A DNA stretch of 64,000 bases from Desulforapulum autotrophicum. GTDB lineage: Bacteria > Desulfobacterota > Desulfobacteria > Desulfobacterales > Desulfolunaceae. Position numbers and translations under genes: made by a program. Below, piece after piece: positions 1 to 64,000 of the stretch (positions are counted from its first letter, which is position 1; each line of letters starts with the position of its first letter). Below the pieces are notes generated by a model. It saw only the letters and a list, made by a program, of their open reading frames with translations. It did not search any database and was not told the DNA's origin. Where the stretch lies: positions 124,001 through 188,000 of the forward strand of contig DYJE01000006.1 in assembly GCA_020723285.1 (NCBI GenBank), given 5' to 3'.

Positions 1-335
1 TCACCAATTATCATTACAAAAACATCGGTGTGCCTGCCAATCCCCTGGTCCCCCTTGGCGGTCCCGATCTGGGTCTTGGCGTCACCGTTTCCGATGAGGC
101 TCAGGATGGTAAATTCAAAGTGCCGACTTTAAGAAACATCTCCCAGTCAGCCCCCTACAGCCACAATGGGTCATTCTCAACGTTGAAAGCCATGGTGTCT
201 TTCGTCAGCGACAGACATGGATTTACACCCGAACTCAACAGAAATCTTGATCAAACCGTGGGTAATCTGTATTTGTCCGACAACGAGGTCAACGATCTCG
301 TATCATTTCTCCTGACTCTGACCGACGGCTACTGA
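1..335 (+). CDS. Di-heme cytochrome c peroxidase / MauG family protein, C-terminal end (partial)
   Basis: The open frame runs in from the left edge with no start, so only about the last 110 residues are present. They include the segment FKVPTLRNISQSAPYSHNG, which is the conserved C-terminal block of the bacterial di-heme peroxidase/MauG family, where the T-L-R-N and P-Y-x-H-x-G motifs surround the second heme. The family is periplasmic and reduces peroxide or oxidises protein side chains. The CXXCH heme motifs themselves would lie upstream of the window and cannot be checked. The family call is firm; the substrate is unknown. Confidence 0.85.
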   Translation, partial: TNYHYKNIGVPANPLVPLGGPDLGLGVTVSDEAQDGKFKVPTLRNISQSAPYSHNGSFSTLKAMVSFVSDRHGFTPELNRNLDQTVGNLYLSDNEVNDLVSFLLTLTDGY

Positions 336-496
336 TATCGCAGCACAAGCGAACAGAACCGGAAATCCGGTTCCGTTCGCAATCATCCTGATTACAACTT
401 GAAATAATAAATCCCTGTGAGCCATGCAGCGTTGTCACATGTGAGAATGCATAGAGTGGAGTCTGGGGAAGGAAGAACATTGAAACATCGATATGT

Positions 497-530
497 CATA
501 CCGGCCGGGAATGACATCCCGACCGGTATG
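497..530. terminator. Hairpin between convergent genes
   Basis: A 14-bp stem with one mismatch (497-510 pairing with 517-530, loop of 6) sits between the end of the peroxidase gene and the end of the small secreted protein gene on the other strand. Neither side has a clear T-run, so it is a probable but not typical bidirectional terminator. Confidence 0.45.
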
Positions 531-539
531 TCGTTAGAC

Positions 540-869
540 CTAAAGCTGGCAGGAATCATCTTTGAGACGGCTCTTCTTCCGGTCGCGTGTTCTTGTCTGG
601 TCTGCAGCCAGAAGATCCCCGTATGATCCGGGCAGAATGAATTTACAGGAACCGTCTTTTTTCTGATCCTTCAGCTGATCCCTGTCTCGGTCCTGGTCAT
701 CGGCCAAAAGAACGCTGTCTTTGTCAACCTGAATGATCCGGCAGGAACCGTCTTTTTTCTGGTCTTTCAAACGGTCCTGTTTCTTTGTCTGATCCGCTGC
801 CATGGCTGCACCAGACGCCATGATCGCCAGAGATACTGCAACAACGCCTGTTTTGATCCACTTGTTCAT
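540..869 (-). CDS. Small secreted protein with three internal KDGSC-type repeats
   Basis: This 109-residue protein starts with a clear Sec signal peptide (MNKWIKTGVVAVSLAIMASG, cleavage near AMA-AD). The mature part is made of three imperfect repeats of a highly charged unit, seen as QDRLKDQKKDGSC, RDQLKDQKKDGSC and a diverged third copy ending KDDSC, each with one cysteine. The repeat is also visible in the DNA, where two nearly identical segments lie about 100 bp apart near 640 and 742. No family was recognised. It is divergent from the ECF sigma gene and shares its upstream region, so co-regulation is possible but is only an inference. Confidence 0.75.
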   Translation of the reverse strand: MNKWIKTGVVAVSLAIMASGAAMAADQTKKQDRLKDQKKDGSCRIIQVDKDSVLLADDQDRDRDQLKDQKKDGSCKFILPGSYGDLLAADQTRTRDRKKSRLKDDSCQL

Positions 870-1083
870 TTTAATCTCCTTTTATCATGTTTTTTATGGA
901 ATCCTTGAATGGAAACCTGTTATCTTCCGGACCTGATGCCCGGCTTTGATACTTTCAACGGAACAGTATAAAAAACGTTACACGCAGGATCGATTTTTTT
1001 AACTGATTATTCAATTGAACATTTTATGTTATCAATCTGTAACGTTTTCCGGCCTGATCCGTTTTTACACCAAGGTGAAATGT

Positions 1084-1572
1084 GTGGATACTTTCAAAAC
1101 ATTTTATATCGAGAGCCGAGACGGACTTTTCAGTTATCTGATCCGGATGACAGGGGACTATCATCTTTCATCGGATATTCTCCAGGAAAGCTATGCGCGA
1201 CTGCTTTCAAACTACGGAGCCTTAGAAAAAAACAAAGGCCTTTTGTACCGGATCGCCCGGAACGCTCTCATCGACACGCGACGGAGGCTAAAACGTGAAA
1301 TTGACGGTGAACCTCCAGATATCACCGACGAAAATAATCCTGAATCGGATCTGATGATCAAGGAATCCTACCGGAAGGTGATCAAAGCCATGGGTGAACT
1401 CGATGAAACGGAGAGGGATATTCTTTCCCTCAGCGTGAGCGGTGATTTCTCTTACAAGGACATTGCCTCACTCATCGGGATCAGCGAAGTCAATGTCCGG
1501 GTCAAGATCCATCGGGCGAGATTGAAACTGAAGGACTTGCTCCTCAAGAGCGGGAAAGGAGACGTGCCGTGA
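1084..1572 (+). CDS. ECF-type RNA polymerase sigma factor
   Basis: The product is a two-domain sigma-70 family factor of 162 residues. Region 2 is visible at the N-terminus (SRDGLFSYLIRMTGDYHLSS, then YRIARNALIDTRRR), and region 4 at the C-terminus (FSYKDIASLIGISEVNVRVK, a helix-turn-helix that reads the -35 element). The open frame can be extended to a TTG at 1015, but GTG at 1084 has an AAGGTG ribosome site seven bases upstream and gives the usual ECF N-terminus, so it was chosen. It overlaps the next gene by four bases (GTGA), the standard coupling of an ECF factor to its anti-sigma factor. Confidence 0.9.
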   Translation: MDTFKTFYIESRDGLFSYLIRMTGDYHLSSDILQESYARLLSNYGALEKNKGLLYRIARNALIDTRRRLKREIDGEPPDITDENNPESDLMIKESYRKVIKAMGELDETERDILSLSVSGDFSYKDIASLIGISEVNVRVKIHRARLKLKDLLLKSGKGDVP

Positions 1573-2138
1573 AAGAACTGGCGAGCCTTTTTATTGACGA
1601 TGAACTGTCTTTGGATGAAAAATTGAATTTTGTGGATGCCATCCATGACAGCAATGTTTTTTATACAGAAACGAAACAGCTGATCGATCTGGAAATGGTT
1701 CTTTCATCCGATGTGACGGATCATGCCCCTCCGACATGGGTTCCGGCCCAACCCGTCATCCCGGGCCTGATAAACCGGATCATGTCTTTCATCAGACCCG
1801 TAGGCTACGCCCTTACCGGGACCTTCGCGGCTCTCATCTTCGTTTTTGTTTCCCAAAACAATCAAACCGTTACCGAAACCCGTTCGAACCGTTTTGTGAT
1901 ATACAAACCCGATGTATCCAAGGTCGAAATTACCGGAAGCTTTACCCTCTGGGAAAAAGTCCCGCTTCACGAGGCCGGTGACAGCGGATACTGGGAAGTG
2001 ACCCTTGAAATCCCAAGAGGCGTCCACCGGTTCACCTACATCCTTGACGACCACACACCTTTTGCAGACCCCACGGTCCCGTCAAGTGAAATGGATGATT
2101 TCGGGGGCAAGGATTCCATATTGACCACGGAGATCTGA
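1569..2138 (+). CDS. Membrane anti-sigma factor with periplasmic E-set (CBM48-like) domain
   Basis: This 189-residue protein is the probable antagonist of the preceding sigma factor. Residues 1 to about 65 are cytoplasmic and lack a zinc-binding HxxxCxxC motif. One membrane segment follows at about 75-95 (GYALTGTFAALIFVFVS). The periplasmic part resembles the immunoglobulin-like glycogen-binding fold of the AMPK/CBM48 type: a VEITGSF strand, a WEV strand, HRFTYILDD and a closing DDFGGKDS. It starts at GTG inside the sigma factor stop. Role by position and topology is well supported; carbohydrate or other ligand sensing by the periplasmic domain is an inference. Confidence 0.75.
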   Translation: MKELASLFIDDELSLDEKLNFVDAIHDSNVFYTETKQLIDLEMVLSSDVTDHAPPTWVPAQPVIPGLINRIMSFIRPVGYALTGTFAALIFVFVSQNNQTVTETRSNRFVIYKPDVSKVEITGSFTLWEKVPLHEAGDSGYWEVTLEIPRGVHRFTYILDDHTPFADPTVPSSEMDDFGGKDSILTTEI

Positions 2139-2139
2139 G

Positions 2140-2466
2140 ATGCTTATCAAACGTTGCCCGATCATTCTTGCGCTGTTTCTTCTATACGGATGTTCAACCC
2201 ACAGGTATAGCGTATCCGACAGTTTCGTGTCGTTCTTTCTGACGTACAGAAAGGCAAACAGCGTGGAATTTCTATACTCCATTGATGATTTCCGAAGCCA
2301 CCCCGCATCGGAAATAAAAGACGGGCTCTGGGAGGTCCGGGTTCCGTTTCATCACGAATTCTCTTATTTCTATAAGGTGGACGGAAAGGTGTTCGTCCCA
2401 GAATGTGAACTCCGGGAAGAAGATGATTTCGGCTTCGAAAACTGTCTTTTCCATGTCCATCGGTAA
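2140..2466 (+). CDS. Lipoprotein with E-set (CBM48-like) domain
   Basis: This 108-residue protein has a lipoprotein signal (ALFLLYGC, lipid-bearing Cys near residue 18) and begins one base after the anti-sigma stop. The mature part repeats the pattern of the anti-sigma periplasmic domain: VEFLYSIDDF, LWEVRVPF, FSYFYKVDG and EDDFGFENC. The shared pattern suggests the two proteins carry related folds and could interact or bind the same ligand at the envelope, but no binding residues can be assigned by eye. It is a target or a signalling partner of the ECF system by context. Confidence 0.7.
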   Translation: MLIKRCPIILALFLLYGCSTHRYSVSDSFVSFFLTYRKANSVEFLYSIDDFRSHPASEIKDGLWEVRVPFHHEFSYFYKVDGKVFVPECELREEDDFGFENCLFHVHR

Positions 2467-2523
2467 CGATCTTGTTTCGGAAACGTTGAAGTGATCAGAA
2501 GACTGCATTTCGGGGAGGGTATG

Positions 2524-3504
2524 ATGATCACGGAAAGGATGACCATGAAGTATGTCGTATATATCAGCCTGTTGATTCTGTTCAATATCCAGATTCTTCA
2601 CGCAGGGCCTTCGGGCCATAATGAAACAACCGACCCGAGGGCCGCTGAAGTGAAGTCCCTTGTCCGGTTCATGACCCAGTCCGGAGCCACGGCCGATGAA
2701 ACAGCCCGGATGGCACGGATGATGGACGAGCGGAAAATATCCGTCGAAACGGTTCAGTCTGTTCGAAGGACATTGATGAACGCCCAAAAGGGAGGCCTGC
2801 CCCTGGACCCGCTTATTCACAAGGCCTTCGAAGGCATGGCGAAAAACGTCACGGAAACGGCCCTTTCAGGGGCCCTTGAAAAAACCCGCCTGAGATACGC
2901 CTTTGGATTCCGGAAAACAAGGGAGTTGAATTTCCCTGTGCCGGACACGGAACGAATCGCGTCAACGGTGGCGGACTGCATGTCCGCATCGGTCAGTGAA
3001 AAGCACATGAACCAGATCATGGACCAAATCGTGGATCAGATCAAAACACGGACAAACGTTAACGAAAAAAACCGGGTCCGGTTAGCGGACCAAAGCCTTG
3101 ACGCGGGTCGAACCATGGCCCGAATGGGCGTCCCTTCGGAAAAGGTCCGTGATGTGGTGTGCCTCGCACTGAAAAGAGATTATTCCGCGGACGATTTCAA
3201 CGAACTCCAGCGGCAGTTCGTCCGGCGCGCCCGCATAGGATCCGCGTTGCAGCTTGCGGAGGATTATGCCGAAGCCATATCCCGGGGCGCACGGGCTTAC
3301 GACCTCAATGAAGTGGGGGCTAAAGGTTATGGCCGGGGTCGGAGCGGTTCCGAAGATTCGGGCTCGTCTTCAGGATCAACAGGATCAGGCGGATCGGGTT
3401 ATTCCGGAGGTTCGGGAACCGGCGGATACGGAAGCGGAACATCTGGATCAAACGGTTCGGGCTATGGCGGTGGACGTCGTGGAGGCCAGGGGGGTCGGAA
3501 CTGA
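2524..3504 (+). CDS. Secreted protein with glycine/serine-rich C-terminal tail
   Basis: A Sec signal peptide (KYVVYISLLILFNIQILHAG) leads a helical, charged domain of about 220 residues followed by a low-complexity tail of roughly 55 residues made almost only of Gly and Ser with a few Tyr, ending in GGGRRGGQGGRN. ATG 2524 has a GGAGG five bases upstream; ATG 2545 also has an AAAGG site and gives a shorter signal peptide. The open frame from GTG 2491 has no support. It follows the lipoprotein by 57 bases and is probably the last gene of the ECF operon. No family was recognised. Confidence 0.75.
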   Translation: MITERMTMKYVVYISLLILFNIQILHAGPSGHNETTDPRAAEVKSLVRFMTQSGATADETARMARMMDERKISVETVQSVRRTLMNAQKGGLPLDPLIHKAFEGMAKNVTETALSGALEKTRLRYAFGFRKTRELNFPVPDTERIASTVADCMSASVSEKHMNQIMDQIVDQIKTRTNVNEKNRVRLADQSLDAGRTMARMGVPSEKVRDVVCLALKRDYSADDFNELQRQFVRRARIGSALQLAEDYAEAISRGARAYDLNEVGAKGYGRGRSGSEDSGSSSGSTGSGGSGYSGGSGTGGYGSGTSGSNGSGYGGGRRGGQGGRN

Positions 3505-3534
3505 TACAGGAATGCGGAAAGTGTATTAAAAGAC

Positions 3535-3562
3535 GCGCTCCCGGCCTCATTCCCGGGAGCGC
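3535..3562. terminator. Bidirectional terminator hairpin
   Basis: A perfect 10-bp GC-rich stem (3535-3544 with 3553-3562, loop of 8) lies between two convergent genes. Read on the minus strand it is followed after two bases by TTTTAAT, a usable termination tract for the PilZ gene. Confidence 0.65.
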
Positions 3563-3604
3563 AGTCATCAGGAGAGCACCGGTCTTAGGGACCGGCGGAG
3601 GGGT

Positions 3605-3898
3605 TCAGTGATGGAAACGTACACCCACCCTGTAGCGCGGATGGAGTTTTTTGAAATAGGTCGAAGGTCGGCTCCAGGCCACCGTGGCTTTCTGAATGAC
3701 TCTTTCCCTGTCGTTTTTTGATCGGAGAAAAATCTCCGTACCGCGAAGATAGGGAAAACGGGAAACAAACCCCATACCGTCATGACTGGTGTCCCTCAAT
3801 TCGGCATCAAAGGCTTCGCCTTCGGGAATCCGAGAATAGCTGATATCCCCAAGAATACTGCTGCGGGTTTCCCCCCGCTGGTTCTTGTAAATTGACAT
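3605..3898 (-). CDS. PilZ domain protein
   Basis: The 97-residue protein is essentially one PilZ domain, a receptor for cyclic di-GMP. The second c-di-GMP motif is recognisable as D-T-S-H-D-G-M-G (family pattern D/NxSxxG) near residues 36-43, followed by the expected beta strands and the closing VGVRF. The upstream arginine motif is less clear (NQRGETRSS). The chosen ATG at 3898 has an AAGGAGG site directly upstream, so the longer open frame to 3937 is not used. The 297 bases upstream contain no gene and probably its promoter. c-di-GMP binding is inferred from the family. Confidence 0.8.
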   Translation of the reverse strand: MSIYKNQRGETRSSILGDISYSRIPEGEAFDAELRDTSHDGMGFVSRFPYLRGTEIFLRSKNDRERVIQKATVAWSRPSTYFKKLHPRYRVGVRFHH

Positions 3899-4195
3899 AA
3901 AAACCTCCTTCCATGAACAGTTAACAGGATGAAACATGTGTAAAAAGGTTCAATCATGCCGAATGCGTGTGGAGAAGGAGATGTCTGCCTGAAACCGAAA
4001 AACGTTCTTAAGGACGTTACGTCCGTTTGTCATTCCGGATTTGAGAAGGATCTTGAAGATGTATTTTTTTTATTTAACCCTGCAAATTTTATATCACAAA
4101 TCCCCTATCCCTTCAATCATTAATGGGGTCCGCTTTTCACGCCGTCCGAATCCCTCAAAAAACCCACTTAATCACAGACACATGGTATCGTGGAT

Positions 4196-6706
4196 TTATT
4201 TCTCTTTCGTTTTCACCCACTCCCGATGCGCCATAACCACCCGGATATCACCGTAAGACACCTCGTCGCCCAGGGACAGCTTCACGGCTTTCAGGGAGGT
4301 TTCGCCGGTTTCGATGATTTTTTCCGTGATGGCCGCTTTTTTTTCAGGGGAAAGAAGCTGGTCCACGGAAAGTTCGCCTTTGCCGACAAAGGTTGTGAGA
4401 TGTTCAAGGACCGTGTTTTCCGTGATGCCCCTCTCCGTTGCGATCCGGCTGACGGGCATACCGTTCTGGAACAATGAAAAACTGATCTGCCGGGTGTCGG
4501 AAGGTGCGGATTTCCCGTCTTTAGCAGCCACTTGAGCCAGTTTCGGATCAGGCAGATCCACTTTTTCGATGCCGTGTCTGGTCCTGTAGGCCGTCACCAG
4601 GGCCAGGATATCGTTGCCGTATTCAGCTAAGGTTTTTTCGCCCAAGCCCCGGATCTGTTTGAGGGCTGCCAGAGAGCCGGGCATCCTGACGGCGATCTGG
4701 ACCAGCACGCGCTGATGAAGCACCTGATAGGATTTGACGTTCTTTTCTTCGGCCTTTTGGGTCCGCCATATCTTGAGGTTCTGAAACAGTTCGGGGTTCC
4801 GGATGTCCGATTCGGCATATTCCACATCCGTGGATTTCAGAGTCTTGGGGGAGAGGGCCTCGGCGTCCATGTCGGCCCGGGAGATGGCCCTTAAGTACTT
4901 CGCCGGAGAAAAACCCTTTTCACACGACTGCACCGCGGCCCGTTTCACCGTGACCTCCCGCCTCAGATCGGTCAGGGCAAGCCGGATGCTTTTTTCAATG
5001 TCCCTGTTGTCCGTCTCAACGGCGATGTGGTGCAACAGATCATCGAAAACCGACGCGATTTTTTCCTGAAACCACAACGACGCCTTTTCCACCCTCTCCG
5101 TGATGTAACTGTCTTGTTCGGGAAGAATATGGCCTTTGAAAAGACCCCGGAGCTGGTTTTTGAATTTTTCCCCCACGCCGACAATGTCCGACGCGGCCCG
5201 TGCGGCCAGACCCTGCAAATCTCCGGCACCGGTGATGCGGATCACCCGGTCGTGGGTCCTGACTTGCCGCAGAAACCCGTTCAGGCGGTAATTCAGGGCC
5301 TGGAAATCGAAGCATTCCATCAGCAGGTTTTCCTGGTACTGCCGTTTGGCCGAAAAAAGGGCCTCCATTCCCGGCGGATTCTGCCACACCGTTTCCATGA
5401 ACCGGGCCACGGGTTCATCAGCTCCCAGTCCGCGCACCGGCACAGGGGAACGGAGAACCATACCCGACAGTGTCCGGCACCGGCTCAATGCCACATACAC
5501 CTGACCGTGTGCGAAAGCGGCCTGGCTGTCGATCACAGCCCGGTCAAATGTCAGACCCTGGCTCTTGTGAATAGTGACGGCCCAGGCCAGACGGAGGGGA
5601 AACTGGCGGAAAGTTCCAAGAACCTTTTCCTCGATGTTTCCTGTCTCCTCGTTCAGCGAATAGGTGATGTTTTCCCAGTCCACAGGTTCAAGCTCGATAT
5701 CGTCGATGTCTTCAGGACACCTGATCCGAATCAGATCCGCGGCGATGCCCATGACCCGGCCGATTTTCCCGTTAAAAAACCGCTTCTCCGGTGACGCGTC
5801 GTTCCGTAAGAACATCACCTGGGCTCCGGCCTTCAGGGAGAGGGTTTCAAAGGTGGGGTAACTGTGCTCCGGAAAGTCCCCTTCGATGACCGCCTTCAGG
5901 TAATGGGTCCGCCCTTCAATGCGATCCAGCCGTGTCCGGTTGATGTCGTCGGCCATCCGGTTGTGGGTGGTGAGGGTGATATACCCGTCCTGATCTTTGG
6001 GCGTAAAATTTTCCACAAACTGCCTGTTCAGGGCCTCCCTGTGGATGTTTTCAAGCCGGTTATCCCTGACCCGGTTCAAAAGGTCGATAAAATGCTCGTC
6101 GCTCTGGCGGTAAATCCGCTTGAGTTCCACCGTGAACATCGGTGTTTCCGACAGGGCGTGGCTGCTGAAAAAATACACCGAATCGTAGAAGGGCCTTAAA
6201 AGCTCCCAGTCTTCGGGCCTTGCCACCGGCGCGAGCTGGTACAGGTCCCCGATCACCAGAAGCTGAACGCCGCCAAAGGGTTTGTTGTTCCTCCTGTGGC
6301 GGCGAAGCACCGCGTCCACGGCATCCAGAACGTCGGCCCGGACCATGCTGATCTCGTCGATGACCAGAAGATCCAGGTTTTTCATGATCTGGATTTTCTT
6401 CCGGCTGAACCGGAAGGAACCTTCACTGCCCTCCCCTTGCCCACCGCTACCGGGAATATTCGGCCCGAAAGGAAGCTGGAAAAACGAATGCAGGGTCACG
6501 CCTCCGGCGTTGATGGCCGCAACCCCTGTGGGAGCCGTCACCACCAGACGTTTGGCCGTGGTTTTTTTCAGGTTTTTGAGAAAGGTGGTTTTTCCGGTTC
6601 CGGCCTTGCCTGTGAGGAAAACATGATGGCCGGTGTGCTCCACAAGTTCCATGACCATGGCCAGTTCGGGATTGTCCGTTGTTGCATGTTCAGACGTCGT
6701 GTTCAT
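4196..6706 (-). CDS. PIF1-like helicase with HRDC and C-terminal HTH (RecQ-type) domains
   Basis: This 836-residue protein has the superfamily 1B PIF1/RRM3-type core: Walker A GKAGTGKTT at residues 33-41, Walker B LLVIDEISM at about 113-121, and the late motif VTIHKSQGLTFDRAVID followed by YVALSRC. Beyond about residue 630 it carries an HRDC-like domain (HQRVLVQIAVRMPG, then IRGLGEKTLAEYG) and a C-terminal helix-turn-helix block of the kind found in RecQ (GMPVSRIATERGITENTVLEHL). It should unwind DNA with 5'-3' polarity by family. The accessory domains are a RecQ-like tail on a PIF1 core. It stands alone. Confidence 0.9.
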   Translation of the reverse strand: MNTTSEHATTDNPELAMVMELVEHTGHHVFLTGKAGTGKTTFLKNLKKTTAKRLVVTAPTGVAAINAGGVTLHSFFQLPFGPNIPGSGGQGEGSEGSFRFSRKKIQIMKNLDLLVIDEISMVRADVLDAVDAVLRRHRRNNKPFGGVQLLVIGDLYQLAPVARPEDWELLRPFYDSVYFFSSHALSETPMFTVELKRIYRQSDEHFIDLLNRVRDNRLENIHREALNRQFVENFTPKDQDGYITLTTHNRMADDINRTRLDRIEGRTHYLKAVIEGDFPEHSYPTFETLSLKAGAQVMFLRNDASPEKRFFNGKIGRVMGIAADLIRIRCPEDIDDIELEPVDWENITYSLNEETGNIEEKVLGTFRQFPLRLAWAVTIHKSQGLTFDRAVIDSQAAFAHGQVYVALSRCRTLSGMVLRSPVPVRGLGADEPVARFMETVWQNPPGMEALFSAKRQYQENLLMECFDFQALNYRLNGFLRQVRTHDRVIRITGAGDLQGLAARAASDIVGVGEKFKNQLRGLFKGHILPEQDSYITERVEKASLWFQEKIASVFDDLLHHIAVETDNRDIEKSIRLALTDLRREVTVKRAAVQSCEKGFSPAKYLRAISRADMDAEALSPKTLKSTDVEYAESDIRNPELFQNLKIWRTQKAEEKNVKSYQVLHQRVLVQIAVRMPGSLAALKQIRGLGEKTLAEYGNDILALVTAYRTRHGIEKVDLPDPKLAQVAAKDGKSAPSDTRQISFSLFQNGMPVSRIATERGITENTVLEHLTTFVGKGELSVDQLLSPEKKAAITEKIIETGETSLKAVKLSLGDEVSYGDIRVVMAHREWVKTKEK

Positions 6707-6898
6707 GTCGGTCCTCGTAAGCCGGGCCCGTGGTCGCCCCGCTCCTGTTTTCCTGGTATGTGATCGTGGTGAAAAACTGGACCACCGTACCTGTTTGACG
6801 CCCTCCTGTCAATGCAGCGGCTCCTGTCAGTGCGGCGTTGACTTGTGATGGACGAATGGGGTAATCTTTGACCCATTCTGATATTGAACGGAGAGATG

Positions 6899-7891
6899 AT
6901 GAACCTTACACCCTGCAAACCACCGGACATCTGCCAGATTCTGGACGCCATGCCCGACGCCGTGGCGGTGATCGATACGGATTTCAACGTCCGGCAGGTG
7001 AATGCCGCCTTCACGGTTCTTTCCGGGATTGAAAAACATGAGGCCACAGGGAAAAAATGTTACGACGTGTTTCCCGGCCATGTCTGCAACACGCCCGAAT
7101 GTCCGCTTACCCGGATCAAGAACGGGGAAGGTCCCGTCCGTTACGAAGGGGACAAGCACTACGCCAGACGACGCAGTTCTCCGGGCATCATCACCGCCAG
7201 CCCCTACTTCAATGAAGACGGGGTCCTGGGCGGCATCATCGAGGTGGTCAGCGACGCAGGCCCCCTTTACGAAAGCCGCGAACGTTTCAGGAAAGCCATG
7301 GGCGGCGTGATCCAGGCCATGAGCCTCACCATTGAAAAACGGGATACGTACACCGCCTGCCACCAGCGGAGGGTGACCAAACTCTGCCGGGCCATCGCCC
7401 GTGAATTCGGGTTTTCCTGGGAACAAACCCAGGGCCTCCGCATGGCCGCTGCCATCCACGACCTTGGAAAAATCCTCGTGCCCGCCGCCATCTTGAACAA
7501 ATCCGGCGATCTTTCCGAGCACGAACTGGCCATTATCAGGGCCCATCCCCAGGCCGCCTACGATATCCTCAAGGACATCGATTTCCCCTGGCCCTTGGCC
7601 CAGGCCATATACCAGCACCATGAACGGATGAACGGTTCGGGTTATCCACGCGGCCTTCAGGGAGATGCCATCCTTTTCGAAGCCCGGATCATCGCCGTGG
7701 CCGACGTGTTCGACGCCATCACATGCTTCAGGTCCTACCGGCCTGCCGTGGGATTCGACGCCGCCATGGAGGAATTGATGAAAAACCGTGGGGTTCTGTA
7801 CGATGCGGATGTGGTGGACGCCTGTGACCGTGTGATCCGTTCGGGCACTGTGAATTTCGGAATTCCTGAGAAAAACGGGAGGAAAGCGTAA
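6899..7891 (+). CDS. PAS and HD-GYP domain protein (probable c-di-GMP phosphodiesterase)
   Basis: An N-terminal PAS domain (about residues 10-125, with ILDAMPDAVAVIDTDFNVRQ) precedes an HD-GYP domain with HDLGK, the HPQAAYDIL helix and the signature QHHERMNGSGYPRGLQG, then ARIIAVADVFDAI. HD-GYP proteins hydrolyse c-di-GMP with a di- or tri-iron centre. The signature has Asn where Asp is most common (HHExxDG). There is no receiver or membrane segment, so it is a soluble sensor-phosphodiesterase. Two ATGs (6896, 6899) follow a CGGAG site; 6899 has the better spacing. The Nudix gene begins three bases after its stop. Confidence 0.87.
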   Translation: MNLTPCKPPDICQILDAMPDAVAVIDTDFNVRQVNAAFTVLSGIEKHEATGKKCYDVFPGHVCNTPECPLTRIKNGEGPVRYEGDKHYARRRSSPGIITASPYFNEDGVLGGIIEVVSDAGPLYESRERFRKAMGGVIQAMSLTIEKRDTYTACHQRRVTKLCRAIAREFGFSWEQTQGLRMAAAIHDLGKILVPAAILNKSGDLSEHELAIIRAHPQAAYDILKDIDFPWPLAQAIYQHHERMNGSGYPRGLQGDAILFEARIIAVADVFDAITCFRSYRPAVGFDAAMEELMKNRGVLYDADVVDACDRVIRSGTVNFGIPEKNGRKA

Positions 7892-7894
7892 GCC

Positions 7895-8344
7895 ATGGGC
7901 GTTCCCACCCCGAAACACATTCATGTCACCTGCGCCATCATCGAAAAAGACGGTCTCGTGCTGGCGGCCAAACGCGGACCTTCCATGAGCATGCCCGGCA
8001 CCTGGGAATTTCCGGGCGGAAAAATCATGGACGGGGAAACTCTCGAAGCCTGTATCAAACGGGAAATCATGGAAGAACTCGGCGTTGACGTCACCCTCAC
8101 CGCCGCCCTCAGCCCGAGCACCCACGCCTACCCCGGCCTGACCGTCACCTTGTACCCGTTCCGCTGCACGATGGATTCCAGCACGATTATCCTTCTGGAA
8201 CATGCGGAAATCAGGTGGATGCGTCCGTCCGATCTCCCGACCCTCAACTGGGCCGACGCCGATGTTCCTGTGGTCCGAAACTTTTTAAACCTGTTCAGTG
8301 AAAGACCCTGCCGATCTGGAAGCCCTTGGGGAATCTTGAAGTAA
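7895..8344 (+). CDS. Nudix hydrolase, MutT-type (8-oxo-dGTP diphosphatase-like)
   Basis: This 149-residue protein has a full Nudix box, GGKIMDGETLEACIKREIMEELG, read here as G-x5-E-x7-R-E-x-x-E-E-L-G at about residues 47-69, preceded by LAAKR and WEFPGGK typical of MutT. MutT proteins sanitise oxidised nucleotides. The N-terminus VTCAIIEKDGLVLAAKR is also family-typical. It is probably co-transcribed with the HD-GYP gene three bases upstream, though no functional link is evident. Substrate is not fixed by sequence: related enzymes act on other nucleotide diphosphates. Confidence 0.88.
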   Translation: MGVPTPKHIHVTCAIIEKDGLVLAAKRGPSMSMPGTWEFPGGKIMDGETLEACIKREIMEELGVDVTLTAALSPSTHAYPGLTVTLYPFRCTMDSSTIILLEHAEIRWMRPSDLPTLNWADADVPVVRNFLNLFSERPCRSGSPWGILK

Positions 8345-8361
8345 TCTTACTTATAACAATG

Positions 8362-8970
8362 TCACATCAATGACCGTCTTTTGAGGCTTTCCTCCACGAA
8401 ATTCACGGTGCCGATGGAGTTGATGCGATTGGCTTCCAGGAAAAACGCCACCAGATCTTCATCCTTCTCAAGCCCGCTCTGCATGCCTTCAATATTTTTG
8501 GACAGAATGTCCGCAAGCCCGTGACAGAAAACCCATCCCTGAAGAAGGATCTTGAAGCGGATGTCTTCGGGAACACCCGCAAGGGGAGGATAATTTCCCA
8601 GCATCTTCAGATTTCGAATGAAATTCAGTTCCGCGTAGCGCTTGTTGAGAGTCATGTGCCGCATGCTGTGAATGCAGCCGAAAAGGTGTTTTTCATGTTT
8701 GGCGAACATCACGTAACCCAGGCCCATGTTGACGAGCATATCGCCCGTGAGGGGTTTGTCCTGATAGTCGATGAGGATGTCCCAGCTGCGTTTCACCACT
8801 TCCTCTTCGATTTCCGCCATGGATCGACCGCAGGAGTATAGCGGCATGGTGGAGGACTGAAGCTCTCCGGCGATGGCTCTGGCGGTCAGGTCATCCAACC
8901 CTCCCCGCCGGACAACAGCGAGAGCCGCGTCCACGATATCGTTCAGACTGAATTTGATTTTGGGTGGCAT
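8362..8970 (-). CDS. TetR-family transcriptional regulator
   Basis: This 202-residue protein has the TetR N-terminal DNA-binding domain: LNDIVDAALAVVRRGGLDDL, then the helix-turn-helix LTARAIAGELQSSTMPLYS at about residues 28-47. The rest is a helical ligand-binding domain of usual size. It faces the Nudix gene tail to tail with 17 bases between. Its own upstream region (8971 onward) is a long gene-poor stretch, so its target may be itself or the lipoprotein gene starting at 9740. The ligand is unknown. Confidence 0.85.
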   Translation of the reverse strand: MPPKIKFSLNDIVDAALAVVRRGGLDDLTARAIAGELQSSTMPLYSCGRSMAEIEEEVVKRSWDILIDYQDKPLTGDMLVNMGLGYVMFAKHEKHLFGCIHSMRHMTLNKRYAELNFIRNLKMLGNYPPLAGVPEDIRFKILLQGWVFCHGLADILSKNIEGMQSGLEKDEDLVAFFLEANRINSIGTVNFVEESLKRRSLM

Positions 8971-9739
8971 GCCTTTTTTTCCAGCGCTGTTTCAGGGCGT
9001 TGACGCCCAATGATTTCAATGCATTCGGTTTCTTTTCCTGCCACAGGAGACATTATCCTGTCAAGCTCCCTGATATCGGCCGGCATCACATCTGTCAGGG
9101 CCAACATCCGGTTCCTTTTTCCGTATTCATCATCCATCCCTGAAAAATCAAGCCTTACAGACGCAACACGCCGCCGGACGGCAAAACAAAACCGTCAAAA
9201 AACCTGCAATCCCGGACATGTGGCCTGATTGAAAGACTTGCCCCCGCACTGGCCATGGGCGGATGCTCTTACCATCTTTTCCCGCCCACGGGCAGTGGGG
9301 CCAGCGACATCCGGTGGGGTGGATCGTTCGGGCTGGAGTTGGCCTTCATCGATCTCCGGATGCTGCGCACCATCTCTGATATTCAAATGAACACGACGTT
9401 TAATAACATTATTTATATAACGATTGTTTTTTATACAAACGCACACATCCTGTCAAGAAAAAAATCCTGGGGTTTCTAAAAGGTCACGTCCTTCACCCTG
9501 CCCGATCAATGGATAACAGGGTGAAATAAATGTCACAATTCAGTGTATTGCAATTCACATTCTCTGTTCTTCCGATTCTTTCATGGCATCCTTCAAACCC
9601 TGCCGGAACCTGATGTTTCAGCGTCCACGGGCAAATGGATGGGCCGTTTTAAATCGGCATGCATCTTGCTGCCAGACTTCTGAGCAAAAATCACCCATAC
9701 AGAACAAACTGCCCAAGTCAGATACGTCCCGGAGGTTTC
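8971..9739. other. Gene-poor intergenic stretch with AT-rich segment
   Basis: About 770 bases between the divergent TetR and lipoprotein genes contain only short open frames without convincing starts or protein-like composition. Bases 9380-9450 are strikingly AT-rich against the local GC-rich background and include an imperfect palindrome at 9397-9422; this is the likely promoter and operator zone. No RNA gene was recognised. Confidence 0.5.
9397..9422. promoter_or_regulatory. Imperfect palindrome, possible operator
   Basis: CGTTTAATA and TATATAACG face each other across eight bases, matching at seven of nine arm positions, inside the AT-rich segment between the TetR gene and the lipoprotein gene. 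The size and symmetry suit a TetR-type operator, but it is 430 bases from the TetR start, so the assignment is weak. Confidence 0.3.
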
Positions 9740-12064
9740 ATGAACAAGTACATCATTCTGCCACTTATCCTGGTTCTTTTTTCCCTTACGTCTTGTGGCG
9801 GCAGCAGCAAAGGCAGCCATACAGAACAAACCTCTCCCCGTACCGCGTCAGGCATGGTGACCCTGCCCGCCGGTTCGGCCATGAGCATGAACGATGTCAG
9901 CGTTCACGGGATCCTGGGAGTGAGCAAGGTCAAGGCCGATGGAAGCTATACCGTACCGGAGCCGGGGTCCGGACCGGCCCTGGTGACCCTCACCGATCCG
10001 TCCGGGAATGTGATGCTTATGGGCATGGTCGATCCCGATGACCCGCAGATGGGTGCCATCACCCCGATGAGCACAGCCACCCTTCTGATGTTCTTCGGCA
10101 TCGGAGCAAACAAACTTCCTTCCGAAAACTGGAAAGAAACGCTGACCCTGATCGCGGCGGAGGAAAAAGTCAAGGACCTGGCAGGAATCATTGAACAGAG
10201 GCTTTCCGCTGACAGCGCAGCTCTGCAGAACAGCGATCAGGCCATCATGGATGCCGTCACCGAAGCATGCTCTGCATTAAGCGCATCGACGAAATCCAAG
10301 AGCACTGTCCAGTCTTCTTATTCCGTGAGCGATACGTTTGATATCACCTCAACGGCTTATCCGAAAACAATGGCACATGCCATGCGCAGCAAAGGTGCGA
10401 CGGACACGCCTGTGGAGATCACGGTTCCGGATTCCAACCTTTCCGGTGTCCAGGTGACACCTGACATTGCCAGTGATGGCATCGTCATCACCAACACATA
10501 CCGGAGACATTGCTGGTACTGGGTTTATTATGTCGGCTATCAGGACACTTCCGGCACCGATCACATGCTTTCATCCGCGCTATGGGAACTCAGGGACAAT
10601 GGTTATCTCAAGTCCACCAACGCCCTGGGGGGAGTGGTCGGCACATCCATCGATTATGCCTGGGGCAAGATTCCCTATATCCCTGTCAAAATTGGACCCA
10701 TTGGGCTGGGCACCCTGCCTTCAGACGCAAAAAAGGCCTATTACAAAGTGATCGTGGCAGGGGGCACCACCTTCATCAACTATCTCCCCCCGTCCTGGGT
10801 TTCGGATAACGTCAACGTCGATGAATTCACCAGGATGCAGAACCTCATGGGGCAGATCACCATGATCAAAGATTACCTCATGCCCACGCTTTTTGCCTTC
10901 ATCCCCACGAGCAAGCTCAACGGATTCAGCGGCAAACAACTGGGAGATTTCTCCGCAGGCATGATCGGAATTATCGTCAAGGGCGGCATCAATGTCACGT
11001 TGAATGCGGTGGACCAGAAATATGACGACATCTGCTGGACGATACTCAAAGCCGTTCTCTCCGAGGGTTCGATCCGTAACGGGATCTGCGAGTATGTGGG
11101 TTCATGGCTTTTGGGCGCAGTATTGACCGATCAGGCTGTCAAGGACATCGGAAGTACAGCCAAATTCCTGGCCGATGCCATCAAGTCCTGCGACAAGGTT
11201 TTGCTCGGTGTGGATCTCGCGGCGGTGAGCAGCGATATTGCAAAGTCCCGGGGGTATGATTACTTTGACGTCATCGCCGTGAAGCCCGAAGTCCGCATCG
11301 ACCCCTCGGCAGTCACCGTCATGCCGGGCAACATCGTAACGTTCAACGCCATCAAAGGGACGGTCACCGGCGACAGCTTCGAATACCGCTGGTCGGTCAA
11401 CGGTTCACTCGGAGTCGGAGCGGGCAGTCTGCGCACGCATGACGGCACGACTTACGCCGCCAGCCAGACGACGACTGTGGCGAGTATCGTCTACAAGGCT
11501 TCGGATGCTGCCCCGGACCAGTCTAAAGATACACTGAAAGTTGAGCTGTACCGCAAACAGGTCACCGACTCGGGTGTCGTCACTCAGTTTATCGGCTCTG
11601 ACCAGGCGGAAATCACCGTTTCGAATCCCCAGACGACGGTGAGCCACCATTTTAACGGGCCATACTTCTTGAACAGCCCACATTCCACAGGCGGTGGCAT
11701 ACCGTGCAAAGGTTACGTGGTCTGGTTCAGTTATACGACATGGTCTCCCATTCCCGGAAACACCTCGGGCTACAGATTAACCTGGGAAGAGTATGACTCC
11801 TATGATGGTCATCTCAAAGGCGGACAGCGAACTCTACCTCTATCGGCATGCAATACCTGGCTTCGTTGCGATGGTGAATTGCCCCCTGCCGATCAGTTCC
11901 CGGCGATTGCGAACAACCTGTTTTTTGTAGGGTGCGCAGCAGCACTTTCGATTGATATCACGCCGGATGAAAATATGGAGGCCTGGAATGAACTGTGCGC
12001 CGATATCATCAAACAGCATAAAACCCTTTATGTGGAAGGCTCCCTCAAGGTAGAGGAATTGTAA
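9740..12064 (+). CDS. Large lipoprotein, Ig-like/PKD-type architecture
   Basis: The 774-residue product begins with a lipoprotein signal (ILVLFSLTSCGGSS, lipid Cys at about residue 20). An N-terminal beta-rich module (SGMVTLPAG to TPMSTATLL) resembles the carboxypeptidase-regulatory-like region found in similar lipoproteins, and residues near 540-625 (DPSAVTVMPGNIVTFNAIKG, YRWSVNG) resemble a PKD/Ig-like domain. The middle is unrecognised. ATG 9740 with GGAGG just upstream is preferred over an earlier in-frame ATG at 9659, because only 9740 places the signal at the N-terminus. It is probably cell-surface or periplasmic. The first part is similar in plan to the lipoprotein at 26374-28020. Confidence 0.8.
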   Translation: MNKYIILPLILVLFSLTSCGGSSKGSHTEQTSPRTASGMVTLPAGSAMSMNDVSVHGILGVSKVKADGSYTVPEPGSGPALVTLTDPSGNVMLMGMVDPDDPQMGAITPMSTATLLMFFGIGANKLPSENWKETLTLIAAEEKVKDLAGIIEQRLSADSAALQNSDQAIMDAVTEACSALSASTKSKSTVQSSYSVSDTFDITSTAYPKTMAHAMRSKGATDTPVEITVPDSNLSGVQVTPDIASDGIVITNTYRRHCWYWVYYVGYQDTSGTDHMLSSALWELRDNGYLKSTNALGGVVGTSIDYAWGKIPYIPVKIGPIGLGTLPSDAKKAYYKVIVAGGTTFINYLPPSWVSDNVNVDEFTRMQNLMGQITMIKDYLMPTLFAFIPTSKLNGFSGKQLGDFSAGMIGIIVKGGINVTLNAVDQKYDDICWTILKAVLSEGSIRNGICEYVGSWLLGAVLTDQAVKDIGSTAKFLADAIKSCDKVLLGVDLAAVSSDIAKSRGYDYFDVIAVKPEVRIDPSAVTVMPGNIVTFNAIKGTVTGDSFEYRWSVNGSLGVGAGSLRTHDGTTYAASQTTTVASIVYKASDAAPDQSKDTLKVELYRKQVTDSGVVTQFIGSDQAEITVSNPQTTVSHHFNGPYFLNSPHSTGGGIPCKGYVVWFSYTTWSPIPGNTSGYRLTWEEYDSYDGHLKGGQRTLPLSACNTWLRCDGELPPADQFPAIANNLFFVGCAAALSIDITPDENMEAWNELCADIIKQHKTLYVEGSLKVEEL

Positions 12065-12109
12065 TAAAAAATTCACACAGGGTCATTCAAGGACCTTGAA
12101 CGGTATCGA

Positions 12110-13126
12110 TCAACCCATGATATCACAAATTTTTTTGGGAATTCCCGATTCACAGGGAACCCCGGTGGCGCACAATCCGCACCCGTAGATGAAAATGCGG
12201 TAATGTTTCAGGCAGTACCGGGTGGATCGGGCCACATGCTTATAACAGGCCTCCTTGTCATGGGCGTTTTCCCTGGAAATGGCCCCTGCGGGACAGCGCT
12301 TCATGCAGGCCAGACACGATTCATTCCGGAAATGAAGGCAGTAGGCGTGGATATCCTCGGGCCGGATCCGGTCAGGCTCAAGTTTGAGATTCACCACAAA
12401 GCTCCCGACCCTGTGGGCACAGCCCTTTTCCGTGATCAGAAAATCGTGCATGCCGAAGGTCCCCAGGCCGGCCGCATAAGCCATATGCCTGTGGGACCAG
12501 GGCGAGGCCCAGCCCACTTCGGGATACCTTTTTTTGTTGAACATGGGCGTCACATCCGGTGAAACGGCCAGCACCCCGTGATTCATGAGTTCAGTGACGA
12601 TTTCCCGAACAAACAGCTGACTGAAAATCTCTCCGTGAAGCCGGGTCTGGGCCCAGCGTTCCGCAGGCCACGTTTTCTGTGCCCGGTTGTCCGACCGGGT
12701 TTTTTGCGTGATGGGCATGACAAAGGAAACCACGGAGAGATCCCCGGCTCTGGGAGCTTGCACCCCGTTTTTCTCCGCCTGCCAGGCCATGATTTCAGCC
12801 GGGGTGAAATGATGGGGGCCGATCACGGTCTTGAACGTATCGAAAATCGGATCATCGCCACGGACAAACCCCACCAGCGGCGCATCGAAAACAGGTTCCC
12901 CGTAAAACGGATACTCCATGCCCTTCTCAGCATGATTCAGAACCTTGTCCGTAAGGGTGTTCACAAACCATTTTTCATCATACACACCGGATCCGCCATT
13001 GCTGTTCAACACCGGCTGGGGCGGATAGCCCATGCCCTTCATTTCACCCAAAGCGCTTTTGATGCCTCCCCAGTCCGAGAGCATGGGGAACCGCCTGTAT
13101 CTGTATCGCATTTTCTTTCGGGTCAT
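12110..13126 (-). CDS. 4Fe-4S protein resembling epoxyqueuosine reductase (QueG-like)
   Basis: This 338-residue cytoplasmic protein carries two iron-sulfur ligand groups near its C-terminus: C-x2-C-x3-C-P in SCLACMKRCPAGAIS, and the group YGCGLCATGVPCESGIP. The N-terminal half contains the GLGTFGMHDFLITEKG stretch typical of QueG-related reductases, which use cobalamin and two 4Fe-4S clusters. It is not close enough by eye to be called QueG itself; the family also includes uncharacterised reductive-dehalogenase-like proteins. ATG 13126 has GGAG five bases upstream; an in-frame start at 13171 was rejected. Confidence 0.72.
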   Translation of the reverse strand: MTRKKMRYRYRRFPMLSDWGGIKSALGEMKGMGYPPQPVLNSNGGSGVYDEKWFVNTLTDKVLNHAEKGMEYPFYGEPVFDAPLVGFVRGDDPIFDTFKTVIGPHHFTPAEIMAWQAEKNGVQAPRAGDLSVVSFVMPITQKTRSDNRAQKTWPAERWAQTRLHGEIFSQLFVREIVTELMNHGVLAVSPDVTPMFNKKRYPEVGWASPWSHRHMAYAAGLGTFGMHDFLITEKGCAHRVGSFVVNLKLEPDRIRPEDIHAYCLHFRNESCLACMKRCPAGAISRENAHDKEACYKHVARSTRYCLKHYRIFIYGCGLCATGVPCESGIPKKICDIMG

Positions 13127-13140
13127 AAGGTCTCCACTCA

Positions 13141-13165
13141 GGGTTGCCAAAGGAAATGGCAACCC
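13141..13165. promoter_or_regulatory. Perfect hairpin just ahead of the Fe-S protein ribosome site
   Basis: GGGTTGCCA (13141-13149) and TGGCAACCC (13157-13165) form a perfect 9-bp stem with a 7-base loop. On the minus strand it ends about 14 bases before the start codon of the Fe-S protein, next to its GGAG site, and no T-run follows. It could attenuate read-through from the upstream lipoprotein gene or mask translation; neither is shown. Confidence 0.45.
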
Positions 13166-13203
13166 CGGCAATAAAAAAAAGAAACGCGTATTATCCGGCG
13201 TAA

Positions 13204-15015
13204 TTACCGGACCACAAAATCATCCCCTTGGTGATACAGTATGGAAAAGGTGTTGTTGCCCACATACTGAAGCTTGATCGAATCGTATTGTTCGCCGGTC
13301 ATGTAGCCGGAGGTTCCCGATGTGGAGCTGAAAATGGTGTTGGTGAATTCGGAGGTGTAGATATGCCCACCCCGGGCCAGAGCGGTCAGGTGTGTACCGT
13401 CGGGAGAAATGGCCACGGAAGTCCAGTTTGAAGTATCCCCTTCGGCAAGGGGCGCGTCGTGTTCGGCCCACGAGACTCCGCCATTGCTGGATGTAAAAAT
13501 TTTACCTCCTCGAACGGCGGCCACCAGACGGGTCCCGTCTGCCGAGACGGCCACGGAACTCCATAGCCTGTCCTGACTTCTTTCCGTCCATGTGTTTCCG
13601 TAATCCGACGATATATAAATCTTTCCACGCTCCACCGTGGCGGCAAGTATTCTCCCGCCTGCGGAGACCGCCACACGGTTCCAGTCCCGCCTCATTTCTC
13701 TGGGCGACCAGGTCAGCCCCTCATCCGTTGAAATGAAAATGGTGCTGGCACTGGCCACGGCGGCAATCAACGAACCATCGGATGACGACGCCACATCCGT
13801 CCAGCGGGCCGTGACATCGCTGACACGGGTGCTTGAAGGTCCGCTTCCGGGAGGCTGAACGTAGACAGCTCCCGCCCCGAGGGAATAGATGAAATGCCCG
13901 GCGTCCGATGCATAGGCAACAGATGTGCAATTCTGGACGGTTTCCAGGGTCCAGCGGTCCACTGCGAAACTGTAGGTGAATAACCTGCCGCCGATTACAG
14001 CGACCCCCAGAGCGCTGCCGTCTTCCATGGCCGCAATCTTGTTTTCTCCTCCATTGATTCGTACGGTATAAAGTCCGGTCTGTTCAGCCCATGTGCTCCC
14101 GTAATCCGATGACAGGTACACGCTTCCGTTTTCATCCGTTGCGGCCATGGCCATTCCACCGTCCCAGAGCGCCACGGATGACCACAGCCGTTTTGCATCC
14201 CGTGCCGCCCATTCCCGATAAGCACGGATATTTTTCGTGATGATCCGCTGCCCCTCATTCTGGACGATTTTCCAGCCACCGGTTCCGGCTCCGCTGATTT
14301 CGACAATATCCCCCACTGACGGTTCCGCAGGCAGCGTGACCGTCACCCTGGAAGCGCTGTTTGCGATATAGCCCGTGTTCGGCTGGGCCTGAACCTGATT
14401 GTCGGTCACCGTTTCCCAGGTGATCCCCGGCCCGGGCTCACCGTTCTTCACCACTTCCGCCGTAAGGATTTCAGCATCGTCGAGAACACCGTTGTCGTTC
14501 TCATCCAATCCTGAGGAAATCCGGATGCCGTCTGTCAGGGTTTCGATTCTTACAAGGGAGGGATGGGCGTCTCGGCCCGGCGCACCATCCGCCCCACGGC
14601 AGATGTAGTCATGATTGGCGATTTCCGAATCCTGGAGAATTCCGTCACGGTTTCCATCGTTACCCACGTTGACGCGAATCCCGCCGCCGCTGCAGTTGTC
14701 CCCAACCGGCTCATCCACCATGGCCACCAGGGTGGCCATGCCGTTTTCCCCATGGCACACCGTCTGCCGAACGCTGATTTCACTGTCATCCAGGATTTCA
14801 TTTCCGTTCGCATCGATGCCTGAATCCACTTCGATGCCCCCGTTCAGGCAATCTTCGGTCACGCCAACGGCCTTGGCCACCGACAGGGATGAAGGGTTTC
14901 CCGATGCGGGACCATCGCCTGATTTCCCGCCTCCGCTTCCACAGCCGCTCATCGTTGACACCATGAGCATCACGACCATGACCATCTGCATTTTCATCAT
15001 CCAATGTTTTTCCAT
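13204..15015 (-). CDS. Lipoprotein with three Asp-rich repeats and a BNR-type beta-propeller
   Basis: The 603-residue product starts with a lipoprotein signal (VMLMVSTMSGCGSGGG). Three consecutive repeats follow, each with a G-x-D-x-N-x-N-x-x-L-D-D-x-E core (for example GIDANGNEILDDSEI and GLDENDNGVLDDAEI); the type matches what is called DUF7151 and looks calcium-binding by its spaced acidic residues. Residues beyond about 290 hold Asp-box (BNR) repeats such as SSDYGSTWAEQ, STDEGLTWSP, SSDYGNTWTE and SSNGGVSWAE, which mark a sialidase-like propeller. Sialidase catalytic residues are not evident. AAAGGAGG precedes ATG 15015. Likely a surface or periplasmic binding protein. Confidence 0.85.
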   Translation of the reverse strand: MEKHWMMKMQMVMVVMLMVSTMSGCGSGGGKSGDGPASGNPSSLSVAKAVGVTEDCLNGGIEVDSGIDANGNEILDDSEISVRQTVCHGENGMATLVAMVDEPVGDNCSGGGIRVNVGNDGNRDGILQDSEIANHDYICRGADGAPGRDAHPSLVRIETLTDGIRISSGLDENDNGVLDDAEILTAEVVKNGEPGPGITWETVTDNQVQAQPNTGYIANSASRVTVTLPAEPSVGDIVEISGAGTGGWKIVQNEGQRIITKNIRAYREWAARDAKRLWSSVALWDGGMAMAATDENGSVYLSSDYGSTWAEQTGLYTVRINGGENKIAAMEDGSALGVAVIGGRLFTYSFAVDRWTLETVQNCTSVAYASDAGHFIYSLGAGAVYVQPPGSGPSSTRVSDVTARWTDVASSSDGSLIAAVASASTIFISTDEGLTWSPREMRRDWNRVAVSAGGRILAATVERGKIYISSDYGNTWTERSQDRLWSSVAVSADGTRLVAAVRGGKIFTSSNGGVSWAEHDAPLAEGDTSNWTSVAISPDGTHLTALARGGHIYTSEFTNTIFSSTSGTSGYMTGEQYDSIKLQYVGNNTFSILYHQGDDFVVR

Positions 15016-15541
15016 ACGACCCTCCTTTAAAACATGTTTATCCTTCTGGCACAGCTTGTTATCTACCGCCTCAGCGTTAGTTTCCAGCGTTGTGCAGACC
15101 CGTTTTGTATTCGGCAAGACGGTCGGGCACACAGATTTTCTGAGAAAAATATCCAGACAAGACAGGGTGAATATGTGCATAAGCCCCCTTCATTACTGTT
15201 CCATAATAAAAGAGCCTGACCCTTGTTCAGTGATAAAACGTGGCATGGATTCGAATGGGATCCTCGGCGGCCTTTATCGTGGTGCCAAGGAAATCCGGCA
15301 GTTCGAACGGGCGGTCGTGGCAGCCGGATTGTTTCCTTCTGGAAGGATTATCGGATTGACATGGCGGTGTCCAGAATTTTTTAAAAAATCGCTTTTCCCC
15401 TGGACGTATCGGGGAATTCAGGGACTGTTCATGGTTTCAGCATCAAAAAGGAGGCGGAGTTGATGTCCGCCCTCCCCTTTGACGTCTGTTGTGAGAATCA
15501 GATGGTCAAATTTCAGGTCCTCTTCACTGGCCTTTAGGTTT
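15016..15541. other. Gene-free stretch between two exported-protein genes
   Basis: About 525 bases upstream of the propeller lipoprotein and downstream of the lipase. Open frames here lack ribosome sites and protein-like composition. The left part should contain the lipoprotein promoter; the right part holds the lipase terminator at 15446-15480. Nothing else was seen. Confidence 0.5.
15446..15480 (-). terminator. Rho-independent terminator of the lipase gene
   Basis: Read on the minus strand, GGAGGGCGGA pairs with TCCGCCTCC (one bulged base, short loop) and is followed at once by TTTTT. It lies about 60 bases after the lipase stop. Confidence 0.75.
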
Positions 15542-16381
15542 TCACCTCAGATAGCTTGCCGCCTTGTCGGCAACAGAGGACTGAATCACCAGATCGTTAT
15601 GATCGTAGCTTGAAAATGTGGCAATGCATGTGGCTCCGGTGATCTTGGACCCGTTGTGCGACACAAGGCCGTCATTGTCGCCTTCGAGGGCCAGGAGAAT
15701 CGGCCAGCCCGCGAAAAGTTCACCGCCCCATCCCCAGCAGTCGTAGCCGTCGGCATCACCGGTGATGGTGTACATTTTTCCGCTGTCGGCAAAGGGCATT
15801 CCGGCAACCGGAGCGATATACACGTTGAATTCGTTTTTTACAAATGAGGGTTTCAGGTGTTCCATGGCGTCTTCCGCACCGATGAACCAGTCAAGAAACA
15901 GGAAATCCGCCGTATCTGCAAGAGATGATCCCTGATGCGGTGTGCCGAGGGTGACGAGACCGGCCACGGTGTTGGGGTAATCCCACACATAATAGCGGGA
16001 CACCAGACCGCCCATGCTGTGGGCGATGATGTCGATTTTGGCACTCAGGCCGTAGGAACTCTGCAGTAGAGCCACCTTGGTGTGCATCAGCTCCGCCTGA
16101 TCCCAGATATAATCGTCTCCAGCCGAGAAATCGTTTTCCCCGCAGAAATAAATGGTGCGGCCGTTGATCGAGCGGGTCCACACCCGGGTGGACTCGTTGG
16201 TGTAGATGACGTAAACGTTGCCCGAGCCCCATTTTTCAGCGCATTTGCTTAAAAACGAATCGCTCCAGTGGTGTTTATTGGTCAGGCCGTGGACCAGAAC
16301 AAGGTCATAGGTTTTCGCAAAAGCCGATACGGTGGTGGCCAGAAAAGCACACAGGGCAAACAACAATACTCTTTTTTTCAT
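15542..16381 (-). CDS. Secreted triacylglycerol lipase-like hydrolase
   Basis: A Sec signal peptide (KKRVLLFALCAFLATTVSAFA) leads a 279-residue alpha/beta hydrolase. VHGLT at about 30-34 is the oxyanion-hole segment, and AHSMGG places the nucleophile at Ser122. Probable acid and base are in EGDNDGLVS and SSYDHNDLV. The first position of the nucleophile elbow is Ala rather than Gly (A-x-S-x-G), as in some Bacillus-type lipases. There is no lipase-specific foldase next to it. It has its own terminator and is probably a single-gene unit acting outside the cytoplasm. Confidence 0.85.
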   Translation of the reverse strand: MKKRVLLFALCAFLATTVSAFAKTYDLVLVHGLTNKHHWSDSFLSKCAEKWGSGNVYVIYTNESTRVWTRSINGRTIYFCGENDFSAGDDYIWDQAELMHTKVALLQSSYGLSAKIDIIAHSMGGLVSRYYVWDYPNTVAGLVTLGTPHQGSSLADTADFLFLDWFIGAEDAMEHLKPSFVKNEFNVYIAPVAGMPFADSGKMYTITGDADGYDCWGWGGELFAGWPILLALEGDNDGLVSHNGSKITGATCIATFSSYDHNDLVIQSSVADKAASYLR

Positions 16382-16654
16382 TTCAATTCCCCCTTCTGAT
16401 GGTCAATGACTGTGAAAAACAAAGCTGTTAACATGATATCACGCTATCAACACATGACGAGCACACATACCGCCAAGACAAGTATCGCGTTTGTCCATAC
16501 AAACAACGTTCATAACCAGTGTATAAAAAAAAGGAATTTAATCCATAATAGAAGGCAGGGTATTTTGAAACATATTTCAAAATTTTCAAAATATAAGCAA
16601 GGGGAAAATATGTTTCAGGTTATTTTTATTCTCAGGATAAACCTTTGCCGCTCA

Positions 16655-17605
16655 TCACCTTGGCCCCTTCACTGTTTCAAGGAAATCACCATAAACTTGA
16701 TATGTTATCCCCGGATCTTCCAGCATGGGCATATGTCCGATGCCGTTCATGATCTGGAGTCGGCTTCCCTTGATCAGCCGGTTGAATTCCCTGGCGTTGT
16801 CGATATGAATGGCCCGGTCCTTGTCACCCCAGACGATCAGGGTGGGGGTGCCGATTCCGGCGATCAGGGATTCCGGCAGAACGATGTCTGTCCGTATATC
16901 ATTGAAAATCTTTTCATCAAGGGTTTTTCGGGCGATTTTCTGCTCCGCCATCACCGAAAGGGCAAACCCCGGGATGTAGGGTTTCTTTTCCATGACAAAA
17001 CCCAGCAACTGTTTGAACTCGTCGGCATTTCCCGCCACCAGAGGGTTCACGCCTTTTTCAAGCTGGAGGATCAGCTCGCTTTTGGCCACATAAAGACCGG
17101 CGCTGTCCAAAAGAGCCAGGGATGTCACCTTTTCAGAATGATGGGAGGAAAAAACAAGACCGATGGCACCGCCCATGGAATTCCCCATAATGTGGGCCTT
17201 TTTGATGGAAAGGGAGTCCATAAATTCGTTCAGCCACCGGGCCTGGTTTTCGATGGTGTAACTCAGGGCGGGATCGGACACACTTTCCCCGTGCCCCGGA
17301 AGATCCACGATGATAATACGGAAGTCATCGGTCATTTTGTCCGAAAGCAGAACCCAGTTGTCCTTGTTGCCGCCGAACCCGTGGACCATCAGGACTGTTT
17401 CCATGTTTTCAGGGGATTTATGGGCTGCCAAGTTGTCCAGATACACGATGTCGCCGATGGAAATCGAGGTCTTCTTCAACTCCAGGTCCGCGCCGCTTCT
17501 CCGGCTGTCCATGGCCATGGTGTAAAGTTTGTGTTTGGAACATCCGGAAGTCAACAGGGTCGACAACGCCAGAACAATAAGAGCTATCCATTTGAATTTT
17601 TTCAT
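16655..17605 (-). CDS. Lipoprotein alpha/beta hydrolase
   Basis: This 316-residue protein combines a lipoprotein signal (ALSTLLTSGC, Cys22) with a complete alpha/beta hydrolase fold: VLMVHGFGGNKDNW for the oxyanion hole, DLPGHGES, GNSMGG with nucleophile Ser143, VWGDKDRAIH for the acid and GIGHMPMLED for the histidine. It resembles the monoacylglycerol lipase/esterase type often found as lipoproteins in Gammaproteobacteria. It is probably anchored in the outer or inner membrane on the periplasmic side. It lies 273 AT-rich, gene-free bases from the lipase gene on the same strand, so two transcripts are likely. Substrate unknown. Confidence 0.87.
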   Translation of the reverse strand: MKKFKWIALIVLALSTLLTSGCSKHKLYTMAMDSRRSGADLELKKTSISIGDIVYLDNLAAHKSPENMETVLMVHGFGGNKDNWVLLSDKMTDDFRIIIVDLPGHGESVSDPALSYTIENQARWLNEFMDSLSIKKAHIMGNSMGGAIGLVFSSHHSEKVTSLALLDSAGLYVAKSELILQLEKGVNPLVAGNADEFKQLLGFVMEKKPYIPGFALSVMAEQKIARKTLDEKIFNDIRTDIVLPESLIAGIGTPTLIVWGDKDRAIHIDNAREFNRLIKGSRLQIMNGIGHMPMLEDPGITYQVYGDFLETVKGPR

Positions 17606-17771
17606 TTTTTCTCCATTTTTTTAGATGAATCAACGGGTGGCCGGATTGTTTTAACATGATTGATCAAATAAAGGATGAAATGTTTTTAAGATATATGTAA
17701 AATTACAACTCGTAAATGCTCTCCTTCATTGTGCGCTCACTCAAACAAAAAACATAACAGGATCAGACATT

Positions 17772-18149
17772 ATGAATATCCAATTCACCTGGAGTGATGA
17801 ATATTCTGTAGGCAACGAGGTCTTGGACAGCCAGCACAAGCACCTTTTCGACCTCGGCAACAGAATTCAGCAGGCCAAACCGTCGGAGGCCAAAGCCTAC
17901 GTCATGTCTTTATACAAATACATTCGGCTCCATTTCACCGAGGAAGAACATCACATGGAAAAGATCGGATTTCCCGGAGTTGACGGCCACCGGATGATGC
18001 ACGAGCAGCTGATCACCCGCCTCAACGATCTGTCGGACGGCTTTACGCCGGACATGATAGACGAACTGGCCAGGTTTCTTCACGACTGGATTCTGAACCA
18101 TCTGCTCAAGGAGGATCATCAGTATTTCGTTTATGTGAGATCCCTTTGA
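17772..18149 (+). CDS. Bacteriohemerythrin
   Basis: This 125-residue protein has all seven iron ligands of the hemerythrin family in order: His22, His54, Glu58, His73, His77, His110 and Asp115 (seen in DSQHKHLFDL, LHFTEEEHHME, DGHRMMHEQL and LNHLLKEDH). Such proteins bind oxygen at a di-iron site and serve in oxygen sensing, delivery or protection, fitting an anaerobe exposed to oxygen. It is a stand-alone domain of normal length with no signalling fusion. The upstream 160 bases are AT-rich and should hold its promoter. Confidence 0.93.
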   Translation: MNIQFTWSDEYSVGNEVLDSQHKHLFDLGNRIQQAKPSEAKAYVMSLYKYIRLHFTEEEHHMEKIGFPGVDGHRMMHEQLITRLNDLSDGFTPDMIDELARFLHDWILNHLLKEDHQYFVYVRSL

Positions 18150-18183
18150 CATGATGGCTCTTCTAAAAAAAGCCCGTCGTTTT

Positions 18184-19017
18184 TTAAACATTTTCAGAAA
18201 ATCCGGACCTGATTCTGTCAAGAACACGATCGAACCACCGGCTGAACACATGGGAAAACGCCCTGATGGTAAGATCCAGCTCTTTTTTTCCGGTTTCGGA
18301 TTCATAAAACGCGGTGTACCTGGCCAGCTCCTGGTCCGTCAGGTTCCTGTACGTGTAGAACGATGAAAGAATGAACTTTTCACGCATGGATTCAACAATC
18401 GCGGGACGCATTCTGTCCAGATCCTTTTCAAGGTCCCCCCTTGTTTTCCGTTTGTCCGGCGGCAAGGCCTGATTGATGGATTCGTTCATGCCCCGGATAA
18501 GTTCCAGAATGATGTGTGCTGACCGTTTTGACACTCCCGTGGTTTTTTCAAATTTCCGGATGGCGGCATCACGGTTTTTCGGCGGCGGCGACGTCTCCAT
18601 CTTTTCCAGATAACGCAGAAGATCGTCACGGGCCTCCGGACTGGCGGCCGCCAGTTCTTCGGCGGTGATCTTTTTCCCAAGGGCTGATTCCTGCCATGCC
18701 AGGGCTTTTTTAAGAAACGTGACATCCGTGTTTTCAAGCATGTACGCAAAAAAATGATCCTGGGCTTCTTTGACATGAAAAGAATTTTTCATGATGGCCA
18801 CGGCTTTTTTTTCAAATTCCGGGTCTTGGGATGAAAAAAGTTTCTGCGCCGACAAGGCGCTGATCTGGTCCGGAAATGACGCCAGGGTTTCATGGATGCC
18901 GGACCGCTTCAGGTATTTTTTCACAAGCTGTGCATGGGTGTCGGCGAAAAGGGACGTTGTTGCCGCAACCATGATCACCAGCGTCCATGTGAGGGTTATC
19001 AGGGATTTTCGTTTCAT
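18184..19017 (-). CDS. Exported helical protein, DUF2059-like
   Basis: The 277-residue product has a Sec signal peptide (KRKSLITLTWTLVIMVAATT, cleavage near LFA-DT) and is otherwise helical. The pattern FILSSFYTYRNLTDQELARYTAFYESETGKK near the end is characteristic of the DUF2059 group, which lacks a known function. It faces the hemerythrin gene tail to tail. An AAGGA site lies upstream of the chosen ATG. No catalytic motif is visible. It is probably periplasmic. Confidence 0.75.
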   Translation of the reverse strand: MKRKSLITLTWTLVIMVAATTSLFADTHAQLVKKYLKRSGIHETLASFPDQISALSAQKLFSSQDPEFEKKAVAIMKNSFHVKEAQDHFFAYMLENTDVTFLKKALAWQESALGKKITAEELAAASPEARDDLLRYLEKMETSPPPKNRDAAIRKFEKTTGVSKRSAHIILELIRGMNESINQALPPDKRKTRGDLEKDLDRMRPAIVESMREKFILSSFYTYRNLTDQELARYTAFYESETGKKELDLTIRAFSHVFSRWFDRVLDRIRSGFSENV

Positions 19018-19127
19018 CGTGGCGTCCTTATCGGATGAGGCATCCTATGGTTTGATTTTTTATAAAATCCATACCATGTTTATTTTTCTCTGTCTGCCTT
19101 CCATTTCACGATCTTTGATGACGGAGC

Positions 19128-20693
19128 TCATTTCACCTGAATTGTCTTGACCGTCCGGATGCCGAATTTCCGCATCCGGCCCCTCAGCGTGGACGGATTC
19201 ATGCCCAGGAGCCGGGCTGCGCCGTCTTTACCGTCGATGCGGCCGCAGGTGACTGTGAGGGCGCTTTCGATATGACGGATGGTCATAACGTCCATGGTGG
19301 GGAATTCACCGCTCACCGCATTGTCTTCCGAACGTTTGAAGTCTGGGGCCGTTTCAAGGACCGGTATGGTCAGAGAAGCCCCTGTGCTGACGATGAGGGC
19401 CCGTTCGATGACGTTCTGGAGTTCACGGATATTGCCGGGCCAGCTGTATTTTTTCAATCGTTCCATGGCATCCATGGCGATAATCGGATCTTCGGACAGG
19501 TTCATGTCTCTGTTTTTCTGACGTGCGAAGTGAAGGGCCATGGCCGGAATGTCCTCCTTTCGGTCACGGAGCGGCGGAATCCTTATGGGAAACACGTTCA
19601 GCCTGAACCACAGGTCTTCCCGGAACTGCCGGTCCCGGACCATGGAAAGGAGATCCCGGTTGGTTGCGGCAATGACCCGGACATCCACGGAAATGGGCCG
19701 CTGCCCCCCCACCCGCTGAAATTCCATGGCCTGGAGGACCCTGAGAAACCGGACCTGGGACGAAAGGGGCAACTCGCCGATTTCATCAAGAAAAATCGTT
19801 CCACCGTCGGCCTGCTCAAAGTACCCCCGTTTCAGGGTGGAGGCTCCGGTGAAGGCCCCTTTTTCATGGCCGAACAGTTCGCTGTCGATAAGAGACTCGG
19901 GAATGGCCCCGCAGTTCACACAGATAAAGGGGCCTCCATTTCGGGACGACGCCTGATGAAGGGCCTGGGCAATCAGCTCCTTTCCCACCCCCGTCTCGCC
20001 GGTGACGAGAACCGGGCTCGATGTGGGAGCCACGTAGCGCACAAGGGCCATGACCTCCTTCAACCCCGATTCCGACCCGATGATCTGATGGGTGTTGACA
20101 TGCCCCAGACGCTTCCGGAGCTGGTCCTTTTCCCGGACCAGCCGCTCGTTTTCGCAGACGATGTTGCGGTGGTGAAGAAGGTTCAGAACCGATCCGGTGA
20201 GGACGCCGGAAAGGAGTTTCAGCCGGCGTTTGTGCTCTTCATTGTACTGATCGCCCCCCCTTGCCACCATGGAAAATCCCCCGGCCAGATCCATGCCGAT
20301 GTCAAGCACAAGGCCCAGGGACGAGAACTCCTCGTGCTCCGGGATGATGGGATTTTTGGTGTTTTTAAGGAAATGGTTGAAAATCTCCTGGATCATCACA
20401 CTGCCGGATTTGCTGTAGATGTGTGCGCTTCCGGCGGTGTAGCCCCGAAACTCGTTTTTGGCCCGGCTTGAAATCTGGATCATCTCGTCGATGAGAATCC
20501 CCCGTTTTTCCGTGGCGAGCGCCAGATAGCGGAACACGTCCCTTTGCATGTCGTAGATGAACATGTGGGTGAGGGTCAGGGGAAACGACCGTTTCAGGTA
20601 GTTGAACACGGCGAACAGGGTTTTTTCGATATCAAGACTGCTGTACAGGCAGTGGGTGGCTTCCTGGATGAATCGATCGTCGGACAGGGTCAT
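19128..20693 (-). CDS. Sigma-54-dependent transcriptional activator with GAF-like sensor domain
   Basis: This 521-residue protein has a GAF-like N-terminal domain (about residues 10-175) instead of a receiver, then the AAA+ module with Walker A GETGVGKE, the sigma-54 contact loop GAFTGA and Walker B GGTIFLDEIGELP, and a C-terminal Fis-type helix-turn-helix (AARLLGMNPSTLRGRMRKFG). It should drive transcription from sigma-54 promoters in response to a small ligand. It is divergent from the acyl-CoA dehydrogenase gene, and paired palindromes lie right upstream of it, so it probably controls that gene and perhaps itself. Confidence 0.92.
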   Translation of the reverse strand: MTLSDDRFIQEATHCLYSSLDIEKTLFAVFNYLKRSFPLTLTHMFIYDMQRDVFRYLALATEKRGILIDEMIQISSRAKNEFRGYTAGSAHIYSKSGSVMIQEIFNHFLKNTKNPIIPEHEEFSSLGLVLDIGMDLAGGFSMVARGGDQYNEEHKRRLKLLSGVLTGSVLNLLHHRNIVCENERLVREKDQLRKRLGHVNTHQIIGSESGLKEVMALVRYVAPTSSPVLVTGETGVGKELIAQALHQASSRNGGPFICVNCGAIPESLIDSELFGHEKGAFTGASTLKRGYFEQADGGTIFLDEIGELPLSSQVRFLRVLQAMEFQRVGGQRPISVDVRVIAATNRDLLSMVRDRQFREDLWFRLNVFPIRIPPLRDRKEDIPAMALHFARQKNRDMNLSEDPIIAMDAMERLKKYSWPGNIRELQNVIERALIVSTGASLTIPVLETAPDFKRSEDNAVSGEFPTMDVMTIRHIESALTVTCGRIDGKDGAARLLGMNPSTLRGRMRKFGIRTVKTIQVK

Positions 20694-20727
20694 GGCGTTC
20701 TAATCCTTTCACGGCATGGAACAATTA

Positions 20728-20764
20728 CGTCATATGTGACGGATTTTTGTATCATATATGACGG
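20728..20764. promoter_or_regulatory. Two palindromic operator-like sites spaced two helical turns apart
   Basis: CGTCATATGTGACGG (20728-20742) and TATCATATATGACGG (20750-20764) are near-identical palindromic sites whose centres are 22 bp apart. The spacing would put two bound dimers on one face of the helix. They fit an upstream activator sequence for the adjacent sigma-54 regulator. Confidence 0.6.
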
Positions 20765-20814
20765 AAAATTCCATTACAATTTATATCCCACTGAAAACAA
20801 ATCACAATTCAACA

Positions 20815-20829
20815 TGGCACACATCATGA
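20815..20829 (+). promoter_or_regulatory. Weak sigma-54-like promoter candidate
   Basis: TGGCAC is a perfect -24 element; the -12 position reads ATGA in place of TTGC, giving GG-N10-GA. It lies about 50 bases past the palindrome pair and points toward the acyl-CoA dehydrogenase. The imperfect -12 keeps confidence low. Confidence 0.3.
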
Positions 20830-20845
20830 AACCCCTCGGCCCAAT

Positions 20846-21014
20846 CGTAGGTCGGGTTCAAAAACCCGACACATGCCCCGATCCGCAAAAGAATCAGACG
20901 GATGTTCTGCGGCGGGGGATCTTTTTAATGATGGGGTTTGCATGCCTAATGGCGTGCGCCGTATCATAAGGATGGGGTCATTTGTCGGCTTTCGTGCCGA
21001 AAAGCCGACCTACG
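20846..21014. repeat. REP-like inverted doublet
   Basis: Two hairpins, GTCGGGTT/AACCCGAC (20851-20870) and GTCGGCTTT/AAAGCCGAC (20984-21009), are arranged so that CGTAGGTCGG at 20846-20855 is inverted as CCGACCTACG at 21005-21014. The GTAGGTCGG head and paired inverted layout resemble bacterial interspersed mosaic (REP) elements. Confidence 0.6.
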
Positions 21015-21091
21015 ATGGGGTGCCGTATGACCGACGGGTTTCAAAAAACAAATAATCAAATCATCAGTCAATAAATAAGGAGAAAATCATC

Positions 21092-22897
21092 ATGGCCAGA
21101 AAATACGTCAGCATGAGAAATTTAAGGTTCCTGCTTCACGAGATGTTCAAAGTGGCGGAGCTTGGAAAATCCCCCTATTTCGCACGGCACAACCTCACCA
21201 CCTACAAACTGGTGCTGGACGAAGCCCTGAAACTCGGAGACAAGCTCCTTCACCCGATTTTTGAAGAAATGGACCGGAAACCTCCGGAACTGGTGAACGG
21301 AGAAGTGGTGGTCCATCCCCTGACCCGGAAAATCCTCAGCGAATTCGGAAAAAGCGGATGGATTTCAGCCTCGTTCTCCGAAGAACACGGCGGAGAGCAG
21401 CTGCCCTTCACCGTGGCCGCAGCCTGCAACTTCATTTTCGCGGCGGCCAATTATTCGGGCAGCGTTTACATGGGCCTCAGCGCAGGTGCGGTCCACCTGA
21501 TCCAGAACTTCGGAAGCGACGATCTCAAAAAAACCTACGTGGACAAGATGATCCAAGGCGAATGGCAGGGCACCATGGCCCTGACCGAGCCCCAGGCCGG
21601 AAGCTCTCTGTCGGACATCACCACCTGCGCCCGCCCTGACGGAAAGGGCGGGTACACCCTCACCGGCCAGAAAGTGTTCATCTCCGCCGGTGATCACAAC
21701 GGCGCGGATAACGTGGTGCATCTGGTGCTGGCCCGCATCGACGGTGCGCCGGCGGGTGTCAAGGGCATTTCCCTTTTTGTGGTTCCGAAAAAAAGGGTGG
21801 AGGGGAACGGCGACCTGGTTTTCAACGATGTGACGGTCACCCAGGTGTTCCATAAAATGGGCTATCGGGGTGCGCCCATCACCGAACTGAGCTTCGGGGA
21901 AAAAGGCGATTGCCGGGCCTATCTGGTGGGCGAAGCCAACCGTGGCCTTGTCTACATGTTCCAGATGATGAACGAAGCCCGGCTGGGTGTGGGCCTCGGG
22001 GCCACGGCCATCGCCTCCGCAGCCTATTACTCAGCCCTGGATTACACCCGGAACCGGCTCCAGGGTCGGCGGCTTCTGTCCAAGGACCCGCTTTCTGCCC
22101 AGATCCCCATCATCGAACACGCGGATGTGAAACGCATGCTGCTGTTCCAGCGGGCCGTGGTGGAAGGGTCGCTGGCGCTGATTCTCCAGTGCAGTTTTTA
22201 CGAAGACATGCAGCATGTGGCCGAAGGCGACGACAAAGAGCGCTTCCATCTGCTTCTCGACCTTCTGACGCCGGTGGCCAAATCCTATCCGGCGGAAATG
22301 GGAATCCTATCCACCAGCCAGAGCATCCAGTGTTTCGGCGGTTACGGCTATTGCGAGGATTTTCCGGTGGAACAGCATTTCAGGGATATGCGCATCCACA
22401 CCATCCACGAGGGCACCACGGGCATCCAGGGCATGGATCTCCTGGGCCGGAAGCTGGTGATGAACAACGGCAAGGCGTTTTTCCTGTTCCTTGCGGAAGT
22501 CCGGAAAACTGTGAACGAGGCCAAGTCCGTCAGCGGTCTTGAACGTCAGTCGGCGGCCCTTGAAGACGCTCTCAAAACCCTGGAACAGGTCAGCGGACAC
22601 CTCATCGCCCTGGCCCAGACCCAAGGACCGGAAACCATGCTGGCCGACGCCGTACTCTACCTGGAACTGTTCGGAACCGTCACCATGGCCTGGCAGTGGC
22701 TGACCCAGGCGCTCACGGCCTCCGCAGCCCTTGTGAAAGACCCGTCAAAATCCGACCAGGCCTTCTACCAGGGCAAGCTTTACACGTGCCGCTATTTCTT
22801 TGCCTACGAACTTCCGAAAATCAAAGGCCTGGCCCAGCGTCTCACCGACGAGGACCCGCTGACCCTTTCGATGCCCTCGGAATGTTTTGGGGATTGA
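21092..22897 (+). CDS. Acyl-CoA dehydrogenase, DmdC-like large family
   Basis: This 601-residue flavoprotein is longer than classical acyl-CoA dehydrogenases and matches the size of the DmdC (methylthiopropanoyl-CoA dehydrogenase) and related group. The FAD-contact block MALTEPQAGSSLSDITT and the TGQKVFISAGDH segment are clear, and IHEGTTGIQGMDLLG holds the probable catalytic Glu region. The C-terminal 120 residues form the extra helical domain of this family. AAGGAG precedes the ATG. Together with the divergent sigma-54 activator it looks like a regulated acyl-CoA or organosulfur oxidation gene; the actual substrate is not determined by sequence, and no ETF genes are nearby. Confidence 0.9.
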   Translation: MARKYVSMRNLRFLLHEMFKVAELGKSPYFARHNLTTYKLVLDEALKLGDKLLHPIFEEMDRKPPELVNGEVVVHPLTRKILSEFGKSGWISASFSEEHGGEQLPFTVAAACNFIFAAANYSGSVYMGLSAGAVHLIQNFGSDDLKKTYVDKMIQGEWQGTMALTEPQAGSSLSDITTCARPDGKGGYTLTGQKVFISAGDHNGADNVVHLVLARIDGAPAGVKGISLFVVPKKRVEGNGDLVFNDVTVTQVFHKMGYRGAPITELSFGEKGDCRAYLVGEANRGLVYMFQMMNEARLGVGLGATAIASAAYYSALDYTRNRLQGRRLLSKDPLSAQIPIIEHADVKRMLLFQRAVVEGSLALILQCSFYEDMQHVAEGDDKERFHLLLDLLTPVAKSYPAEMGILSTSQSIQCFGGYGYCEDFPVEQHFRDMRIHTIHEGTTGIQGMDLLGRKLVMNNGKAFFLFLAEVRKTVNEAKSVSGLERQSAALEDALKTLEQVSGHLIALAQTQGPETMLADAVLYLELFGTVTMAWQWLTQALTASAALVKDPSKSDQAFYQGKLYTCRYFFAYELPKIKGLAQRLTDEDPLTLSMPSECFGD

Positions 22898-22938
22898 TCG
22901 TGTGGTTGTCACAAGTCTGTAATGCTGTTGGCTTAAGA

Positions 22939-23021
22939 GATGGGCACGGCTGCGCCTTTGCCCCATCCTACGGGTAACAGACCGGAAATGACAGGATGGG
23001 CAAAGCGTCAGCGTGCCCATC
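22939..23021. repeat. Long imperfect inverted repeat, REP-like
   Basis: GATGGGCACG at 22939-22948 is inverted exactly as CGTGCCCATC at 23012-23021, and the inner CTTTGCCCCATCCT (22956-22969) faces AGGATGGGCAAAG (22993-23005). The arms form an almost continuous 30-base hairpin with a loop of about 23 bases. It lies just after the acyl-CoA dehydrogenase and could stop or protect its transcript. Confidence 0.65.
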
Positions 23022-23051
23022 AGAAACCGACAGGCTTAAACCAACAACATT

Positions 23052-23114
23052 GGCCCTGCCGGGAGCCAAACCCCTCACTTCGCTGGGGCAGGTTTTTTGA
23101 AAAAGTTTGACAAA
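23052..23114 (+). repeat. Dispersed 63-bp repeat, left copy
   Basis: This segment matches the reverse complement of 24482-24543 with only two substitutions and one single-base gap. It contains the self-complementary core AACCCCTCACTTCGCTGGGG and a T-rich end. The pair brackets the YheT-like hydrolase gene in opposite orientations. Confidence 0.8.
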
Positions 23115-23221
23115 ACGGATGATGGGTTTTACTTCAAATCAACTGTAAGGTTTTCCCTGGAACCTCATGGTTTCGGTTGATATCGTGATGGCAATCACTA
23201 TACAATGCCCTTCATCATTTA

Positions 23222-23344
23222 TTGAATGCTGGGCATTCAACATTAAAAAACTCCGCCGGTGCGGCCAGGATGATATCCCCTGCACCGGTCAACCATGCGG
23301 CATCCCATTCACCATTCGATGTTGAATGTTCGATGTTCGATGTT
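23222..23344. repeat. Palindrome and tandem ATGTTCG units
   Basis: TTGAATGC and GCATTCAA (23222-23240) form a perfect palindrome with three central bases, and 23314-23344 contains repeated TTCGATGTT/GAATGTTCGATG units. Both sit directly upstream of the hydrolase gene start at 23367, which lacks a strong ribosome site. Confidence 0.55.
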
Positions 23345-23366
23345 AAAAACCTGGAACAATTAACAG

Positions 23367-24374
23367 ATGAATAACCCCATCCCCCCATTCATCCCCGCCC
23401 GCCTCGTCAGGAATCGCCATGTCCAGTCCATCGCGGCATCGGTCAAACTGCGGCGTCCCTTTGTCAAACGGCGCGCCTCGGCCATGCTGAAACGAAGCCG
23501 GGAAATCCTTTTGAACTGTGGAAACGGTGTCACGCTCCAGGCGTTTCACTCGCCCCACGGTGACACTCCCCGGGACCTGGTGATCCTGATCCACGGCTGG
23601 GAAGGCAGCAGCGAGTCGATGTACCTCCTGTCATCCGCCGGGCACCTGTACAAACAGGGCTGCGACATCGTCCGGCTGAACCTGCGTGACCACGGGGAAA
23701 GCCATCACCTGAACCGGGGTCTTTTCCACTCCTGCCGTCTCCCCGAGGTCGTCGCCGCCGTCAAGCGGATCAGGTCAGATTGTTCAACAGGCGGCCGAGT
23801 GTTTCTGTGCGGATTTTCCCTGGGCGGCAATTTCGCGTTGCGGGTGGCGGCAAAGGCCAAAGCCGAAGGCCTTGTCCTCGACACGGTGGTGGCGGTCTGC
23901 CCGGTTCTCCATCCGCCGTCCACCCTTAACGTGCTTGAAAACGGCCAGAGATTTTACGGAACGTACTTCATCCGGAAATGGAAAAAATCCCTTCTGAAAA
24001 AACAGGCCCTTTTTCCAGGCCTCTATGATTTCAGAGATCCATCTGTTTTCAGGAGTTTGAGGGCCATGACCGAAGAGATGGTGAACCGGCATACGGATTA
24101 CCCGGATTTCGACACCTATCTGAACGGCTATTCCCTCACCGGAAGCACCCTTGCATCCCTTGAAATTCCGGCCCACATCATTTTAAGCCGGGACGATCCC
24201 GTGGTGCCGTACCAGGATATCGAAAAGCTCGCCAGACCAGCCGCCCTCACCGTGACCCTCACCCCCTACGGCGGTCACTGCGGTTTTTTCAAAGGCCCTG
24301 GCATGAAAAGCTGGATCAATGAAAAAATGGCGGAAATCATGTCGGAAGCGTCAATTGGGGGGCATCAGGATTAA
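23367..24374 (+). CDS. YheT-family alpha/beta hydrolase
   Basis: The 335-residue protein begins with the family-typical PPFIPARLVRNRHVQSI, followed by VILIHGWEGSSES, RLNLRDHGES, and the nucleophile elbow GFSLGG with Ser151. ILSRDDPVVP and YGGHCGFF supply the acid and histidine of the triad. The YheT group (COG0429) is widespread and predicted to be an esterase, with no settled substrate. No good Shine-Dalgarno sequence precedes the ATG, which may mean low expression. The gene is isolated between two inverted repeat copies, so it might have been moved or framed by them. Confidence 0.85.
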   Translation: MNNPIPPFIPARLVRNRHVQSIAASVKLRRPFVKRRASAMLKRSREILLNCGNGVTLQAFHSPHGDTPRDLVILIHGWEGSSESMYLLSSAGHLYKQGCDIVRLNLRDHGESHHLNRGLFHSCRLPEVVAAVKRIRSDCSTGGRVFLCGFSLGGNFALRVAAKAKAEGLVLDTVVAVCPVLHPPSTLNVLENGQRFYGTYFIRKWKKSLLKKQALFPGLYDFRDPSVFRSLRAMTEEMVNRHTDYPDFDTYLNGYSLTGSTLASLEIPAHIILSRDDPVVPYQDIEKLARPAALTVTLTPYGGHCGFFKGPGMKSWINEKMAEIMSEASIGGHQD

Positions 24375-24392
24375 TGTGATTTCGAAAGATTT

Positions 24393-24552
24393 GCCTCCGG
24401 CGGCCCTTCCGGGGGACCAGATTTTAAAAATCTGGACAAATGGGTTGGGGCAGGGCAAAGAGACCACACTTCCCATATCTATTTGTCAAACTTTTCAAAA
24501 AGCCTGCCCCAGCGAAGTGAGGGGTTTGGCCCCCGGCAGGGCCGCCGGAGGC
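24393..24552. repeat. 160-bp MITE-like element with 23-bp terminal inverted repeats
   Basis: The ends at 24393-24415 and 24530-24552 are inverted copies of each other differing at one base. The right part (24482-24543) is also the second copy of the 63-bp dispersed repeat found in inverse orientation at 23052-23114. No open frame lies inside. The layout fits a small non-autonomous mobile or REP-type element; target duplications were not evident by eye. Confidence 0.6.
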
Positions 24553-24635
24553 ATTGGATTTCTTTAAAAAATCAGACACAATAAAACCATAATAAACCAT
24601 CTTTATTACAATAACCCACGAATGTGAGAGGTTGT

Positions 24636-25958
24636 ATGAACAAAGTCAGCATCGTCAGATATGAAAAACCGGGTGAATCGGTTGCGCGCGCCATCGAACT
24701 TTCAGGGGCTTTTGACCGGCTCAAAAAGGGAGACACGGTGTTTATCAAGCCCAACATCGTGTTCTGGTCCAAGGTGGTGGAGATGCCCGCCTGGGGTGTG
24801 ATCACCACCACACGGGTGGTGGAGGATGTGGTGCGGGAGCTGAGGAACCGGGGCGCGGGAAAAATCATCATCGCCGAGGGCACAGTGACCACAGACCCCA
24901 AGGACACCACCACCGGACTCCACGCCTTTGAAACCCTGGGCTACAACGAGCTTGCCCGGACTTACGACCTGACGGTGAAGGATATTTTCGATTGCACGTT
25001 CAAACCCGTGGACCTGGGGGACGGGGTCACCCTTTCCTTTGCGAAGGACCTCCTCAACGCCGACCTGGTGGTGAATCTGCCGGTTCTGAAAACCCACGCC
25101 CAGACCAAAGTGTCCCTGGGGCTTAAAAACTTAAAGGGCTGCATCGACAAAAAAGGCCGGAAAATGTGCCATTCCCCCAGCATGATCATGGATCTTGAAG
25201 CCCATGTGGCCAAGCTGTCCAGTGTGGTGAAAAACGTGGCCACGGTGATCGACGGGATCTACACTCTTGAAAAAGGACCGGGATTCACCGGCAACGCCCG
25301 GAGGAGCGACATCCTCATCGCCTCGGCCGACATGGTGTCCGCCGACATCGTGGGCGCGGCGGCTTTGGGTTTCGATCCCGCCGACATCCGCCACCTCGCC
25401 ATAAGGTGCCGGGAACAGGGCATGGAGCCGTCGTTGTCATCGGTTGAAATCGTAGGGGAAACTGTCGAAAGCGTGGCGAGCCCCCATGCCTGGGACTACC
25501 CCTACAACCCGGAAAACACCCTGCCCGCCAACATGATCAAACGCGGCGTCACCGGACTGTCCCTGCCCAAATACGATCACAGCCTGTGCACCTACTGCTC
25601 GGCCATCATGGGCATTCTCCAGGTGGCCATCGGCAGCGCCTATCAGGGAACGCCTTTCGACAAGGTCCAGGTTTTGACCGGAAAGATGATGATGCCCGAT
25701 CCTTACATGCACCATACCCTTCTCATGGGCAAATGCCAGGTGACCCTGAACAAGAACAACCCGGACGCGAAGAACCCCATCCTCGTTCCCGGCTGTCCGC
25801 CGGACATGAACAAACTGGTGGAAGGCATCAAGAAAGCCGGGATCGACGTGGACGAAAACATCTTCAAGGCCTTTGACATGGCACCCATGCTGTTCCTGGC
25901 CAAATATGCCGGTAAACCGGAGTTCACCCAGGATTTTTACAGGCTTTCACCCGGCTGA
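24636..25958 (+). CDS. DUF362 family protein
   Basis: This 440-residue cytoplasmic protein is a DUF362 member: it starts KVSIVRYEKPGESVARAIEL, then VFIKPNIVFWSK, IIIAEGTV, NLPVLKTHAQTKVSLGLKNL and KGCIDKKGRKMCH, all characteristic. DUF362 proteins are common in anaerobes and often carry ferredoxin domains; here no CxxCxxCxxxCP cluster is present, although CTYCS and several isolated cysteines occur. An AGAGG site precedes ATG 24636; GTG 24624 would add four residues. A small Cys-motif protein follows about 45 bases after its stop and may be its partner. Function is not established. Confidence 0.85.
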   Translation: MNKVSIVRYEKPGESVARAIELSGAFDRLKKGDTVFIKPNIVFWSKVVEMPAWGVITTTRVVEDVVRELRNRGAGKIIIAEGTVTTDPKDTTTGLHAFETLGYNELARTYDLTVKDIFDCTFKPVDLGDGVTLSFAKDLLNADLVVNLPVLKTHAQTKVSLGLKNLKGCIDKKGRKMCHSPSMIMDLEAHVAKLSSVVKNVATVIDGIYTLEKGPGFTGNARRSDILIASADMVSADIVGAAALGFDPADIRHLAIRCREQGMEPSLSSVEIVGETVESVASPHAWDYPYNPENTLPANMIKRGVTGLSLPKYDHSLCTYCSAIMGILQVAIGSAYQGTPFDKVQVLTGKMMMPDPYMHHTLLMGKCQVTLNKNNPDAKNPILVPGCPPDMNKLVEGIKKAGIDVDENIFKAFDMAPMLFLAKYAGKPEFTQDFYRLSPG

Positions 25959-26003
25959 TTTTGGAACAATGAAATAACGGTTCGACACCCGTAAATACAT
26001 GGC

Positions 26004-26210
26004 ATGAGCACAATGGATGATGGCAAGCAAAAGAGTCTTCGCGGATCGAAAGAAAGGCTCAACGTGTTTAACCTGATCGACCAGTCCTGCGAACTGGCGG
26101 TCAAAAAAGGCCCCCATCCCTTCGATGTGAACTGCCCCTGTCTCGCCTGCATGACCAAACGCAAAAAACGCCTTTACCCCATGCAGACCGAGTATCTCCA
26201 TACGCTGTAA
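26004..26210 (+). CDS. Small protein with CxCxxC motif
   Basis: This 68-residue, basic protein has a CPCLACMTKRKKR segment (C-x-C-x-x-C), a likely zinc or iron-sulfur ligand group, and a hydrophilic N-terminal half with LNVFNLIDQSCELAV. It follows the DUF362 gene on the same strand with a 45-base gap. No strong ribosome site is visible before ATG 26004 or the alternative ATG 26013. The amino-acid composition and single compact motif look like a real protein, but start and function are uncertain. Confidence 0.58.
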   Translation: MSTMDDGKQKSLRGSKERLNVFNLIDQSCELAVKKGPHPFDVNCPCLACMTKRKKRLYPMQTEYLHTL

Positions 26211-26278
26211 ACAAAGTGGCGAATCGGAAATAGCCAAGGTTTTTTCAAATTCTCACAGACATAAAACTCAGAAAACAT

Positions 26279-26309
26279 TGAAGGGGCGGGATACACTCCC
26301 GCCCCTTCA
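26279..26309. terminator. Strong bidirectional hairpin
   Basis: A perfect 13-bp stem (26279-26291 with 26297-26309, loop TACAC) lies between convergent transcription units. The minus-strand side is followed by T-rich sequence (TGTTTTCTGAGTTTT), suiting termination of the lipoprotein gene; the plus side lacks a T-run. Confidence 0.7.
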
Positions 26310-26373
26310 GTCCAGCACAACACTCGAACAGCGATCGGTATTTAACCGACACATCTGGTTAGTATTTCATCAA

Positions 26374-28020
26374 TCAAAAAACCGTAACAAAACGCCTGCC
26401 GTAACTGTCATAAGCAATCACTTCAAGATACCGCCAATTGATGGATGATAGGCCGGAAGGGAATGTCAATACAGTGCTTGTCTCTCCTGGACCGAGATCA
26501 TCCGATTCGTTATACAACTCTGTGTTTACACCAATCCCCACTTCCACTCCGTGAATGCTCAGTCCCTCCGGCATCGTCCAGCGTACTGTAAGAGAACCTC
26601 CTGTAAAGGCATAAAAATTAGCAAATGTAGGTGATGTTATGGCGGGGAAACTCGCAGTTGACAGCTCAGATATATTACATGGTCTTTTTTTAATCGTTTT
26701 CTTGTACGTGGCTTTGAGTTCCATCCCCAGATACATTTGAATTGTATATTCTGCGCCATTCTGAATGGCATTGGCAGGGACATCGTCAATTTCAAGAAAA
26801 TACTGGACCCAATCACTGGATATGTCCTTGGTCAGAGTAATGTTTGTGTCAATACCAGGCCCCGTGACCACCATCTTATCGGCGTTGCCGTTTGCTTCGA
26901 AAGCGAACGTAATACCCGATGAAAATTGAACCGGTCTGTTGACATTGTAAACGGCCTCCGATCTCACTGCAAATTCTGCTATACGTTGATCGCCATTAAA
27001 CAGCCAGGTCCCGTTTCTCTTGACCAGATCCCAACCCGCCGGATTCTGGGGATCATTTGAGGAAACCCAACTGACGAATGCGTGATCATGGGCTTCATTC
27101 ATGGATATGATGGTCAGATCGCTGAATGAAGTGCCGACAAAATCACTGCACAAAATGTCGGGAAGAAACGATGCCAGATCTTCACCACTTTCGACAAATG
27201 TATCTGCCGCAAACAGGGCGAGAAGATCCGGATGTGTACTGCTGGGATAACTGGTTTTAAACAACGCATAAAATTTTTCAAACTGAGCTTTTATCTGCTG
27301 ATAATCTGTCAATTCTGCGGCATTGATCACAAGAGCGTCTGTATCTGTTTTTCGGGTTAAATCATCCTGTATCTCCTGATTGTTCATAATGTTTATGATG
27401 GTCGCCACCTGAGATACCGGATCAACAGTAACCTTGACAACATCCATAACCGCATCGATTCCAGTCCGGTCAGCACTGAACGCTGTCCGCAACAAATCGA
27501 TGGATCCGGATACACCGAGTGCACTTAAAACAGGCAACAACCTTGTCCGGAGGGTTTCAGCCTGTTCTGCCAACTGCTGGGCGGTAAGGCTGGAAAACAG
27601 ACCTTGATCATAATAGGATTTTGCAATCTGACCGGCGGCATTGGCCACGATCAGATCTGTAAAAGGGGTGATGTTGATCGTACCGTTCACGTCAGCCGAT
27701 GTCGCGGCTGAATAAAGATGACAGTCGATTCCTCCAATAGTTCCGTCAGCCCTAAACATGAAGGGTCCTGTCATACCTGACACATCCACGGAATATTTTC
27801 CGTCTGCGGCTATGGTGACGGTTTTTTCTTTTGCCGTTGGAGTTGAACTGTCCTTAACGGTGACAGTCCCGATGATCGGGGCTCCGGCAGCCGCAGTGCC
27901 GGATATGGTTGTGCTCGGCTGTGGGTTGTTTTTTCCCCCGCCACTGCTGCCACAACCAGCCAAAAGAACCATGAGAATCATGGCAACCATTAAATACATG
28001 TTTTTCCTGATCAGAATCAT
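26374..28020 (-). CDS. Large lipoprotein with carboxypeptidase-regulatory-like N-terminal module
   Basis: This 548-residue protein has a lipoprotein signal (MVAMILMVLLAGCGSSGGG). The module SGTAAAGAPIIGTVTVKDSS to AADGKYSVDVSG is the CarboxypepD-regulatory-like or Ig-like fold typical of surface lipoproteins, followed by the conserved NITPFTDLIVANAAGQIA helix region and a C-terminal beta-rich part. The start at 28020 has an AAGAGGTGG site; the frame extends to 28158 without support. The plan resembles the lipoprotein at 9740-12064, so the two may be distant paralogues. AT content is higher than in neighbours, particularly in the upstream 360 bases. Ligand unknown. Confidence 0.8.
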   Translation of the reverse strand: MILIRKNMYLMVAMILMVLLAGCGSSGGGKNNPQPSTTISGTAAAGAPIIGTVTVKDSSTPTAKEKTVTIAADGKYSVDVSGMTGPFMFRADGTIGGIDCHLYSAATSADVNGTINITPFTDLIVANAAGQIAKSYYDQGLFSSLTAQQLAEQAETLRTRLLPVLSALGVSGSIDLLRTAFSADRTGIDAVMDVVKVTVDPVSQVATIINIMNNQEIQDDLTRKTDTDALVINAAELTDYQQIKAQFEKFYALFKTSYPSSTHPDLLALFAADTFVESGEDLASFLPDILCSDFVGTSFSDLTIISMNEAHDHAFVSWVSSNDPQNPAGWDLVKRNGTWLFNGDQRIAEFAVRSEAVYNVNRPVQFSSGITFAFEANGNADKMVVTGPGIDTNITLTKDISSDWVQYFLEIDDVPANAIQNGAEYTIQMYLGMELKATYKKTIKKRPCNISELSTASFPAITSPTFANFYAFTGGSLTVRWTMPEGLSIHGVEVGIGVNTELYNESDDLGPGETSTVLTFPSGLSSINWRYLEVIAYDSYGRRFVTVF

Positions 28021-28331
28021 GTCCACCTCTTCGTTTCCAATTTTTAGATTGATAAATAAAATGATACTTAACCATTGCAGAGCCAGCCGGTATCTATTTG
28101 CATAAAATATGCCGCCCAAAAAAATACAACTCTGTTCTAATAAATAATATTTCATCATTATTTCAAGCCATTACAAACAAAAAAAGACAGAACAGCATGG
28201 CTTAACCATCAAAATATTTTACAATATGTGAAATTTAATTCACATATCACTTTATTTGCATAGATTGGGTATCAATTATTCTTAATTAATTGTCTGTGGG
28301 ATTATCAAGTGGGTGGTTTGCAATAAAGAAA

Positions 28332-28355
28332 GCCGACCCGTTTATGCGGGTCGGC
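28332..28355 (-). terminator. Rho-independent terminator of the acidic protein gene
   Basis: GCCGACCCG (28332-28340) pairs perfectly with CGGGTCGGC (28347-28355). On the minus strand it is followed by TTTCTTTATT, about 35 bases after the stop of the acidic protein gene. Confidence 0.75.
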
Positions 28356-28388
28356 CAAAACTGAAGTTCATCACTTGGGAATCTGTTT

Positions 28389-28985
28389 TCAATCGCCCTG
28401 ATCCTGGGCGGATACGCTCCGACTGCTCCAGAAATCCTTGTTTTTCAGGATAATGGCATCGAGGTTGTCAGGCTCTTGGGGCGCGTCCTGATTTTCCCCA
28501 GGGAGTTCCATTTCATCGGACAGCGGGGCTTCTTCATCCAAAAAATCATCATCAGCCGTTTCTTCGTCCCCAAGTCCTTCTTCCCCTTCAAGGTCAGCTT
28601 CGCCTTCATCCACCAGATCAATAACGTCGTATTCCTGATCTTCCATGTCACCTACCACCAGATTCCCTTCCCGGTCGAACATCACGGTCATGCCCACCGT
28701 CACCTGGAGGTTCATCCGGTAAACGATGCGGTTGTCCACGATGGCCATGTCTCCGTCCACGAATTCCATGCCCGACGGGCTCAGATTCCGGGCGGCGATG
28801 GCGGCGAGAACCTCGGGGTCGATTTTTTTCATGATGGAAAGGATCATGTCCCTTTCACCGGTTTTGATACTTTGAGAATCAGCGATTTTCATGGCGTTTT
28901 CGTCCCCTCCAACGGGTTTCTGGATGATGCCTGTGCTTAAAAAAGAAAATGAAATCCGGGCGATGGCCCGTTGAAGCGCACTCAC
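28389..28985 (-). CDS. Acidic hypothetical protein
   Basis: The 198-residue reading has a middle domain (MILSIMKKIDPEVLAAIAARNLSPS and MTVMFDREGNLVVGDME) followed by a strongly acidic, Asp/Glu-rich tail of about 70 residues. No family was recognised. The longest frame begins at a GTG at 28985 with weak support; ATG 28892, which gives 167 residues (MKIADSQSIKTGERD), has GGAGG some 13 bases upstream, so the start is unsettled. The acidic tail could be a protein-protein or metal-binding region. It has a clear terminator, which supports a real gene. Confidence 0.7.
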   Translation of the reverse strand: MSALQRAIARISFSFLSTGIIQKPVGGDENAMKIADSQSIKTGERDMILSIMKKIDPEVLAAIAARNLSPSGMEFVDGDMAIVDNRIVYRMNLQVTVGMTVMFDREGNLVVGDMEDQEYDVIDLVDEGEADLEGEEGLGDEETADDDFLDEEAPLSDEMELPGENQDAPQEPDNLDAIILKNKDFWSSRSVSAQDQGD

Positions 28986-29430
28986 GTGATAACGGAAATT
29001 ATCCTGCCCCCCTACGACAGCGTTTTTGAAAAATTATAAATCAAGGGTGGCGATGATGTCAATTCAATCTCTTTTTTCATTTTGTTTGCTGCGGATGTTT
29101 CACGGTATTGCCAAAGAAAAAAAAATTTGTTAAAATTTTCGCACAATTTATTCATGTCCCTGATGCGGACTGACAATCTTTTAAACACCAGCTTAAGTTC
29201 CGGACAGACGATACCGATAATCATGATTAAGCAGGGGCCTGTGACTCTGGACGAAATCCTGTTTCCACCCTTTTCGTGATGGAAAAGGTCAACCCTTGAT
29301 TTCGTAGAAAAACCCGAAACATTTTATCCGTCATCATCATTACAATCATTCGCACGAAATGGTCGACGTATTGATGGCTGCATTGCCTGAACGGCCTTGA
29401 GTCCATTGATGCATCACAAGGAGGGACGCC
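28986..29430. other. AT-rich gene-free stretch
   Basis: About 445 bases upstream of the binding-protein pair hold no convincing gene. Short open frames here have unlikely composition. The stretch is AT-rich at 29030-29130 and must contain the promoter for the 29431-31822 genes, but no consensus element was assigned. Confidence 0.5.
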
Positions 29431-30369
29431 ATGCCGGACATTCCTGTTATCAGGATCGGTCACTTGAAAATCACGGATCATCTTGTCCTGGGGATCACGG
29501 CCGACAAGATCAGGAAAGGCGTGGAAACGCTCAATCACTGCATGCTGGAACCCATCCTCATGCACGGCTGGAACCAGGTGGCGGACGCCCTGTCCGACGG
29601 AGGTCTTGAAGGCGCTCTGGTTCTCGCGCCCACAGCCATGGATCTTTTCAAATCCAAGGTCCCGGTGAAACTCATTTTATTCACCCATCGCTCAGGCAGC
29701 ATCCTTGTGAAAAACACGTCGGCGGGTATCAAAAGCATGCGGGATTTCAAGGGGAAAATCGTGCTGATCCCCTATCAGCTGTCCGTGCATCACATGCTGT
29801 TCCACCGCCTGCTCGCGGAAGTGGGGCTCAAACCCGGAACCACCAAAGACCCCCATGCCGATGTATTTCTGGAGGTTATGGCCCCCACCATGATGCCCGA
29901 AGCCATCGAATACGACACCAAAGGAGAAATCGGCGGATTCATCGTGGCAGAGCCCATCGGCACACAGGCCGTGGCCGCCGGATTCGGAGAAGAGGTCTGT
30001 TTGTCGAAAGAACTCTGGCCCGGCCATCCCTGCTGCGTCCTGGTGATGAGGGACCACGTGATCCGTCAGTATCCCGAAGCGGTCCAGGAAATCACCAGCA
30101 GCCTGGTTCAATCCGGTTTTTACATGGACAAGAATCCCGGCGAAGCCGCAAAAATCGGAGCGTCTTTCCTGGGTCAGGGCGAACCCCTGATCCGCTCGGT
30201 GCTGAGCGAGCCTGCGGACCGGATCACCGCCAGCGAACTGTATCCGAGAATCAACGACCTCATCGTCATCCAGGATTACATGATCCACGACATGAACATC
30301 ATGACATCCGCCATCGACATGAACGCCTTTGTCGATGCACGATTCGCAGAAACCGCCGGGGCGAAATAA
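29431..30369 (+). CDS. Leaderless NMT1/NrtA-like ligand-binding protein
   Basis: This 312-residue protein has the periplasmic-binding-protein type II fold of the NMT1/NrtA/SsuA group: KITDHLVLGITADK at the start, ALVLAPTAMDLFKSKVPVKL, SMRDFKGKIVLIPYQLSVHH, EIGGFIVAEPIGTQAVAAG, and GHPCCVLVMRD. Members usually have a Sec or lipoprotein signal and serve ABC importers. Here the protein starts MPDIPVIRIGHLKITD with no hydrophobic leader, right after AAGGAGG, so it should stay in the cytoplasm. No ABC permease or ATPase is nearby. The next gene fuses the same domain to a receiver. Likely a ligand sensor in signalling; the ligand is unknown. Confidence 0.83.
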   Translation: MPDIPVIRIGHLKITDHLVLGITADKIRKGVETLNHCMLEPILMHGWNQVADALSDGGLEGALVLAPTAMDLFKSKVPVKLILFTHRSGSILVKNTSAGIKSMRDFKGKIVLIPYQLSVHHMLFHRLLAEVGLKPGTTKDPHADVFLEVMAPTMMPEAIEYDTKGEIGGFIVAEPIGTQAVAAGFGEEVCLSKELWPGHPCCVLVMRDHVIRQYPEAVQEITSSLVQSGFYMDKNPGEAAKIGASFLGQGEPLIRSVLSEPADRITASELYPRINDLIVIQDYMIHDMNIMTSAIDMNAFVDARFAETAGAK

Positions 30370-30445
30370 GACACCTGCCGGTACACATATAAACATATTA
30401 AAATGATTAGCACCTGTTTTCTAACACCAGACAAGGAGAGTCAAA

Positions 30446-31822
30446 ATGCCAGTTGACATGAATATGACCATTTTGGTCGTGGATGATTCCGGAACAATGC
30501 GATTGATGTTCAAACAGTACCTGAACAAAGCCGGTTTCGGCAATATCCTCCTGGCGGTGGATGGAAAAGACGCTGTAAAAAAAATTGAGCAGGGTCTTAA
30601 AATCGATCTGATCATCAGCGACTGGAATATGCCGAACATGGACGGCCTTGCCCTTCTGAGGTGGGTGAGGAACAGCCCGGTCTTCAAGGATCTCCCGTTT
30701 ATCATGGCGACAGCCCAGGGCGACAAGACCCAGCAGCATGTGGTGATCGAAAACGGTGGAAACAACCACATCGCCAAACCTTTTGATTCTGACGAAATCA
30801 AAGCCAAAATTTTCGCCGTGTTCGAAGGTGAGTCCGAAAAACCCACAGGGCAGCGGGTTCCCGAAGTGGTGGACGGCAAGGTCAAAATCAAGATGGCCCA
30901 CATCCAGATCACCGATCACCTGATTCTCGGCGTTCTCAAACAACAGATCGCCGCAGGCGTCGTGACCCCCAAAACCTTCACCCTTGAAACCGAGTGCATC
31001 GGCGGCTGGAATCCCATCCAGGAAAAGCTCGAAACCGCCCAGGTGGACGGCGCTTTTGTCCTGGCCCCCATCGCCATGGACCTCTTCGCCTACGACGTTC
31101 CCATCAAGCTGGTGCTTCTGGCCCACAAGAACGGCAGCGGCTTCATCCGCAACAAAAACTACGAGACCGAACCCTCGGACAGCCTGAAAGATTTTTATAA
31201 ATACAAGGTGGTGAACATTCCCCACAAAATGTCCATCCACAACATGCTGGCCCATAAATTTTTGAAAGGCCTGGGCCTGAAACCCGGTGTTCCCGGAAAA
31301 AAAGCCATCGACGTCAGGTTCGAAGTGGTTCCGCCCATCAAAATGCCCGGAATCATGAAGGAAAACGAGGATGTTGGAGGATTCATCGTGGCCGAGCCCA
31401 TCTGCACCAAAACCATCGCCATGGGCGTTGGGGACATGGAATTCATTTCTGCCACACTCTGGCAGGATCATCCCTGCTGTGTGGTGGCCATGAGGGACGA
31501 AATCGTGGAGGCCTACCCCGATGCGGTGTTTGAACTGACGGATCTTCTGGTCAAGGCGGGGCAGTTTGTGGAAAACAACAAGGAAAAAGCTGCTGAAATC
31601 GCCGTCAACTTCCTTGATCCGGAAAAAACCGTGGGCCTGACCACCGCCGTGCTGAACAAGGTGCTGACCCAGCCGGGCGGTATTACCATGAACAATCTTT
31701 ACCCCATCAAGGACGATCTGGATAAAATACAGCAGTACATGCATCATGAAATGGATATCGGTCGCCTGATCGATCTTGATCGTTTCGTGGATCTCCGATT
31801 CGCGAACAAAAGCTGCGGATAG
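30446..31822 (+). CDS. Response-regulator receiver fused to NMT1/NrtA-like ligand-binding domain
   Basis: Residues 1-125 form a complete receiver: acidic pair Asp13/Asp14 (VVDDS), phosphoacceptor Asp59 (ISDWNMP), Thr89 (MATA) and Lys111 (AKPF). Residues from about 145 to 458 form a binding-protein domain closely parallel to the previous gene: KIKMAHIQITDHLILGVL, AFVLAPIAMDLFAYDVPIKL, VGGFIVAEPICTKTIA and DHPCCVVAMRD. AAGGAG precedes the ATG. There is no DNA-binding or enzymatic output domain and no signal peptide, so this is a cytoplasmic protein in which phosphorylation and ligand binding could be coupled. The gap from the upstream paralogue is 76 bases. Confidence 0.88.
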   Translation: MPVDMNMTILVVDDSGTMRLMFKQYLNKAGFGNILLAVDGKDAVKKIEQGLKIDLIISDWNMPNMDGLALLRWVRNSPVFKDLPFIMATAQGDKTQQHVVIENGGNNHIAKPFDSDEIKAKIFAVFEGESEKPTGQRVPEVVDGKVKIKMAHIQITDHLILGVLKQQIAAGVVTPKTFTLETECIGGWNPIQEKLETAQVDGAFVLAPIAMDLFAYDVPIKLVLLAHKNGSGFIRNKNYETEPSDSLKDFYKYKVVNIPHKMSIHNMLAHKFLKGLGLKPGVPGKKAIDVRFEVVPPIKMPGIMKENEDVGGFIVAEPICTKTIAMGVGDMEFISATLWQDHPCCVVAMRDEIVEAYPDAVFELTDLLVKAGQFVENNKEKAAEIAVNFLDPEKTVGLTTAVLNKVLTQPGGITMNNLYPIKDDLDKIQQYMHHEMDIGRLIDLDRFVDLRFANKSCG

Positions 31823-31827
31823 GACGC

Positions 31828-32091
31828 TCAGTGGATGGTCTGACCGTCCGGTGCTTCAAGCGCCCCCGAGTCTTCCAGGAATTCCATAAACCGGCGGACC
31901 GAATTCTCGGGGGTATAAAACGTGTCGATGATGTCGTCGGCACTCATGACCGCAACCTGCTCGCTGATAAAACGGTCCACGCTGGATTCCATGGCCAGGC
32001 GGTCAAATCCTTCAAGATCGTCGAGAAAAAGCTGTTTCAGGGCAAACGTCAGACGCTCGATTATGTAGTCTTTATTTAGCATGGATGTCAT
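31828..32091 (-). CDS. Small hypothetical protein
   Basis: This 87-residue acidic, helical protein (LNKDYIIERLTFALKQLFLD and VDRFISEQVAVMSADDII) has no family that could be recognised. It starts 25 bases after the exonuclease I stop and is likely the last gene of the same operon. The start could be ATG 32091 or ATG 32082, neither with a good ribosome site. It ends five bases from the end of the receiver-binding-protein gene on the other strand. Confidence 0.65.
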   Translation of the reverse strand: MTSMLNKDYIIERLTFALKQLFLDDLEGFDRLAMESSVDRFISEQVAVMSADDIIDTFYTPENSVRRFMEFLEDSGALEAPDGQTIH

Positions 32092-32116
32092 AGGTCGTTT
32101 GGGTCAAAAGGTCATT

Positions 32117-33541
32117 TCAAATCCGGAACCGTTCGGCGACCAAGGTTTCCAGGTCCGTCAACAGATTGTCCTGCTCGGAATCGCATCGGTTTTCCTTTCG
32201 AATCTCAGCGATCTCCTCAAGCGCTTTTCCGGGTGTCAGTTTCCGTTCGTTCCGATAATCCACCATCGCCGTCGCGCCGTCTTTGGCGCGCACCTTTTCC
32301 ATATAACGCAGAACGTCCTCTTCATAGCCCTTAAAACAGCTTATGTCAAAATTTCTGATGAAAATTCGAAGGGCGAGGTCTCTCAGATGGCTTTCACCGA
32401 AATCACCGGCATGTGAGATATCCCTGTCTTTCACATGCCTGTGAAACGCGGCACAGAGACGTTCCGATTCTCTTGACAGAAATCCCGCGGTGTAGAGCGC
32501 GGCGTCCGGGTCCACATCCGGCACCTCGGGATACCTGAATTCACAGTGTTCCCTGACGATTGCGTAAAACCTTTCCTTTTCCGATTTCAGCCAGCGGATG
32601 TTTTCATCCATACAGGCTTTTCGCTCAGGTGAAAGCCTGGCCATGAACCGGTCAAGGGGCGGCAGGATGATTTCCGGCTCACCCAGGCGTTTCCGGATTA
32701 CCCGTGTTGTTTCAAATACCGAATCCGGAGCCGTGTCACGAAGTTCCGGCTGGTCGATGCGCAGCCAGAGACTCTGGTTCTTGTAAGGCACACTGTCCCC
32801 AATATAGATCACCGGGGCCTGGTACAAGGCCTCCGCACCGAACTTGCCTCCGGTCATCAGGCCCAGGGAATGCATGCCCGCTGCCGAATCAAAGGCGGAA
32901 GGAAGCTTGCTGATCCGTTCCCGGTCGCTTTCCTTGCTGAAATACCCCAGGACAAAATCCCACATGGTTTTTTCACGGATAAACCGCCGGGTCAGCTCCA
33001 TGGTGGCTTCCACATCCACCATGGCGTCGTGGGCCCTTCCCTCGGCAAGGCCGTTGGCTTTTGAGAGATGCTCCAGCTTCAGCGTGGTTTTCCCGTCAAC
33101 CTCAGGCCATTTCAGCACCTCGGGTTTGTACAGGTAATAAAGCACCGCCATGGGCAGAAGGTCCATCCGGCCGCAGCGGCTGGCGTACTGATGAGTGTAG
33201 GGCGGAAGCAGGTTCCGATGAAAGGAGAACCGTAAAAATTCGTCATCGAAACCCAGGGTGTTGTAGCCCAGACTGACGGTTCCCGGCGTGTTCAAAAGGG
33301 CATGGATTCTTAGAACAGCTTCGTATTCCGTGTCACCCGAGAGAAGCTGGTCAAAGGGAATCCGGTGGGTGATCACCGCATAAGGCGATGGAATGACGTC
33401 GGGGCGCAGTTTCACCTTTATGGAATGACGTTCCTTTTCCACCAGATGCTCGTCGGTCCTGATGGCGGCGAACTGAAGAATCTGGTCAAAGGATTTGTTG
33501 AGCCCCGTGGTTTCAAGGTCGTAGAAAAGATAGCTCTTCAT
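32117..33541 (-). CDS. sbcB: Exodeoxyribonuclease I
   Basis: The 474-residue protein is a DEDDh 3'-5' exonuclease of the SbcB family: FYDLETTGLN provides the first Asp and Glu, GYNTLGFDDEF the second acidic group, and HDAMVDVEAT the His and final Asp. The length is that of E. coli exonuclease I, and the C-terminal DNA-clamping region is present (RVIRKRLGEPEI, AALYTAGFLSR). It degrades single-stranded DNA in repair and recombination. Its start overlaps the REC/HD-GYP stop by one base (TGATG), so it is translationally coupled to a signalling gene, which is unexpected for a housekeeping nuclease. Confidence 0.92.
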   Translation of the reverse strand: MKSYLFYDLETTGLNKSFDQILQFAAIRTDEHLVEKERHSIKVKLRPDVIPSPYAVITHRIPFDQLLSGDTEYEAVLRIHALLNTPGTVSLGYNTLGFDDEFLRFSFHRNLLPPYTHQYASRCGRMDLLPMAVLYYLYKPEVLKWPEVDGKTTLKLEHLSKANGLAEGRAHDAMVDVEATMELTRRFIREKTMWDFVLGYFSKESDRERISKLPSAFDSAAGMHSLGLMTGGKFGAEALYQAPVIYIGDSVPYKNQSLWLRIDQPELRDTAPDSVFETTRVIRKRLGEPEIILPPLDRFMARLSPERKACMDENIRWLKSEKERFYAIVREHCEFRYPEVPDVDPDAALYTAGFLSRESERLCAAFHRHVKDRDISHAGDFGESHLRDLALRIFIRNFDISCFKGYEEDVLRYMEKVRAKDGATAMVDYRNERKLTPGKALEEIAEIRKENRCDSEQDNLLTDLETLVAERFRI

Positions 33542-34581
33542 CAGCTCAGCTTGTCCACGATGGCCTGAAGCTTGGGTTTGAGACCGATGAACGTCTCCGC
33601 CAGACGCGGATCGAAATGGGTCCCGCTCCAGTTCCGGATTTCCTCGATGGCTTCGGTCACGGTCCAGGCCTTTTTGTAGGGACGTTCCGATACCAGGGCG
33701 TCGAACACGTCACAGATGCAGACAATCCGGCCCACCAAAGGAATCTCTTCGCCTTTCAGCCCTTCGAAATACCCGGTCCCGTCCCATCGCTCGTGGTGGG
33801 TCTTGGCGATGGTTTCCGCAAGCTGCATCAGACGCGAGGTGCTACCCGAAAGAAGTTCCCCTCCGATGATGGAATGACGCTTCATCTCCTCCCATTCCGC
33901 ATCGTCCAGGGCACCGGGTTTGAGAAGGATCTTGTCGGCGATGCCGATCTTGCCCGCGTCATGCATGGTGCTGGCCAGAGCAAGAAGCTCGTATTCATCC
34001 ACAGGCATTCCCGCCGCCTCTCCCAGAAGCCGGCAATATTCGCTCATGCGCTGGACATGCTGGCCCGTTCCCTCATCCCGGTATTCCGAAGCCAGGCCCA
34101 GCCGGTTGATGATTTCAAGCTGGGTTTCTTCAAGCTCCCGGGTCCTTTCCTTCACTTTCCGTTCAAGAATCTGGTTCTGTTCTTTCAGGGCCGCCTGGGC
34201 CGTGATCAGCATCAGATGGGTCCTGACCCTGGCTTTGACTTCGGCAATATCGAAGGGCTTGGTGATGTAATCCACCGCACCCATTTCAAAGCCCCGGGTC
34301 TTGTGTTCCGGCGCGTCCATGGCGGTGATGAAAATGATGGGAATATCCTGGGTCTGGGGATTTTCCTTCAGTCGCCGGCACACGTCGTAGCCGTCCATTT
34401 CAGGCATGAGCACATCCAGAAGGATCAGGTCCACATGATTGTTGAAGGCATAGTCGATGGCTTTTCGGCCGTTCAGAGCCACACCCAGCCTGAAATCATC
34501 CTTGAGTGTCTGAACAAGGATATCGATATTGGTTTTCGTGTCGTCGACAAGGAGAACTCTGCAATGGCTCAAATCGCGCAT
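33541..34581 (-). CDS. Response regulator with HD-GYP output domain
   Basis: Residues 1-125 are a receiver with Asp13/Asp14, phosphoacceptor Asp56 (LLDVLMP), Thr86 and Lys108 (TKPF). A coiled linker (KVKERTRELEETQ) joins it to an HD-GYP domain of about residues 155-340, with HDAGKIGIADKILLKPG at 207-223 and HHERWDGTGYFEGLKG at 262-277. The signature has Phe in place of Pro in the GYP motif, a known kind of variation. It should hydrolyse c-di-GMP under control of phosphorylation. Its start is four bases from the hybrid kinase stop, and that kinase is the likely partner. Confidence 0.92.
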   Translation of the reverse strand: MRDLSHCRVLLVDDTKTNIDILVQTLKDDFRLGVALNGRKAIDYAFNNHVDLILLDVLMPEMDGYDVCRRLKENPQTQDIPIIFITAMDAPEHKTRGFEMGAVDYITKPFDIAEVKARVRTHLMLITAQAALKEQNQILERKVKERTRELEETQLEIINRLGLASEYRDEGTGQHVQRMSEYCRLLGEAAGMPVDEYELLALASTMHDAGKIGIADKILLKPGALDDAEWEEMKRHSIIGGELLSGSTSRLMQLAETIAKTHHERWDGTGYFEGLKGEEIPLVGRIVCICDVFDALVSERPYKKAWTVTEAIEEIRNWSGTHFDPRLAETFIGLKPKLQAIVDKLS

Positions 34582-34585
34582 AAAA

Positions 34586-37500
34586 CTAAAATCCCAGTTG
34601 TTTCTTAAGTTTCCTGTCCAGTGTTTTCAGAGTCACTCCCGCTTCATCGAAATGGTATTCCACCACCTGCCGCTCCAGAATCCGTCTCAGATCCTCGAAC
34701 TCGGAATTTACGATCCCAAAGGGAAACCCTTTTTTTATTTCGTTGAAACAGGCCTCGGACCGGACAGGGTCAGATTCTTTAAGACTTTCCCCCAGCTCCC
34801 TGAACAGGGCGAAAAGGGTCTCAGGGTCAACGGAGTCACCGGGGGCCACCACATGAACCCGTGTGTCTTTTCGGTCACCCATTTTTTCAAGGGCGTCTTT
34901 CACCCGGATAAAGGCGTCTTCGGCTGCCGGGATCAGAATTCTTATCCTCTCCTTGTTGCCTTTGATGCAGGCCTGCTCAAGGATTCCGGACACGGTTTTG
35001 AGTTCCACCGCAGAAATGTTCCCGGCCGCACCTTTCATGGAATGAGCCAGAAGCCTGGCATCCGTAAAGTTACCTTTATCAACAAATTCACCAAACTCAA
35101 CAAAAAAATGGTCGAACATCTGACAAAAATCAGCGACGATATCGAAATAACGGTTCCAGTTTCCGCCCAGACGCCGTAAACCTTCGGCGATATCAAGGCC
35201 CGGAAGCGTAAACGCGTCCTTCTGGTCCGGCTCGTTTTTTTCGCGATGGCCAATGGCCAGAACGCTCAGATCCTCATCAAGCCGGGACACATTGTTTCTG
35301 AGGGCTGAGAACAGTTCCTTCCGGTCGATGGGCTTTGGCACATAATCGTTCATTCCCGCCGCGATGCATCGTTCACGGTCGCCGTACATGGCATGGGCCG
35401 TCATGGCGATAATGGGTATGTCGGTGAGTTTCAGCTGGTCACGGATGTACCGTGACGCTTCGAGGCCGTCCATCTCAGGCATCTGGACATCCATCAGTAC
35501 GGCGTCGTAGGTTTTTCCCCTCAGGGCATCGATGGCTTCCAGGCCGTGACCGGCCTTGTCCACGCTGATCCCCGCCGAAACAAGAATCTCCGTGGCCACC
35601 ATCTGGTTGATGGGGTTGTCCTCCACCAGAAGGACCGTCATGTCGTTGAATTCATCCCAGGTCATGAGGCCCTGGGAATCGTCACTGCTCTTAAGGACCC
35701 TGAAACCGAAAATCTCCATGACGGTGTCGAACAATATGGACTGTTTCACCGGTTTCATGAGAAAGCTGTCCGCACCCGCGCTTCTCGCCCGCTGGACATC
35801 CCCGTCCCTGCCGTAACTCCCGGTGCAGATGATGGGCGGGGATGTGTAGCGGCTGTCGTTTTTGATCCTTGCAATGGCCTCGATGCCGTCCATGCCTTTG
35901 AGCTTCACGTCCATGATGATCAGGCCGTAGGGTTCCTGGGTCTGGGACAGGTAGTAAAGCTGGAGGGCTGTTTCAGCGGAACTGGCCATGTCCGTCCGGA
36001 ATCCGAAAGACTCCATGAACCGTTTGATGATGAGAAGGGTTGACGGGTTGTCATCCACGATCAGCACCCGTTTGTCTCTGAGGTTCGGTGGAACGGTCTG
36101 GGGGGTTTCCCTGTCCGCATCGGCTGTCCGTGTTTCAATGGTGAAATAGAACGCGCTTCCTTTGCCGATCTCGCTTTCGACCCAGATATCGCCGCCCATC
36201 ATCATGACGATTTTCTTGCAGATGGCAAGGCCCAGCCCCGTTCCGCCGTATTTGCGGGTGGTGGAACCGTCGGCCTGGGCAAAAGCGTCGAACAGACGCT
36301 CGGAAATGGATGAATCGATGCCGATGCCCGTGTCCCTGACACAGAACAGCAGGCTTACACGGTCTTCCACGCGGCTCCGGGTTTTCACGGAAATGCAGAT
36401 CTCGCCTTTTTTCGTGAACTTGAACGCATTGGAGCTGAGGTTGGCGAGGACCTGACGGAGCCGAAGGGGATCGGACACCAGTTTTCTGGGGGCCGAGGCA
36501 TCAATGTCCACCACCAGTTCGATGTCCTTGGTCATGCTGCGCTCAAGAAACATGTCCGACACTTCCTCGATCACGGAACGCAGGTTGAAAGGAACATTTT
36601 CAAAACCCAGTTTGCCCGCGTCGATTTTCGAAAAATCCAGGATATCGTTGATCAGTTCGAGAAGGGACCGGGACGACGAACGGACGATGTTCAAATACTC
36701 TTTCTGTTTGCGGGTCATCTCCGTGTTCATCACCAGATCGCACATGCCGATGATGGCGTTCATGGGGGTCCTAATTTCATGGCTCATGTTGGCCAGAAAT
36801 TCGCTTTTCGCCTTTCCCGAGGCATCTGCGGCTTCCATGGCCTTCTTGAGCTGGGCGTTCATTTCCTTGAGTTCCGCCGTGCGTTCCTCCACCCGTTTTT
36901 CCAGTTCGTCATGGGCTTTCTGAAGGGCGTGCTCGGCCTTCTTCCGCGGGGTGATATCGATGACCGACGCAATGGTCATACCGGTCTTGGCATCGGGATT
37001 CACTTCGGAATACACATGGATGATCTCCCCATCCTTCCGCACCAGCCGGAATTCGTATTCCCTGGGCGACGGCTGGCCGCTGGCCTGTCGGTCCAGATGG
37101 TCTTTCTTCAACACTTTCCGGTCTTCTTCCTCCACAAAATCCATCCAGCGGAACCTGCCTTCAATCTCGTAACGGCTGTAACCGGTCATCTTTTCCAGCA
37201 TGGGATTGGCTTCGGACACCACCATATGTTCATCGATCACCAGCAGTCCGGCACCGGTGTTTTCGAAAATATTCCTGTACTTGTCATTGCTGATCTCAAG
37301 GGCCAGGGTCCTTTTCCGGGTTTCCTCCCTGAATTCCTCAATCCTGAAAATAAACTTGTAGACATAGAAAAGAACTGAAAGGCAGAGAATGAAAAGCGTC
37401 AGTTCGGACGTGCTGAACCCCAGAACATAACTGCGAAGCCCCAGCACCAGGGGGGCCATGGCGATGATGCTCCAGGAAAGGAGATTGAAGGCCCTGATCC

Positions 37501-37879
37501 CGTACTGGATGCCGTTACCCACGGCGATGATCACCATGAACAGCATAAGGGGAGACGGCGAGGTGGGATCACAGATCCAGGCCACATAGGAAAAACCCAG
37601 GTCGGCGATGATACTGGAACGGACAAGGCCCCAGCTCATGCCCTGCTTCACCATGCGGTGGCGGAGAAGAAACTGGAGAACGGCGTAGGCCCCGATAAAA
37701 AGAAGCACCGGCTCAAAGCCCACCATCCGGAGCCTCGGCCCGATCAAAACATAGACTATGAACAGTCCTGCAAGCAGTGCCCGGACAAGATACTGCAATC
37801 CCGGCACATGGTTTTTTTTCCGTGTCATCTTTCCCGCCCCATCCACGGGATTATCCACCGTCAGGTTCCCACCACCCAT
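34586..37879 (-). CDS. Hybrid sensor histidine kinase with two receivers and Hpt domain
   Basis: This 1,097-residue membrane protein has several N-terminal transmembrane segments (about residues 30-180), a PAS domain (about 200-310), a coiled segment, then the HisKA domain with the phosphorylated His in MSHEIRTPMNA (about residue 367) and the ATPase domain (SNAFKFTKKGEI, DTGIGID, GGTGLGLAICK). Two receivers follow (IIMDVKLKGMDG and LMDVQMPEMDG), then a C-terminal Hpt with LLAHSMKGAAGN. That makes a full His-Asp-His relay. The ATG at 37879 has only a loose GGGG site; the frame opens earlier at 37939. It heads an operon with the REC/HD-GYP regulator, sbcB and a small protein. Confidence 0.93.
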   Translation of the reverse strand: MGGGNLTVDNPVDGAGKMTRKKNHVPGLQYLVRALLAGLFIVYVLIGPRLRMVGFEPVLLFIGAYAVLQFLLRHRMVKQGMSWGLVRSSIIADLGFSYVAWICDPTSPSPLMLFMVIIAVGNGIQYGIRAFNLLSWSIIAMAPLVLGLRSYVLGFSTSELTLFILCLSVLFYVYKFIFRIEEFREETRKRTLALEISNDKYRNIFENTGAGLLVIDEHMVVSEANPMLEKMTGYSRYEIEGRFRWMDFVEEEDRKVLKKDHLDRQASGQPSPREYEFRLVRKDGEIIHVYSEVNPDAKTGMTIASVIDITPRKKAEHALQKAHDELEKRVEERTAELKEMNAQLKKAMEAADASGKAKSEFLANMSHEIRTPMNAIIGMCDLVMNTEMTRKQKEYLNIVRSSSRSLLELINDILDFSKIDAGKLGFENVPFNLRSVIEEVSDMFLERSMTKDIELVVDIDASAPRKLVSDPLRLRQVLANLSSNAFKFTKKGEICISVKTRSRVEDRVSLLFCVRDTGIGIDSSISERLFDAFAQADGSTTRKYGGTGLGLAICKKIVMMMGGDIWVESEIGKGSAFYFTIETRTADADRETPQTVPPNLRDKRVLIVDDNPSTLLIIKRFMESFGFRTDMASSAETALQLYYLSQTQEPYGLIIMDVKLKGMDGIEAIARIKNDSRYTSPPIICTGSYGRDGDVQRARSAGADSFLMKPVKQSILFDTVMEIFGFRVLKSSDDSQGLMTWDEFNDMTVLLVEDNPINQMVATEILVSAGISVDKAGHGLEAIDALRGKTYDAVLMDVQMPEMDGLEASRYIRDQLKLTDIPIIAMTAHAMYGDRERCIAAGMNDYVPKPIDRKELFSALRNNVSRLDEDLSVLAIGHREKNEPDQKDAFTLPGLDIAEGLRRLGGNWNRYFDIVADFCQMFDHFFVEFGEFVDKGNFTDARLLAHSMKGAAGNISAVELKTVSGILEQACIKGNKERIRILIPAAEDAFIRVKDALEKMGDRKDTRVHVVAPGDSVDPETLFALFRELGESLKESDPVRSEACFNEIKKGFPFGIVNSEFEDLRRILERQVVEYHFDEAGVTLKTLDRKLKKQLGF

Positions 37880-38156
37880 AGTTAAACCCCAGAAAGACAG
37901 ATGAATGATATGAGAGACAGCGTACAGACTCCCCCACAACCGTTCCTCCCCACCGAAGGCAAAACAATCCCGGCAACTGATGGATTGCCCGATCTATCGC
38001 GGATCATCAATTATACAACCGGAATGCTAAACATGTATTTCAGGTGTAAACCGAAGTCAATAGAAGAATTTCAATTGGTTATAATATGTGTAAAAAAACC
38101 GGACGATTGCCCTGTCGCAAGCGAAGCCCCCCGGCTCAGACCGCCCGAAGTGCGTG

Positions 38157-39242
38157 TCATACCGGCATTCCCCCAGTAAAATCGTAGCCCACCCGGATTT
38201 TGTACGTCCTTAGATTTTCAAGCAGGTTTCTCAGGCGGCCCCGCTCGTTCGGGTTCAGGCTGTTGGGGAAAACATCGTTGGACGGTGACGACCAGGCCGA
38301 CCCCACGGCCCGTGCCTGCGTGTTCAGCCGTATATCCATCAGGCCTTCAAACGTTTCTTTCATGCCCTGATGGGTCCCCGCGCTCAGAACACGCAGGGCC
38401 AGAAGATCGTCAAGCCGTGTCACGGTGTGTGTCGAGCTGACGCCATGCTTCATGGCATAGACCCGGACAAAATCCACCAGAGGCGTCATGGCGTTTTTGA
38501 TACTGAATGACCCGCGTCTGGGGCCGTCCTTTTCCACAACGATCCGGCCGAGAAACCCCAAGGGGACCTGGGCTTGAAGGATGTGGTTCGCCAGAATCCT
38601 GATAAACCGGGGGCTTTCCGCCACACGGTTTTCAAGATGGGTCCTGAAATCTCCCGCCAGACCATCATCTCCAAGGACACCCCGGACATCGAAGAGCATC
38701 CGTGCCTTCATGAGGTCACGCTCTTCCGCCGAAAGGAGCCACTGATCAACATCCTGTTTCCACAGTGAAAGAGACTGACAGAATCTGGGATTCATGGCCA
38801 TGGTATCCCCTTTGCACAAGGCATACCCGGCAAGGCTCAGCCCTTGGCAGACGTTTTTTCCAAGAGTCAGAAAATATGCCCGGGCCGCTTTGCCCTGATC
38901 ATCCGTCAGGTCTTCGTAGACGATGGCATTGTCCTGGTCGGTCGTAAGGGTCTGCTCGTTACGTCCCTCGCTGCCGAAAACCAGGAACGAAAACCGGCAC
39001 GGAGGAGGGCCGAGCTGTGTCACGGCGAATTCGATGAAACGGACGGCCATGCTGTCGCTGATTAACGATAAGGTCAGGGTGATGTCGGAAGGGGGAATCC
39101 CGGTGCGGATCAGACCGGCAGCGAGCGGTGCCGTTGCCCGGCTGACCACGGTGAGGGTTTCAGGGCTTTCGGCATTCCTGATCTGCTCCAGATGATCCGA
39201 AAGCCCCTTGAAACGGCTGATGCCATGGAATTCATGAATCAT
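38157..39242 (-). CDS. DUF294-type nucleotidyltransferase, without N-terminal sensor domains
   Basis: The 361-residue protein holds the DUF294/GlnD-like nucleotidyltransferase core FGSEGRNEQTLTTDQDNAIV (G-S-x-x-R and D-x-D) and the helical C-terminal domain that usually follows. Most members carry cyclic-nucleotide and CBS domains ahead of this core; here only about 90 residues precede it, so the sensory half is missing or has been replaced by a short helical piece. ATG 39242 overlaps the stop of the DUF4405 gene (TGATG), which fixes the start and shows translational coupling. Target protein unknown. Confidence 0.8.
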   Translation of the reverse strand: MIHEFHGISRFKGLSDHLEQIRNAESPETLTVVSRATAPLAAGLIRTGIPPSDITLTLSLISDSMAVRFIEFAVTQLGPPPCRFSFLVFGSEGRNEQTLTTDQDNAIVYEDLTDDQGKAARAYFLTLGKNVCQGLSLAGYALCKGDTMAMNPRFCQSLSLWKQDVDQWLLSAEERDLMKARMLFDVRGVLGDDGLAGDFRTHLENRVAESPRFIRILANHILQAQVPLGFLGRIVVEKDGPRRGSFSIKNAMTPLVDFVRVYAMKHGVSSTHTVTRLDDLLALRVLSAGTHQGMKETFEGLMDIRLNTQARAVGSAWSSPSNDVFPNSLNPNERGRLRNLLENLRTYKIRVGYDFTGGMPV

Positions 39243-39514
39243 CAGCTTTTTTTGCCGAAATACCTGTTCCAGTTGTTCACAATGTAATCCTTGTGAAGCC
39301 AGAGATGGACACCGGCTAAAATCATGAAAAAAAGCCCGGCCCATTCATGGATATCCCGCATGAAATGTCTCAGGGAAACAAGAAAACCCATGTTCGTTTC
39401 ACTGCCACGGGGAAGCACCCACCAGTTGATGAGGCCGGTAAAACCCAGAACGGCGAACAGCACCAGCATGGCCGCGCTGACATACAAGAGAAGATCCTTT
39501 TTTTTCATGTCCAT
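39242..39514 (-). CDS. Small membrane protein, DUF4405-like
   Basis: This 90-residue protein has two or three membrane helices (LLLYVSAAMLVLFAVLGFTG, and HEWAGLFFMILAGVHLWLH) with several conserved-looking histidines (RHFMRDIHEWAG and VHLWLH) in the DUF4405 pattern, which resembles cytochrome b-type heme-binding helices. AAGGAGG sits before ATG 39514, giving better spacing than ATG 39517. It is translationally coupled to the DUF294 nucleotidyltransferase and follows ptsP by about 60 bases. Heme binding is inferred only from the histidines. Confidence 0.78.
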   Translation of the reverse strand: MDMKKKDLLLYVSAAMLVLFAVLGFTGLINWWVLPRGSETNMGFLVSLRHFMRDIHEWAGLFFMILAGVHLWLHKDYIVNNWNRYFGKKS

Positions 39515-39574
39515 CATAACCTCCTTCAGTCACTCATGATTGATAAAAAAAACAATTCATCGTTTCCATAATTT

Positions 39575-41872
39575 TCAATCCGGGACCACACCTTTCTTGA
39601 ATTCATCGAGAATCCGGCGGGCCCCTTCAATGGTTGTCATTTCAAGAAGAGACCGGGTATGGTCCCTGATCTCATCCAGAGTCAGCGAGGTGATCCGCTT
39701 CTGGACCTGGGGCAGATCCTTGGCGTTGACACTGAGGCTCCGAATCCCGATCCCCAGGAGAAAGGGGATGTATTCGGGCTCATGGGCCATTTCACCGCAC
39801 ACGGACACGTCGATTCCCGCCCGTTCCCCGGCTCCGGCGATCTTGGCAAGGGCTCTCAGGACCGACGGATGATAGGGGCAGAAGTAATCCGCCACCCGTT
39901 TGTTGCCCCGGTCCACGGCCAGCATGTACTGAACGAAATCGTTGGTGCCGATGGAAAAAAAATCCGCCGCTTCGGCGAACTCGTCAAGGGTCTCCATCAC
40001 GGCGGGCAGTTCCACCATCATCCCCACTTCGGGTTTTTCGTGATGAACCAGGCCTTCGGCCTTCAGTTTCTCCATACAGCTCATCACCATGTTCCGAGCC
40101 TGATAGAACTCATCCAGAGATGAAATCATGGGAAACATGATCCGGAGCTTTTCGTGCCCTGCCCCGGCCCTTAGAATGGCCCGGATCTGCTGGGCGAAGA
40201 CCTCCTTGATTTTGAAAGAAAACCGGATGGATCTCAGGCCCAGGGCAGGGTTGTCCTCCCCTTTCACATCGGAATAGGCCAGAATTTTATCCCCGCCGGC
40301 ATCCAGGGTCCTGATGGTCACCACCTTATCCCCCATCTGTTCCATCAACCGGTTGTAAACCACAAGCTGCTCTTCTTCCGTGGGGAAATTGGCCCTGACG
40401 AGAAACGGGAATTCCGTTCGGTAAAGGCCGATGCCCTCCGCCTTGAGCTCAAGGGCCAGGGGGACTTCCGATAGCAGGTTGATGTTGGCGTAAAGATGGA
40501 CCCGTGTCCCGTCTTTTGTCCGTGTTTCAGGAAGCATCTCGTTTTTGATGGCGTCGGCGGTTTTCCGGGTCTTCAGGCGCTCCTCATGGCTATTGACCAC
40601 TTCCGCCGCCGGATCGATGTAGATGTTTCCCATATCACCGTCCACGATGGCCGTTGTTCCACCGGGCAAAGCCAGCAGTCTCTCGTCTTCGGCGATCACC
40701 AGGGGTATGCCCAGGGACCGGGCCAGGATGGAGATGTGGGATGTGACTCCGCCGCCCACCAGAACGATGGCGGCCACTTCGTCCGCAGCCAGTTTCAGGA
40801 TGTCCGATGGAAAAAGCTCTTTGGAGATCACCACCCGTTTCTGGCCCAGACTGGGTTCTCCGCAGCTCCGGCAGATCAGGTTGCTGAGAAGACGGCTTCC
40901 CAGGTCTTCCACGTCATTGGCCTTTTCCTTCATATAAGCGTGAGGGCTCGATGAAAAAATTTTGATGTAACTGTTGGCGATCCGTCTCACCGCTTCGGGC
41001 GGGTTCATGCCGTTTTCGATGAGATTCGTCATTTTGCTGATAAAACTCGGATCTTTGAGAATCATGAAATGGGCCGTGAAAATCAAGGACGCACTTTCAG
41101 GCAAGCGCTCCACAAAGGCGTTTTCCATTTCTTTCAGCTGGATGGCCGTCAGTTTCACGGCTTCCTGAAAATCATCCATGGTGTAGATTGTCCCGCCGTC
41201 ATTCTGACCCTGATCCGAAAGAAGTTCCCCGTGCGTTTTCTTGTACACGGCCACCGGTGCGTGAGCGTATCCCCCGGAAGCCACAAGGCCCCGGACGAGC
41301 TTGAGTTCCCGGACATCCGCCGGTTCAGGGTTCACTTTCCCGTTTCCGGTATGGAGTTCCATCAAAAGCCGCGCGTTTTCGATAGAACCGGCCAGCTGGG
41401 ACGCCGAAGCCCTCAGGGCGTCGGTGTCGCTTGCCTGGAAAAAGCATTCCTGCTCATGCTGAACCACCAGAACGCCGATTTTCTCTTCTCCCCGCTGAAT
41501 GGGAACCGCAAGAAACGATTCAAACCGGTCTTCATCCGCTTCCTTGAAATACTTGTAATGAGCATCCGCCGAAGCCTTGTCCACGGAAAGGGGTTTACGG
41601 CTGAAAAGGGTGGTTCCCACCAGCCCCTCTCCCAGTTTCATCCTGATTTTGCCGACGGCCCTGGGGTTCAGCCCCACCGTGGCGGCAAGAACAAGATCCT
41701 GGGTGTTCCGTTCAAACAGATAAATGGAGCAGACATCCGCGTCCAGGTGGCGTGCCACCATTTCCACGGCGCGTTGCAGAAAAGTGTGGATATTTTCACT
41801 TCCGGCAAGAAGATCGGCAAGTTCGCCGATATCGCAAAGAAGACTCAGGTGGTCTCGTTTCACTCGTTTCAT
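39575..41872 (-). CDS. ptsP: Phosphoenolpyruvate-protein phosphotransferase with GAF domain (EI-Ntr)
   Basis: The 765-residue protein has a GAF domain (about residues 1-165, DLLAGSENIHTFLQRAVEMV to SIENARLLMEL) joined to a full enzyme I: the phospho-His region VGGGVTSHISILARSLG, and the C-terminal PEP-binding barrel with YRTEFPFLVR, IGTNDFVQYMLAVDRGN and SVCGEMAHEP. This is the domain order of PtsP, first enzyme of the nitrogen PTS, which passes phosphate to NPr and regulates metabolism instead of moving sugar. The genes for NPr and EIIA-Ntr are not in the window. It is the first gene of a possible three-gene unit with DUF4405 and DUF294 proteins. Confidence 0.92.
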   Translation of the reverse strand: MKRVKRDHLSLLCDIGELADLLAGSENIHTFLQRAVEMVARHLDADVCSIYLFERNTQDLVLAATVGLNPRAVGKIRMKLGEGLVGTTLFSRKPLSVDKASADAHYKYFKEADEDRFESFLAVPIQRGEEKIGVLVVQHEQECFFQASDTDALRASASQLAGSIENARLLMELHTGNGKVNPEPADVRELKLVRGLVASGGYAHAPVAVYKKTHGELLSDQGQNDGGTIYTMDDFQEAVKLTAIQLKEMENAFVERLPESASLIFTAHFMILKDPSFISKMTNLIENGMNPPEAVRRIANSYIKIFSSSPHAYMKEKANDVEDLGSRLLSNLICRSCGEPSLGQKRVVISKELFPSDILKLAADEVAAIVLVGGGVTSHISILARSLGIPLVIAEDERLLALPGGTTAIVDGDMGNIYIDPAAEVVNSHEERLKTRKTADAIKNEMLPETRTKDGTRVHLYANINLLSEVPLALELKAEGIGLYRTEFPFLVRANFPTEEEQLVVYNRLMEQMGDKVVTIRTLDAGGDKILAYSDVKGEDNPALGLRSIRFSFKIKEVFAQQIRAILRAGAGHEKLRIMFPMISSLDEFYQARNMVMSCMEKLKAEGLVHHEKPEVGMMVELPAVMETLDEFAEAADFFSIGTNDFVQYMLAVDRGNKRVADYFCPYHPSVLRALAKIAGAGERAGIDVSVCGEMAHEPEYIPFLLGIGIRSLSVNAKDLPQVQKRITSLTLDEIRDHTRSLLEMTTIEGARRILDEFKKGVVPD

Positions 41873-42154
41873 GACGTTCCTGGTGTGTGCAGCCTGTCGG
41901 TGGATAATGCCGTTTCGGGATTTCGCTCCTTAAACCGGCGCTTGAAAAACGAAACCTACTTTAAGGCATCCCATGGCGATTGTCAAAACACGTTTATCTA
42001 TGGATTCTTGATCAAAATGATTCATTGGGACGTGAATCAATCTTATAAATCAACCTTTAAATCAGCACAGATCGTTTGCCTCAATATAAAAACCCTTTAT
42101 TTTTTAAAAAAATTCTGCTGTTTATGTATATGGCTATAATACAAGGAGATCATC

Positions 42155-42355
42155 ATGCACCCTATTCGACACATATTTGAAGAGGCCCCGGACGTTATTC
42201 CCGTTCCTGAAGAACTGCGCCGCCGTCGGGTCGAATTCATTCTCTGGCCTCTGGAAGAAACACAGCCGGGTAAAAAGAAAAAGCCCTGTTTTAAGATTGC
42301 CGACGTGGACGTCATCGACATTCTATCCAGGGAGGAACGCAATGTCCGGCGATAG
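42155..42355 (+). CDS. Antitoxin of PIN-domain toxin-antitoxin pair
   Basis: This 66-residue protein (MHPIRHIFEEAPDVIPVP, then EELRRRRVEFILWPLEE) precedes a PIN toxin on the same strand and overlaps it by 14 bases. Size, order and overlap fit a type II antitoxin; the sequence suits the VapB or DUF2281 kind, in which a proline/hydrophobic segment docks on the toxin. An AAGGAG site lies ahead of the ATG. The promoter should lie in the preceding gene-free 280 bases. Confidence 0.78.
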   Translation: MHPIRHIFEEAPDVIPVPEELRRRRVEFILWPLEETQPGKKKKPCFKIADVDVIDILSREERNVRR

Positions 42356-42755
42356 TGTTTTCATCGACACCAACATCTGGATATACGCCCACCTGAGAAA
42401 AGCAAACGACACCCGTCACACCGTTGCCCTGGATCTCGTGGAAAACCTGTCAAACGTCGTCATCAGCCCCCAGGTGGTTGCAGAATATTACAGCGTCATG
42501 CTGCGTTCCGGGCAAAGTGACGGCTGGATACAGGACAACCTGAATATCATGCTGGATTACTATCGTGTGCAGCCGTTGAGCCATTCCCTTCTCCGGCTGG
42601 CCTGGGATATTCGTAACCGGCAGGGGTTTTCGATCTGGGACAGCCAGATCGTCGCTGCGGCCATGGCATCCGGTTGTGGAATCCTCTACACGGAAGATTT
42701 ACAGCACGGACAGCAAATCGGGTCTCTTTCAATCATCAATCCATTCCACGGATAA
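42342..42755 (+). CDS. PIN-domain toxin (VapC-like ribonuclease)
   Basis: The 137-residue protein shows the acidic residues of a PIN nuclease in order: Asp9 (VFIDTNIWIYA), Glu48 (VVAEYY), Asp100 (IWDSQIVAAA) and Asp119 (LYTEDLQHG). A good GGGAGG site precedes ATG 42342 inside the antitoxin gene. PIN toxins of type II systems cut RNA, often tRNA or rRNA. All catalytic positions look intact, so the toxin appears active. It is followed 30 bases later by the tail of an acyltransferase gene on the other strand. Confidence 0.88.
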   Translation: MSGDSVFIDTNIWIYAHLRKANDTRHTVALDLVENLSNVVISPQVVAEYYSVMLRSGQSDGWIQDNLNIMLDYYRVQPLSHSLLRLAWDIRNRQGFSIWDSQIVAAAMASGCGILYTEDLQHGQQIGSLSIINPFHG

Positions 42756-42784
42756 CAGCAGCTGGCGTCTCCCTCAATGCCGCA

Positions 42785-43468
42785 TCAGTTCAGGCGAAAC
42801 GGCAGCTGAGAACGGCAATGCCCGTCAGCCCAATCGGTGATTCTCACCAGTTCGTCCTGAAGGGCGCGGGTGGTTTTTTCAAGATCGGCGGCGGTAGGGT
42901 TGAACGGTGTGAAAACAGGTTTGCCGTAGATCAGCACACAGCGGGTGAAGGGAAAGGGAATCATCAGACGGTCCCAGCTCCGCATGGATTTGAAGCGCCG
43001 GGCGGAAAAACTCATGGGGATGATGGGGTAGCGGAGGGCTGACGCAAGCCGCGCCGCACCGGGTTTCACCACATGTCTGGGGCCAGTGGGTCCGTCCACG
43101 GACAGCATGCCGCTTCGTTTTTCCGTTTTCATGTAGTGTTCCATCTGGGCCAGCGCCTCTCTCCCCCCTTTTCGGGTTGACCCTCTGAAAACCATATACC
43201 CGCCTGTTTCCTGAAGAAGCGACGCCATATACCCGTCCCTGGACCGACTGGCCATGGCTGCGGGCTTCGCATCCCGCGGCCCCAGAAAATAGACGATGAG
43301 CCGTCCGTGCCAGCTGGCCAGAAGATAAGGACTTTTACGCATATAGGGCCCTGCATCTTCAAGGCCCCGGATTTCGATCCGGCAGCTGAAAAGAATCATA
43401 TCGAAAATAAAGATGACCAGACGCCCTAAGCCGAACATCACAATGTCTTTTAAGGTTGTTGTGTTCAT
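42785..43468 (-). CDS. Lysophospholipid acyltransferase family protein, DUF374 type
   Basis: The 227-residue protein has a hydrophobic N-terminal segment and the DUF374 signature: SWHGRLIVYFLG for the acyltransferase H-motif region, GSTRKGGREAL, and SVDGPTGPRHVVKPGAARLA. This family lies next to LPLAT enzymes and is thought to act on lipid A or phospholipids at the inner membrane. AAAGGA precedes ATG 43468; longer starts have no support. A second acyltransferase, of LpxL type, lies at 55509-56402. Substrate unknown. Confidence 0.83.
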   Translation of the reverse strand: MNTTTLKDIVMFGLGRLVIFIFDMILFSCRIEIRGLEDAGPYMRKSPYLLASWHGRLIVYFLGPRDAKPAAMASRSRDGYMASLLQETGGYMVFRGSTRKGGREALAQMEHYMKTEKRSGMLSVDGPTGPRHVVKPGAARLASALRYPIIPMSFSARRFKSMRSWDRLMIPFPFTRCVLIYGKPVFTPFNPTAADLEKTTRALQDELVRITDWADGHCRSQLPFRLN

Positions 43469-43623
43469 TCCCAAATCCTTTTTCTTTGGATTCTTTGAAC
43501 GTTTATCGTTTCTGCCGGCATAATGATGGCTAAAGCTACGTGAGCGGACGACAAATGTCAAGAATTGGCACCTCCGCCACATTCCACGTGGCATGGGGCA
43601 TTGACCCAAAACAGGTCAACCCG

Positions 43624-43648
43624 CCTGAAACAAGCGACCTGTTTCAGG
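43624..43648. promoter_or_regulatory. Perfect palindrome between divergent genes
   Basis: CCTGAAACA (43624-43632) and TGTTTCAGG (43640-43648) face each other across seven bases. The site is between the acyltransferase and the receiver-roadblock gene, so it may be an operator for either side. The right arm is itself within GACCTGTTTCAGGTC, giving overlapping symmetry. Confidence 0.4.
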
Positions 43649-43810
43649 TCAGCCGGGATGGCTATCGCGTTCAAAAACATGCAATCACCTGAAAACAAAC
43701 AATATTTCAGCCTCGACCATTCTGGCACGCATCTGGCTTAAGCAAACATCAAAAACGTTCGCAATGATACCGAGAATTATCTCCAAAACCCATCCATAAG
43801 GTGTGCGTCC

Positions 43811-45004
43811 ATGAAAAACGTTTTGATCATTGATGATGAGGAATCCCTGCTTTTCAGCATGAAAAAAGGCTTTGAACCGTTCATGGACGAACTGAACGTC
43901 ATGACGGCGGAAAACGGAGTCGAAGCGTTGAAAATCCTGGAATCTCACGATGTGGACCTGGTGGTGACGGACCTCAAGATGCCGGACATGGACGGTTTCG
44001 AGGTCATCGCTCACCTGTCCGAGCATTACCCCGGTCTCCCGGCCATGGTGATGACTGCCTTCAACACCCCGGACATCGAAAAGAAACTCACGGCAGACCG
44101 TTCCATGAAAATATTCGAAAAGCCGGTTAACTTCGACGAATTCACCAAAACCATCCTCGACGCTGTGAGGTCCGATGGAGGGGACAGTTTCGGCATCTCC
44201 CTCTCAAGCTTCATGCAGCTCATCCAGTCCGAACAGAAAACCTGCCTTCTTGAAATCAGGGTCAAAAACAAAACCGGTCATATCTACTTCGAAGACGGCG
44301 AGCTGATCAACGCGGCCTACGATGGTCTGAAAGGCGAAGACGCGGTGTACAGACTGATGGAATTTCAGGATATCCAGATCGGATTCAAAAAGCGTCCGAA
44401 CAAAAAAATCAAACGATTGATCCATTCAAGTCTGATGCAGATTCTCATGGAAGGCATGCGGCGAATCGATGAACTCAGACCACAGTCCGTTGCGGAAAGT
44501 GAGCACCCGGACGAAAGTCCGGAACATAACCCTGAAGAAACATCCGATGAGGATCATGAAATATGTGATCCCACGGCCACCCAACATCCCAACACAAAAG
44601 GAGCGAACAACATGGCGAGCATCAAAGAATCCCTGGAAAAATTCAAAGCGGTTGACGGTTTTATGGCAGCCGGTGCCTTTTCTCCCAACGGCGAACTGGT
44701 CACCGAGCTGAACACGGCGGGCATCAACATCGCGGAACTCGGTGCCCTGGCCAACGATGTGCTGCTGAAAGCCCAGAAAGCCACGGAAATCATGGGCGTG
44801 GGCCGGGGCCAGCTTGTTCACATCGAAGCCCCCAAGGCCCATATCTTCACCCGCTGCCTCAACGAGTCTACGGACTACGCCGTCACCTCGTCGGGCAGGG
44901 CTCATGTCCACCTGGTCATTGTAGTGGACAAGGAAGGCAACGTGGCCATGGCCAAAATGAGATTGGAAAACATCATCATGGAGATCGCCGAGCATTTCAG
45001 ATAG
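43811..45004 (+). CDS. Receiver - DUF4388 - roadblock/LC7-like fusion protein
   Basis: Residues 1-120 are a receiver with Asp8/Asp9, phosphoacceptor Asp54, Thr82 and Lys104. A DUF4388 domain follows at about 125-225 (LIQSEQKTCLLEIR, TGHIYFEDGELINAAYDGLKGEDAVYRL), a domain found in many signalling proteins of delta-type bacteria. A low-complexity acidic linker (SEHPDESPEHNPEETSD) leads to residues 268-397, a roadblock/LC7 or DUF2173-like domain (VDGFMAAGAFSPNGELV). An AAAGGAG site and in-frame ATG lie exactly at the joint (44612). The PHP gene starts 11 bases after the stop. Confidence 0.85.
   Translation: MKNVLIIDDEESLLFSMKKGFEPFMDELNVMTAENGVEALKILESHDVDLVVTDLKMPDMDGFEVIAHLSEHYPGLPAMVMTAFNTPDIEKKLTADRSMKIFEKPVNFDEFTKTILDAVRSDGGDSFGISLSSFMQLIQSEQKTCLLEIRVKNKTGHIYFEDGELINAAYDGLKGEDAVYRLMEFQDIQIGFKKRPNKKIKRLIHSSLMQILMEGMRRIDELRPQSVAESEHPDESPEHNPEETSDEDHEICDPTATQHPNTKGANNMASIKESLEKFKAVDGFMAAGAFSPNGELVTELNTAGINIAELGALANDVLLKAQKATEIMGVGRGQLVHIEAPKAHIFTRCLNESTDYAVTSSGRAHVHLVIVVDKEGNVAMAKMRLENIIMEIAEHFR
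44597..44614 (+). promoter_or_regulatory. Internal ribosome site and start codon at the fusion joint
   Basis: AAAGGAG (44597-44603) lies eight bases before an in-frame ATG (44612) at codon 268 of the receiver-DUF4388-roadblock gene, precisely where the roadblock-like domain begins. It could start a separate 130-residue roadblock protein from the same message. Confidence 0.6.
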
Positions 45005-45015
45005 CGGTTGACATC

Positions 45016-45714
45016 ATGATTCAAACCCGTAAGAAGCCGACCCTGGCGGACCCGATGATGCCGGAAACGATGACGGGATACCGTATCGATCTCCATGTCC
45101 ATACGGCCTTCGGTTCCGCCTGCGCCGAACTCCATGACCCGGATTCCCTGCCCGAAACCATGGAAAACAAGGGGCTTCACGGCCTGGTCATCACCGAGCA
45201 CAACACCCAGTGGCCAAGGATCATGATCGACGCCTTGAACCGGCGTCTTCCAAAGGGACGGAGAATCTACTCCGGGGTGGAAATCAGCACGTCCCGGTGC
45301 CATGCGGTGGTGATCGGGCTTGACACCACGCAGGGTTTTCATCCTGGCATGACACCGGAAGCCCTCTGCCGGATGGCGGATGCCAACAGGGCCGCCGCAA
45401 TCCTGGTTCATCCCTACCAGACGTCCGGGGATTTTGATCCGGATACGGAAAGGCTCCCCGGTTACCATGCAGTGGAAGTGGCGTCCACCATGACCCGGGG
45501 AGAGCACCTGATCAGAACCCTGGCTCTTTGCATGGCCGTCCACGCCGCACCTGTAGCCGGAAGCGATGCCCATTGCAGCGTCAACCTGGGCAGAGCCTTC
45601 ACCTGTTTCCCAAAGCTTCCGGGCAACGAAAGGGAACTGGCCCTGATGATCCGAAAAGGGCTTGGCGTTCCCATGACACAGGACCCAGATGGAGACCACA
45701 TCATCCAATGCTGA
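45016..45714 (+). CDS. PHP-domain metal-dependent phosphoesterase
   Basis: This 232-residue protein carries the PHP metal-ligand motifs in order: DLHVHT, TEHN, GVEIS, HPY and GSDAH. PHP proteins hydrolyse phosphate esters using two or three metals, for example in histidinol phosphatase or RNA/DNA end processing. It has no extra domains. It follows the receiver-roadblock gene by 11 bases and overlaps the HATPase gene by seven, so the three are one operon. The substrate is not evident; the setting suggests a signalling role, which is an inference. Confidence 0.87.
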   Translation: MIQTRKKPTLADPMMPETMTGYRIDLHVHTAFGSACAELHDPDSLPETMENKGLHGLVITEHNTQWPRIMIDALNRRLPKGRRIYSGVEISTSRCHAVVIGLDTTQGFHPGMTPEALCRMADANRAAAILVHPYQTSGDFDPDTERLPGYHAVEVASTMTRGEHLIRTLALCMAVHAAPVAGSDAHCSVNLGRAFTCFPKLPGNERELALMIRKGLGVPMTQDPDGDHIIQC

Positions 45715-46232
45715 CGGATCTGACCCTTGAACAAGGCTTATCAAAGATCGGAGGAGACCGGATTCTTTTCCGGGAAACCCTTGTTCCGTCATCGTGCCGT
45801 CCCAACCCCAATTCCGTCTACAAACCGGAATACGACTGGCTTTTCACCTATGAACGGATTCTGGCCGGCATTCTCGAACCCTACGCCCCCAACCTCCGCT
45901 ATGAACTCATCGGTGAAACAGGGGTTTTATGCGAGGCCCTGTCCAATGCCTTCTGCCACGGCCACAAAAAAGACCCCTCAAAACCCATCGATCTTAAGGT
46001 TTATCTTGGAGAACACGGGCTGATCGTCCGTGTCAAGGACAACGGACCGGGTTTTGACCTGGAAATGGTCAAAGACCGTTTCTCAAAAGGGAAATCTTAT
46101 TTTCACCTCGCCGGCAACGGATTGAAACGCATGATACACTCCTCCCATTTCAGGATATTCTTCACCGATGAAGGCCGGGCCTTCCACATGATGTACATGT
46201 TTCCAAGAACAGGTTCACCAGACCCGCGATAA
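45708..46232 (+). CDS. Stand-alone HATPase domain protein (RsbW/anti-sigma kinase-like)
   Basis: The 174-residue protein is a GHKL ATPase domain without a phospho-acceptor His domain: N-box VLCEALSNAFCHGHKKD, G1-box VKDNGPGFDLEM and G2-box AGNGLKRMIHSS. Single domains of this kind act as serine kinases of anti-sigma factor antagonists or in other partner-switch systems. ATG 45708 overlaps the PHP stop. No sigma factor or STAS protein is adjacent. The family call is good; the role in a partner switch with the preceding receiver protein is speculation. Confidence 0.85.
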   Translation: MLTDLTLEQGLSKIGGDRILFRETLVPSSCRPNPNSVYKPEYDWLFTYERILAGILEPYAPNLRYELIGETGVLCEALSNAFCHGHKKDPSKPIDLKVYLGEHGLIVRVKDNGPGFDLEMVKDRFSKGKSYFHLAGNGLKRMIHSSHFRIFFTDEGRAFHMMYMFPRTGSPDPR

Positions 46233-46249
46233 ATCTCTGAAAAAAGCAT

Positions 46250-46279
46250 TGACGTTTAAGTTAAGTTTATTCTTAAATG
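46250..46279 (+). promoter_or_regulatory. Sigma-70-like promoter candidate for the reductase gene
   Basis: TTGACG (46250-46255) and TTAAAT (46274-46279) are separated by 18 bases within a local AT-rich patch, 56 bases ahead of the start of the flavin reductase gene. Confidence 0.35.
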
Positions 46280-46334
46280 GCTTTTCTTTGGTGTAAAAAA
46301 ACGTCCATACAACTTTCACCCTCAGGAGAATGCC

Positions 46335-48338
46335 ATGTTCCACAACCTGTTCCGGCCCATTACCGTCAACGGTCTCACTCTCAAAAACCGGATCGCCTAT
46401 CCGTCCCTTGGACTGCTTTATGCCTATGACAGAAAACTGAACGACCGTTATTACAACTTTTTCAGGGAAATCGCCAAAGGGGGTGCGGCCGTGGTGACCG
46501 TAGGCCCCGTTGGGGTGGATTTCCTGGGATCCGGTATCGCAACCCTGGGCCTCACCGAGGATGAAGACGTTCCGGCTTTCAAAAAACTCACGGACATCAT
46601 CAAAGAGGAAGGGGGAAGCCCGTGGATCCAGCTTTTTCACGCCGGGGCCTACTCCTATCCCATGGTCATCGGCAACCAGCAGCCCATGGCACCGTCCGCC
46701 GTCTATTCGAAATACTCCAAAACCACCCCCAGGGAAATGACCCTTGACGACATCCGAATCACCCAGAAAGCCTACGCCGACGCGGCGGAACGTGCCAAAG
46801 CCGCGGGTTTCGACGGCGTTGAAGTCCTCGCTTCCGCCGGTTACCTCATGACCCAGTTCCTTTCGCCCGTAAAAAACATTCGAACCGACGAATACGGCGG
46901 AAGCCTTGAAAACCGCCTGCGTTTCCCCACGGAGACCTTAAGGCTCGTCCGGCAGCGGGTGGGTTCTGATTACCCGCTGACTGTCCGCATGGCCGGCAAC
47001 GATTTCGTGGCCGGAAGCAACACTGATTCTGAAACGCCGGTCATCGCCAGAGCCTACGAAAAGGAAGGCATCGACATGATCAGCGTTACCGGCGGCTGGC
47101 ATGAATCCCCCGTGCCCCAGCTTCCCATGGAACTGCCCAGGGCCTGTTACGCCTATCTGGCCCTGAACATCAAACGATCGGTTTTCATTCCGGTCATGGC
47201 GTCCAACCGCATCGCAAGCCCCAAAGACGCCGAAGAAATCATTGCCAACGGCTTCGCGGACATGGTGAATCTGGGCCGTGTCCTCATCGCCGATCCGTTC
47301 TGGCCCAACAAGGCCAAAGCCGGCCTTGCCGATGAAATCAGACCCTGCGTGGGGTGTTCGCAAGGGTGCACCGACTCGGTCTTTTCAGGCAAACCCGTGT
47401 ACTGCATCGGCAATCCCAGAGCGGGGTTCGAGGGCGACCGAGAGATCACACCCGCCACAGAACCGAAAAACATCATGGTCATCGGCGCGGGCATGGCCGG
47501 TCTTGAAGCGGCGGTAACGGCTTCCATGCGGGGACATCGGGTGAGTGTCTATGAAAAAACAGAACGCATCGGCGGCCAGATCTGGATCGCCGGAACGCCG
47601 CCGGGCAAACAGGAACTCTGGGAATTCGCCCGTTATTACACCGCCATGCTGAAAAAACACAACATTCCCGTTTACCTGAACACCGAGGTGAACCTTGACC
47701 TGATCCGGGCGGAAAAACCTGACCACATCATCCTTGCCGAAGGTGCCAGGGCCCTCATGCCGCCCATCAGAGGCCTCGAAGGTCCCAAAGTGCTTTCCGC
47801 ATGGGATGTCCTTGAAACCAATCCTCCTCTGGGTGAAAACGTGGCGGTGATCGGCGGGGGGGCCGTGGGTATTGAAACTGCCCTTTTCATCGCCCACAAA
47901 GGAACCCTCACCCCGGACATGCTTCATTTCCTGTTCAGCTACGAGGCGGTACCTGTGGAAAAGCTGAAGCAGTTCATGTTCAGGGGATCGTCCAGAGTCA
48001 CGGTTTTCGAAATGATGGACAAGGCCGGAAACGGCATCGGTCGCTCCACGCGCTGGGTGGCCATGTCCAACGTGAAGCGCTACGGCATCGAGACCATCAC
48101 CGGGGCACGGGTGCTGTCCGTCGATGACGGTCTCATTTCTTACGAAACGACTGACGGGCTTTTTGAAAAATCCTTCGACACCATCGTGGTGGCCGCCGGA
48201 TCACGGTCCGTGAAAACCCTGGCCGATCAGCTGGAACAGGCGAACATCCCCGTCACTCCGGTGGGTGACGGAATACGGCCGGGCAAACTGGATGACGCCA
48301 TCCACGGCGGATTTCTCGCAGCTCTGGCCATAGGATAG
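46335..48338 (+). CDS. Old-yellow-enzyme type NADH:flavin oxidoreductase (2,4-dienoyl-CoA reductase-like)
   Basis: The 667-residue protein has the three-part plan of the 2,4-dienoyl-CoA reductase/trimethylamine dehydrogenase family: an FMN-binding barrel (about residues 1-330, with FHAGAYSYP and FLSPVKNIRTDEYGGSLENR), a 4Fe-4S ligand group (CVGCSQGC plus a distal Cys near residue 355) and FAD and NAD(P) Rossmann domains (VIGAGMAGLEAA, VAVIGGGAVGIETA). AGGAG precedes the ATG. It probably reduces enoyl or enone substrates; substrate is not assignable. It is followed after two bases by an alpha/beta hydrolase, and then MarC. Confidence 0.9.
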   Translation: MFHNLFRPITVNGLTLKNRIAYPSLGLLYAYDRKLNDRYYNFFREIAKGGAAVVTVGPVGVDFLGSGIATLGLTEDEDVPAFKKLTDIIKEEGGSPWIQLFHAGAYSYPMVIGNQQPMAPSAVYSKYSKTTPREMTLDDIRITQKAYADAAERAKAAGFDGVEVLASAGYLMTQFLSPVKNIRTDEYGGSLENRLRFPTETLRLVRQRVGSDYPLTVRMAGNDFVAGSNTDSETPVIARAYEKEGIDMISVTGGWHESPVPQLPMELPRACYAYLALNIKRSVFIPVMASNRIASPKDAEEIIANGFADMVNLGRVLIADPFWPNKAKAGLADEIRPCVGCSQGCTDSVFSGKPVYCIGNPRAGFEGDREITPATEPKNIMVIGAGMAGLEAAVTASMRGHRVSVYEKTERIGGQIWIAGTPPGKQELWEFARYYTAMLKKHNIPVYLNTEVNLDLIRAEKPDHIILAEGARALMPPIRGLEGPKVLSAWDVLETNPPLGENVAVIGGGAVGIETALFIAHKGTLTPDMLHFLFSYEAVPVEKLKQFMFRGSSRVTVFEMMDKAGNGIGRSTRWVAMSNVKRYGIETITGARVLSVDDGLISYETTDGLFEKSFDTIVVAAGSRSVKTLADQLEQANIPVTPVGDGIRPGKLDDAIHGGFLAALAIG

Positions 48339-48340
48339 GC

Positions 48341-49222
48341 ATGACCATGGAACACCTGAACCTCATCACCCACGCGGCAGGCCGTAAAGTCCACAGCATC
48401 GCTTGCGGGAAAGGTGACATCCCTTTTCATTTCCTGCACGCCAACGGTCTGTGCGCCGGGACTTACCTGCCCCTGTTCGAGCTACTTGAAAACGATTTCA
48501 CCATGCTGGCCACGGACATTCCCGGCCACGGGGACTCCGCTCCCCACGGCACCGAGCGGATTCGTCACTGGGACGTGTTTGTGGATCCTGTGAAAGACGC
48601 CATTCAGACCCACATGAAACCGAAGGTGGTGGGGGCCGGCCATTCCCTGGGTGCCGTGGTCACCCTTCTTGCCGCCGCGAAACACCCAGAGCTGTTCTCC
48701 CACATCATCCTCATCGATCCGGTGATCTTTATCCGGCCCATGCTGCTGCTGTTTGCCCTGGCCAGACGGACAGGGCTCATGCCATGGAATCCCCTGGCGC
48801 AGGGTGCGAGACGACGGAAAACCGTTTTCGAAAGCCAAGACGAGGCGCTTCGCCGGTTCACGTCGGGGCGGGGCATGTTCGGCACATGGAACCGGCCTTA
48901 CATCGAAGCCTTCTGCCATCACGGATTGTCCTGGAACGGAGATGGCACAGGCTCTCTCAAATGCCATCCCGAAACCGAAGCCCAGATCTACGAATCGATT
49001 CTTCTGGACATCTGGAATTATCCGCCGAAAATTTCCTGCCCCGCCCTGATCATCCGGGGAGAGCGTTCCAACACCTTCACAGCCCCGGCTGGCCGGGCTG
49101 TCCATCGGAACATCCGGAATTCCAGCCTTGTGACCGTGCCTGACACGACGCATTTCGTTCCCATGGAAAATCCGGAAGCCTGCCGCAGGGCCATCATGAA
49201 TTTTCTTTCAGAAAACAGGTGA
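48341..49222 (+). CDS. Alpha/beta hydrolase
   Basis: This 293-residue cytoplasmic protein has FHFLHANGLCAG, TDIPGHGDS, the nucleophile elbow GAGHSLGAV with Ser102, and a closing VPDTTHFVPMENPE with the catalytic His. LIIRGERSNTF occupies the acid position, with Glu or Arg rather than a clear Asp. It starts two bases after the flavin reductase stop and is probably transcribed with it and with MarC. Substrate unknown; a CoA-thioester or ester hydrolase acting on the reductase product is an idea only. Confidence 0.85.
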   Translation: MTMEHLNLITHAAGRKVHSIACGKGDIPFHFLHANGLCAGTYLPLFELLENDFTMLATDIPGHGDSAPHGTERIRHWDVFVDPVKDAIQTHMKPKVVGAGHSLGAVVTLLAAAKHPELFSHIILIDPVIFIRPMLLLFALARRTGLMPWNPLAQGARRRKTVFESQDEALRRFTSGRGMFGTWNRPYIEAFCHHGLSWNGDGTGSLKCHPETEAQIYESILLDIWNYPPKISCPALIIRGERSNTFTAPAGRAVHRNIRNSSLVTVPDTTHFVPMENPEACRRAIMNFLSENR

Positions 49223-49226
49223 CGCC

Positions 49227-49862
49227 ATGGAATCGTTCAGCGTGTACATGAAATTTTTCATCGGCCTTCTGGCCATCGTCAATCCCGTGGGCTCCATCCC
49301 CATTTTTCTTGACGCCTGCCGGGACATGAACGACAGCGAAAGAAAACGCACGGCAAGGATGGTTTTTTTCACGGTGCTCGGGGTTCTTCTGGCGGTCCTC
49401 GTTTCCGGGGAACTGATCCTGAATTTTTTCGGCATCACCATCAACTCGTTCCGCGTGGCGGGCGGCATTCTCCTGTTTATCATGGCTTTTTCCATGCTTC
49501 ACGCCAAGGTAAGCAGCACCAAGCAGACCCGTGAGGAGGCCCAGGACCTTGAAAACAAGGACAGCGTGGCCATCGTTCCCTTAGGCGTTCCCCTTCTGGC
49601 GGGCCCGGGAGCCATCAGCACCGTGATTCTCTATTCCCAGCAGTATCATGATCCGGCGGATTACCTGATCCTGGGCTGCATTATCTTCGCAGTGGCGTTC
49701 ACAGCCTGGCTGTGCCTCCGGATCTCCAACCGCGTAAGGGATGTGATGGGCCAGACCGGCATCAACATCATCACCCGGATCATGGGGTTGATCATGGCAG
49801 CCATCGGAGTGGAGATCATCGCCACCGGGCTCAAAGGCCTGTTCCCCCATCTTTTTGCGTAA
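49227..49862 (+). CDS. MarC-family integral membrane protein
   Basis: The 211-residue protein has about six membrane helices and the family hallmarks: FFIGLLAIVNPVGSIPIF at the start, GILLFIMAFSML, VPLGVPLLAGPGAIST and ITRIMGLIMAAIGVEIIATG near the end. MarC proteins were once linked with multidrug resistance in E. coli, but that role was not upheld and function is unknown. It follows the hydrolase gene by four bases. A long gene-free stretch follows it. Confidence 0.92.
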   Translation: MESFSVYMKFFIGLLAIVNPVGSIPIFLDACRDMNDSERKRTARMVFFTVLGVLLAVLVSGELILNFFGITINSFRVAGGILLFIMAFSMLHAKVSSTKQTREEAQDLENKDSVAIVPLGVPLLAGPGAISTVILYSQQYHDPADYLILGCIIFAVAFTAWLCLRISNRVRDVMGQTGINIITRIMGLIMAAIGVEIIATGLKGLFPHLFA

Positions 49863-50181
49863 AAAAAACCCTGTTTGACCGTTCCTCCAAGAAGCTGTTT
49901 GCTTTCACGGTTCACATGGGGTATGACAAAACCTCGGCATTCAAACATAGGCCATTTCTTCACAACAGCCCTGACCTCTCTGCTCTGAAGGATTCCCCTA
50001 TGAAAACGTCTGAAAGATCATGAACCGCTTTTAATAAAGGCATCACGATCGCGCGTAATCCCACAAGCACTTCCAGGATTTCTGACAGGGCGGATTTCCC
50101 GTAACAACCTTTGCACAGTGTCATTTGCCGTCCGGAGTCTATTGGACGAGATTCTGATTCTGTGCAACCAGGAACACTAAA
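49863..50181. other. Gene-free stretch upstream of the radical SAM gene
   Basis: About 319 bases hold no gene, no strong hairpin and no repeat that could be recognised. It should contain the promoter of the following gene. Confidence 0.45.
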
Positions 50182-51546
50182 ATGCCATCTTTACGAATTG
50201 CTCTTGTGGAAGCCGTTTCGGATTCCACCCATGTCTACAGCAGAACCCAGCTCCCCCGAGTGGGCATTCCCACCCTTGGGGCCATCATGAAACAAAAAGG
50301 GTATGCCTGCGATGTGTGGTACACCCAGATGACCGCCGAGGAAAAACAATCCCTTCAATCATACGACGTGGTGGGCATCGGCTCGTTGTCCAGCACCATT
50401 GACGAAGCATACAGACTGGCCGATTCTTTGAGAGAGAAAAACGTCACCGTGATCATGGGCGGCCCCCATGTATCCTTCATGCCCGAAGAAGCCCTCTCAC
50501 ACTGCGATTACGTGGTCACCGGAGAAGGAGACCGGGTGTTCCCGGAACTCATCGACACCCTGGCCCGTCATGAAAAACCCGACGCCCGGCCCGGGCTGTC
50601 GTTTAAGAACGGCGACGGTACCGTCCACCACGGCGGCATGGCCTCGGTGGTGGATTACGAATCGCTTCCCTCCCCGGATTTCACGCTGGCCAAACAAAAG
50701 GGCCTTTTCGAAATTCCACCCATTGTGGTCACCTCAAGGGGTTGTCCGCACAACTGCTCATTCTGCAGCGTCACCCCGCTTTTCGGCCGGAAATACCGGT
50801 TCAAGTCCGATGAACAGGTCATTGCCGAATTGAGGCCTGTCCAGCACCGGAGTGTCTGCTTTGGTGACGACAATTTCTGCGCCAATCCGGTCAGAACCAA
50901 AAAACTGCTGCGCGAGCTGATCAAACAAAACGCCGTGCCCCTGCGCTGGTCAGGCCAGATGTGCGTCAGCGCGTCCGAGGACAGCGAATTGCTTGGCCTG
51001 ATGCAGGAAACGCGCTGCCGCATCGTGTATGTGGGTGTGGAGTCGGTCAACCCCGACACGCTGAAAAAATACGGCAAGGCCCACAAAGCCGACGCCGTGG
51101 CCCGATGCGTCGAGGCCCTTCACAAGCACGATATCGGAATCCACGGCATGTTCGTGGTGGACAGCAACGATCCCCCGGACATGGCCCGACGCATCGTGGA
51201 TTACGCCATCAACGTGGACATGGACACCATCCAGGTGTTCTCCCTGACCCCGTTTCCCGGAACGCGGTGCTACGAGGAATACAAAGACCGGCTGATCCAT
51301 TTTGACTGGTCCGATTACGACGGCATGCATGTGGTGGTGAAACCCGAAACATGCTCGGCATACGACATGCAGATGCAGATTGTAAATGAAATGAAGCGGT
51401 TCTACAGCCTCAAACGGGCGCTGACCGGCTACAGAAAAAACAGGGGCTGGCGCGTGTCGTACCGTGCGGGCGGACATATTCTGCTTAAAAAATGGGTGAA
51501 GGAAAACAGCGGTTATATGGAAAAACTGAAACGCATGGGAGGTTGA
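50182..51546 (+). CDS. B12-binding-domain radical SAM protein
   Basis: Residues 1 to about 140 form a cobalamin-binding-like Rossmann fold (RVGIPTLGAIMKQKGY, VVGIGSLSSTIDEA, VIMGGPHVSFMPEEAL, YVVTGEGD), followed by the radical SAM core with Cys188, Cys192 and Cys195 in SRGCPHNCSFCSV. FGDDNF and VYVGVESVN are further radical SAM landmarks. The classic DxHxxG cobalamin motif is not seen, so B12 binding is uncertain. Such enzymes do methylation and other radical modifications in lipid, hopanoid or natural-product pathways. It stands alone, so substrate cannot be inferred. Confidence 0.9.
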   Translation: MPSLRIALVEAVSDSTHVYSRTQLPRVGIPTLGAIMKQKGYACDVWYTQMTAEEKQSLQSYDVVGIGSLSSTIDEAYRLADSLREKNVTVIMGGPHVSFMPEEALSHCDYVVTGEGDRVFPELIDTLARHEKPDARPGLSFKNGDGTVHHGGMASVVDYESLPSPDFTLAKQKGLFEIPPIVVTSRGCPHNCSFCSVTPLFGRKYRFKSDEQVIAELRPVQHRSVCFGDDNFCANPVRTKKLLRELIKQNAVPLRWSGQMCVSASEDSELLGLMQETRCRIVYVGVESVNPDTLKKYGKAHKADAVARCVEALHKHDIGIHGMFVVDSNDPPDMARRIVDYAINVDMDTIQVFSLTPFPGTRCYEEYKDRLIHFDWSDYDGMHVVVKPETCSAYDMQMQIVNEMKRFYSLKRALTGYRKNRGWRVSYRAGGHILLKKWVKENSGYMEKLKRMGG

Positions 51547-51567
51547 AAACCCCTGCCGTTAAAAAAG

Positions 51568-51599
51568 CCTCAAGGGCCCGTCAAACCGCGCCCTTGAGG
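51568..51599 (-). terminator. Rho-independent terminator of the polysaccharide export operon
   Basis: CCTCAAGGGC (51568-51577) and GCCCTTGAGG (51590-51599) form a perfect 10-bp stem with a 12-base loop. On the minus strand a CTTTTTTA tract follows at once, 15 bases after the export-protein stop. It is also close to the end of the radical SAM gene on the plus strand. Confidence 0.88.
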
Positions 51600-51614
51600 T
51601 TGTGCAAACCACCA

Positions 51615-53831
51615 TTATTTTCGAGCCCCGCCCAGAACCTTGGACGGAATGATCACCACATCCCCCGGCAGCATGGCCATGCTTTTCAACCGGCCGCCTT
51701 TCTGGGCATAGCTGACCACGGTTCCGTTGGTCCTGATGATGTAGGCCGATTCGAAATCGGCGTATTCTGAAACACCCCCGGCTTTTTCCAGATAGTCTGA
51801 CAGAGAATAATCCTCCTGGTACAGAAACGAGGAGGGGATATACACTTCGCCCACCAGAGTGACCATGTTTTTCTTCTCGGGAATGGCAATGACGTCGTCA
51901 TCGTTGAGAAACACATCCGAAGGGGAATTTTTAAACGTTTCAAAGGATTTCAGATCTTCCTCGCGCAAAAGGATACGTCCCTGAATCTCCTTGTTTTCAA
52001 CCCGGCTCAGGTATTCCTGGATCACGGCCACGGCCTGCTTGTTGTCCAGCCGCTCTTCGGTGCTGAGATAGGCGTCCCTCACTTCCGAGGAAATCTTCAG
52101 CATATCTTTTTTGAGCAGATCTTCCGCCGCTTTCTGGTGTTTCGTCTGGAGACTTTTGGCCTCACCCCTGACAAGAACAAGCCCCCCCAGATCGGCGTTT
52201 TCCTTGAGCATGCCGGCGTATTCGATGGCCTGACTGAGTCTAGTTTTGCCGCCGATGGGATAGGATCCAGGGTAATTCACCTCGCCATTCACGGTCACCT
52301 TCCAGTCTGTCTGAAAGAAATCCGATTTCTGGTTGATGATCACCCGGTCAAGGGGCTGAAGCTCGATATCGCTGGAATCTTTCTGGTTGATCTGGGAAAG
52401 TGAGAAATCCATGGAGGAGGTGGCCCATTTTCTGTCCGTGTAGACATACCGGACAATTTTTCCTTCATCGTAGGCCTGGGACGGGATACCTCCGGCCGTA
52501 CGGATCAGGTTTTTCAACGTCATTTTTTCCATCCAGTTGTATTTGCCCGGTTTCCGGACCCCACCGGATATGGAGACCATGGGCCGTTCCTTCAATTCGG
52601 TTTTCGAATAGAAAACGACCTCGTCGTAGGGCTTCAGCTGAATCAGGGCGTCTTCCGAATCCCTGGCCTTGCTTTCAAGGATATTGGCCGGGCAGAAAGA
52701 AATGATGGTCTTCTCCAGACTGGACTCGTTGTAACGGAGGATCTCTGCGTATTCCAGGGAAGTCTCAGGCTTGAACATCGTGATGTCCTTGACAATATCC
52801 TTCAGAAAAAAGTCTTTGTGCCACGCAAAGGTTTTCTGCACAAAAACATCCCCCCGCAACGTCACGGCATCCTTGATGAGGGTGCTCTGCATCAGGAATG
52901 TCACCGTGTCGCCGTTCAGCACATCCACCGCCCCCTTGCTGACGTCAATGTTGAGGATCTTCCTACTGCCGTCCACGAAGCGTGTGATTTCGATGTGATG
53001 TTTCTCGCAGTCGGGCAGGACGTTGCCGGCGAAGGTGATCAAGTCCGTCAGTGTTTCGCCCTTTTTCATCTCGTAAATGCCGGGCTGGGTGATCCGGCCT
53101 TTGAGCAGTACAACCGGACCGATCTGCTTGACATAAATCGAGTCCTTGAAATTCATTTTCGGCATGGTATTCATACGCCCTGAAACGATGAACTGATAAA
53201 GGTCCACAACTTCCTCACGCCCATTGGAGCGTTTGATGACGACACTCCGAAGGCTTCCCGCCTTGCTCACGCCCCCTGCGGCGAGTAGGACATCGAACAG
53301 CGAGCTACCGGCAATCACCGAGGTGTACCCCGGCTTGTTGACCTTGCCTGAAACCAGAATCTGGATGGTCCTGGGTTTTTCGATGGACACGCTGGTGGTG
53401 CAGTTTCTGTAGTAATCCCTGTATTTTTTCGCCACGATCTGACGGAGTTCGTAAAGGGTCAGCCCGTTCACGGTCAGCCGCCCGATTTCAGGAAAAATGA
53501 TGGAGCCTCCAGCATCGACGGTAAGCGTATAGTCGTTATAGTTTTTTTCATTGGCACCGCCGACCAGTTTTTCCATTTCATTGATGGTGCCGCCCCACAC
53601 GTTGACCTGGATGATGTCCTGGGGGCCGATGACATAATCCGGCCCCACCTGGTTGGGATTAAGGGTCTGCCCGCTGGCGAGAACATCGTAACCGAATTGA
53701 CTGTAATCTGTGGATTCGTAGCTCTTGAAAAAACTCTCCACCGGGCTTGCTCCGGCTTCGTTCAAGCGAACCGATGACGTCAGAGCGAGGCCCAGGGCAC
53801 ACACCAGAATGAAGAAACGAAATATTTTCAT
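51615..53831 (-). CDS. Polysaccharide export protein with multiple SLBB domains (Wza-like)
   Basis: A Sec signal peptide (KIFRFFILVCALGLALTSS) precedes a 738-residue protein. The export domain is clear: YVIGPQDIIQVNVWGG, then VDAGGSIIFPEIGRLTVNGLTL. Several SLBB-type modules follow, with openings such as ILVSGKVNKPGY, VLLKGRITQPGIYEM, VSISGGVRKPGKYNW, VTVNGEVNYPGSYP and VTLVGEVYIPSSF. This is about twice the length of E. coli Wza (379 residues) and fits the long-type outer-membrane exporters of delta-type bacteria. There is no lipobox Cys. It pairs with the Wzz-like gene that ends two bases upstream. Confidence 0.92.
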   Translation of the reverse strand: MKIFRFFILVCALGLALTSSVRLNEAGASPVESFFKSYESTDYSQFGYDVLASGQTLNPNQVGPDYVIGPQDIIQVNVWGGTINEMEKLVGGANEKNYNDYTLTVDAGGSIIFPEIGRLTVNGLTLYELRQIVAKKYRDYYRNCTTSVSIEKPRTIQILVSGKVNKPGYTSVIAGSSLFDVLLAAGGVSKAGSLRSVVIKRSNGREEVVDLYQFIVSGRMNTMPKMNFKDSIYVKQIGPVVLLKGRITQPGIYEMKKGETLTDLITFAGNVLPDCEKHHIEITRFVDGSRKILNIDVSKGAVDVLNGDTVTFLMQSTLIKDAVTLRGDVFVQKTFAWHKDFFLKDIVKDITMFKPETSLEYAEILRYNESSLEKTIISFCPANILESKARDSEDALIQLKPYDEVVFYSKTELKERPMVSISGGVRKPGKYNWMEKMTLKNLIRTAGGIPSQAYDEGKIVRYVYTDRKWATSSMDFSLSQINQKDSSDIELQPLDRVIINQKSDFFQTDWKVTVNGEVNYPGSYPIGGKTRLSQAIEYAGMLKENADLGGLVLVRGEAKSLQTKHQKAAEDLLKKDMLKISSEVRDAYLSTEERLDNKQAVAVIQEYLSRVENKEIQGRILLREEDLKSFETFKNSPSDVFLNDDDVIAIPEKKNMVTLVGEVYIPSSFLYQEDYSLSDYLEKAGGVSEYADFESAYIIRTNGTVVSYAQKGGRLKSMAMLPGDVVIIPSKVLGGARK

Positions 53832-53833
53832 GA

Positions 53834-55222
53834 TTACCCCTCTATCTTAATCTTAATTTCAGACTGTTTTTCAGATGAATCGCTCTCAGGCTTTGATCCG
53901 GCAGCATTTTCCTGCAACCCCTTGTCCACGCCAAGGCCTGGGATCTGGGCAGGCTGGAGATTCACGGCCGTATCATCAAAACGGACTTCCATCTGTTTTT
54001 TGATGAATTCCAGAGCGAACACAAGGCAGATTCCAAAAAACCCGCCCCCGAACACCGCGAAAAACAGCTTGATCAGCGCCCCCTTACTATCGGGCCTAAG
54101 GGGTACTTCCGCATGATCGAGAACCGTAATGAAGATTTTTTCTTTGGCCTCCTGGATGGTGATCTTTTCATAAGACTCGATCAGAAGATCATTTGTCTTC
54201 TGCTGAATTTCGATATCGTGCGCCAGACGGTACAGCTGCATCCTAAGTTCGGGGACTTTGTTTAAAGGAAGAAAATCCTTTTCCTTTCCACCCAATGTTC
54301 CGGCGTCCTGTTCGGCATCCCCGTCCAGGATTTCGATGGACCCCACCCCGGTTTTCAGCTTTTCCATTTTCAGCTTGATGGCCCTTATCTGCCGGCCCAA
54401 CGCCTGAACCCTGGGATTGAGAGCCGATGCCACAGACTTGATGTATTCCAGCTCCGTTTCCTTGTTGTTCAGCCGGATGGCCAGTTCATTGTAAGCGGTC
54501 ATGCTGGCCTCGGCCTGCTGCTCCAGATCGAACACCCCGTTTTCCTGCTGGAACCTGGTCTGTTTCATTTTCAGATCGTCCAGGACTTTCTGGGCGACTT
54601 TCAGCTTGCCTTCCAGAAAAATGCGGCTTTTTTGCACTGTCGAAAAGGAATTGGTTTTGAGGTACTCTTCCAGTTCACGGGTGTATGTGTTGGCGATAAG
54701 CGGCGAAAGTTCGGGATTCCGAGTGGTCACCGTGATGGTGATGGTGGGGTCCTTGTCTGAGGATATGATTTTCACAAGTTTTTTCTTCAGAACCACTGCT
54801 CCCATTTTAGGGGTGGGAACCCGTTCGTCGAATTTGGTTTTCCATTCCTTTTTTTCGGAATCCCATCGTTTGGGAAACAGGTAGGGCAGGAGCTTTGCCT
54901 TTTCAATGACCCGCACCGCCAGGGTCTCGCTTTCAAGGATCGCCAGAAGGATGTCGTTTTTCGGAGACTGGACAGCTGTTTCAAAATCGAAACCCTGCTG
55001 AACGCTTTTAATGACCCGCGAGTTGTCCACCATGTTGATGATGGAGGTGCTGGCTGAATATTTCCGGGATTGGAACAATGAAACGACAATGACAAGCACC
55101 ACAAGGACGCCAATGATCCACGCGATCATCCGCCTGTAGTTCCAGATCGTCAGGGCAAGGGCCGCCAGATCGATTTCATCATCATAGTCTTCGGTATAAC
55201 GGTCATGAACAGAGTTGGGCAT
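53834..55222 (-). CDS. Chain-length determinant / Wzz-like inner-membrane protein
   Basis: This 462-residue protein has an N-terminal membrane helix (MIAWIIGVLVVLVIVVSLF), a long periplasmic region with a coiled stretch (about 150-350, including KVAQKVLDDLKMKQTRFQQE), and a second helix near the C-terminus (GGGFFGICLVFALEFIKK). That is the plan of the Wzz/GumC family, which sets polysaccharide length and links to the outer-membrane exporter. No tyrosine-kinase domain or Walker motif is attached. The frame opens at 55267, but ATG 55222 gives the usual cytoplasmic lead (YTEDYDDEIDLAALALTIWNY). Confidence 0.88.
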   Translation of the reverse strand: MPNSVHDRYTEDYDDEIDLAALALTIWNYRRMIAWIIGVLVVLVIVVSLFQSRKYSASTSIINMVDNSRVIKSVQQGFDFETAVQSPKNDILLAILESETLAVRVIEKAKLLPYLFPKRWDSEKKEWKTKFDERVPTPKMGAVVLKKKLVKIISSDKDPTITITVTTRNPELSPLIANTYTRELEEYLKTNSFSTVQKSRIFLEGKLKVAQKVLDDLKMKQTRFQQENGVFDLEQQAEASMTAYNELAIRLNNKETELEYIKSVASALNPRVQALGRQIRAIKLKMEKLKTGVGSIEILDGDAEQDAGTLGGKEKDFLPLNKVPELRMQLYRLAHDIEIQQKTNDLLIESYEKITIQEAKEKIFITVLDHAEVPLRPDSKGALIKLFFAVFGGGFFGICLVFALEFIKKQMEVRFDDTAVNLQPAQIPGLGVDKGLQENAAGSKPESDSSEKQSEIKIKIEG

Positions 55223-55508
55223 GATTACAGAACTCCAGATCCTGTGTTTGACACGCTCCGGCGGCACCGCGTAAAAACCTGATCCGACAGGAAGGGAATG
55301 TATACGATGTGGTCAACCAGGGCAAGAATAGCATCTTTGCCAATTATTCCAGGAAGTTTTGTGTTTATTGAATGAATACTGTCCGGTCATCTGAAATGAA
55401 ACGAACCGAACATAACCCAAAAATAACCCTTTGTCCACGATATTCCCGGCTTCCAATCCCTGCCCAGGACGGAGAATCCCGCGATGAAAGCCGGTGAATC
55501 ATGCAGCA

Positions 55509-56402
55509 TCATGTAGAATGGATTTCAGGAGGTTTTGTCTTCCACCGGTTGTGTACCCAGAACCACTGACTGGGAAAGGCCCGGATAACCTGCTCGATGG
55601 CCCTGTTGTATGCGGCGGTGTTGGTTACAAGGTCCGCCTCAATGTTTCCTGTGAGGACACAGGGGATCTGTTTGCCGAACATCACGCGATACCCCTTTAC
55701 CTCCCTGACCATGAACACCGGAATCACCGGTGCGCCGGTCCGCATGGCCAGAAAACCGAAGCCCTTGCTGGTGCAGGTCGGTTCCCCGAAGAAATCGGCA
55801 AAAACCCCGTGGTACGTGTTGACACTCTGGTCCAGAGGAATGGCCACGCCTTCATTTCTGGAAAGAGCCCGCATCATCTTCATGATGGCCCCGTCCTTGG
55901 CGATGAGACCCAGTCCGAAACGTGTCCTGAACTCCGTGAACAGACGTTCAAGGGGCGGAAAGTCGAGGGGTCTGTATATGTCGTGGACTTTATACGGGAT
56001 CAAAGCCGGAACAAGGGTGAGGAGTTCCCAGCTCCCCATGTGGGCCGTCAGAAACAGGACGCCTTTTTTTTGGGCGAACGCACGGTGCACATGTACAAGA
56101 CCTTCGAGCCGGACGTATTTCCTTATCTCGTGCTCCTTGAGCCCCATGGCCCAGCCCAGTTCAAACACCAGCCGGGCCAGCTGCCTGAAATTTTCCCGTG
56201 CCACGTCTTTCCTCTGCCTGTCGGACATTTCAAGCCTGAAGGCCCGTTTCAGGTTATCAAGAGCCACAGTCCGGTGACGGCGGTCCACAGCGAACCATGC
56301 GTCACCGATCATGTTCGACAGCCGGACAAACACCGGGCGCGGCAAAGAGCCTATGGCCCGAAGGGCAAGGGAGATGGTGCGGTACACCAGGATTTCAAAC
56401 AC
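55509..56402 (-). CDS. Lipid A biosynthesis acyltransferase, LpxL/HtrB family
   Basis: The 297-residue protein carries the family H-x4-E active site in LTAHMGSWELL (His121, Glu126), plus IYRPLDFPPLERLF, IPLDQSVNTYHGVFADFFGEP and SQWFWVHNRWKTKP at the end. These enzymes add secondary acyl chains to lipid A on the inner membrane, which fits a Gram-negative cell with lipopolysaccharide. Its start is four bases past the ADH-synthase stop, so the two genes are co-transcribed. The acyl donor and whether it is LpxL or LpxM are not decided by sequence. Confidence 0.9.
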   Translation of the reverse strand: MFEILVYRTISLALRAIGSLPRPVFVRLSNMIGDAWFAVDRRHRTVALDNLKRAFRLEMSDRQRKDVARENFRQLARLVFELGWAMGLKEHEIRKYVRLEGLVHVHRAFAQKKGVLFLTAHMGSWELLTLVPALIPYKVHDIYRPLDFPPLERLFTEFRTRFGLGLIAKDGAIMKMMRALSRNEGVAIPLDQSVNTYHGVFADFFGEPTCTSKGFGFLAMRTGAPVIPVFMVREVKGYRVMFGKQIPCVLTGNIEADLVTNTAAYNRAIEQVIRAFPSQWFWVHNRWKTKPPEIHST

Positions 56403-56406
56403 GGCG

Positions 56407-57207
56407 TCATCCTCTGTTCAGCATATCCATGGCCTCTTCGGCACTCACGTTGTCATGAACGATGGCACAGGCCGCCTTGACGAACAACGACGGATTCCGG
56501 TGCTGGAAAACGTTCCGGCCGATGGAAAGGCCTTTGGCACCGGACTTCATGGCCCCTTCGATCATGTCGAAGGTCTCACGGGTGCTGAGTTTACTGCCCC
56601 CTGCGATAAGCACAGGTGCAGGACAGCCTTCCACCACTTTGGAAAAAGACTCGGGATCTCCCGTGTAATTGGTTTTCACAAAATCGGCTCCGAGCTCGGC
56701 CCCCACCCGCGCAGCGACCTTGACCACATCAAGGGCCCGTTCGTCGGTGATTTTCGGTCCTCGGGGGTACATCATGGCAATGAGGGGCATGCCCCAGTAA
56801 TTGCATTCCACGGCGATCCGCCCAAGATCCCTCAGCATGTCCGCTTCGTCGTCGTCGCCTATGTTCACATGGACAGACACCCCGTCGGCACCCATGCGCA
56901 AGGCGTTTTCCACGGTGTTCACAAGAACCTTGCGGTTCGGACGTGTGGACAGCATGGTGGACGCGGACAGATGAAGCACAAGTCCGATGTCCTTTCCCTG
57001 GTGACGATGGCCGTACATGGGAAGGCCAATGTGGCCGATCACCGCGTTGGCCCCGCCTTCCGCCACCTGATCCACGGCTTTTGAAATATCGATGAGTCCC
57101 TCGATGGGACCCACGGTGGCTCCGTGGTCCATAGGGACAATGACGGTTTTCCCCGTGTTTCTGTTCATGATTCGTTCCATGCGAATGGCTTTGCCCACAG
57201 TGATCAT
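56407..57207 (-). CDS. Class I aldolase family, ADH synthase-like (2-amino-3,7-dideoxy-D-threo-hept-6-ulosonate synthase)
   Basis: This 266-residue protein matches the class I archaeal-type fructose-bisphosphate aldolase/ADH synthase family: VIVPMDHGATVGPIEGL, MYPRGPKI, and ADFVKTNYTGD with the Schiff-base Lys. ADH synthase makes the first intermediate of the alternative, DHAP-independent route to dehydroquinate used by methanogens and some Desulfobacterota. GGGGAGG lies right before ATG 57207; the frame extends to 57273 without support. A partner AroB'-type dehydroquinate synthase is not in this window. Fructose-bisphosphate aldolase remains an alternative. Confidence 0.82.
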   Translation of the reverse strand: MITVGKAIRMERIMNRNTGKTVIVPMDHGATVGPIEGLIDISKAVDQVAEGGANAVIGHIGLPMYGHRHQGKDIGLVLHLSASTMLSTRPNRKVLVNTVENALRMGADGVSVHVNIGDDDEADMLRDLGRIAVECNYWGMPLIAMMYPRGPKITDERALDVVKVAARVGAELGADFVKTNYTGDPESFSKVVEGCPAPVLIAGGSKLSTRETFDMIEGAMKSGAKGLSIGRNVFQHRNPSLFVKAACAIVHDNVSAEEAMDMLNRG

Positions 57208-57473
57208 CCCAACCTCCCCAATATATAAATAAATAAACGATACGGCTTGATATCCGGTGATGATAGGTGTCATACCAGTTTATGGCTTGAAATCAAAACA
57301 CAAAATATTGAACCCGGTCAATGAACCGGCCACCGCCTCGGATCCAAGGTTTCCCCCTTTTCCCCGAAGAATTGTCCGGCCCTGATCCATAGGCTGTTTT
57401 TTTTAAATTGCCCTGAACTCCGAAACAATGTATTTTTTAAATATTCATTCCCACCCAACAGGAATCACATACC

Positions 57474-58967
57474 ATGGCAGACACATCCGAATCCAAAAGG
57501 CCCCAGGTCCTCATCATCGACGATAACCGGCTGCTCCGGGAAACCATGAAGCGTCTCGTGGATAAAATGGACTGCGAATGCCATGTGTCGGAAAATCTTG
57601 CAGAAGGGCTGAAACTGCTGAACAACCGGTCCATCGATGTGGTCTTTCTCGATGTCTGCCTTCCGGACGGCAACGGCATAGAACACATCGACGACATCCG
57701 CAGGACACCCTCCGAACCCGACGTCATCATGCTCACCGGTGAAACAGATCCTGACAGGGCTGAACTGTCCATTCAGAAAGGCGTCATCGATTATCTGGTC
57801 AAACCCATATCTTTTGAATCCACCCTGAAAAGCCTAGGCCGGGCTCTGACATACCGAGCTGAAAAAAGACTTGAAAAAGATTTCACCCATCTCGACATGT
57901 CCGGCGTGGTGGGGTCAAGCCCTGTTCTCGGCCCCTGCTTCGAAACCGTGGCCCAGGCTGCGAAAACCGACTCCAATGTCCTTATCACCGGGGAAACGGG
58001 CACGGGAAAAGAGCTCTTCGCCAGGGTCATTCACACGAACAGCCGACGTGTCAAAGCCCCCTTTGTCATTGTAGACTGCGCATCACTGACGAAAAGCCTG
58101 GTGGAAAGCATCCTGTTCGGCCACCGGAAAGGGGCCTTCACCGGGGCCACCAGCGACAGAACAGGTCTTGTGGAATCCGCTCACAAAGGCACGCTGTTTC
58201 TTGATGAAATCGGCGAACTGCCCCTGTCCATCCAGAAAACATTCCTGCGGGTCCTTCAGGAAAAACGGTTCAGGCCGGTGGGAGACACCCGTGAGGTCTC
58301 AAGCGATTTCCGCCTGATCGCGGCCACCAACAAGAACCTCCAGGCCATGGTTCAAACCCGCGCCTTCCGGCAGGACCTGCTGTTCCGTCTGGCAACCGTC
58401 ACGCTGGACCTGCCCCCCTTAAGGAAACGACGGGAAGACATCCCGGATCTCGCCGATTTTCATATCCGGGAGCTGTGCGCCCGGTACTCGTATGCTGAAA
58501 AAACCCTCGATCCCGACGCCCTTTCCGTTCTCTGCGGTTATTCATGGCCCGGAAACGTCCGCCAGCTGTTCAACGCCCTTGAAAGATCCGCCATCGCCTC
58601 CGGAAAAAGCAGCATCATCCGCACCATGGATCTGCCGCAGGAAATCCGCATTGAAGTGACGCGGTCGGTTCTTGAAAAAAAACTTGAACGCGAGGATCTG
58701 AAACGCCAGCTGTCGGCCATGGCACCGGTCCAGAATGGGCTTGCCGAACCTGGGGCCGAACTTTTCGACGGAAAACCGCCGGGCTTCAAGGCCTTTAAAA
58801 ACAGCATGGAAAAAAAATATCTGGAGGAAATCATCCGTCGCACCGGCAACGATATCCGGCGGATTCTTGAAATATCGGGTCTTTCCCGCTCCCATTACTA
58901 CGCGCTTCTGAAGAAAAACAACATCGACCCGGATACCGGAGAAGGCGGGGACACCCCGTGTCTTTGA
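57474..58967 (+). CDS. NtrC-type sigma-54-dependent response regulator
   Basis: The 497-residue protein has a receiver with Asp16/Asp17, phosphoacceptor Asp60 (VVFLDVCLPDGNG), Thr88 and Lys110, a sigma-54 AAA+ module (Walker A GETGTGKE, contact loop GAFTGA, Walker B LFLDEIGELP) and a Fis-type helix-turn-helix (RILEISGLSRSHYYALLKKN). No histidine kinase lies next to it, so it is an orphan in this window. A terminator hairpin follows at 59002-59023. Confidence 0.93.
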   Translation: MADTSESKRPQVLIIDDNRLLRETMKRLVDKMDCECHVSENLAEGLKLLNNRSIDVVFLDVCLPDGNGIEHIDDIRRTPSEPDVIMLTGETDPDRAELSIQKGVIDYLVKPISFESTLKSLGRALTYRAEKRLEKDFTHLDMSGVVGSSPVLGPCFETVAQAAKTDSNVLITGETGTGKELFARVIHTNSRRVKAPFVIVDCASLTKSLVESILFGHRKGAFTGATSDRTGLVESAHKGTLFLDEIGELPLSIQKTFLRVLQEKRFRPVGDTREVSSDFRLIAATNKNLQAMVQTRAFRQDLLFRLATVTLDLPPLRKRREDIPDLADFHIRELCARYSYAEKTLDPDALSVLCGYSWPGNVRQLFNALERSAIASGKSSIIRTMDLPQEIRIEVTRSVLEKKLEREDLKRQLSAMAPVQNGLAEPGAELFDGKPPGFKAFKNSMEKKYLEEIIRRTGNDIRRILEISGLSRSHYYALLKKNNIDPDTGEGGDTPCL

Positions 58968-59001
58968 AATCATCAACCCGCATGAGGCTTCAGGATTGGC
59001 A

Positions 59002-59023
59002 GGGCAGGCCGGAAAGCCTGCCC
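59002..59023 (+). terminator. Terminator hairpin of the NtrC-type gene
   Basis: GGGCAGGC (59002-59009) pairs perfectly with GCCTGCCC (59016-59023), loop of six, followed on the plus strand by TTATTAT. It also lies just after the convergent ferritin-like gene and may serve both strands. Confidence 0.75.
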
Positions 59024-59029
59024 TTATTA

Positions 59030-59566
59030 TCACGCTTTCTGGCTTACGATAAAACCGCTGGGAGCAAGGCCGCTGGCCGATGACGTTCCCGCGATATTGG
59101 CGAGGTATGTGTTGCCGAGATTGGCGATATGCTCGGCCACGTTACTGAAATAATTGGCGTGGATCTGTTCTTCGTCGATGATGGTTTCAAAAAGTTTGGC
59201 GCTGATGCTGTCGCCGTTGTCCTGGCAGACCTTTAAAAATCCGTTGTAGGCATCCACGGTATCGTCTTCACGTTCGCCGTCGAAATTGAAAATCACATCC
59301 ACGCTCTGGCGTTTTTCAATGGGGCCGATGGGGTCTGCGGTGGGTTCTCCCCCCAGCTCCTTGATGCGTTCGGCGAACTGTTCGGAATGCCGCATCTCAT
59401 CGATGGCGATAAGCTTCAGTTTGACGGCCAGTTCGCCGTAGTCCATATCGTCCAGATTGTAATGCTGGTTCATGTACTGGTGAATGGCCTGGAGCTCCAT
59501 GGCCCTGGCCTGGTTCAGAACGTCGATGACCTTCATTTTCCTTGCTTCCCTGTCTGCTTTCGACAT
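59030..59566 (-). CDS. Bacterioferritin-like / ferritin-like di-iron protein
   Basis: This 178-residue protein is a four-helix ferritin-like protein with the di-iron residues visible as Glu24 (LNQARAMELQAIHQY), the E-x-x-H of AIDEMRHSEQF, and E-x-x-H of IIDEEQIHANYF. It has the length and pattern of bacterioferritin, but the heme-ligand Met cannot be assigned by eye. The tail (GLAPSGFIVSQKA) is a little longer than usual. AAGGAGG precedes ATG 59566. Role: iron storage and peroxide protection, by family. Confidence 0.87.
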   Translation of the reverse strand: MSKADREARKMKVIDVLNQARAMELQAIHQYMNQHYNLDDMDYGELAVKLKLIAIDEMRHSEQFAERIKELGGEPTADPIGPIEKRQSVDVIFNFDGEREDDTVDAYNGFLKVCQDNGDSISAKLFETIIDEEQIHANYFSNVAEHIANLGNTYLANIAGTSSASGLAPSGFIVSQKA

Positions 59567-59859
59567 ATCGCCTCCTTGTGATTTTTTGTCGGTGACCATC
59601 CCATGAATTCACGTTTCACAGGGTCTTATCCGTCCATTGACCATGATGATGGGTAATGATGATTCCAACGTCAGTAAATATCGGTTTTTCAACAGTCCTG
59701 ACACTATAACGGTTGAAAGACCCAAAATCAAGGGCAGTGATACCAGCCCAAAAACCAGCACATATTTTTTTCAGCTCAAGGCAAAAGCCACGAAAGCCGA
59801 TTATTTTATTTGCACACACGATGTCCTATCAATCCAAGCCCAAATACCAGGAGAAAGTC

Positions 59860-61863
59860 ATGGAAACGAAAAAAAACTCCATCGCTGTCAAACTCATCGT
59901 CGGGGGTTTGATGTGCGTTCTCATCCCCCTTGTCACCGTCAGCGTCATCTCACAGCAGTCTTCGCGCTCGGCCCTGATCTCCATGGCCATGGAACGAACC
60001 ATGGATGTGTCGAACAACCTCGCGAAACTGACCCATGCCACACTCACGGCGGAACTGAACCTTGCCAGATCCCTGGCTGCCGGAGAGCGCCAGATCAGGG
60101 TTTCCACGAGCATCAAAGAAAAGGGGATAGATAATGCCCCTGAAGAAATACCCGCGCTGTTCGAAAACCTGAAAACAAAATTCAAGCGGATGGACAAGAT
60201 TTACCAGGGGCTCTTTGTGACCGATGACAAAGGTTTCATCTACACGGGAGTGGATGAGAACGATAACGAAATCAAAGGAACGTCCGTCGCGGACAAGGAA
60301 TACTTCAAACGGCTGACAGAATCCAAAGAGCCGGTCGTAAGTGAAATCGTCCGGGCGGACAAAGGGGATGGGTTCATTTTCACGGTGTGCGCACCGGTCA
60401 AATCCGCATCCGGAGAATTCATCGGTTCCGTGGTCACCGTGGTCAAGGCCGGTTACCTCATCGACATTGTCGCAGGACAGAAAATTGGGGCTACCGGCTA
60501 CGGATACATGGTGGACCGGAACGCGGTCATCAATATCCATCCGGTCAGGGAAAACATCCTGACCCTTGACCTGAAAGTCCTCAAAGGCACAGAAACACTC
60601 GGAAACCGTCTGACCCGTGGAGCTGCGGGGTATGAAACCTACCATTACAAAGGGGATAAAAAGGTGTCCGGTTTTTCCCCGGTGGGCATCAACGGCTGGA
60701 TGGTGGTCACGGCCCAGTTCATGGACGAGGTCACAGCCTCGGCCAACGCCATGCGCAACCTGACGATCATCGTCGCCCTCATCTCCGTCCTCGTCACCGT
60801 AGGGGTCATCGGATTTTCCGTAAAAATCATCGTCAGCCCCATCAATTCAGCCGTCACCAGCCTCAAGGATATCGCTCAGGGCAAAGGGGATCTCACCTTG
60901 AGGCTCACATCCCGGAGCAACGATGAAATCGGCGAACTGGCCCGCTGGTTCAATCTGTTCATGGACAAGCTCCAGGACATGGTCGGGCAGATTTCGAAAA
61001 GTGTCGGCATGCTGACAGACTCCTCGTCGGAGCTTTTTGCTGTTTCCGAAACCATGAGCAGCACAACCCGGAAAACATCGGATCGGTCCGGGAATGTGGC
61101 CGAAGCCGCCAGCCACCTGAACGACAACATGATTTCCGCCGCATCGGCCATGGAGCAGTCCTGTCATAATACGGATATGGTGGCCAGGGCGGCTGAAGAG
61201 ATGTCATCGACCATCACCGAGATTGCGCGGAATTCCGAAAAAGCCCGATCCATCTCCCATCAGGCGGCCGAGCAGGCCTCCACCAGCACAAGCCAGATGG
61301 CCCAGCTGGGCGAAGCGGCCCAGGCCATCGGACGTGTTGTAGAAACCATCAACGAAATTTCCGAACAGGTCAACCTTCTTGCCCTGAACGCCACCATCGA
61401 AGCGGCAAGAGCCGGTGAAGCGGGCAAGGGCTTTGCCGTGGTCGCCAACGAAATCAAGGAACTGGCCCGACAGACCGCCGATGCCACACGGGACATCGAA
61501 ACGAAAATCGATGACATACAGAACGTCACCGAACAGACCATCCACCGGATTGACATCATCAACGGGGTCATCGGGGAAGTCAACCATGTGGTTATCGGCA
61601 TTGCCTCCGCTGTGGAAGAGCAGTCAGCATCCACCTCTGAAATCGCCCTGAACGTGGCACAGGCTGCATCAGGCATTCAGGATATCCATAAAAACCTCTC
61701 CCACAGCACAGCTCTCGCCACCGATATTTCAAAGGATATCAGCGACGTCAATACCGACACCCTGGATATCGCAAAGGCCAGCGCCCGGATCAGCCAGTCA
61801 TGTAAAAATCTGTTCGATCTGGCCGACGGCCTGAAAAACATGGTCGGACAGTTCAGGATATAG
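59860..61863 (+). CDS. Methyl-accepting chemotaxis protein (dCache, HAMP, MCP signal)
   Basis: The 667-residue receptor has an N-terminal helix (LIVGGLMCVLIPLVTVSVIS), a double-Cache periplasmic sensor of about 250 residues (IYQGLFVTDDKGFIYTGVDE, YGYMVDRNAVINIHP), a second membrane helix (IIVALISVLVTVGVIGFSV), a HAMP domain (SPINSAVTSLKDIAQGKGDL) and the MCP core with EQVNLLALNATIEAARAGEA and KGFAVVANEIKELA. CAGGAG precedes ATG 59860. No che genes are close, and no C-terminal CheR-tethering pentapeptide is present. The ligand is not known; dCache sensors often bind amino acids or organic acids. Confidence 0.94.
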   Translation: METKKNSIAVKLIVGGLMCVLIPLVTVSVISQQSSRSALISMAMERTMDVSNNLAKLTHATLTAELNLARSLAAGERQIRVSTSIKEKGIDNAPEEIPALFENLKTKFKRMDKIYQGLFVTDDKGFIYTGVDENDNEIKGTSVADKEYFKRLTESKEPVVSEIVRADKGDGFIFTVCAPVKSASGEFIGSVVTVVKAGYLIDIVAGQKIGATGYGYMVDRNAVINIHPVRENILTLDLKVLKGTETLGNRLTRGAAGYETYHYKGDKKVSGFSPVGINGWMVVTAQFMDEVTASANAMRNLTIIVALISVLVTVGVIGFSVKIIVSPINSAVTSLKDIAQGKGDLTLRLTSRSNDEIGELARWFNLFMDKLQDMVGQISKSVGMLTDSSSELFAVSETMSSTTRKTSDRSGNVAEAASHLNDNMISAASAMEQSCHNTDMVARAAEEMSSTITEIARNSEKARSISHQAAEQASTSTSQMAQLGEAAQAIGRVVETINEISEQVNLLALNATIEAARAGEAGKGFAVVANEIKELARQTADATRDIETKIDDIQNVTEQTIHRIDIINGVIGEVNHVVIGIASAVEEQSASTSEIALNVAQAASGIQDIHKNLSHSTALATDISKDISDVNTDTLDIAKASARISQSCKNLFDLADGLKNMVGQFRI

Positions 61864-62182
61864 ACATGTCATTTTATGAAAAATAACTCCTAAAATCCAT
61901 CCTCGTCAGGCATGAGCCTGAATGGGTCATACGAGCTTCGGCTGCCCGAACGCGAGAAGAAAGTGAAGACATAAAGAGGACCGTGAACCTGCGGTGTCTT
62001 TATGTCTTTTTTTGTTTTCCGTTCCGGAACCCTCCCAGGGGATATTTCCCGAGAGGTTTGTCAAACCTGGAAAGCCGCTGCATGACATGATCGAATGATT
62101 TTCACACGGCATATTTTCAAAGGAACGACTCTGTGATAAAGCTCGATCAAACGGAAACACCCTTTAAAGGAAAAGACAAACC
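61864..62182. other. Gene-free stretch holding the chemoreceptor terminator
   Basis: About 319 bases without a gene. The left half carries the terminator at 61966-62013 and the right half should hold the promoter of the CDF transporter gene. Confidence 0.5.
61966..62013 (+). terminator. Rho-independent terminator of the chemoreceptor gene
   Basis: AAGACATAAAGA (61966-61977) pairs perfectly with TCTTTATGTCTT (61997-62008) and is followed by five T residues. It is 100 bases after the chemoreceptor stop. Confidence 0.88.
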
Positions 62183-63088
62183 ATGCCTTCTCTGAAACGA
62201 TACGCCGCACTGTCCATCATGGCGGCCCTGATGACCATCGCACTCAAAACCGCTGCATACAAACTCACCGGATCGGTGGGCCTTCTTTCCGACGCCATGG
62301 AGTCTCTGGTCAACCTGGCCGGTGCCCTCATGGCTCTTGCCATGCTTACCATTGCCGCGAAACCGGCGGATGAAAGGCACCCATACGGCCACACCAAGGC
62401 CGAATATTTTTCAAGCGGCGTGGAAGGAACCCTGATCCTGGTGGCGGCGGTAAGCATCGCCTGCGCCGCCATTCACCGGCTGATCGACCAGAAACCCCTG
62501 GAGCAGATCGGCATCGGTATGGCGGTCACCGTGGCCGCGTCACTGATCAACCTCCTCACGGCCCTTATCCTTCTCCGGGCCGGGAAAACCTACCGGTCCA
62601 TCACCCTGGAAGCCAACGCCCGGCACCTCATGACCGATGTCTGGACCTCGGCGGGCGTCATCGTCGGGGTTTCCGCAGCCTACGTCAGCGGTTACGAGCA
62701 GCTTGACCCGGTGGTGGCTCTTCTGGTGGCGGCCCAGATCATCTGGTCGGGCGTCCGTATTGTCAAGGAATCCGTACTGGGGCTGATGGACACGGCAGCC
62801 GGTCCCGAAGACATGAAAACCATTGAATCGGTTCTTGAACCTTACCGGAACCAGGGTGTCGCCTGGCATGCGCTGCGGACCCGCAAAGCCGGATCACGGA
62901 TTTTTCTCTCGTTTCATGTCCTTGTTCCCGGAATATGGACGGTTCAGCAGGGCCATGATCTTCTGGAAACCATGGAAGAAAAGCTCAAAGAGGCCATTCC
63001 CCAGCTGACGGTGTTCACCCACCTGGAATCCATCGAAGACCCGGTGTGCTGGGACGACGCGGAAGTCCGCGGATTCGACATCAGGTAA
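62183..63088 (+). CDS. Cation diffusion facilitator family transporter
   Basis: The 301-residue protein has about six membrane helices and a C-terminal cytoplasmic domain (LRTRKAGSRIFLSFHVLVPG). The helix-5 metal site is intact as ARHLMTDVWTS (His-x3-Asp), while helix 2 reads LLSDAMESLVN, with Glu and Asn in place of the usual His/Asp and Asp of the metal site. The interhelical ADERHPYGHTKAEYFSSGVEG block is typical. CDF proteins export divalent cations such as Zn or Mn in exchange for protons. The altered site makes the metal uncertain. Confidence 0.9.
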   Translation: MPSLKRYAALSIMAALMTIALKTAAYKLTGSVGLLSDAMESLVNLAGALMALAMLTIAAKPADERHPYGHTKAEYFSSGVEGTLILVAAVSIACAAIHRLIDQKPLEQIGIGMAVTVAASLINLLTALILLRAGKTYRSITLEANARHLMTDVWTSAGVIVGVSAAYVSGYEQLDPVVALLVAAQIIWSGVRIVKESVLGLMDTAAGPEDMKTIESVLEPYRNQGVAWHALRTRKAGSRIFLSFHVLVPGIWTVQQGHDLLETMEEKLKEAIPQLTVFTHLESIEDPVCWDDAEVRGFDIR

Positions 63089-63097
63089 CCGGATCTG

Positions 63098-64000
63098 TCA
63101 CCTGGAAAAAGCGTTGGTGTAAATGGAAATCTCCACACCGACCCGGTGGTCGTACATGACGCCGGGCTGGGTGATGCTGTCGGACGTGACCGAACTGCGT
63201 GAGTAGTAGCGGCTTTCCATGTGCAGCTTGGTGAATTTTTCGTTGAAGCGGTTGATGGGTTCAAGGGTGGCGCTGATGGGGTCCAGCATGAACATGCACA
63301 CCGAACCCAGGGCTTTCGACCCCAGAACCTTGTTGTCGTTGGACTTGATGCCGTCCCGAAGATAAATGAAAGCCTCTCCGAACAACGCTCCGCCAAGGGG
63401 TGTCACGAAAATGTCCTGAATGGACGGATCTTCGAAAAAGGCCTCAAGACCGTATTCGTAAAGACAGGTGGACATCATGAACGAATAGGTCAGGGATTCC
63501 AGGCGTGTGTAGTTTTTGTTCATGGCATGGGTGTAGTAGGCCGCGCCGAAATACGGATGGCCGATATAGTTCACTTCCCATTCGTCCTTGTCCCACACCG
63601 GCCCCCCGGAAAAAACATTCTTGTCGTACCTGTACCAGAGGTTGTCCGGAGACAGGTCCTTCTTTTCTTCGGGCCATTTGGAAAAACTCTCGGGCATCAC
63701 GTAAAGAAACGCAATGGTCCCTACGGCCATGGCCAGAATCGTTCCCGAATCTCCCTTGACCTGGTCCATCACATCCCGGGCTCCCCCGTTCGATCCCCCC
63801 GGCATCTTCATAACGTCACTTAAAAGGTCACGGCTGTTACCGGATTCTGAAAATGTGGGGGAGTACAGGCAGGAGTCAGGCAATCCGAAAAAATTGAAAC
63901 CCCGGATAAAGGCATGAATGCTGCGTGAGCTGCCATGGCCGTCAGGAATGGCCATGCCAAAGGGCGGCGGTTCGCTGGTGTCCCCCAGAGCCCAGGCGTC
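63098..64000 (-). CDS. DUF3943-like protein (partial, N-terminus beyond window)
   Basis: The frame stays open to the right edge, so the true start is outside; 300 codons are present. The segment EVNYIGHPYFGAAYYTHAMN and the later FVTPLGGALFGEAFIYLRDG are features of the DUF3943 group of predicted envelope proteins, and a hydrophobic stretch (ILAMAVGTIAFLYV) lies in the first half. An internal ATG at 63955 is not favoured because the upstream codons stay open and protein-like. Function unknown. It converges with the CDF gene, 10 bases apart. Confidence 0.75.
   Translation of the reverse strand, partial: DAWALGDTSEPPPFGMAIPDGHGSSRSIHAFIRGFNFFGLPDSCLYSPTFSESGNSRDLLSDVMKMPGGSNGGARDVMDQVKGDSGTILAMAVGTIAFLYVMPESFSKWPEEKKDLSPDNLWYRYDKNVFSGGPVWDKDEWEVNYIGHPYFGAAYYTHAMNKNYTRLESLTYSFMMSTCLYEYGLEAFFEDPSIQDIFVTPLGGALFGEAFIYLRDGIKSNDNKVLGSKALGSVCMFMLDPISATLEPINRFNEKFTKLHMESRYYSRSSVTSDSITQPGVMYDHRVGVEISIYTNAFSR

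Follow-up and report, generated by a model that had tools for sequence, protein, structure and literature searches.

Chemotaxis sensing is thought to happen mostly at receptors. NrtC and CmpC end in an NrtA-like domain whose presumed role is to read the imported ligand and throttle the transporter. The kinds of system nearest to the locus described here are CheV, CheWS and NasS-NasT. According to PMC12691637, CheV is a CheW-like domain fused to a receiver, and in PMC10653840 CheWS from Treponema is described as CheW joined to a CheR-like intracellular sensor of SAM. In the NasS-NasT system, described in PMC3795266, the cytosolic NrtA homologue NasS releases the REC-ANTAR protein NasT in response to nitrate or nitrite.

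Here we analyse two adjacent genes from a 64,000-nucleotide stretch of the Desulforapulum autotrophicum genome (contig DYJE01000006.1; the whole stretch is called the window below). Our main reading, to which we assign a probability of a little under 0.6, is that the pair senses a ligand inside the cell, in a manner coupled to import, and belongs to the chemosensory (CheA-linked) kind of sensors.

The gene pair and its domains

The features of the locus are as follows.

28389..28985, minus strand: W24, a divergent acidic protein, with the conserved start at 28892
29431..30369, plus strand: free cytosolic NMT1_2 (NrtA/3UN6-like) binding protein, 312 aa, without a leader
30025..30036, plus strand: HPCC pocket motif of the free protein, residues 199-202, from the alignment
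30446..31822, plus strand: receiver-NMT1_2 fusion, 458 aa, without the C-terminal CheW that many relatives have
30470..30811, plus strand: CheY-like receiver domain, fusion residues 9-122, from Pfam, the nearest PDB sequences (CheY) and the fold
30620..30622, plus strand: codon of the predicted phospho-acceptor Asp59, from the alignment
30878..31819, plus strand: cytosolic NMT1_2 domain, fusion residues 145-458, from Pfam and the model
31469..31480, plus strand: HPCC pocket motif of the fusion, residues 342-345, whose second Cys aligns with Lys269 of NrtA

The free NMT1_2 gene and the fusion gene lie on the same strand, separated by a gap of 76 bases. A preliminary description of this DNA had proposed an adjacent pair sharing the NMT1/NrtA binding fold, and the open reading frames and Pfam confirm it: the free protein matches NMT1_2 with E 1.1e-25, and the fusion matches Response_reg at residues 9-122 (E 1.1e-24) and NMT1_2 at residues 145-386 (E 6.2e-28). 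The same description saw no signal peptide on either protein, in agreement with the gene starts observed here. The ATG of the free protein is the first possible start downstream of the preceding stop and leaves only a few residues ahead of the conserved VIRIGHL stretch; a crude hydropathy check, rather than a signal-peptide predictor, revealed no strongly hydrophobic N-terminus on this protein; and the fusion begins with the receiver itself, with no leader ahead. Also upheld is the claim that the phosphorylation residues of the receiver are intact: the window copy retains Asp13/Asp14, Asp59, Thr89 and Lys111, and D14, D59, T89 and K111 are invariant across 51 aligned rows, position 13 being Asp or Glu in the 20 rows viewed. 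The proposed lack of a DNA-binding output holds as well, since Pfam found no ANTAR or DNA-binding domain in either protein of the pair. Neither CheW (PF01584) nor CheR, nor a fused ABC ATPase, was matched by Pfam in the window fusion. No che gene was found adjoining the pair, and the only MCP found in the window is 28 kb off.

The AlphaFold2 model of the fusion, built on the 51-row alignment, is confident (pLDDT 90.3, pTM 0.87). Its receiver resembles CheY with Z of about 24, the nearest PDB sequences also being CheY, and its NMT1 domain resembles 3UN6 (Z 36.6), NrtA (35.1), CmpA (34.3), the cytosolic domain of CmpC (33.8), which PDB titles name a regulatory domain, and the NrtC chain (32.2). 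The nearest solved structure in both fold and sequence is 3UN6 (E 4.6e-33 with the A2 profile).

Host genome and distribution of the fusion

The 5.4-Mb host genome encodes three NMT1_2 proteins above the cut-off, namely the window pair and a free paralogue on contig C31, all leaderless by eye; a fourth match, on C92, falls below the cut-off. No NMT1_2 importer binding protein was found in this genome. The host has a flagellar and chemosensory background: it encodes FliG and gives 35 matches for the MCP signal, 34 of them above the cut-off, as well as 12 for the CheW domain; in both of these sets some matches are fragments of single genes. In the closest relative by identity (G401) both genes are again adjacent, at about 80% identity. 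The fusion, in its short CheW-less form, occurs in 8/8 genomes searched of the window's family, which contains Desulfoluna (three genera, the host included).

At the level of the order, a receiver-spanning match was obtained in at least 34 of 146 genomes, with up to seven copies per genome, a lower bound because 11 candidates were scored per genome; a match at E 1e-30 or better was present in 36. Of 395 genomes taken from the phylum, at least 20, the host included, encode a full-length homologue, again a lower bound with four candidates scored per genome, while the looser figure of 270/395 consists mostly of other receivers. A plasmid search with the fusion gave no match at E 1e-30.

Gene neighbourhoods were collected in a scan of named genomes with two peptide patterns and the best 80 matches, and the fractions given below describe that sample only. 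This yielded 67 usable fusion loci among the matches listed; L147-L158 (receiver-only or cut) were excluded from the locus table, and the addition of the G401 locus (L159), from a sister genus, brings the tabulated loci to 68. Neighbour labels in the table come from phmmer with single seeds, and some fetched flanks are short, so absences in those loci are weak. The 67 scan loci are mostly titled Desulfobacterales, Desulfobacteraceae, Deltaproteobacteria or genera of these; others are titled Melioribacter, KSB1, Bacteroidetes or Spirochaetes, mostly in MAG records, where single placements are possibly binning errors.

Output domains and phylogeny

A C-terminal CheW domain is present on 32 of the 67 scan fusion loci among the matches listed, in 31 by phmmer with one CheW seed and in L136 by Pfam only; Pfam confirms the order REC-NMT1_2-CheW in L045, L036 and L117, and a tandem form in L136. 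Single loci end in SpoIIE or in HATPase-STAS, or follow a histidine kinase, and one is cut by a contig end. The remaining 31 have no output domain, like the window form. The absence of any output domain holds for the window copy and these 31 loci, and does not extend to the 32 with CheW or to the three with SpoIIE, HATPase-STAS or an N-terminal kinase.

In a tree of 119 NMT1 domains (116 distinct) the 77 REC-fused domains form one clade with support 100, and the window fusion displays what characterizes it: a CheY-like receiver, a leaderless NMT1_2 domain, the W/GS/SxH/HPCC pocket and its place in this single clade. The window copy falls within a clade of 27 short forms (support 100), placed among CheW-bearing rows. 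The tree was made by a quick method, and its deeper branching and root are uncertain; it implies four changes for CheW and five for the short form, of which well-supported branches force only one each. The missing CheW was considered as an artefact of truncation or assembly. This was rejected given the short form in 8/8 family genomes and in the 27-row clade, and also because the seven longest short forms measured stop 2 to 46 residues past the match, which is too little for CheW.

Chemosensory neighbours

Several relatives are encoded next to chemosensory genes. The CheW-bearing copy in L045 lies within a complete che operon (MCPs, CheR, CheB, CheA, Hpt, a CheY-like REC and CheD), and a CheW-less copy in Desulfobacter latus (L101) is flanked on both sides by CheA-like genes, as labelled by phmmer. 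The copies in L138 and L140 are located beside CheA and CheW, the former directly by CheA, and that in L142 starts 3 bases behind CheR in a CheD-REC-CheB-CheA-CheR operon; the L142 fusion is cut by the contig end and thus cannot stand for the CheW-less form. CheX adjoins the fusion in L036/L106 and L043, and an MCP does so in L126 and L132, whereas the MCP neighbour in L135 and the CheX neighbour in L136 are below the thresholds of the locus table. Overall, a che gene is found in the fetched flank of 18 of the 68 tabulated loci versus 1 of 13 control loci, where a free paralogue or a gene of the W24 type occurs and the fusion does not. We do not regard this enrichment as convincing, because the controls are too few, and the real argument for a link to the array is therefore the fused CheW domain. 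Such a link may not extend to the forms with no output domain (31/67 scan loci among the matches listed).

The divergent neighbour W24

The N-terminal domain of W24 is conserved; an acidic linker connects it to a C-terminal helix that contains an invariant Phe-Trp. Its model is poor (mean pLDDT 67), and no PDB match was obtained at E 0.001. A W24 homologue is located beside the fusion in 21 of the 68 tabulated loci, from the scan among the matches listed. From this position and layout, our guess is that W24 might be an output partner. It is not a partner unique to REC-NMT1: its N-terminal domain occurs in 55/146 genomes of the order, versus at least 34/146 with a receiver-spanning match, and a ParA-like ATPase gene, recognised by sequence and Pfam-confirmed in one of five cases, adjoins five of six examined W24-type loci away from the pair.

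An ABC importer between the two genes in sister lineages

The preliminary description noted no transporter near the pair. This is correct for the window as far as it was scanned, no ABC gene being found among 10 neighbours (21.1-41.9 kb, other than the hybrid kinase at 34586-37939), but it does not apply to all relatives. An ABC importer is encoded directly before the fusion in 17 of the 68 tabulated loci, from the scan among the matches listed, all of them CheW-less. The constant company of ABC permease genes, which the same description had named as speaking against its reading, is thus observed in a part of the relatives and not always. The gene order in these 17 loci is free NMT1, ABC ATPase, binding protein, permease, REC-NMT1, W24, as exemplified by L089, whose importer operon was examined by Pfam and NCBIfam. 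The free NMT1 gene is present in 15 of them, the contigs of L086 and L099 starting just upstream; an Hpt gene follows the operon in seven, and a divergent CheD precedes it in nine. The binding proteins of the operons carry a twin-arginine pattern in 9/15 cases and, by eye, RRSF in four more. In the window, in L159 and in two Desulfoluna records the importer is absent and W24 is divergent from free NMT1 plus REC-NMT1, the free copy of Desulfoluna spongiiphila being degenerate (NMT1_2 score of 20.5 bits against a cut-off of 24.7); in L080 free NMT1, REC-NMT1 and W24 are in line. The window pair looks like the importer operon minus the importer.

This arrangement suggests another explanation. In the clade with the importer, REC-NMT1 would act as a regulatory subunit of its own in the cytosol, throttling the ABC transporter according to its reading of the imported ligand, and the window copy would be a remnant after importer loss. 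The location of the fusion directly behind the permease, its resemblance in fold to the chains of CmpC (Z 33.8) and NrtC (Z 32.2) and the ATPase scanned in L089, a protein of 260 aa that has no such domain of its own, are all consistent with control of transport. However, no importer is seen at 51 of the 68 tabulated loci, a few of which have short flanks, 32 of those 51 have CheW instead, the host keeps both genes though it has no NMT1_2 importer binding protein, and a role of this kind needs no receiver. We therefore consider transport control unlikely.

The ligand pocket

In the alignment with NrtA, Trp102 and Gln155, which we take to be nitrate-coordinating residues, correspond to a conserved Trp and to Ser, respectively. 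Lys269 corresponds to the second Cys of HPCC, and His196 to a conserved His, which is H120 of the free protein and H265 of the fusion; NrtA is numbered with the one offset that fits both K269 and H196, and the pocket roles of these two residues are taken from PMC8786288. All 77 aligned fused domains (75 distinct; L136 is excluded from the alignment) have the same pocket residues, namely Trp, His, Gly-Ser, Ser-x-His, Trp and HPCC, so that eleven motif positions (W, H, G, S, S, H, W, H, P, C and C) are invariant across what are, by title, several phyla. The same residues are found in 15/15 aligned operon binding proteins, from the 17 importer loci with L091 and L094 outside the alignment, and in 10/10 window-type or unlinked free paralogues (nine distinct). 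Two binding proteins of the genus Desulfurivibrio depart from these residues solely by having HICC. The shared motifs noted earlier, including DHPCC/GHPCC, are thereby corroborated, both window proteins having the same pocket residues and each an HPCC. By contrast with these proteins, the free copies inside importer operons are decayed (n=15): Gln replaces His in 11, and the first and the second Cys are each kept in 7.

The simple reading of nitrate as the ligand was rejected: the position of Lys269 is Cys in each of the 77 fused domains, and nitrate is therefore unlikely, as judged from the aligned residues. The identity of the pocket across fused, operon and free proteins points to one ligand class, which is likely to be bound on both sides of the membrane, by the importer binding protein and by the cytosolic sensor. 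Common pocket residues could also stem from the shared ancestry of the 3UN6-like subfamily. Bicarbonate, formate and zinc are guesses at what this ligand might be.

These residues also bear on a further explanation modelled on NasS-NasT, in which ligand binding would release the receiver from an inactive state imposed by the NMT1 domain; the target of the receiver, or of W24, would then be gene expression and not chemotaxis. Besides the NasS precedent itself, the unlinked free paralogue of relatives is in its favour: it is convergent with a gene resembling a regulator, in which Pfam detects MerR_1 in L160 and which looks similar by eye in L162. Still, the pair has no ANTAR or DNA-binding domain, the nitrate residues are only partly kept, sensor and receiver are in one chain and many relatives carry CheW, and such sequestration seems to us slightly less probable even than transport control. 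Finally, the NMT1 domain might derive from a binding protein but no longer bind a ligand, with scaffolding or dimerisation as its only remaining function. This is very improbable, since the eleven motif positions are invariant in all 77 fused domains, even though the decayed pockets of the free importer-operon copies (Gln for His in 11/15, each Cys kept in 7/15) indicate that the fold can lose binding.

Discussion

The architecture of the pair and its conservation, the missing leaders, the identical pockets and the operon links are direct observations, and they lead us to the following model of an import-coupled chemosensory sensor. A periplasmic-binding-protein fold retained in the cytosol is joined to a CheY-like receiver, next to a free protein with the same pocket. 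The ligand shared by the two would probably be that of the NrtABCD/SsuABC-like ABC importer encoded between both genes in sister lineages. Asp59 would be phosphorylated, with CheA or an Hpt protein as the most likely donor, and this phosphorylation would act on a partner jointly with ligand bound to the NMT1 domain. For roughly half of the family members sampled, the CheW domain of the same chain would be the partner site, putting the protein within the receptor array; the window form, without CheW, would have to signal in trans, the best candidates being the adjacent acidic protein W24 or a CheA system.

More tentatively, and with slightly less than even confidence, we propose a whole family of import-coupled inner chemosensors, in which an ABC importer fold has been recruited to the cytoplasm and wired through a CheY-like receiver to CheW, to a PP2C-type SpoIIE, to HATPase-STAS or to a histidine kinase. 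The importer outside and the sensor inside would read the same ligand, phosphorylation and ligand would together gate one output, and the window would hold a stripped two-protein form, with neither importer nor CheW, acting in trans, possibly via W24. If so, this would be a widespread adaptor-like family whose built-in binding-protein domain passes an internal reading of a nutrient straight into the array or into other outputs, adding to CheWS another route of sensing below the receptors. Since the importer binding protein and the cytosolic sensor have the same pocket, identifying one ligand could answer the question for both proteins, and a comparison of outside with inside by the cell would become directly testable in culturable sulfate reducers.

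Comparison with known systems

Judging from titles and abstract openings among the matches listed, we found no report on a REC-NMT1, NMT1-CheW or REC-NMT1-CheW protein, and no experiment on a member of the family. The preliminary statement that its author knew of no described system of this layout stands to that extent, although NasS-NasT provides a precedent for the principle. Of its interpretation as a whole, the cytosolic, apparently phosphorylatable protein with a ligand-binding fold is retained, and so is the lack of a DNA-binding domain, whereas the lack of an output domain and of a transporter does not hold throughout the family.

Among transport proteins, an ABC importer binding protein has an export signal and an ATPase and permease alongside, whereas the window pair has no such signal and none of these genes among its 10 scanned neighbours. 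The zinc-bound structure 3UN6 from Staphylococcus aureus has Trp, His and CC in common with the NMT1 domains described here, but it is titled as the ligand-binding component of an ABC importer and has no receiver. The regulatory domain of NrtC and CmpC (8WM7, 9UAI, 9UAK) is likewise cytosolic, of NrtA type and close in fold; it is fused to an ABC ATPase and lacks a receiver, in contrast to the window fusion.

CheV, CheWS and NasS-NasT each have a defining property that the window pair lacks. CheV combines receiver and CheW in one chain, as do 32/67 scan fusion loci among the matches listed, but in these relatives a ligand-binding domain separates the two, giving the order REC-NMT1-CheW; the window fusion shares with CheV a receiver with intact phosphorylation residues and does not have CheW in the same chain. 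CheWS is similar in that an intracellular small-molecule sensor is built into a CheW-type array protein, and differs from REC-NMT1 in its SAM-binding CheR-like fold, its occurrence in spirochaetes and the absence of a described receiver; of its CheW and CheR-like SAM domains, neither was matched in the window fusion. NasS-NasT (PMC3795266) is the precedent for a leaderless cytosolic NrtA-like sensor working with a receiver protein, as here, but it consists of two chains with ANTAR output and conserved nitrate residues, whereas we observe one chain, no ANTAR, and replacement of Lys269 by Cys and Gln155 by Ser, with His196 and Trp102 kept. REC-NMT1-CheW may be among the 30 undescribed CheW architectures counted in PMC10653840 (Fig. 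S10). Compared with all of these, the proteins described here form a family in which a sensor is linked to a receiver and the output found most often is CheW; the window protein is one of its CheW-less members.

The outputs joined to the receiver-binding-domain fusion (REC-NMT1) reach beyond chemotaxis, as indicated by the following forms at other loci (L numbers; relatives or the same genome):

L138, 2433-4649: REC-NMT1 with HATPase-STAS
L140, 3416-5665: REC-NMT1 with SpoIIE
L129, 521-3700: histidine kinase, then REC-NMT1
L136, 5486-9100: tandem REC-NMT1-REC-NMT1-CheW

Two further reading frames of the window are of note:

59713-61863 (+): methyl-accepting chemotaxis protein
26377-28158 (-): ORF of 594 aa, start codon unsure

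The former, the only such gene found in the window, lies 28 kb from the pair of free NMT1 protein and fusion. The 594-aa product has no Pfam match; by eye, it contains an apparent internal lipoprotein leader. Homologues of W24, the divergent acidic protein encoded beside the pair, recur within the taxonomic order in a gene set of a ParA-like ATPase, the W24-type protein, and a protein of approximately 400-494 aa (without Pfam match in L179). The set is whole in L179, L181, L182, and L184, and partial in L180 (third member missing) and L185 (ParA-like gene missing).

At six loci (L084, L085, L091, L096, L098, and L119), a relative of the acyl-CoA dehydrogenase encoded at 21092-22897 of the window is located close to the importer operon, which may be chance synteny or may bear on the ligand. 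In genome G195, a related ABC importer, whose binding protein carries ITDHL...HICC (L035, 1-3465), adjoins what by eye appears to be a NuoL/Mrp-type antiporter subunit, and a REC-NMT1-CheW gene lies about 5 kb away.

Finally, a third, unlinked free NMT1 paralogue is accompanied by a convergent gene encoding a protein of 412-454 aa:

L160, 8964-11153: relative
L162, 9186-11617: relative
L003, 99-2424: the window's genome, contig C31

The convergent protein has a MerR_1 domain (Pfam) in L160, and acidic repeats and no Pfam match in L003; that of L162 looks similar by eye. The paralogue and convergent protein possibly constitute a separate sensor-regulator pair.
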